DNA from: a virus
DNA: 23,851 nucleotides
Virus record (IMG/VR): IMGVR_UViG_3300007619_000010
Coordinates: 1 to 23,851 of that record
Strand: one strand, 5' to 3'
Positions within the stretch are counted from its first letter, which is position 1. The number at the start of each line of letters is the position of its first letter. A program made the translations under genes and the position numbers. Below the pieces are notes generated by a model. It saw only the letters and a list, made by a program, of their open reading frames with translations. It did no database searches and was not told the DNA's origin. Shown one piece after another: positions 1 to 23,851 of the stretch.

Positions 1-116
1 AGATGGCGTACCAGAACGGCCGTAAATACATCGGCTTTGACATATCAGAGGAATATTGTGAACTCAGCCGCAAGCGGGTGAGCTGGGCCAACCCGCCGTT
101 GCTGTTGGTATCGTGA
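1..116 (+). CDS. DNA methyltransferase, C-terminal end only (partial)
   Basis: The open frame enters from the left edge (first complete codon at 3) and ends in TGA at 114-116. The last 37 residues contain GRKYIGFDISEEYCELSRKR, which matches the closing segment of N4-cytosine/N6-adenine methyltransferases of the N6_N4_Mtase type, where a 'K-x-IG-x-(D/E)-I-x-x-x-Y-x-x-x-(A/S)-x-x-R' pattern forms the last SAM-domain strand and helix. The catalytic motif lies outside the window, so base specificity cannot be read. As a phage gene it would modify the phage's own DNA against host restriction. The next gene overlaps its stop codon, so the two are probably translated together. Family call good; details unknown. 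Confidence 0.7.
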   Translation, partial: MAYQNGRKYIGFDISEEYCELSRKRVSWANPPLLLVS

Positions 117-1117
117 AACTGTTTTTTTTATTAACGCTGATATTGCTCATCGGCTGCGCCGATGCTGGCTATAACGGAATTCCGTCAAGTCAGGAGCCTA
201 ACGCGGCGGCATGGTCGGCGGCCGGTACCGGCACTGCTTCAGCCTACGCCGTGACAGCGCAAGCAGCACAAGCCAACGCAACCCGGCAAGCGATCAGCGC
301 CGCTTCAACTAGCCAGGCAGAACAAGCCACAGCGGAACGTCAGGCGGTGCTAAACGTGACAGCCACCGTTGACACCGCTTATGGGTTGGTGAGTGCGGAA
401 TTGACGCGGGATTACGGCGCTATGTTGTTGGAACGAGAACACGCAGTCAGCACGGCAACGGCCGTATCAATTAACAATGACATTGATCGCAACCGGTCAT
501 ATGTCAAACGCGCAGATGACTACGCAGAATTTTTGTACTTTTTCCGCTATGGATTAGGTGGCGTGTTTTTGTTTGTTTTTGGTTATGCCGGGTTTCTGAT
601 AGTTAAGACGATCTATATTTCGGTTTATTATCGCGTGTTACCAGAGGATGCCGCCATTGAGGACGAGAACGGGCATATCATTGGCTTGCATGGGAATTAT
701 AAGCCCGTCGAACGCGCTCAACCAATACCAGAGGCCGCCCCGGAACCGGTTGTTGATGACCCGTTCCTTATCACCATTGACGGCACAGGTTACGGTATGC
801 ACCTGGCTGAATTCGCAACCCCCGGTCCCGGCGAGTTTCGCAATTGGTTGGAAGCGGTGATCATGGTTGGGAATCGTGTTGAGTTTAGCGAGAACGAAGC
901 CCGGCGGCGTGGTTGGCCTTTACAGATGTTTAATGTCATGCGTCATAATTTGCAGCGGTTGGGCTGGATGGGCCAACATCCAGACGGTAACGGCGTGTAC
1001 AGATTGAACCGGGTAGGGGTACAGCGGGCGAAGGGTTGGTTAGGTTATCCAGACCCCCCCACCCCAACAGCTACACGCTCAAATGGCGCAAATGAACGAG
1101 AAGCGGTTTTAGTTTAG
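113..1117 (+). CDS. Lipoprotein with one membrane segment and a predicted winged-helix C-terminal domain
   Basis: Starts with GTG overlapping the TGA of the methyltransferase. Residues 1-15 are a lipoprotein signal peptide with a lipobox ending LLIGC (Cys15). Residues about 30-125 are rich in Ala, Thr and Gln, predicted as an extended or coiled rod. Residues about 145-170 are a clear hydrophobic membrane segment. The C-terminal part (about 215-305) has alternating helices and a final hairpin-like stretch (RRRGWPLQMFNVMRHNLQRL, then GVYRLNRVGVQRAKGWL) that looks like a winged helix. If so, the rod is outside the membrane and the winged helix inside. The Ala/Thr/Gln-rich style recalls Chloroflexota proteins. 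It could be a membrane anchor for phage DNA, a sensor or a spanin-like protein; function unknown. Confidence 0.75.
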   Translation: MKLFFLLTLILLIGCADAGYNGIPSSQEPNAAAWSAAGTGTASAYAVTAQAAQANATRQAISAASTSQAEQATAERQAVLNVTATVDTAYGLVSAELTRDYGAMLLEREHAVSTATAVSINNDIDRNRSYVKRADDYAEFLYFFRYGLGGVFLFVFGYAGFLIVKTIYISVYYRVLPEDAAIEDENGHIIGLHGNYKPVERAQPIPEAAPEPVVDDPFLITIDGTGYGMHLAEFATPGPGEFRNWLEAVIMVGNRVEFSENEARRRGWPLQMFNVMRHNLQRLGWMGQHPDGNGVYRLNRVGVQRAKGWLGYPDPPTPTATRSNGANEREAVLV

Positions 1118-1203
1118 GGATTAATTATGTCAGATTATGATTACAAAAAGGATTATAAAACATAAGCAGCTAAAATGGCTTAACGAATAAATAGGAGATA
1201 GAC

Positions 1204-1404
1204 ATGAAACCTTTATGGGAAGTTTACGCAGAAAATTATGAATTACGGCAGCTCGAATTAATTATGAGTTGTATTAATTATGCCAGCAACAATCCGGCCG
1301 GTATGCCGGGGCATAACCTCGCCTTAATTATCAATAAAGTGTTTGTAGACGATGCGCTTGATATTCTAGAGGCGATAGACTACAAGCGGGCTGAAAAGGC
1401 TTAA
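1204..1404 (+). CDS. Small hypothetical protein (66 aa)
   Basis: ATG start preceded by a good ribosome binding site (AGGAGA, about 6 bases upstream), which makes the gene credible despite its size. The product is mostly helical, acidic at both ends and has no signal peptide, membrane segment or metal motif. I do not recognise the family. An 86-base AT-rich gap separates it from the lipoprotein gene; the gap holds only a 12-codon ORF (1127-1165) that I do not count as a gene. Its place between a lipoprotein and two tiny membrane proteins suggests an accessory or lysis-timing neighbourhood, but nothing in the protein itself supports a specific role. Confidence 0.6.
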   Translation: MKPLWEVYAENYELRQLELIMSCINYASNNPAGMPGHNLALIINKVFVDDALDILEAIDYKRAEKA

Positions 1405-1420
1405 CGAGTAGATTAATTAC

Positions 1421-1472
1421 GCCCCGCGTTGGTACCCCCAAATGTGCTGACGTACTGAAGCCAACGCGGGGC
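1421..1472 (+). promoter_or_regulatory. Perfect 12-bp hairpin directly before a ribosome binding site
   Basis: GCCCCGCGTTGG (1421-1432) and CCAACGCGGGGC (1461-1472) are exact reverse complements around a 28-base loop. There is no T-tract after the stem, so it is not an intrinsic terminator. The sequence AAAGGAGA follows the 3' arm at once and serves the small membrane protein starting at 1489. A structure placed there could protect the mRNA 5' side or present the binding site to ribosomes. Confidence 0.6.
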
Positions 1473-1488
1473 AAAGGAGATTGTAACG

Positions 1489-1632
1489 GTGGAATTCAAT
1501 GAACGTGATTTATTTGGCTATTTAATAGTTGGGCTGATTGTAGTTTTCTTTTTGTTTGTTTTGTTTGACGTGGTATCGGTAAACGAATGCATAGAGGCCG
1601 GCAATAACCCAGCGTGGTGTTGGAATCAATGA
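1489..1632 (+). CDS. Tiny single-pass membrane protein (47 aa)
   Basis: GTG start 8-9 bases after AAAGGAGA. Residues 1-8 are charged, about 9-28 form one hydrophobic membrane helix (YLIVGLIVVFFLFVLFDVV), and the short tail carries two cysteines (NECIEAGNNPAWC) that could form a disulphide. The TGA stop overlaps the start of the next tiny membrane gene in an ATGA, a usual sign of translational coupling. Pairs of small membrane proteins are common near phage lysis or packaging modules (holin or antiholin-like), but a single helix with a Cys tail is not diagnostic. Family not recognised. Confidence 0.55.
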   Translation: MEFNERDLFGYLIVGLIVVFFLFVLFDVVSVNECIEAGNNPAWCWNQ

Positions 1633-1751
1633 TGAACGTAGATGACGACTATGATCCGGGGTGCCGCCGTGCTGCGTTCATTGGTATTGCTTTGTTCGTG
1701 ATCGTTTTCTGGCTGTCCATGTGCTGGCTGGCGCTTGTGGTGGTGAGATAG
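1629..1751 (+). CDS. Tiny single-pass membrane protein (40 aa)
   Basis: Starts at ATG 1629 (a second ATG follows directly) and overlaps the stop of the 47-residue protein by ATGA. The acidic N-terminus (NVDDDYDPGCRR) is followed by one hydrophobic helix of about 24 residues ending at the C-terminus (AAFIGIALFVIVFWLSMCWL onward). By the positive-inside rule, the CRR before the helix suggests the acidic N-terminus is in the cytoplasm. The two coupled mini-proteins probably act together. No family recognised; holin-like or regulatory roles are only guesses. Confidence 0.5.
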   Translation: MMNVDDDYDPGCRRAAFIGIALFVIVFWLSMCWLALVVVR

Positions 1752-1766
1752 CCAAGCCGTGACTTA

Positions 1767-1775
1767 TGCTATAAT
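1767..1775 (+). promoter_or_regulatory. Extended -10 promoter candidate before the packaging operon
   Basis: TGCTATAAT: a perfect TATAAT (1770-1775) with the TG extension at 1767-1768. No good -35 box lies at 16-18 bp, which extended -10 promoters can tolerate. Transcription would begin near 1782 and give an untranslated leader of roughly 75 bases before the small terminase ATG. It is the only gap of this kind before the long head operon, so it is a sensible late promoter, seen only by consensus match. Confidence 0.45.
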
Positions 1776-1855
1776 GTGCTTATGAGTGCGGTACAAGGAC
1801 GCTTTCGGCATTGAACCAGAATTGATTGATTAACAGATTTAACAGTATAAAAAAG

Positions 1856-2209
1856 ATGGCTAAGAACGGATTTACAGCAGACGAATTTATAAAAGCAATT
1901 GAGGGTAGCGGTGGTTTTGTAACCACCATTGCCCGCCGTGTCGGTTGTTCACGCACCACCGTATACAACGCAATGGAAAGGTACGCCACTGTCAAACAAG
2001 CGATACAGGATGAAAAGGACAGCTTAAAGGACATGGCCGAGGGCGAGCTGCTAAAGCAGATAAAAGGCGGCAACACAACGGCCGTTATCTTTTACCTAAA
2101 GACACAAGCGAAGGATCGGGGGTACGTAGAAAAGCAAGAAATTGAGCATCAAAACGCGGTACCTATTGAGCGGATAAAAGATGAGCGGCCTAACGAAGCA
2201 AGCGATTGA
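1856..2209 (+). CDS. terS: Terminase small subunit
   Basis: DNA-recognition subunit of the packaging motor. From ATG 1856 it is 117 residues: an N-terminal helix-turn-helix (about residues 15-45, with IARRVGCSRTTVYNAMERY), then a helical oligomerisation region containing the family pattern EGELLKQIKGGNTTAVIFYL followed by KDRGYVEK. That 'G-N-x-T-A-x-I-F-x-L-K-T' plus 'RGY' ending is typical of small terminases of phages with separate terS and terL. An in-frame TTG at 1826 would add 10 residues; neither start has a strong ribosome binding site, and the ATG matches the usual N-terminus better. It overlaps the large terminase gene by 29 bases. Confidence 0.85.
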   Translation: MAKNGFTADEFIKAIEGSGGFVTTIARRVGCSRTTVYNAMERYATVKQAIQDEKDSLKDMAEGELLKQIKGGNTTAVIFYLKTQAKDRGYVEKQEIEHQNAVPIERIKDERPNEASD

Positions 2210-3548
2210 GCAGCCCTATTATGTGGACAGTGGCACGCTAGTACGGCGCTTTCACCCTGGGCAATGGGCTGCTACTGACAGCCGCGCCCGCTTTGTGGTT
2301 GTGTTGGCTGGTACGCAAGGGGGCAAAACAAGCTATGGCCCGTTCTGGCTATATGATGAAGTTGAACGATGCGGCCCAGGAGACTATCTGGTTGTAACGC
2401 CAACATACCCGCTTTTAAAGCTAAAGGCGCTCCCTGTATTTTTGAATTTATTTGAAAACTTGCTAAATCTCGGAAAATATTATAAGGCTGACAAGGTTTT
2501 CGAGTTTGATGCGTTGGGGGAGATTAGAACATGGGGCAAAGAACAAGAGGTAAGCACGCGCATTATCTTTGGGCACGCTCAAGACCCAGAATCATTGGAA
2601 TCAGCCACCGCTAAAGCTGCCTGGCTCGATGAGGCGGGCCAAAACAAATTCAAGCTACCATCGTGGGAAGCCATCATTCGCCGGTTGTCATTAGCACAGG
2701 GGCGGGTTTTAATCACTACCACACCGTATAATTTAGGGTGGCTGAAACAACAGTTGTGGGACGAGCGCGACCGCGACCCAGACATCGAGGTGATACGATT
2801 TGACAGCACCGAAAATCCTGCGTTTCCACAAGCGGAAATGGATAGAATAAAACGACTTGTTGACAAGGGAAGATACCCAGAATGGAAGTTCAAAATGTTT
2901 TATAAGGCTATCTTTACTCGCCCGGCTGGCATGATATACGACAACTTTAACGATGAAATCAACGTAATAGACCCGATAACGATACCGGAAAGTTGGCCTA
3001 AATATTTAGGGCTTGACTTTGGCGGCGTCAACACGGCCGCTGTTTTCTTGGCAAAAGACCCCAAGAGCAAGCTATTTTATTTGTATCGTGAATATCTGAC
3101 AGGCGGCAAAACGGCCGCCGAACACGCCGACTCACTGCTGAAAGGGGAGAAAGGCAACCCCGTATGTTATGGTGGGGCAAAGTCTGAGGGGCAATGGCGA
3201 AACGAGTTTAACGCTGCCGGGCTTATCATTAGAACGCCACCAGTGTCAGATGTTGAGGTTGGTATCAATCGCGGCTATTCTCTTATCCCGTCGCTTCGTA
3301 TCTTTTCAACATGTGCGGGCGTACTGGATGAGATAGGCACATACAGCCGGGAGTTAGACGACGCAGGCGAACCAACCGAAAGGATCGCAGACAAGGAAAC
3401 GTTCCACCGGCTTGACGCATACCGTTACATTGCCTCATACTTAAGCAAGGGCACGGAAGGCGGCAAGCTGCCCAAACAACCAAAGAAAAAAAGCAGATGG
3501 ACAGGAACCAACGCAGGGGGCAGAGGAAATAGCAAATGGAAATTGTAA
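2181..3548 (+). CDS. terL: Terminase large subunit (ATPase-nuclease)
   Basis: The motor that cuts and pumps DNA into the procapsid. At 455 residues it has normal length. Walker A is AGTQGGKT at residues 43-50, Walker B is AAWLDEA with Asp150 and catalytic Glu151, and ITTTP near 178-182 fits the coupling motif. The RNase H-fold nuclease domain starts with YLGLDFGGVNTAAV (first acidic residue Asp279), and an acidic HRLDAYRY segment near the end supplies the last metal ligand. It follows the small terminase and overlaps the portal gene by 13 bases, the standard packaging order. The short basic tail (KKKSR) is common. Function confident; cos or pac cleavage cannot be decided from sequence. Confidence 0.93.
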   Translation: MSGLTKQAIEQPYYVDSGTLVRRFHPGQWAATDSRARFVVVLAGTQGGKTSYGPFWLYDEVERCGPGDYLVVTPTYPLLKLKALPVFLNLFENLLNLGKYYKADKVFEFDALGEIRTWGKEQEVSTRIIFGHAQDPESLESATAKAAWLDEAGQNKFKLPSWEAIIRRLSLAQGRVLITTTPYNLGWLKQQLWDERDRDPDIEVIRFDSTENPAFPQAEMDRIKRLVDKGRYPEWKFKMFYKAIFTRPAGMIYDNFNDEINVIDPITIPESWPKYLGLDFGGVNTAAVFLAKDPKSKLFYLYREYLTGGKTAAEHADSLLKGEKGNPVCYGGAKSEGQWRNEFNAAGLIIRTPPVSDVEVGINRGYSLIPSLRIFSTCAGVLDEIGTYSRELDDAGEPTERIADKETFHRLDAYRYIASYLSKGTEGGKLPKQPKKKSRWTGTNAGGRGNSKWKL

Positions 3549-4996
3549 AATATCGAAACGGCAAATCATCAGCCGCCGCACTAACTCAAGGGATCGGAGC
3601 CACCAGCCAGCGGGATAGGTTTCATATTGTACAGGATGATTTTCTTGACGATTGGAAAGATTTGCAGAGCAAAACCAAAACCGTTAATCGTATGGTTAAG
3701 AATGGGCCGCTTATCGGCGGCGCGGTGCGCTTGGCTTTTGAGATGTCTGTTAGACAAGTGGATTGGTTTTTCACCAGTGACCGGGGCAGTCAAGATCGCG
3801 ATCTCGATTTAGTTGAGAGATCGTTTAACAACTTGTCTCATTCGTGGAATGACCACATAAGCGACGCTATGCTAATGCCCTTCTACGGCTGGGTGACATT
3901 TAGCAACCAGTACGAGCGCGTAGGCCCCGATCTACTTTGGCGCAAGTTCAAATTCTTACAGCACGATACTCATCAATGGTGGAACTTCTCCGATGATGGC
4001 GGACTTGAATCATTGCAGCAGACACCTTATCTATGGGCAGACCCGATCCCAGTTGATCGCCTGTTGATTTACCGTCTCCGAAACAACGGCGGCAACCCAG
4101 AAGGGGAAAGCATATTAAGACCGGCGTGGATTCCGTTCTATTATGGATCTTCGCTTGAGGAAGTGCGGGCTATTGGCTATGAACGCCATGCCGCAGGGAT
4201 GCCCAAAGTGCGGATGCCAATGGGTGCCGATGGCAGTACGGGTAGTGATGATTTAGCGCAGGCAAAGCAAATCGGCCGTAATATCCGCGTAGATGAGCAA
4301 GGGGCTGTCATTATCCCGCCACCGTTGGGCGAGGGTGAGCATATGGCTTGGGACGTTGATCTAATGAGCGCGGGGAATGCGCAAGTGTTTATGGCGCTCA
4401 ATAGCACCATTGGCGAATATGACCAAAAGGTATTAATGAGCGTATTGGCACAGTTTATTATCTTGGCGATCAATGGCGTAGGCAGTCAGGCAAAAGCTGA
4501 AACTGACGTTTCGTTCTTTACAATGGCGGTTGATGCGGTCGCCGATAGCATAGGCGAAACCTTTACCAAGTACGCTGTAGACAGGCTGCTAAAGTTAAAC
4601 GGCCGTGAGACCGGACATATTAAACTAGAACATAGTCCGGCGGGGGACGTGGACACAGACACATTTATTGAACTGATTAAGGCAACCGGCGGTAAGGTGA
4701 ACTGGACGCCAGAGGATGAAATACAACTACGTTCCGTATTTGGAATGCCAGAAAAGACGGTTGAAGAGATAGAAGAAGTTGAAGACGAAAACGAGCAAAA
4801 ACGGCAAGCAATGGCAAGGCAGTTTAACGATGATGATGATGACGTTGACCAAAATACCGCCATGTATGCCAGCGCACCCGACAACGCGCCGGACGCATAT
4901 CAGCGCCGCCGCATGGAGCGAAGCTGGCTAAAAACGATGGAAAAATACCTTAAGTCACAGAAAAACCGTGCGATTAAGGGGGCTAAAGAATTGTAA
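3536..4996 (+). CDS. Portal protein (DUF935-like)
   Basis: Dodecameric ring at the capsid vertex through which DNA passes. The 486-residue product shows the features of DUF935/Mu gp29-type portals: early NRMVKNGPLIGGAVRLAFEM (replacing 'm...d..v.a.....k..v'), WRKFKFLQHDTHQWW, then WADPIPVDRLLIYR and ESILRPAW, which matches the family's 'G.S.lrpa...' core, and a late acidic tail (EEIEEVEDENEQKR, NDDDDDVDQN). Its place between terL and a Mu F-like gene gives strong support. Starts at ATG within the end of terL and shares its last base with the next ATG (TAATG). Family assignment good; exact Pfam unverified. Confidence 0.88.
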   Translation: MEIVKYRNGKSSAAALTQGIGATSQRDRFHIVQDDFLDDWKDLQSKTKTVNRMVKNGPLIGGAVRLAFEMSVRQVDWFFTSDRGSQDRDLDLVERSFNNLSHSWNDHISDAMLMPFYGWVTFSNQYERVGPDLLWRKFKFLQHDTHQWWNFSDDGGLESLQQTPYLWADPIPVDRLLIYRLRNNGGNPEGESILRPAWIPFYYGSSLEEVRAIGYERHAAGMPKVRMPMGADGSTGSDDLAQAKQIGRNIRVDEQGAVIIPPPLGEGEHMAWDVDLMSAGNAQVFMALNSTIGEYDQKVLMSVLAQFIILAINGVGSQAKAETDVSFFTMAVDAVADSIGETFTKYAVDRLLKLNGRETGHIKLEHSPAGDVDTDTFIELIKATGGKVNWTPEDEIQLRSVFGMPEKTVEEIEEVEDENEQKRQAMARQFNDDDDDVDQNTAMYASAPDNAPDAYQRRRMERSWLKTMEKYLKSQKNRAIKGAKEL

Positions 4997-5763
4997 TGAA
5001 TCCATTAACGAATGATTTCTGGCAAGCAGAAAACGCCTTGCTATGGGCTGCCATTCAACAACCGGCTATGGATGCGCTTATGTTGGGCGTGGGCAATGCG
5101 GTTGACCTGTTGCCTCCCGCTCTTCAGCAGCTCGTAGATTTTGACTTGGTGAATCAGGCGGCGCTAACGTGGCTGCAAACGTATCGTTTCAACCAGATAG
5201 CGGGCATTACTGAGACAACCCGCGTCAGGGTACAGCAAGCCATCCAGCAATGGATACAAGCGGGCGATCCGCTGCCCCGGTTGATCGAACAACTGACGCC
5301 TCTTTTCGGGGAAACAAGAGCCGAGGCTATCGCTATCACAGAAGTGACGCGCATATTCGGACAAGGCAATTTGGCAGCATGGCAAGGAACCGGGGTCGTC
5401 GGTGGTAAACGATGGATGACGGCCGTCGATGAACGGGTGTGCCCTATATGTTGGCCACTTCACAATCAAGTAGTAGAGATTGATAACGGATTTACATTGT
5501 CACAAGAAAGCGTAGCCAATAGTGAGGCCATGCGCGGTTTGCTTGGTGACAGATGGACGCCGGAAGCAGCACTTACCCGCGCCGGTTCGTTGACGCGTTC
5601 ATTCACACAAGGCACACAGACGCCGCCAGCCCATGTGCGATGTCGCTGTTGGCTGCAACCGTTTGTAAGCGAAGTTTTGTTTAGAGAACGTGTAGGCGAT
5701 ATTCTAGCCGACCGGTTTTTTGCTGAGGTCGAGGCTGGGGTATGGCAAGGAGTCGCGATATAA
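4996..5763 (+). CDS. Phage Mu F-like head morphogenesis protein
   Basis: Minor capsid protein that acts with the portal during procapsid assembly. In 255 residues it carries the classic Mu F/SPP1 gp7 signature: RAEAIAITEVTRIFGQGNL in the middle, W-M-T-A-V-D-E-R-V-C-P-I-C-WPLHNQ (a two-cysteine pair with D and R before it), and near the end PPAHVRCRCWLQP (His plus two Cys). The Cys/His set probably binds a metal ion. Start codon ATG overlaps the portal stop. This gene directly after a DUF935-like portal reproduces the Mu order gp29-gp30. Confidence 0.92.
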   Translation: MNPLTNDFWQAENALLWAAIQQPAMDALMLGVGNAVDLLPPALQQLVDFDLVNQAALTWLQTYRFNQIAGITETTRVRVQQAIQQWIQAGDPLPRLIEQLTPLFGETRAEAIAITEVTRIFGQGNLAAWQGTGVVGGKRWMTAVDERVCPICWPLHNQVVEIDNGFTLSQESVANSEAMRGLLGDRWTPEAALTRAGSLTRSFTQGTQTPPAHVRCRCWLQPFVSEVLFRERVGDILADRFFAEVEAGVWQGVAI

Positions 5764-6230
5764 TGCCAGCCGGTAACAAAGGGGTAGAGATTCAGTTTAC
5801 ACCGCGTGATCTTATGCAGCGCATGAGGAAATACCCGCGACGTATGGATAAGGTGCTAAAAGAAACGAACAAGGCGTCATTGCTGGTATTGTGGGAAAAG
5901 GTGCCCGGCTATCCAAGGCGACCAAATAGCAGCTATAAACGTACCGGTACATTGGGGCGCTCATTGGGGGTGAGCATGACAGGGGGGAAACTAGGGCAGC
6001 CCAACATATTAAATCAAAAGAAACTAGGCACGACCGGGTATGAAGGAGCGTTTGGTAGCAACCTTTCCTATGCTGGTGATGTGATTGGGGATAATACACA
6101 AAAGCCAATCCACCGGGGTATATGGTGGACAATGAAAACAGTATTGCAACGTGCTCGCGGCAAGATCGTAAAGCTTCACAATACGGCAGCTGAAGAGATG
6201 GCGGCCTTTTTGAATGGCAGGGGGGCATAA
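5763..6230 (+). CDS. Head-tail completion protein, Mu gpG / HK97 gp10-like
   Basis: Two in-frame starts exist. ATG 5763 overlaps the previous stop (TAATG) and has AAGGAG 10 bases upstream, so I prefer it (155 residues); ATG 5742 would add seven residues. The protein is basic, with an N-terminal helix pair, a loop rich in Pro/Arg (YPRRPNSSYKRTGTLGRSL) typical of gp10-like tail completion proteins, a central YAGDVIGDNTQ strand-turn and HRGIWWTMKTVLQRA, which matches the usual 'H.GRWW...' helix. In phage Mu the gene after F is G (virion morphogenesis), and this occupies that slot. Role inferred from pattern and place. Confidence 0.72.
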   Translation: MPAGNKGVEIQFTPRDLMQRMRKYPRRMDKVLKETNKASLLVLWEKVPGYPRRPNSSYKRTGTLGRSLGVSMTGGKLGQPNILNQKKLGTTGYEGAFGSNLSYAGDVIGDNTQKPIHRGIWWTMKTVLQRARGKIVKLHNTAAEEMAAFLNGRGA

Positions 6231-6550
6231 TGGAACCTTACAAAGATCGTGTTTGGGGTATTGATAGGTATGAGAATAGTCAAACAAAAGGCGAATTGAT
6301 ACTTGGTGGGTCTGGACAACTGCCTATCTGCTTGTGGAAACGGCCGGGCGTCAAGATAGACGCGGAGAATTTAAGCGGAGCATTGAAGCATAGAGATAGG
6401 GTAACGGTAAAAAAGGAAAAGGCGCATGATGGGGCTTGGTTCTATTTTGTTGAAGCTGACATCAAACATAATGGCATAATTTATCATCAGCATGGTTGGT
6501 TGTCTGGAATGCTGTTAGAAAAAACGGGAAAGAAATTAACAGCCAAATGA
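6230..6550 (+). CDS. Hypothetical protein, possibly SH3-like (106 aa)
   Basis: Start ATG overlaps the preceding stop codon (TAATG). The product is mostly short beta-type stretches with turns (ICLWKRPGVKI, RDRVTVKKEKAHDGAWFYFV, GWLSGMLLEK). The run 'G...V.V....DGAWFYFVEA......GWL' is what bacterial SH3-like folds look like, in which case it may bind a partner protein or polymer. No catalytic residue set is evident. I do not recognise a named family. It lies within the head operon between the completion protein and a 61-residue gene, and is probably cotranslated with both. Confidence 0.6.
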   Translation: MEPYKDRVWGIDRYENSQTKGELILGGSGQLPICLWKRPGVKIDAENLSGALKHRDRVTVKKEKAHDGAWFYFVEADIKHNGIIYHQHGWLSGMLLEKTGKKLTAK

Positions 6551-6732
6551 ACACAACCCATTTATCTAAAAGCGAGCAACGGGTGATCGAAACCTTGCGG
6601 CGTATGTACAAAGAGCGACGCGGTAAGCCGTTCTCTATTACCATTAGCCACTCTGGCGGTAGTGCGCCGATTCAGGTATATAAGTCGGTGCCCGTGCGCC
6701 AAGGTATACAGGGAGAAAGCAATAAACGCTAA
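6547..6732 (+). CDS. Small hypothetical protein (61 aa)
   Basis: I chose ATG 6547, which overlaps the stop of the previous gene in an ATGA; the reading frame stays open further upstream inside that gene, but the coupled start is the natural one. The product begins with a basic amphipathic helix (HLSKSEQRVIETLRRMYKER) followed by beta-type strands (KPFSITISHSGGSAPIQVYK). Net charge is strongly positive, so nucleic-acid contact is possible. Last gene before a non-coding gap with promoter-like and terminator signals. Family unknown. Confidence 0.5.
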   Translation: MNTTHLSKSEQRVIETLRRMYKERRGKPFSITISHSGGSAPIQVYKSVPVRQGIQGESNKR

Positions 6733-6763
6733 CCTGTGCCACCCCACGGCTTTTTTATGCCAG

Positions 6764-6792
6764 TTGACAATAACAACAACAAACATTAAACT
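6764..6792 (+). promoter_or_regulatory. Sigma70-type promoter candidate in the gap before the capsid genes
   Basis: TTGACA (6764-6769, perfect -35) is followed after exactly 17 bases by TAAACT (6787-6792, 4 of 6 matches to TATAAT). It lies in the only sizeable gap (6733-6873, 141 bases) of the head operon. RNA would start near 6799, upstream of the terminator at 6823-6866, so any transcript from it must pass that terminator to reach the protease, scaffold and capsid genes. Confidence 0.45.
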
Positions 6793-6822
6793 TAACTAAC
6801 AACTTAACCAAATATCTAGCGC

Positions 6823-6866
6823 AAAGGCCAAACAACCTTCTCAAGGCGGGTTGTTTGGCCTTTTTT
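6823..6866 (+). terminator. Intrinsic terminator touching the protease start
   Basis: AAAGGCCAAACAACC (6823-6837) and GGTTGTTTGGCCTTT (6849-6863) form a perfect 15-bp stem with an 11-base loop, and the stem runs into six T residues (6861-6866). This is a textbook Rho-independent terminator for the packaging-portal transcript. It is unusual that the next gene starts only 7 bases after the T-tract (ATG 6874; TTG 6865 is even inside it), so read-through control here would set the level of the capsid genes. Confidence 0.85.
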
Positions 6867-6873
6867 GATTTCA

Positions 6874-7905
6874 ATGGAAAACACATTAAAAGGCAAAGAC
6901 ATAGATTTTGTTTATCTGCCCACAGAGTATGCCACCGTAGTGGAACCGGGCGACCCCTTACCCTTGTTCCCCCTTGTATCTATATTTAAAAATGGGGTGG
7001 AACGTACCGCTGAAATTATAAGCAAACTTAAGCTACCTCATTTCTTGCCCCCTGTGAAACTGGGCAGCCACGAAGAGGGCACCCCGGCGGGCGCTCATAT
7101 CAAGGGGCTGTTTATTCGTGATGGTATGGTATGGGGGACACCAGAAATGAATGATAAGGGGGTCAAAGCTATTGCTGAAAAGCATTACAAATATTTATCA
7201 CCAGAAGTTATATGGGAAGGGGGACTAGAAGACCCCTTGACGGGTAATGTTATTCCCGCCCCTTTGATTGTAGGGGCAGCACTTTTACACACGCCCCATT
7301 TAGGCGAGGCCACCGCGCTTTATACGGTGGAACCTATAGAAAGTCATAAGGAGAAATTTACTATGACACAAGAAATGGACATGGTATCTGTTTCGACGCT
7401 TGAGAAGATTAAAGAGTTTTTCACCACATCTACTCATGATCCCGAACTACAGAAACCGGAACCACAGCAAGCCGCTGCCCCATCTGAGGATTACGCGGCA
7501 AAGCTCGAAGCAGCTAACAAAGAAGCAGAAAAGTACAAAGCCGAGGCCGAACGCCTGCAAGCCGAACGCCAACAGGGTGAGCGTATCTCTTACTTTGCAT
7601 CTGAGTTCAAAGAAGCAACGGCCGTCGCTGAGGACAAAGAGCTTCACACCTTGTTAGCTGGCTTGGATGAAGAGATCGCCAGGGAGCTTGTTACCAAGTT
7701 CAAGGCGCTATCAGCTCAAATCGATGAAAGTAATCTCACATCTGATGTGGGTGAGCAGTCAAACGGCGAAGGCGTAAATCAAGCATTGGTATTTGATGCG
7801 GCCGTGCGTAAGCACATGACCGAACACAAAGTAAACTACAATGCCGCTGTAAGCGCAGTTGCCAACCAACAGCCAGAATTATGGCAGGAGGTGAGCAATG
7901 GCTGA
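6874..7905 (+). CDS. Mu I-like prohead protease fused to scaffold region
   Basis: A 343-residue protein of the Mu gpI type. The N-terminal half (about 1-155) is the protease domain; it includes the PPVKLGSHEE stretch, GLFIRDGMVWGTPEMND, and KHYKYLSPEVIWE, which match Mu I-like proteases (the 'Y..lSP' segment is typical). The C-terminal half is Ala/Glu/Lys-rich coiled coil (about 200-240) and ends in a charged scaffold-type domain. ATG 6874 has no ribosome binding site, and TTG 6865 is the only other upstream option. A strong internal start at 7363 should make the scaffold alone. It would cleave scaffold during procapsid maturation. Confidence 0.85.
   Translation: MENTLKGKDIDFVYLPTEYATVVEPGDPLPLFPLVSIFKNGVERTAEIISKLKLPHFLPPVKLGSHEEGTPAGAHIKGLFIRDGMVWGTPEMNDKGVKAIAEKHYKYLSPEVIWEGGLEDPLTGNVIPAPLIVGAALLHTPHLGEATALYTVEPIESHKEKFTMTQEMDMVSVSTLEKIKEFFTTSTHDPELQKPEPQQAAAPSEDYAAKLEAANKEAEKYKAEAERLQAERQQGERISYFASEFKEATAVAEDKELHTLLAGLDEEIARELVTKFKALSAQIDESNLTSDVGEQSNGEGVNQALVFDAAVRKHMTEHKVNYNAAVSAVANQQPELWQEVSNG
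7348..7353 (+). promoter_or_regulatory. Strong internal ribosome binding site inside the protease gene
   Basis: AAGGAG, 9 bases before ATG 7363, which is in the protease reading frame. This is among the best Shine-Dalgarno sequences in the window and has no reason to exist inside a coding region unless it is used. By contrast, the protease's own start has none. Confidence 0.75.
7363..7905 (+). CDS. Nested in-frame scaffold protein (Mu gpZ-like)
   Basis: The same frame as the protease, read from the internal ATG at 7363 behind AAGGAG, gives a 180-residue acidic, helical protein starting MTQEMDMVS. It contains a Pro/Ala/Gln linker, a coiled coil rich in Ala, Glu and Lys, and a C-terminal helix-rich tail that should touch the capsid protein. 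Phage Mu is known to make its scaffold Z from the 3' part of gene I in exactly this manner, and many lambda-like phages do the same (C/Nu3). Many copies of scaffold and few of protease are needed, which fits the contrast in ribosome binding sites. Confidence 0.75.
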   Translation: MTQEMDMVSVSTLEKIKEFFTTSTHDPELQKPEPQQAAAPSEDYAAKLEAANKEAEKYKAEAERLQAERQQGERISYFASEFKEATAVAEDKELHTLLAGLDEEIARELVTKFKALSAQIDESNLTSDVGEQSNGEGVNQALVFDAAVRKHMTEHKVNYNAAVSAVANQQPELWQEVSNG

Positions 7906-8266
7906 GATACAAGGTGCTAATGTTCAAACAATCCCTGGCCTGTCTGTCTCTGGTGATATTAGCTCAAAGCAATATCATTTTGTTAAGGCAGCCTCAACTG
8001 CCAATCAGGTTATCGCCGTTGCCGGATCCACTGATGTTGCTATTGGTGTGTTGTTAGATGCACCAGACGCCGCGAACGAATCCGCACTAGTTGGGGCATT
8101 GGGTATTATGCCTCTGGTTGCTGGTACAAGCGTGATCACCTACGGCAGCCGTGTGGGTTATGACAGTACCGGCCGTGTCGGTACGTATGCGCTTAAAGTT
8201 GGCGTAGCGATGGAAGCCCCAGGCGCTGCTGGCGACATTATCAAAGTGCTGGTGACGGGCTTATAG
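7898..8266 (+). CDS. Capsid cement (decoration) protein, DUF2190-like
   Basis: 122 residues, beginning 8 bases before the protease stop behind AGGAGG. Small, neutral and rich in Gly/Ala/Val, predicted all-beta. The pattern 'F.KA.stanQV..a.....igvl.da..a...a.v...G...v.aG..i..G..v..d..G.......' followed by a closing I-K-V-L-V-T-G-L strand is typical of DUF2190 capsid cement proteins, which stabilise the expanded shell. It lies just before the major capsid gene, the normal position. Confidence 0.82.
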   Translation: MAEIQGANVQTIPGLSVSGDISSKQYHFVKAASTANQVIAVAGSTDVAIGVLLDAPDAANESALVGALGIMPLVAGTSVITYGSRVGYDSTGRVGTYALKVGVAMEAPGAAGDIIKVLVTGL

Positions 8267-8278
8267 GAGATATGAACA

Positions 8279-9223
8279 ATGGCTAAACCAACAGTAGCAG
8301 CAATTCGACCGACAACCAACCCGATCTTCACCAAAATGATGATCAGTTATATGAATGATGAAATGTCATTTGTGGCAACCAACGCCGCGCCAGTGGTACC
8401 GGTTAATGAGGAAAGCGGGACATACTTTACTTTCAGTTCTAAATACTGGTTTAAAGACCAATTAGAGCGCCGCGCCTATGGCGACACCTTCGCCCGCGCC
8501 GGGTATGATCTGGGTTCGGATACATACAAAACCCTGCATTGGGGTTTGGAGCATCCGATCCCGGTTGAACATCAGGCAACCAGTCAGACGCCAGCATCAT
8601 TAACCACGCTCGGCATTGAGTGGTTGGGTACGCAGTCCCTGATGCGCAAGGAAGAAGCGTTTGCCACCGACTTTATGACAACGTCGGTGTGGACGACGGA
8701 CGACACCACCGCACAAGATTGGGACACCACAGGCAATCCAATTAACGACGTGCGCACAGCAAAACGCACCATTCGCCAGGCGCTAGGCGTACCAGGTAAT
8801 GCGGCCGTTATGGGCGAAATCGTCTATGACGCGTTACATACCAACGCCGAAATCTTGGGTATGGTTCAGTATACCGAAAGTTTAACCGAAGATCGGCGCG
8901 ATGCCTTAATGGCGTCTGTGCTGGGTCTTGATTATCTCTTGGTGGGGCGAGCTGTGCGCAATACGGCCAACCTAGGCCAATCCGCAAGTTTATCCCCATT
9001 CATCGATGATGACTGCTTGGTGTGCATCATCAAGCCAGGTGCGGACATGATGACGGTTTCGAGTATGAAAACGTTTACATGGGCACCAGGCGGCGGGCAA
9101 GGTGAGATTTCAACCTACAATGAACCGCAAAGCCGAAACAGCACCATTTTGCAGCACGTCGAGCAATGGGATCAAAAATTGATTACCGCAGACGGCGGCT
9201 ATTTCTTTAGTGATATTGTGTAG
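8279..9223 (+). CDS. Major capsid protein
   Basis: The shell-forming protein (314 residues), behind AGGAGA 7 bases upstream. It follows protease, scaffold and cement genes as expected. Features: N-terminal SYMNDEMSFVATNAAPVVPV, a stretch around residue 75-100 (GYDLGSDTYKTLHWGLEHPI) that fits the extended E-loop region, TAKRTIRQALGVPGNAAVMG in the 'P-domain' spine helix and following strand, and ALMASVLGLDYLLVGRAV before the A-domain-like C-terminal half. No separate delta domain is visible because scaffold is a separate protein. The assignment rests on place, size and these patterns. Confidence 0.88.
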   Translation: MAKPTVAAIRPTTNPIFTKMMISYMNDEMSFVATNAAPVVPVNEESGTYFTFSSKYWFKDQLERRAYGDTFARAGYDLGSDTYKTLHWGLEHPIPVEHQATSQTPASLTTLGIEWLGTQSLMRKEEAFATDFMTTSVWTTDDTTAQDWDTTGNPINDVRTAKRTIRQALGVPGNAAVMGEIVYDALHTNAEILGMVQYTESLTEDRRDALMASVLGLDYLLVGRAVRNTANLGQSASLSPFIDDDCLVCIIKPGADMMTVSSMKTFTWAPGGGQGEISTYNEPQSRNSTILQHVEQWDQKLITADGGYFFSDIV

Positions 9224-9244
9224 TCGTCACAACCTGGCTTCTGG

Positions 9245-9309
9245 GGTGGTTATCAGCGCGGGTTTAAGCCCCCTGCGTGTTGATTACCACCGCATAGGCC
9301 ACAGGGGGC
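9245..9309 (+). promoter_or_regulatory. Hairpin with candidate pseudoknot over the ribosome binding site
   Basis: Stem 1 pairs 9245-9260 with 9276-9291 (15 of 16 positions pair, two as G-U). Its 15-base loop ends with GCCCCCTG (9268-9275), the exact complement of CAGGGGGC (9302-9309), which contains the ribosome binding site of the gene starting at 9314. If both pairings form at once they make an H-type pseudoknot that hides that site. No T-tract follows, so it is not an intrinsic terminator. It lies between the most abundant virion gene and the first sugar gene, a good place for a translational brake. Confidence 0.6.
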
Positions 9310-9313
9310 ATTT

Positions 9314-10066
9314 ATGAAAAAGTATACAGGAAGTTGTTATCTTGGAGTGGTCGGTCCTGAAACCGGCTTTGTCGATTGCTGGATGTCAATCATGAACATT
9401 GAACGGCGTCCAGGTGATAGTATTCCCACATTCGTACAAGGGACAAAAGGATACGAGGGGCGTCAAGCGCACTTCAACAGATTTATTGAATCAGAACATG
9501 ATGTCATGTTCCTTTTAGATCATGACATGATATTCAGGGCAGACACATTAGAGCGTTTGCGCTCATGGGAGATGCCGTTTGTTAGCGGCTTTTACATGCG
9601 CCGTCGCCACTCTCCCATCGCCCCGGTATGGTATGACCCATACACTGGCGAATGGCCGCTGATGCCTTATTATGACTTGCCACCAAAAGACAAGCTTGTT
9701 CCGATTGGGGCAAGCGGCTGGGGTTGCATGCTCATACACCGCGAAGTTGTCGAAAAAACACGCGAATATTTGGGCGGTGAATGGGATGTGATAGAAGATG
9801 ATTGCGATGTGTGGGCAGACACCGGCGAGCCATTACGACCGAACAAAGACCCAATCGGTAGTGATATACGCTATCCACTTTATGCACTTAGGGCAGGGTA
9901 TCAGCTCATGGGCGACGGTGGGGTAATGGTCGGGCATATGTTTAACTTCCCTCTTTCTATAGAGAACTTCGAGCAGTTACCAGAAGAGCAGCGCCAGCAA
10001 TGGAAAGACAAGATTGTGAGTGATGTTCTGGACATACGCGAACAACTGAAAGGGGGTGGGTCATGA
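9314..10066 (+). CDS. GT-A fold glycosyltransferase
   Basis: 250 residues. The Rossmann-like half (about 40-100) holds FLLDHDMIF: Asp69-His-Asp71 is a D-x-D motif that binds the metal and nucleotide sugar in GT-A enzymes. GASGWGCMLIHREV (about 137-150) and SDIRYPLYALRAGYQLMGDG with GHMF near the end match the acceptor-side and late-His pattern of GT2-like transferases found often in phages. No signal peptide or membrane segment, so it acts in the cytoplasm. ATG preceded by AGGGGG, which may be hidden in the hairpin described above. First gene of the modification island; donor and acceptor unknown. Confidence 0.78.
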   Translation: MKKYTGSCYLGVVGPETGFVDCWMSIMNIERRPGDSIPTFVQGTKGYEGRQAHFNRFIESEHDVMFLLDHDMIFRADTLERLRSWEMPFVSGFYMRRRHSPIAPVWYDPYTGEWPLMPYYDLPPKDKLVPIGASGWGCMLIHREVVEKTREYLGGEWDVIEDDCDVWADTGEPLRPNKDPIGSDIRYPLYALRAGYQLMGDGGVMVGHMFNFPLSIENFEQLPEEQRQQWKDKIVSDVLDIREQLKGGGS

Positions 10067-10290
10067 AGGGTAAAATTAAAATAACGGGATACAACCCAGC
10101 AGCGGCAACCCACAGAATTTATATTGATGACGTAGACGTTAGCCACTTGGTGAACTCCGTTAGGTATGAATTGACTGCCGGCGGTGCCTGCCAAATAAAC
10201 ATTGGCTTTTTGGCGCTTGATGGGGTTGATATAGATGAGGCTGAATCCACATTGAGAACCTATGAGATTAAACCGGAGGCGCTATCATGA
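10063..10290 (+). CDS. Small hypothetical protein inside the island (75 aa)
   Basis: Begins with an ATGA overlap with the glycosyltransferase and ends with an ATGA overlap with the next one; GGGGGTGG lies upstream. The protein is probably a small beta fold: strands around KIKITGY, HRIYIDDVDVSHLVNSVRYELT, and ACQINIGFLALDGVDI. 'I.IDgvDVS..V.SV...' followed by a strand resembles small beta proteins that are common in phage structural operons. No leader-core layout, so it does not look like a peptide substrate of the SPASM enzyme, although that cannot be excluded. It could be a virion acceptor or an accessory subunit. Function unknown. Confidence 0.6.
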   Translation: MKGKIKITGYNPAAATHRIYIDDVDVSHLVNSVRYELTAGGACQINIGFLALDGVDIDEAESTLRTYEIKPEALS

Positions 10291-11147
10291 AAACATGCTT
10301 CATAACCGCCGGTGATATCAATTTTGCCTCTTCCAGAATGCGGGCGTATTGGGTAGCCGAAGAAATGGAAAACGCCGACGTGATTACGTTAGAAGATGTA
10401 GTGAGTGATCCTGACGGTATTTCCGGGTATGATGTTTGCATTTGGCAAAAGACCATTGATATTAATTTAATAAAGTCATTGCCTAAAACTCTTCACTATT
10501 GGGATGTGTGCGATCCTTCTTGGTGGTTTCAGCCAGAATATTGCCGCCAGGTATTAGAGTACACTTCGGGTGTAGTGTGCAGCAACGATGCCTTGGCCGA
10601 TGATTTTAAAGAATGGTCTGGCCTTGACAACGTCCACGCCATACCCGACCGGCTGAAGTTGTCGCACTTTCACAAGCGGCGGCAACACGTGGACACCGAC
10701 CATATACGGTTTATCTGGTTTGGCTACAGCATGAATCGCATTGCCTTATGGGGCGCGGTGGCTAACCTGCAACGCCTAAAAGCGAACGGCCACAAATTTA
10801 CATTGACAATTATGGATGATCGTCCAGACGCGCCGGTCAACTTTGATTTCCCCGTTCGTCATGTTAAATGGTCACTAGAAAACGAGGTGGACATATTAGC
10901 AGCACATGACGTCGCCTTATTGCCCCCTTACCCCGGCGCATGGGGCAGGGTGAAGAGTGATAACAAGAGCATGGCGTCTATCGCTTGCGGCCTACCTGCA
11001 TCAAGTGGCGTTTTGTATAAGCGACTTGAGGCTTGTGTTACTAGCCATGAGGAAAGGCAACGGATGGTAGATGATTACGCGGATGATATTGAGGAAATAT
11101 TTAATGTTCGGGAATCAGCCCACGAGTGGGAGGTGTTGTTATCATGA
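10287..11147 (+). CDS. GT-B-like glycosyltransferase (family 1/4 style)
   Basis: 286 residues, shorter than usual for GT-B (about 350). N-terminal Rossmann half opens with FITAGDINFASSRMRAYW; the 'S-S-R-x-R' helix is frequent in phage and capsule GT4-like enzymes. The C-terminal half starts about residue 140 with IRFIWFGYSMN and contains DVALLPPYPGAWGRVKSDNK followed by ASIACGLPA, which matches the donor-sugar site 'D....lP.......Ks.nK..ea.a.GlP'. GGAGG lies upstream and the start overlaps the previous stop. Sugar unknown. Family call from motif pattern only. Confidence 0.72.
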   Translation: MKTCFITAGDINFASSRMRAYWVAEEMENADVITLEDVVSDPDGISGYDVCIWQKTIDINLIKSLPKTLHYWDVCDPSWWFQPEYCRQVLEYTSGVVCSNDALADDFKEWSGLDNVHAIPDRLKLSHFHKRRQHVDTDHIRFIWFGYSMNRIALWGAVANLQRLKANGHKFTLTIMDDRPDAPVNFDFPVRHVKWSLENEVDILAAHDVALLPPYPGAWGRVKSDNKSMASIACGLPASSGVLYKRLEACVTSHEERQRMVDDYADDIEEIFNVRESAHEWEVLLS

Positions 11148-12682
11148 CTATTTATTATCTTTGCATGGATGACAACACCCCCAGCGGCGGCCGTCGCATT
11201 ATGTACCGTCATGTTGACATACTAAACGAGGCCGGAATTAATGCCGCTATCCTTCACAATGTGCCCGGTTTCCGCCTGACATGGTTCAAGAACGATACGG
11301 CCGTTGTTTACGGCGATGAGGTAAAAATAACACCAGAGGATTACATTGTTGTTCCTGAAACGCGGGGAATGGGCATTATGCAATCTAACCACCCGCGTAT
11401 TGTGATATTTAATCAAAACGTACACTACACATGGGCAGGCTACCAGGGCAACGAAACCAAAACGCCATACCACCGCGACAACCTAAAAGGCGTCATGGTG
11501 GTGAGTGAGCATAACAAGGAGCTGTTAGAATATGCCTTCCCATTCCTAACCGTTGACCGTGTTGTCGTGTCACTGGATGCCGATCTATTCACCTTCTCAG
11601 ACAAGAAAGAAAAAATTATTGCTTACATGCCGCGCCGGGGCAGTCATGACCTCATGCAAGTGCTTCAGGTGCTAAAATGGCGTGGTGCTTTAGAGGGATG
11701 GCGGCTAGTCCCAATTCAAGGATTAAGTCATTGGGAAACGGCCGACGTGTTGAAACGCGCCGCTATTTTTCTAAGCAGCGGTTATCAAGAGGGTTGTCCT
11801 ATGCCACCGTTAGAAGCGGCGGCAAGCGGGTGCCAGGTGATTGGATATGATGGTTTTGGCGGGGCTGAATATTTCGATAGTATCCACGGGATCAATCCGA
11901 ACGCGGGCGACATTAAGCACTTTGCAGAAGAAATCGAGCTTTTTGTTAAAACTTTTAACAATGGGCATTCGATTGGGTATAAGCACGGCTCTGATTATGC
12001 GCGAGATACGTACAGCCGTGAAAACGAACGCGCCAGCGTGTTAGCCTTCTGGCGGCAGTTTGAGCAACCCACATGGAATGAGTATCAACATTATTGGAAC
12101 AACGTAACCGAAGGTCGCAATGTGGACAGTGTGACTACCCACATGTCACAGGCAGAATATGACGAATATTACAAGCCGATATTAGACAAGATATTGAACG
12201 GCTCAAAGCCTAAGATTATCTTTGACGTTGGCTGCGGTGGCGGCATGATTGTTAATTCACTTAAAGAGCGTTTCGGACAGATGCGGTATATCGGTCTGGA
12301 CATTAATCCGAATATGATAGCCGCCGGACGTGAAAGGTATCCGCAATATGATTGGCGGGTGCTGGACGAGTTCAAGTTACCAACGGGCGGCGACTTGCTG
12401 CTATGTCACTCGGTATTTACCCACATTTATGAAGATGACGCTAATGATTATCTTGATGCTATTCATGAGGCAATTGCCCCCCACGGCCGTGCTTCTATCA
12501 GCATTCATATAGACCACGCCACAGAAGACAACCCCTTCGTGGGCAACATTGGGCGCTGTGACTATCATCCGCCCTACTTTGAGAACAAGCTAAAAGAACA
12601 TGGATTAACGGTGGTTGATTACATTGACGGTCCCTTACCACACGGCCCACAGCGGTATTACATTGTAGAGGTGTCATCATGA
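11144..12682 (+). CDS. Glycosyltransferase-methyltransferase fusion
   Basis: Start chosen at ATG 11144 (ATGA with the previous stop, GGGAGGTG upstream); a GTG/TTG-type extension would add six residues. The 512-residue protein has a GT-B-like N-terminal part (about 1-315) with GCPMPPLEAAASGCQVIGYD, the donor-site signature 'P.LEAaa.Gc.v...', and a class I SAM methyltransferase C-terminal part (about 325-512): motif I FDVGCGGGMI around Asp361, acidic LDIN after strand 2, and LLCHSVFTHIYEDDANDYL. Such fusions typically add a sugar and then methylate it. Acceptor unknown. Confidence 0.82.
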   Translation: MTIYYLCMDDNTPSGGRRIMYRHVDILNEAGINAAILHNVPGFRLTWFKNDTAVVYGDEVKITPEDYIVVPETRGMGIMQSNHPRIVIFNQNVHYTWAGYQGNETKTPYHRDNLKGVMVVSEHNKELLEYAFPFLTVDRVVVSLDADLFTFSDKKEKIIAYMPRRGSHDLMQVLQVLKWRGALEGWRLVPIQGLSHWETADVLKRAAIFLSSGYQEGCPMPPLEAAASGCQVIGYDGFGGAEYFDSIHGINPNAGDIKHFAEEIELFVKTFNNGHSIGYKHGSDYARDTYSRENERASVLAFWRQFEQPTWNEYQHYWNNVTEGRNVDSVTTHMSQAEYDEYYKPILDKILNGSKPKIIFDVGCGGGMIVNSLKERFGQMRYIGLDINPNMIAAGRERYPQYDWRVLDEFKLPTGGDLLLCHSVFTHIYEDDANDYLDAIHEAIAPHGRASISIHIDHATEDNPFVGNIGRCDYHPPYFENKLKEHGLTVVDYIDGPLPHGPQRYYIVEVSS

Positions 12683-13974
12683 ATATCGTCATTTGTAACC
12701 CCGTTGAGGTGCTAGATAGCGGCGAGCGTGTTTGTTTGTTCCCCTCACGTTGGGACGCAACCGGCAAGCGCAACCGCTTTCATTATTACCCATACGAACT
12801 GGCCTACCTCTCCGCCTTATTGAAGCGCGAATTACCAAATGCGAACGTGACGATGATTGATGCCAACATTGAAGGGCTGAATGTGGAGCAATGTATAGAG
12901 CGTGTGAAGCCGCTCAAGCCTGATGTGTTTATTACAGAATGCAGCGCCGTAACATATAAAGAAATGACGCGGGTCATGCAGGCGCTAGGCGTTAAGTCAA
13001 TCTTGACCGGGCCTTATGGTATGTACAACATGTCTTATGCTTTAGATGATAGATGGTCATTTGTGGTCAGTGGTGAATATGAGATCAATGTACTGAGCTA
13101 CCTTAAAGAAGAGAGGGCGACCGCTGGCTATATCGATCTTGACTGGTTGCCCTGGCCAGAGGATGAGGACATCAGCCGCATTAACTACGTTGAGGGTGCA
13201 AATCTCATTGATGGGCAAGTACAAGTCTATCCTACGCGTGGCTGCCCACTATCATGCTCGTTTTGCGTCGTGCCTATGTATTACGGTGGGCACGGCAAGA
13301 GCCACAAAAGCCACCGGATGCGTGATGTTAATGATGTATGTGATGAACTGGAATATCTCGCCCAAAAATACAACGGCCGTTTCAGCGGTGCATTTTTCAA
13401 TGAAGAAACGCACAACGCTAATCCCGAATGGCTGACATTATTTTGTGAGACACTCATAAAAAAAGGATTGGATAAATACCAGTATGACGCCATGTGTGGT
13501 TACTGGCCTATGACTGAGGATTTAATCAAGATCATGTCACGGGCGGGTTATCGTCAAATACGGGTAGGCATTGAATCATTTAGTGAGGACGTGGGCAAGC
13601 GTATCAAAAAGGTTGTTTTTGAAGATAAATTTATGCGTTTTGCCGAATGGTGCCACAAGTACGATGTCAAAGTGTACGGTACGCTGCAAGTGGGGGCGCA
13701 GGGATCGACGTTTGAAAAGGACATGGCAACCCTAAAAGCAGTCAAAGAGCTAAAGAAAAAGGGGCTGCTTTACAATTGGCAGCACAGCGTTAGCACACCG
13801 CAAGCGGGCACGCCCTACCATGCAGAAGTACGTGAAAGCGGCCTGATGTTTGTGGATGATAACGCCATCAGCGGCAGTCGGGCGAGCGTGTCATGGCCTG
13901 ATTATCCAGCATGGCAGATCAACCAGGCACGCAAGATATTCCAGAGCGTACAGCCAGAGGCGGGCATATGCTAA
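12679..13974 (+). CDS. Radical SAM enzyme with B12-binding-like N-terminal domain
   Basis: 431 residues. The N-terminal 150 or so look like a cobalamin-binding Rossmann domain (YPYELAYLSALLKRELPNAN, then SILTGPYGMY and VVSGEYEINVLSYL, a common arrangement in B12-dependent radical SAM enzymes), though no DxHxxG is seen, so base-off B12 binding is uncertain. Residues 186-196 carry the 4Fe-4S loop RGCPLSCSFC (Cys189, 193, 196, CxxxCxxC). A TIM-barrel follows with VGIESFSEDV (GxIxxGxES-type) and late GTLQVGAQG. Family members methylate unreactive carbons or rearrange substrates. ATGA start. Substrate probably a sugar or sugar-linked group. Confidence 0.85.
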   Translation: MNIVICNPVEVLDSGERVCLFPSRWDATGKRNRFHYYPYELAYLSALLKRELPNANVTMIDANIEGLNVEQCIERVKPLKPDVFITECSAVTYKEMTRVMQALGVKSILTGPYGMYNMSYALDDRWSFVVSGEYEINVLSYLKEERATAGYIDLDWLPWPEDEDISRINYVEGANLIDGQVQVYPTRGCPLSCSFCVVPMYYGGHGKSHKSHRMRDVNDVCDELEYLAQKYNGRFSGAFFNEETHNANPEWLTLFCETLIKKGLDKYQYDAMCGYWPMTEDLIKIMSRAGYRQIRVGIESFSEDVGKRIKKVVFEDKFMRFAEWCHKYDVKVYGTLQVGAQGSTFEKDMATLKAVKELKKKGLLYNWQHSVSTPQAGTPYHAEVRESGLMFVDDNAISGSRASVSWPDYPAWQINQARKIFQSVQPEAGIC

Positions 13975-14627
13975 CCATTATTCTCACCTCATACAACCGG
14001 CCTTGGCTGGTAAAGCGTGCCATTCAAAGCCTTCTAAACCAGACCGATCCAAATTGGCGTTTGATTATCCAAGACGACGGAAGCGACATAGAAACGTTGC
14101 AAGCAATTAACATGTTCAACGATAACCGTATTGGCGTCATTGAACACACCACCAGCGACGAAGAGCGCAGGCAAAAAAGCCGCTATGCAGTCCTCATCAA
14201 TCAAGCCTATATGCTGGTAAACGGATTCACGCTGGTTGGTTACATGTGCGACAACGTCGAATATGACGAGGAAATGGTAGAAAGCGTCAACCGTTATTTT
14301 GAATACAATCCTGATGTTTGGAACGGGTATATTTTGCAAACGCGTGATGTTTGGGAAGCCGAAACAATGCAACCGGCTGGCACCGCGCAAAGTTTTGGGC
14401 ATTGGCCGGAATTGCCCCCACTCGAGACACCGATCACCAACCCACGAGGGCTTTTAGACCATTCACAAGTTTTTCACAGGTTGCCAGTGTCAGCGCGATG
14501 GGAAGAAGATATTAATGCGGTAAAGTGCGGTGATGCCGTATTCTTTGAACGATTAATAGCCGAACATGGGGCGATTCGTCCGATACGGCCGGGGAAAGTA
14601 TTAAGCTATGAGCACGTCCTACATTAA
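13968..14627 (+). CDS. Family 2 (GT-A) glycosyltransferase
   Basis: Start ATG 13968, overlapping the previous gene by seven bases, chosen because MLTIILTSYNRPWLVKRAIQ is the standard GT2 N-terminus; an upstream in-frame start at 13911 would add 19 residues of unrelated type. 219 residues: LLNQTDPNWRLIIQDDGSD (nucleotide site 'W.L.I.DDgS.d'), GFTLVGYMCDNVEYDEEM (the DxD-equivalent position), and LDHSQVFHRL with DAVFFERLI (acceptor region). A compact GT2 with no membrane helix. Second GT-A enzyme in the island, so it probably adds a different residue from the first. Confidence 0.85.
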   Translation: MLTIILTSYNRPWLVKRAIQSLLNQTDPNWRLIIQDDGSDIETLQAINMFNDNRIGVIEHTTSDEERRQKSRYAVLINQAYMLVNGFTLVGYMCDNVEYDEEMVESVNRYFEYNPDVWNGYILQTRDVWEAETMQPAGTAQSFGHWPELPPLETPITNPRGLLDHSQVFHRLPVSARWEEDINAVKCGDAVFFERLIAEHGAIRPIRPGKVLSYEHVLH

Positions 14628-15666
14628 CCCGCCGCGCAAACTACTACATCATATTGACCACGTTGTCGAAATACGTAACGGCCGTAAACCCGCGCCTGTA
14701 AATGTTGAAATAGATTTATCAAACCGTTGTTCGCTGGGCTGTGAATGGTGTCACTTTGCCTACACTCACACCAAAGGGCCGCTTGCCAATAAAGTGCCCT
14801 CACCAGCGGGCAAAGAGGCGGGCGGCGATTTGATGGACAAGGATTTAGCCTTGTTTATCATGCAAGACCTAACAACCTTCGGCGTCAAGTCAATCACTTG
14901 GACGGGCGGCGGCGAACCAACCCTACACCCCCACTTTGATGAGATTATTAACACCTGTCCTATTGAACAAGGTGTCTATACCCACGGCGGGCACATTAAC
15001 CAGAAACGTGCCGCCTTAATGAAACGGCGTATGAAGTGGGTATATATCAGTCTCGATGAGTGCATGCCAGAGATGTACAAAAAGAGCAAGGGGGTTGATC
15101 GCTTTGCTGATGTCTTGGCAGGTGTTACCAGACTAGTCGAGGCTGACGGTGATGCGGTTATTGGTTTGGGTTTCATGCTTCACAAAAACAATTGGCGACA
15201 AGCAACAGAAATGGTAAATCTTGGACGTTCGTTGGGGGTTGATTATATTCAATTCAGACCAACAATTCTATACAAACACGATGCACCAAACATAGCAGAT
15301 GAGTATACAACCTGGGTTGACGGGGCAATTAGTTACCTGTTAGCATATCAAGACGATCCATTCATTCATGCAGACGTTGACCGTTTTTACATGTACAAGA
15401 ATTGGGAACGGTCGTATGAAACATGTTATTGGACGCAACTGCAAAGCGTTATCACGCCTAATGGCAAGGTCTGGACGTGCGTTAACAAACGCGAATATGC
15501 AGGCGAATGCCTAGGCGACTTAACAAAAGAATCATTTAGTGAAATATGGCAGCGGAGCGGGTCATGCCAAGTTAGTGACAATTGCCGCCTGATGTGTCGG
15601 GGGCATATTCCCAATCTGACACTCAATGAGATGATGACCCCTCCCGCACACAAGGAGTTTATTTGA
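14608..15666 (+). CDS. Radical SAM/SPASM-domain enzyme
   Basis: 352 residues. Cys41, Cys45 and Cys48 (NRCSLGCEWCHF) form the CxxxCxxC loop; TGGGEPTLHP near residue 107 is the GGEP SAM-binding motif; VYISLDEC sits in the barrel. The C-terminal part has a SPASM-type cysteine set: CX12GX4C (CYWTQLQSVITPNGKVWTC) followed by CX5CX3C (CQVSDNCRLMC), enough for at least one extra iron-sulphur cluster. SPASM enzymes modify peptides, sugars or other substrates by radical chemistry. It overlaps the GT2 gene by 20 bases. Together with a B12-type radical SAM enzyme, that points to an unusual modified moiety. Substrate unknown. Confidence 0.88.
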   Translation: MSTSYINPPRKLLHHIDHVVEIRNGRKPAPVNVEIDLSNRCSLGCEWCHFAYTHTKGPLANKVPSPAGKEAGGDLMDKDLALFIMQDLTTFGVKSITWTGGGEPTLHPHFDEIINTCPIEQGVYTHGGHINQKRAALMKRRMKWVYISLDECMPEMYKKSKGVDRFADVLAGVTRLVEADGDAVIGLGFMLHKNNWRQATEMVNLGRSLGVDYIQFRPTILYKHDAPNIADEYTTWVDGAISYLLAYQDDPFIHADVDRFYMYKNWERSYETCYWTQLQSVITPNGKVWTCVNKREYAGECLGDLTKESFSEIWQRSGSCQVSDNCRLMCRGHIPNLTLNEMMTPPAHKEFI

Positions 15667-16001
15667 TGGCAGAGAAAAAGAACTATACGGCCGTGGCTGA
15701 TTTTGAATATAACGAACTCGGCAAATTCAAGGCAGGCGACAAGGTAATCAAGCCTGACAATTGGGCAGTTGATCCCCATTTTGATGAAAGCCTACAAATG
15801 GATGACAAAAAAGCGTATGCAAGACGTCAATCGAAAATCTTAAAAAGTGGGGGTGATGTACCGGCCGGGCTGAAATACACCCGCCGCCGCACTGCCTTTC
15901 TTATCACCTTAACCAAAGAAGTTAAAGCGCGTTTAGAAACGGGCGAACTGGTAACACGAGAAGAAGAATATTACAGACGGGCAGTCCTACCGGTGCAATA
16001 A
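15666..16001 (+). CDS. Small hypothetical protein (111 aa)
   Basis: AAGGAG lies 8 bases before ATG 15666, which overlaps the stop of the SPASM gene by one base (TGATG). Charged and rich in Lys/Asp/Glu, with FEYNELGKFKAGDKVIKPDN (a beta hairpin) followed by helices and YTRRRTAFLITLTKEVKARLE. I do not recognise it. It is the first gene after the island, so it may belong to the connector module (small bridging proteins are usual there) or to the island. Function unknown. Confidence 0.6.
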   Translation: MAEKKNYTAVADFEYNELGKFKAGDKVIKPDNWAVDPHFDESLQMDDKKAYARRQSKILKSGGDVPAGLKYTRRRTAFLITLTKEVKARLETGELVTREEEYYRRAVLPVQ

Positions 16002-16297
16002 TGGCTAGATATTATCAATACCGCTGCCCAGACGGGCATGAGCGCCAACGCCGACACCCCATGCTGTGGGATATTGAAACGATATGCGTCTGTGGTTTGC
16101 CAATGCACCGCGTTCCCCAAGCTTTTATGGTACACTGGGGGGGATTAGCACCGTCGCAAGGGGGCTTAGGGCCTGCGGCCTTGGATTTACTAGACCCGGC
16201 AAAACAAGAGAAACGCATAGAGGCATATGCCGCAAAAAAGGCAGCACGTGGTGAAACGTGGACGCCGCCAAAGGTTGTGAGACATGGCAATAGATGA
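16001..16297 (+). CDS. FmdB-like zinc-ribbon protein
   Basis: 98 residues, beginning on the last base of the previous stop (TAATG). The N-terminus has Cys9-x3-His13 (YRCPDGHERQR) and Cys29-x-Cys31 (ICVCGLPMH), a zinc-knuckle layout like FmdB-type proteins, which in phages often end with a basic, helical tail such as AKKAARGETWTPP. WGGLAPSQGG is a shared middle segment. Metal binding inferred. These are frequent between capsid and connector genes of phages; the role is unclear. Confidence 0.75.
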   Translation: MARYYQYRCPDGHERQRRHPMLWDIETICVCGLPMHRVPQAFMVHWGGLAPSQGGLGPAALDLLDPAKQEKRIEAYAAKKAARGETWTPPKVVRHGNR

Positions 16298-16790
16298 TAA
16301 TAGCTACTCAAACATAGCCGACATTGTAGCCGTCACTCGTCATTTGTTGGACGGGGGTGTTAGCTACACACCAAACACCAAACCGACACTGATCGAAGTT
16401 GAGGCGTTTATTGATGACGTTTCCAGCGACCTAAATGATGCCATTGCGTCACATGGTTTTACCGTGCCCATCAGCACGGCCGGACCGAAGCGGTCTTGTG
16501 ATCTGTGGGTACGTTCAAAGGTTGCCGCATTGGTTGAGCTAACACAGCGTGGCACTGGCTTTGATGGTGAAGAAGATAGCCGTTATGGTTCGCTTTGGAA
16601 CTTGTTTGACGAAGCATATGAATGGGTAGCAAAGCGAGCAGATGGTTGGAAAGCGCAGGGAGTAACAACCACAGAAGACAGCAGCGACAGCCTAGCCTAT
16701 ACCGGCCTGTACAATCACGATCAACGCACCGACCCAGACAGCACCACCATTGAGCAACCTATGTTTCGTAGGAGACAATTTGATCCATGA
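16284..16790 (+). CDS. Head-tail connector (adaptor) protein
   Basis: 168 residues. The N-terminal part has YSNIADIVAVTRHLL and PTLIEVEAFIDDVSSDLNDA, the helix pattern of gp6/gp15-like adaptor proteins that sit below the portal ('s.adv....r.ll.g.....t.pt...v..fid.....in..l...G'), then a helix-rich body and an acidic, flexible tail. Overlaps the zinc-ribbon gene by 14 bases and ends in an ATGA with the next. Place between capsid and tail genes supports the call. Confidence 0.72.
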   Translation: MAIDDNSYSNIADIVAVTRHLLDGGVSYTPNTKPTLIEVEAFIDDVSSDLNDAIASHGFTVPISTAGPKRSCDLWVRSKVAALVELTQRGTGFDGEEDSRYGSLWNLFDEAYEWVAKRADGWKAQGVTTTEDSSDSLAYTGLYNHDQRTDPDSTTIEQPMFRRRQFDP

Positions 16791-17233
16791 GTGGATATAA
16801 AGACGGGGAGGCTCTCTGGTTAACCCGCATTCAGGCAATCGATGGCTTCACCTCGGCCAACACCAGCCGGGGCAAGTGGGGCATATTAAACTCTGGCGAG
16901 AATAGCACATATGTTATTCTCAAGCCCGGCGCGTGGGCCCGCGAAATGATCGGATTGTCACAGCGTCTTGATACATATCAAACTGTGATTCAAGTTTGGC
17001 AACGGTATATAGACGATGGCGCCAGCATGACAACCCTAGAGGGCACCGTTGACACGATATTGACTGCACTTGATGAGTATCGATTGATAGGCGACACAGG
17101 CAACACCATTCAGGACGCGCAGATTGTAGAAGTGCGCGAGATGGTACAGACGCCCGCCGAAGCGCCCGCCTGGATTTACACAGAACTAATAGGAGAATGG
17201 CGTGAAGAAACAACAGTCAACTTCCAAGAGTAA
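16787..17233 (+). CDS. Tail terminator or neck protein
   Basis: ATGA overlap with the connector. 148 residues, mixed alpha/beta: GYKDGEALWLTRIQAIDGF, then WQRYIDDGASMTTLEGTVDT, followed by TALDEYRLIGD and a closing strand (WIYTELIGEWREETTV). A length near 150, an N-terminal helix, a central 'd...L......i...L' helix and a C-terminal strand fit tail terminator proteins of lambda gpU type. The family is divergent, so the assignment rests on position between connector and tail tube genes. A tail terminator stops tube growth and joins tail to head. Confidence 0.62.
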   Translation: MSGYKDGEALWLTRIQAIDGFTSANTSRGKWGILNSGENSTYVILKPGAWAREMIGLSQRLDTYQTVIQVWQRYIDDGASMTTLEGTVDTILTALDEYRLIGDTGNTIQDAQIVEVREMVQTPAEAPAWIYTELIGEWREETTVNFQE

Positions 17234-17417
17234 TATACCGTTATCGCTTCAAGCGGACTATGATAAGGCGCTTGAAAATGTTACCAAACTTGAAGCAGAC
17301 GGACAATTTAACACATATTGGCATAGAAAGGCGGCGCGTTTAGCCGCTGCTATAGAAACCTTACAGGGGGCAAAAACAAAAAGCGAGGTAAAGGATAATG
17401 GGTCACCAATTAAGTAG
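17202..17417 (+). CDS. Small helical hypothetical protein (71 aa)
   Basis: GTG start with AGGAGA about 6-7 bases upstream, inside the end of the tail terminator-like gene (32-base overlap). It runs into the tail tube gene by 20 bases. The product is basic, with two amphipathic helices (LQADYDKALENVTKLEADGQ and WHRKAARLAAAIETLQG) and a disordered Lys-rich tail. No family recognised; small helical proteins between terminator and tube genes are often assembly aids. The overlaps support a real gene, but no motif does. Confidence 0.5.
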   Translation: MKKQQSTSKSNIPLSLQADYDKALENVTKLEADGQFNTYWHRKAARLAAAIETLQGAKTKSEVKDNGSPIK

Positions 17418-17817
17418 TGCTGCGAGCTTTTGGATCTCAGGTGAGGCCACAAGCGTGCTCTCCGACATTAGCGGCGATATAAACAACGTCACGTATAATG
17501 GCGGTAATGGTCTAGTAGAAGATACCGGACTGGGCGATTCAGTGCGCACGGAAATCGCAGATTTGGGTATTGTGAACTCCTTTAATATTACCGGAATGAT
17601 CAATACAACCACTGAGGCGATTATTGGGCCATTGCTCAACGGTACGTCAGCCACAAAAACAATTCAATTACAATCAATCAGTGGGCAATATTACAGCGGC
17701 ACGGCCAACATTGGCCCGGTTTCGCTTAGTATTCCGATTGGTTTACAAACATTCTCGGCCGAATTCCGCAGCGCCAGCGGTACAGGCTTCGACCGTACCA
17801 GCGTGTCAATTGCATAG
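17398..17817 (+). CDS. Major tail (tube) protein
   Basis: 139 residues, begun by AAAGGATAATG. Rich in Ser/Thr/Gly/Ile with alternating beta strands (SDISGDINNVTYNGG, VRTEIADLGIVNSFNITGM, TKTIQLQSISGQYYSGTANI, GPVSLSIPIGLQTFSAEFRS). The typical pattern of phage tail tube proteins is 'isg.v..v.......d......g........i.g......gl.tf.a.f.s.' with a charged C-terminal closing; the fit is good. It precedes the chaperone pair and tape measure in the canonical order. It should be one of the most abundant virion proteins. Confidence 0.82.
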   Translation: MGHQLSSAASFWISGEATSVLSDISGDINNVTYNGGNGLVEDTGLGDSVRTEIADLGIVNSFNITGMINTTTEAIIGPLLNGTSATKTIQLQSISGQYYSGTANIGPVSLSIPIGLQTFSAEFRSASGTGFDRTSVSIA

Positions 17818-17841
17818 GCTGGCACCAGGGGGCAATGAAAA

Positions 17842-18180
17842 ATGGCAGAATTTATCAATGAAGGGCTAGACGTTAGATTCACAATTCCCGACACCTTGAC
17901 TGTGCGTCAGCAGTTGCAGTTTAAAGGGCGCGTGTGGGCTGGTGGCGCACTAAGCGAGGATGCTTATGTACGTTACTGGCTGGGTGCGGTTGGTATCATT
18001 GAAGAGTGGACAGGCACCAAAAAAAACGGCGAGGGGTACAAAGAAAGCACAACCCTGGCCGATCCATTTGAGATTGATATTGACAACGAAACCAATCCTG
18101 ATGTTGCCGATGTTTTGTTTTGGGCAGGCAACCAGGTAGCAAAACACGTCATGAGCTTGGGAAGCATTGAAAAAAACTAA
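17842..18180 (+). CDS. Tail assembly chaperone, short form (gpG-like)
   Basis: 112 residues from ATG 17842 (AGGGGG upstream). Contains DTLTVRQQLQFKGRVWAGG, DAYVRYWLGAVGIIEEWTG and ADVLFWAGNQVAKHVMSLG, a layout common in tail chaperones that keep the tape measure soluble. Ends in the slippery A AAA AAC followed at once by TAA, so most ribosomes stop here and a minority shift by -1 into the next frame. The short form corresponds to gpG of lambda. Confidence 0.8.
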   Translation: MAEFINEGLDVRFTIPDTLTVRQQLQFKGRVWAGGALSEDAYVRYWLGAVGIIEEWTGTKKNGEGYKESTTLADPFEIDIDNETNPDVADVLFWAGNQVAKHVMSLGSIEKN

Positions 18181-18458
18181 TTGAGGCGGCGGTACTCGCC
18201 GCCGACGGTAAGGGGGCACCGCCGCCCGTTTTAGAATTGGCCTGGCTTTGTGGCACTCATTTACTGCCTGAGAATGGTGGAGTGCTGGACCAGGATGCTA
18301 AACAAATGGCAACCATGAAAGCATTATCCAACGTATACACGACAGTACAGAAGTTCCGAAGCCTTACCGGCGAGGCCGTTAACACAGGGCTGACAACCGG
18401 TGAACGTTTGCTGTTGGGGAATTTACGCGAGATGGGCATACCGTTGGGGATGGGTTAA
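17842..18458 (+). CDS. Tail assembly chaperone, -1 frameshift fusion (gpGT-like)
   Basis: The 0 frame reads ATT GAA AAA AAC TAA; slipping back one base at A18171-C18177 gives AAA AAA then CTA ATT GAG GCG, open to TAA 18456-18458 with no stop, total about 205 residues. The added part (about 93 residues) continues as AADGKGAPPPVLELAW, then a helical domain to LREMGIPLGMG. A TTG at 18237 lies in the same frame but has no good ribosome binding site, so it is probably only the T domain's interior. The GT form recruits the tape measure in lambda. Confidence 0.8.
18171..18226 (+). promoter_or_regulatory. -1 programmed frameshift signal (slippery site plus structure)
   Basis: A AAA AAC at 18171-18177 with the stop TAA next to it. 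The spacer is seven bases; then GGCGGCG (18185-18191) pairs perfectly with CGCCGCC (18197-18203) around a five-base loop. The same 5' strand, extended to GGCGGCGGT (18185-18193), can pair with ACCGCCGCC (18218-18226) instead, a nine-bp alternative. Spacer, hairpin and position all fit known -1 frameshift signals in lambda-like tail chaperones. Confidence 0.85.
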
Positions 18459-20465
18459 ATGGCAGAGGTAAAAGTTGTTGTTCGGACGATAGATCAAGAC
18501 AGTCGCCAAATAACAGATTACAACAACAAATTAAGCGATGTGGTGGGTACGGTCGGCAAACTATCGGCCGGCGTTGTCGCTGCTGGCGCTGTGTTTAAGC
18601 AAGCTTTTGATTTGTCAAAAGAAGGCGCAAACATTAACCAGCTCGAAGATTCGTTCAATCTCTTAAACCAGCAGGTATTAAAAACCCCCAACCTATTAAA
18701 AGATATGCAAGCCGCCAGCCGGGGAACGGTTAGCGATGCTCAACTAATGGAAGGGGTGCTAAAGTTAACAGCGGGCACAACTGAATCAATGTCGCAGCAG
18801 TTCGCCGCCGCTGCTCCAAGGTTGCTGGAAATCGCAAAGGCATCCAATAAACTAAACCCAACATTAGGCGACACGGCATTCCTCTACGAGTCTATTTCTA
18901 CCGGTATCAAAAGACAATCCCCCCTCATCCTTGACAACCTTGGTATTGTCGTCAAGGTGGGTGAAGCCAACGAAAAATATGCAGCCGCTATCGGCAAGAC
19001 CGTAACCGAACTGACAGCCGAAGAAAAACAGACGGCGCTGTTAAACGCAACCCTTGAATCGGGCAACCGTTTAATTGAACAAGTCGGCGGAAATGTTGAC
19101 AGTCAAGCGGATGCTTGGGCACGGCTTGAAGTTCGAGTGCAAGAAGTCACAAACGCTTTTAAACAACACATGGCCGAGGGGTTGCTGCCCTGGATAGCCT
19201 TGATTAATGGCGATTACGCAAAAGCGATTAAAGATATTGAGGCATCAAATCTTGAAGCCGCTATTGCAACCGACGATTTCACCAAAGCACAAACACGCAA
19301 TTTAGACTCACAAAAAGCGGTCATTGATGCAGCGGCAACGTCATCCAGTACCTTTGATGAATTCATAAGTAAATTGCGCGAGGCCAATGCTCACATACCA
19401 GACATGGGGACAGCTCAAGCATGGTATGACCTGGCAATAGCCGCCCGTGATAGCGAAGCGGCCGTTGCCGAGCTTGACGAGCGCATTGCTGCACATGAAA
19501 ACATTGTACGGACGAACACCCCGACCGTCGCCGCACTCACAGAAGAAGAACGCCGCCTGGCGGAAATGTTTAAACTCAACGCGGCATTGTCGCGAGATTA
19601 CAAGGAAGCCAGCCTGGAATATGAGGTCACGGCCGATATGGAGACGGAGGCCGAAGAAAAACGGGCAGCAGCGCATGAGGCCGCCGCTGATGCCGCCGCC
19701 GAACTAGCACAAAAAGAGGCGGAAATCACGGCCCAAACTGCCAAATTCTTTAATACGCTTGATAAGGATACCGATTTGCTTGCAGAGTACCGCGACATAT
19801 TGGGCGATACCTCAACCGTTACGCAGGGCGGCGCTGTCAATCAGGAGCTATTAAATCAAAAGATATTTGAGTCCATCCAGGCAAACACCGACAACGCGAC
19901 CGCTATTGCCATCGCGGGCGAGGCGTTGGGAATATACACAGAAGAAGAAGCCAATGCTAGACTTGAGGCGGCGCTGCTGGATGAAATGATTCGCCGTCAA
20001 GTTGAATCATGGGACGGCACTCGCGAGGGCGTGACCGAAGTCAAGAATGCCATAAACGCATACATAAACGAACTAAACAATATCCCATCCGAAATTAACA
20101 CCAAGGTATCAACAAACTATGTCAGCACCGGCGAGCCTCCGCCGTCTGTTGGCGCAGGAGGTCAGGGTAGACCGGGCGGTAAAGATAGTGAGTTCGCGAT
20201 GGGCGGATGGACTGGCGCGGCCGGTGGTATTGTTCACCCTAACGAGCTGGTTATCCCGTCAAGCGTTCTTGCCGGAGGTATGGGCGCAGTCAATCAGTTT
20301 GCCCAGCAAAGCGTGCCGGGCGGGGTGTCTGGTGGTGGGGCGTCTTATAATTTTGGAGGCATCACCATTGTGCAGCAACCAGGGCAAAACGGCCAACAGT
20401 TAGCGCAAGATTTGATGAACCAGATCGGGCGCATGACCCGGCAGCAGATGGCGGGCAGAGGATAA
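18459..20465 (+). CDS. Tail tape measure protein
   Basis: 668 residues, starting immediately after the chaperone stop. It sets tail length; by the usual rule of about 0.15 nm per residue the tail would be near 100 nm, a siphovirus-type estimate. The N-terminal hydrophobic stretch (KLSAGVVAAGAVFKQAFDL), QSPLILDNLGIVVKVGEANE in the tape-measure core, and long Ala/Glu/Lys coiled coil (about 380-430) are characteristic. The C-terminal end is Gly-rich (FAMGGWTGAAGGIVHPNELV and SGGGASYNFGGI), as usual. No lysozyme or peptidase domain is visible. Confidence 0.92.
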   Translation: MAEVKVVVRTIDQDSRQITDYNNKLSDVVGTVGKLSAGVVAAGAVFKQAFDLSKEGANINQLEDSFNLLNQQVLKTPNLLKDMQAASRGTVSDAQLMEGVLKLTAGTTESMSQQFAAAAPRLLEIAKASNKLNPTLGDTAFLYESISTGIKRQSPLILDNLGIVVKVGEANEKYAAAIGKTVTELTAEEKQTALLNATLESGNRLIEQVGGNVDSQADAWARLEVRVQEVTNAFKQHMAEGLLPWIALINGDYAKAIKDIEASNLEAAIATDDFTKAQTRNLDSQKAVIDAAATSSSTFDEFISKLREANAHIPDMGTAQAWYDLAIAARDSEAAVAELDERIAAHENIVRTNTPTVAALTEEERRLAEMFKLNAALSRDYKEASLEYEVTADMETEAEEKRAAAHEAAADAAAELAQKEAEITAQTAKFFNTLDKDTDLLAEYRDILGDTSTVTQGGAVNQELLNQKIFESIQANTDNATAIAIAGEALGIYTEEEANARLEAALLDEMIRRQVESWDGTREGVTEVKNAINAYINELNNIPSEINTKVSTNYVSTGEPPPSVGAGGQGRPGGKDSEFAMGGWTGAAGGIVHPNELVIPSSVLAGGMGAVNQFAQQSVPGGVSGGGASYNFGGITIVQQPGQNGQQLAQDLMNQIGRMTRQQMAGRG

Positions 20466-20466
20466 T

Positions 20467-22875
20467 ATGGGCATAATTGCAATACTAAGCCAGGGAAGGA
20501 AAAAAGTTTCTTTAACTGACTCACCATACAAGATTGATTTAGGTTATGTTCCGCCGTCGCCCGAATCAATTCCGTTGTTAGCTACGGGCACGGCCGCCAA
20601 CAGGAGCGGAGCCGTTAAGCGTGGCGAAACACCGCAAAGCCGACAACTGCAATTTACTATAACTGTAAGCGGGTCAAGTGAAGCACAATGTCGCATGTCA
20701 GCCACCCCCTTCTTGGCACTTCTACAAGCGGCCGGCGATGAAACCAACCCGGTTTGTTTTGAGTTCAAAGGCAATGACGATGTTCCATTCGAGCCGCTTT
20801 GGGGACAGTATGGGGCAAACTCGCGCTACATCATTGCACACCTGAACACGGTCAATGTTTGGCCCGAATATGGAAACGGAATGTTAAGAAATGCGCGTGT
20901 TAAATATCAAGTGTCTTGTCTTGTGAAGCCCCACTATTTAGGGCTTCGGCAGCGATTGGGCCGCGCCGCCGGCGGGTTGTTTGAGGACAATATTACCACC
21001 GCTGATGGGTTAAGTCGGGGGATAACCATCTCTCAAACTGAAGTAAACAAAATGACCAACCCCATGTTCGGCCATTCGACCTGGAATACTAACTGGTCAG
21101 CCGGGGCAGGTATCACAGCGACGGAAAACACCGACGAGGACTTTATTATTTTTGGCGGTAGCAGCGCCAAACTAACGGCAACGGGATCGTCATCGCGCAC
21201 GTTTTCGCAAAGTATTGATGTGGGTAACACCGGCGGCTATACATTGTCTTGCTATGCAAAACTTAAGGACGGGTCGGCCGTGTCCTCATCTTCGTTATCG
21301 CTCCTGTACGGTGCGACCTCATTAACAGAAACATACACGGCCGTGGGCAATGGCTGGTATAGGGTAGCAGCCAGCTTTACCGGAATTGCATCAGCGCAAT
21401 CGGTTGGGGTTGTGGTTGTGGAAGATTACACCGTATACATAGATATGATACAAATTGAGCAAAACGGATTTGCTACCTCCCCATTTTACGGCGATATGAT
21501 GGGGGTTGCCTGGAGCGGCACAGCGCACGAAAGCACAAGCACTCGCACAGATGCGGTATTGAGTTATCCATCATCTGATTTGCTGAACATAGCCGAGGGC
21601 ACCATACGAATTGTATGGCGAGCGAACCGTGACAGCACCGATTACAGCAGCACCGGTTATTTTTGCCAGGCGTCCACTACAGGTATGCGAGTCACGTACA
21701 ACAGCACCGGTACCGATTTTCGCTTCACTGACGGCACGAACACCATTGATGGGGCGGCCGATACCTTTAGCACAAACGAGATTATTGTGTTACACGCTGT
21801 TTACTCGCCCACGGGATTGGTTCTATATAAAAACGGGGTGAGCGTAGCCAGCGGCGCGTCATACACGCCGGCGGCATTTTCCGGCCGTCTTTACATTGGT
21901 TCAGATAGTGCAACGGGTGCTTTTATGTCAGGCGTCTATTTAGGCTTTGCCACATACGACCGAGCGATGACATCAGCCCAGGCATTAGCCGACTATACCA
22001 ATATATCGGCGCAAGTGAACGGGGGTGATGGCTTGGGGCAGCAACTCGAACCACTACCCTGGCTTTGGACAAAAGATGGCGACGACGTTGTTGATAATTG
22101 TAACGATTCAAGCCGTGACAACTTCGCTGTATGCGGCGGCATACCGGGCAATGTACCCGCCGAAACATGGTACAACTTAGAAGCATCTGTCCCGTTGACA
22201 ACGTGTGAATCATTATGGCTGAGTTTGCTAGACGTTGACTTCTTTGTCGATCCCGGCGACGTGGCCTATGTGGAATTCGACGGCACCAGCGACTCAGGTT
22301 CATCGGGCGGAGAATATCAGGGGGCCACCTGGTCAACAACATATGTTGAATACCTTATAAGTACATCGTCTTTGCCTGGGGTAATCAAACGACAACTGCT
22401 TGGCAGAAGCTACCAAGCGCTTGTTAGGCTGTATGACGCGGGTACGGATTTAGATTTAAAAGGGCGTGATGAGTCAAGTGATATAGTTTTAACCGAAGCT
22501 AACTATCTGCCGGATGGGTCGTCAGCTTTTCGTTTACATGCTGCCCCGCCAATGACGGTGACGGCATCGGAGTTTTCCCAGTTTGGGTATGACTATATCG
22601 CACTTTCCTTTGGCGTTTACATTGGTCGAACGACGGGATCGACAGCGGGTCGAATAGATTATATTCAATTTATGTATCGGCCGTTTATTCGTGTCAAATC
22701 GTCAGCAACGGTTGTTAATGCTCAAGTTTTCTTGCGTGGACGCTTGGCACAAGAGTATCCTAGCGGTAATGGCTTGGCTGGAAAATTCGTAACGCTTGGA
22801 GATGAAGTTGATTTGCGACCAAACAAAGTAAATATTCTTATGTCCGTATGGGTGATCACACCGTTGATCCATTGA
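20467..22875 (+). CDS. Distal tail protein with two sugar-binding-type modules
   Basis: 802 residues, large for a distal tail protein because of inserted modules. Residues about 1-165 form a Dit-like beta domain (SPYKIDLGYVPPSPESIP, RQLQFTITVSGSSEAQCR). About 195-340 resemble a CBM4_9-like jelly roll (TNPMFGHSTWNTNWSAG; GWYRVAASFTG; VYIDMIQIEQNGFATSPF). About 345-515 read as a LamG/concanavalin-like fold (LNIAEGTIRIVWRANRD; LVLYKNGVSVASG; GRLYIGSD; YLGFATYDRAMT). The remainder (about 520-802) is another beta-rich domain without a clear family. Such modules suggest binding to host surface glycans. Confidence 0.72.
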   Translation: MGIIAILSQGRKKVSLTDSPYKIDLGYVPPSPESIPLLATGTAANRSGAVKRGETPQSRQLQFTITVSGSSEAQCRMSATPFLALLQAAGDETNPVCFEFKGNDDVPFEPLWGQYGANSRYIIAHLNTVNVWPEYGNGMLRNARVKYQVSCLVKPHYLGLRQRLGRAAGGLFEDNITTADGLSRGITISQTEVNKMTNPMFGHSTWNTNWSAGAGITATENTDEDFIIFGGSSAKLTATGSSSRTFSQSIDVGNTGGYTLSCYAKLKDGSAVSSSSLSLLYGATSLTETYTAVGNGWYRVAASFTGIASAQSVGVVVVEDYTVYIDMIQIEQNGFATSPFYGDMMGVAWSGTAHESTSTRTDAVLSYPSSDLLNIAEGTIRIVWRANRDSTDYSSTGYFCQASTTGMRVTYNSTGTDFRFTDGTNTIDGAADTFSTNEIIVLHAVYSPTGLVLYKNGVSVASGASYTPAAFSGRLYIGSDSATGAFMSGVYLGFATYDRAMTSAQALADYTNISAQVNGGDGLGQQLEPLPWLWTKDGDDVVDNCNDSSRDNFAVCGGIPGNVPAETWYNLEASVPLTTCESLWLSLLDVDFFVDPGDVAYVEFDGTSDSGSSGGEYQGATWSTTYVEYLISTSSLPGVIKRQLLGRSYQALVRLYDAGTDLDLKGRDESSDIVLTEANYLPDGSSAFRLHAAPPMTVTASEFSQFGYDYIALSFGVYIGRTTGSTAGRIDYIQFMYRPFIRVKSSATVVNAQVFLRGRLAQEYPSGNGLAGKFVTLGDEVDLRPNKVNILMSVWVITPLIH

Positions 22876-22918
22876 TAACCTGGACGCTAACATATAACGA
22901 TTTGTGGGTGATACCGAG

Positions 22919-23851
22919 ATGGCTTTTGATTTAGGGCAAAACCTTCTAACCGTTCACGCTTACGAGGGGGTTAGCGACACACAGCGACGCGGGGTAGATG
23001 ACTTTTTCGCAAACGCTGTTATTGGATCGTTTAGCAAAACCTACCCGTCTGGCTTGTATGTTTCCTGTGACATATTCGTACCGCGTGATGCCACGCTGCC
23101 CGTATTGGTGCAAGGGCTCGACCGGCTTGTCATCAGAAATGGGCAGATAATCGTATGGGAAGGCATTATCTCTGGCATTGGTTATGGTGTGGGGAGTGAT
23201 GGTGAGCAAGGGATCGGCATTGAAGGGATTGGGGCGTGGGGTGGCATTTTAGGCCAATACACAATGGATAAACGCTGGGCAGATGATCGGGTCAGTGCTG
23301 ACGTTTGGCGCTGGTTTGACAGTGGCAACCCCGGATCTGAACTAGCAACCGATGATCGTCACGATAGATTGCGAGTGACACCAAAGGCGGAAGCGTGGGC
23401 GGCGAATGAATATTACGCGTTAGAGTATTCAATGCCGACCGGCGAAACCATTAAGCGTGTGACATTAAGCTATGATTTCCAAGAGGGTGGACAGGTTTGG
23501 GAATGGCGATTAAGAGACATTGATAATGCTGTCACCATCTGGAATTTCACATCATCTGGCAGCGGTACACAAGACGATACGCTAGGCACCCCCTACCAAA
23601 CATTATATTTACAGTTCATTAGCCGGTCGGGGAGTGCGCAAACTCCAACCGCCGACGGCACCTATTATGGGGAGGTATCGGGCGTGGTGGTTTACAGCGA
23701 AACCGGAAGCATCAATTTAACTGAGGTAGCCACCGATATTTTAGGTGTGGCCAACAACATCAACAGCGAAACAACCTATATTGATTCTAATACATTTTCA
23801 CTTGTTCCGTTTTACACCAACGGGCCAGAGGCGGCCACTCGCATTTTAGAA
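22919..23851 (+). CDS. Tail hub / minor tail protein, N-terminal part (runs off the right edge)
   Basis: An open frame of 311 codons from ATG 22919 to the window end, 43 bases after the distal tail gene, with a weak ribosome binding site. Opening LTVHAYEGVSDTQRRGVDDF, then DRLVIRNGQIIVWEGIISGI and EGIGAWGGILGQY show beta-rich, strand-turn-strand patterns like the first domains of baseplate hub proteins. A later segment (WEWRLRDIDNAVTIW, TLYLQFISRSGSAQTPT) may be another jelly-roll. The remainder is outside the window, so no enzymatic domain can be judged. Confidence 0.65.
   Translation, partial: MAFDLGQNLLTVHAYEGVSDTQRRGVDDFFANAVIGSFSKTYPSGLYVSCDIFVPRDATLPVLVQGLDRLVIRNGQIIVWEGIISGIGYGVGSDGEQGIGIEGIGAWGGILGQYTMDKRWADDRVSADVWRWFDSGNPGSELATDDRHDRLRVTPKAEAWAANEYYALEYSMPTGETIKRVTLSYDFQEGGQVWEWRLRDIDNAVTIWNFTSSGSGTQDDTLGTPYQTLYLQFISRSGSAQTPTADGTYYGEVSGVVVYSETGSINLTEVATDILGVANNINSETTYIDSNTFSLVPFYTNGPEAATRILE

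Follow-up and report, generated by a model that had tools for sequence, protein, structure and literature searches.

A chimeric phage gene with a Mu-like protease, a Kovu/Chi-like scaffold, and a putative internal start at their join

The gene at positions 6874 to 7905 of the window, i.e., the whole analysed stretch of 23,851 nucleotides from the viral record IMGVR_UViG_3300007619_000010, is most likely a chimeric nested protease/scaffold gene that works like genes I and Z of phage Mu, with a long form that is probably scarce and a short scaffold that is probably present in excess. The anatomy of the sequence, the homology of both halves, and the conservation of the internal start were observed directly. 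The chimeric composition of the gene and the location of the internal start at the join are the new aspects of the current analysis.

Nested reading frames and their upstream region

The features of the gene and its surroundings, all on the plus strand, are as follows.

6764 to 6792, plus strand: weak promoter-like site TTGACA-17-TAAACT (consensus scan, 10 of 12 matches; such sites are no commoner than in shuffled sequences)
6823 to 6866, plus strand: intrinsic terminator, composed of a near-perfect stem of 15 to 16 bp and a T6 run, with its end 7 nt upstream of ATG 6874 (z of -3.9; the stem dominates the fold)
6874 to 7905, plus strand: long (I-like) form, predicted head maturation protease fused to a scaffold, 343 residues, ATG without a Shine-Dalgarno (SD) sequence (PF10123, phrog_328, SD scan)
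6943 to 7326, plus strand: protease domain, residues 24 to 151 approximately, with the conserved Y-L-S-P motif (S109) and the histidine candidates H56 and H66 (alignments and profile; the best PDB matches of the model are T4 gp21 and herpesvirus proteases)
7348 to 7353, plus strand: internal SD sequence AAGGAG (-9.3 kcal/mol, 9-nt spacer)
7363 to 7905, plus strand: short (Z-like) form, putative scaffold of 180 residues with its inferred internal start at M164 in a disordered linker (SD, family conservation, AlphaFold model)
7609 to 7902, plus strand: C-terminal scaffold domain, residues 246 to 343, homologous to Kovu/Chi-like scaffolds (23.1 bits with low bias; maximum of 9.7 in 600 shuffles)
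7898 to 8266, plus strand: decoration/cement protein (profile matches, gene context)
8279 to 9223, plus strand: major capsid protein of the Kovu/RDJL/Chi-like group (phrog_1005, 1.9e-53)

The sequence-only reading had described an ATG at 6874 devoid of an SD sequence and an AAGGAG 9 bases ahead of an in-frame ATG at 7363, and both observations were confirmed. The best pairing with the generic anti-SD ACCUCCUUA, which may not be that of the host, is -1.5 kcal/mol for ATG 6874 (5' sequence ttttttgatttca) versus -9.3 kcal/mol for ATG 7363, which opens a frame of 180 codons starting with MTQEM. The median SD of the 23 confident gene starts of the window is -7.3 kcal/mol, the start of gene I being among the joint weakest, and a strength of -9.3 kcal/mol is reached by 2 of the 128 internal in-frame ATGs of the window genes. 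Two further internal in-frame starts of the gene, ATG 7147 and TTG 7237, have values of -8.4, and synonymous-codon shuffles of this gene alone produce an SD-start at least as strong, within the 57-codon segment that holds ATG 7363, with a p value of 0.13. The lone AAGGAG-ATG site is therefore not decisive, and the case rests on its position and conservation. The sequences GUCAUA and UAUGAC (7344 to 7367) can pair, which would place AUG 7363 in the short stem and AAGGAG in the loop of a weak hairpin (-4.9 kcal/mol) and would speak against the internal start.

Upstream of ATG 6874, the frame offers one further start, TTG 6865, within the U-run of the terminator (-3.2). As protease starts, TTG 6865, GTG 6940, and TTG 6964 were rejected as no better than ATG 6874, and ATG 7147, which does have an SD sequence, would cut the protease domain.

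The terminator is by far the strongest terminator-like site on either strand of the window (score of 23 versus 14 for the next), and its location just before the start may weigh on the protease level perhaps as much as the missing SD sequence. A transcript of about 70 nt from the promoter-like site at 6764 to 6792 may run into it. The consensus scan detected no promoter-like site on the plus strand within positions 6874 to 7340, and the search for an upstream RNA element yielded no Rfam match in the window. A terminator before gene I was also considered as a family trait, but it is not general: it was found in 5 of 45 genes when counted from the chosen start and in 2 of 44 when counted from the open frame, versus 2% of random windows. 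In the Shewanella phage MuM16-1 (L109:930-983), the U-run of a terminator likewise directly precedes the start of a canonical protease, and in the Thermus phage Riverbug a hairpin is located close to the protease start.

Homology of the two halves and genomic context

The N-terminal half is related to the proteases of Mu-like phages, as documented by a Pfam match to Mu-like_Pro (PF10123; 31.4 bits versus the curated cut-off of 25.2), the assignment to phrog_328 (head maturation protease) in PHROGs, and a match of 7.7e-12 over residues 68 to 126 with a profile made without the window protein. The serine motif (R/K)YxSP, which is invariant in the alignments, is present as YKYLSP (S109). The DYEH histidine motif of Mu-like proteases could not be aligned with certainty, with H56 and H66 as candidates, and protease activity is therefore not assured. 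In the AlphaFold model (39 related sequences; mean pLDDT of 72), a beta-rich domain extends to about residue 150 and is followed by a disordered stretch (residues 152 to 177) containing M164, helices at residues 175 to 185 and 205 to 245 (the latter long), and a confident helical C-terminal domain. The best PDB match of the modelled N-domain is T4 gp21 (VIA Z of 7.3, rmsd of 3.6 over 116 residues; Foldseek E of 7e-3), and herpesvirus proteases are matched with VIA Z values of 4 to 5; that the VIA list lacks other PDB families carries no weight. Nothing relevant was retrieved by a direct sequence search against solved structures.

The C-terminal half has a different affiliation. Of the window protein and 45 Mu-type proteins, only the former is matched by a scaffold profile built from 75 Kovu/Chi-like proteins (residues 173 to 340; 2.8e-10, or 9e-9 with the relative L027 left out). 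The signal is retained by the C-terminal domain alone, outside the coiled coil, with 23.1 bits and low bias versus at most 9.7 bits in 600 shuffles. Conversely, homology to Mu Z was not detected, as the profile from the C-terminal halves of the 45 Mu-type proteins scores the window protein no better than shuffles. By sequence comparison, the gene is thus a chimera of a Mu-like protease (residues 1 to 150) and a Kovu/Chi-like scaffold that differs from Mu Z, which indicates that the scaffold part was acquired together with the capsid module, and the protease from a Mu-like source. The halves are joined at about residues 150 to 178, and the internal start sits at this join, within the disordered linker. 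The designation as a putative scaffold is based on the position of the gene, the helical structure, and the parallel with Mu; the related phrog_13547 is listed as a PHROG of unknown function.

The neighbourhood matches this affiliation, since the scaffold gene stands directly ahead of decoration and capsid genes that also belong to the Kovu/Chi-like group. The window capsid groups with those of the Arthrobacter phage Kovu, the Roseobacter phage RDJL Phi 1, KPP23, and Mulvp2, i.e., siphophages whose genomes measure about 60 kb. The siphovirus-type tail assumed in the sequence-only reading is weakly suggested by a single weak PHROG match to a major tail protein (E of 0.0036). The block between the capsid and tail genes (9314 to 15666) holds genes that are unusual in a structural operon: one product fuses a glycosyltransferase to a methyltransferase, another is a glycosyltransferase of family 2, and two are radical SAM proteins, of which one contains a SPASM domain. 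Furthermore, positions 20467 to 22875 encode a tail-region protein of 802 residues with a concanavalin-like (Laminin_G_3) domain.

Single-protein scans of viral contigs and genomes with the protease recovered no close homologue of the gene, and scans with the capsid and portal proteins recovered no relatives among viral contigs; relatives of the terminase were found, yet without any relative of gene 6874 to 7905. The same protease-scaffold build is present in L027, one of the 75 profile relatives (PF10123, 33.3 bits), and in L239, which is 84% identical to it. L027 carries CAGGAGGG upstream of an internal in-frame GTG, from which 183 codons remain, and codons 420 to 436 around this GTG are identical in both sequences. 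L027 (1741-3567) and L239 encode a triple fusion, located before the decoration gene, in which a 2'-5' RNA ligase/2H phosphoesterase domain precedes a Mu-like protease and a scaffold.

Internal starts in Mu-type and protease-less genes

Mu-type genes were gathered from phage records, bacterial genomes, and viral contigs, and the 134 complete genes were reduced to 46 representatives at 50% identity. The best SD-start located 4 to 60 residues past the protease domain has a mean of -8.0 kcal/mol in these representatives versus -5.6 in synonymous shuffles (Wilcoxon p of 1.6e-9), and no excess was found in four further segments of these genes. The SD-start pair is not lost in homologues: at the domain boundary, 93% of the 46 representatives retain a start whose SD sequence reaches -5.5 kcal/mol or better. 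The products left by these boundary starts mostly comprise 160 to 190 residues. The scaffold (Z) start is stronger than the best possible protease (I) start in 34 of 45 Mu-type genes, and the best available I start is weaker than -4 in 21 of 45. A weak protease start combined with a strong scaffold start is therefore a family feature to which the window gene conforms, and an internal initiation of its scaffold, comparable to Mu I/Z, is well supported by these comparisons.

In the Kovu group, the gene before the decoration and capsid genes mostly encodes 200 to 310 residues and lacks a Mu-like protease domain. An internal SD-start is nevertheless enriched 15 to 45 residues past an N-terminal SGVDHPA stub (mean of -8.3 versus -6.5 expected, p of 4e-4; 32 representatives with predicted N-terminal starts), and later segments of these 32 genes show no excess. 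Examples are an AAGGAGG upstream of an internal GTG in Kovu gp27, an AAGGAGG upstream of an internal ATG after a longer N-terminal part in RDJL gp72, and a GGAGG with an in-frame ATG or GTG past the N-terminal part in the gene before the decoration gene of L002, L003, L004, L042, L054, L063, L069, L084, L087, and others. A nested product is absent from all annotated records examined for Kovu/RDJL/Chi-like scaffold genes. The stub (EVSLVTRPAN / ETSGVDHPAH; L011:2657-3577 and relatives) shows a weak resemblance to the end of HK97-type prohead proteases (phrog_80, E of 0.007; phrog_617, E of 0.003), as if another fusion of protease and scaffold had left these scaffolds behind.

Proposed working, alternatives, and known systems

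In the proposed working, ATG 6874 would give rise to the protease-scaffold of 343 residues, probably in small amounts, because it lacks an SD sequence and lies directly behind the terminator hairpin. ATG 7363, with AAGGAG at good spacing, would yield the scaffold of 180 residues alone, probably in excess. The C-terminal domain shared by both products would bind the capsid protein, and the protease would therefore enter the prohead on a minority of the scaffold chains and later cut the scaffold away. We infer the making of both products, their ratio, their roles, and the protease activity.

A single full-length protein that cleaves itself in the linker to part protease from scaffold, with the AAGGAG-ATG pair arising by chance, would agree with the disordered linker of the AlphaFold model, with an SD sequence that is within chance for a single gene (p of 0.13), and with the other internal starts at -8.4. 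This explanation is nonetheless unlikely, as the enrichment of SD-starts at the boundary is family-wide and position-specific, the chimeric relatives L027 and L239 retain the pair, and a phage relying on ATG 6874, which is nearly free of initiation signals, would be short of scaffold. Even less probable is a silencing of gene I by the terminator, with a decaying protease half and the short scaffold as the only product, made via read-through or from transcripts starting inside the gene. The strong terminator ending 7 nt before ATG 6874, the missing SD sequence of this start, and the unrecognisable DYEH motif would fit such a decay, but the open frame of 163 codons, the conserved S-P motif, and the protease-like predicted fold argue for selection. 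Moreover, the plus strand from 6874 to 7340 is free of promoter-like sites, and the abutment of terminator and start in MuM16-1 coexists with a canonical protease.

The favoured reading, a nested gene with internal initiation of the scaffold, has its closest parallel in Mu, whose record annotates scaffold Z from an internal start in gene I, as the sequence-only reading had stated, with a separate ribosome binding site for Z (5 nt) and one for I (3 nt). Shared traits are the in-frame start past the protease domain, the product sizes (361/183 residues in Mu versus 343/180 in the window), a Z start that exceeds the weak I start in strength, the terminator upstream of I, and the position before the capsid gene. 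The window gene differs in that its scaffold half lacks homology to Z, its scaffold and capsid genes are separated by a decoration gene, and the capsid belongs to another group; in Mu, a predicted terminator and then the late promoter precede I, whereas the terminator of the window abuts the start. The earlier proposal of a conserved Mu strategy thus holds for the Mu-type protease gene with its internal scaffold start, but the Kovu/Chi-like scaffold half means that the gene of Mu is not simply conserved.

Beyond Mu, the P. aeruginosa Mu-like siphophages D3112, PaMx73, and JBD26 share the Mu-type protease-scaffold gene with an internal SD-start (PMC4378225; D3112 record), but their scaffold half is of the Mu type, unlike that of the window. 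The same nested strategy was reported in 2014 for these siphovirus-tailed Mu-like phages (PMC4378225), and the combination of the Mu strategy with a siphovirus tail is therefore not new. The Kovu/RDJL/Chi-like scaffold genes (phrog_13547, phrog_24785) have a homologous C-terminal domain and the same place before the decoration and capsid genes; they differ by mostly carrying the short SGVDHPA stub instead of a protease domain. The principle of a protease-scaffold accompanied by a scaffold made alone from the C-terminal half is also realised in lambda C/Nu3, with a protease of a different family, and in herpesvirus UL26/UL26.5, with an internal promoter instead of internal ribosome binding; these two systems were compared with the window at the level of the protease fold.

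With respect to evolution, the scaffold must match the capsid protein, and an internal start frees its production from whatever precedes it. We tentatively suggest, based on the sequence comparisons, that the internal start of the scaffold marks a boundary between modules and may outlive its protease, that Kovu/RDJL/Chi-like phages without a protease domain in this gene may make two scaffold forms, and that the protease half may be swapped, as in the window and L027, while scaffold production goes on undisturbed. The window gene illustrates how the protease and the scaffold can be exchanged one without the other in phages, as the internal start allows the scaffold to be made independently of the fused front part. 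Many scaffold genes that are annotated as one hypothetical protein may accordingly make two products.
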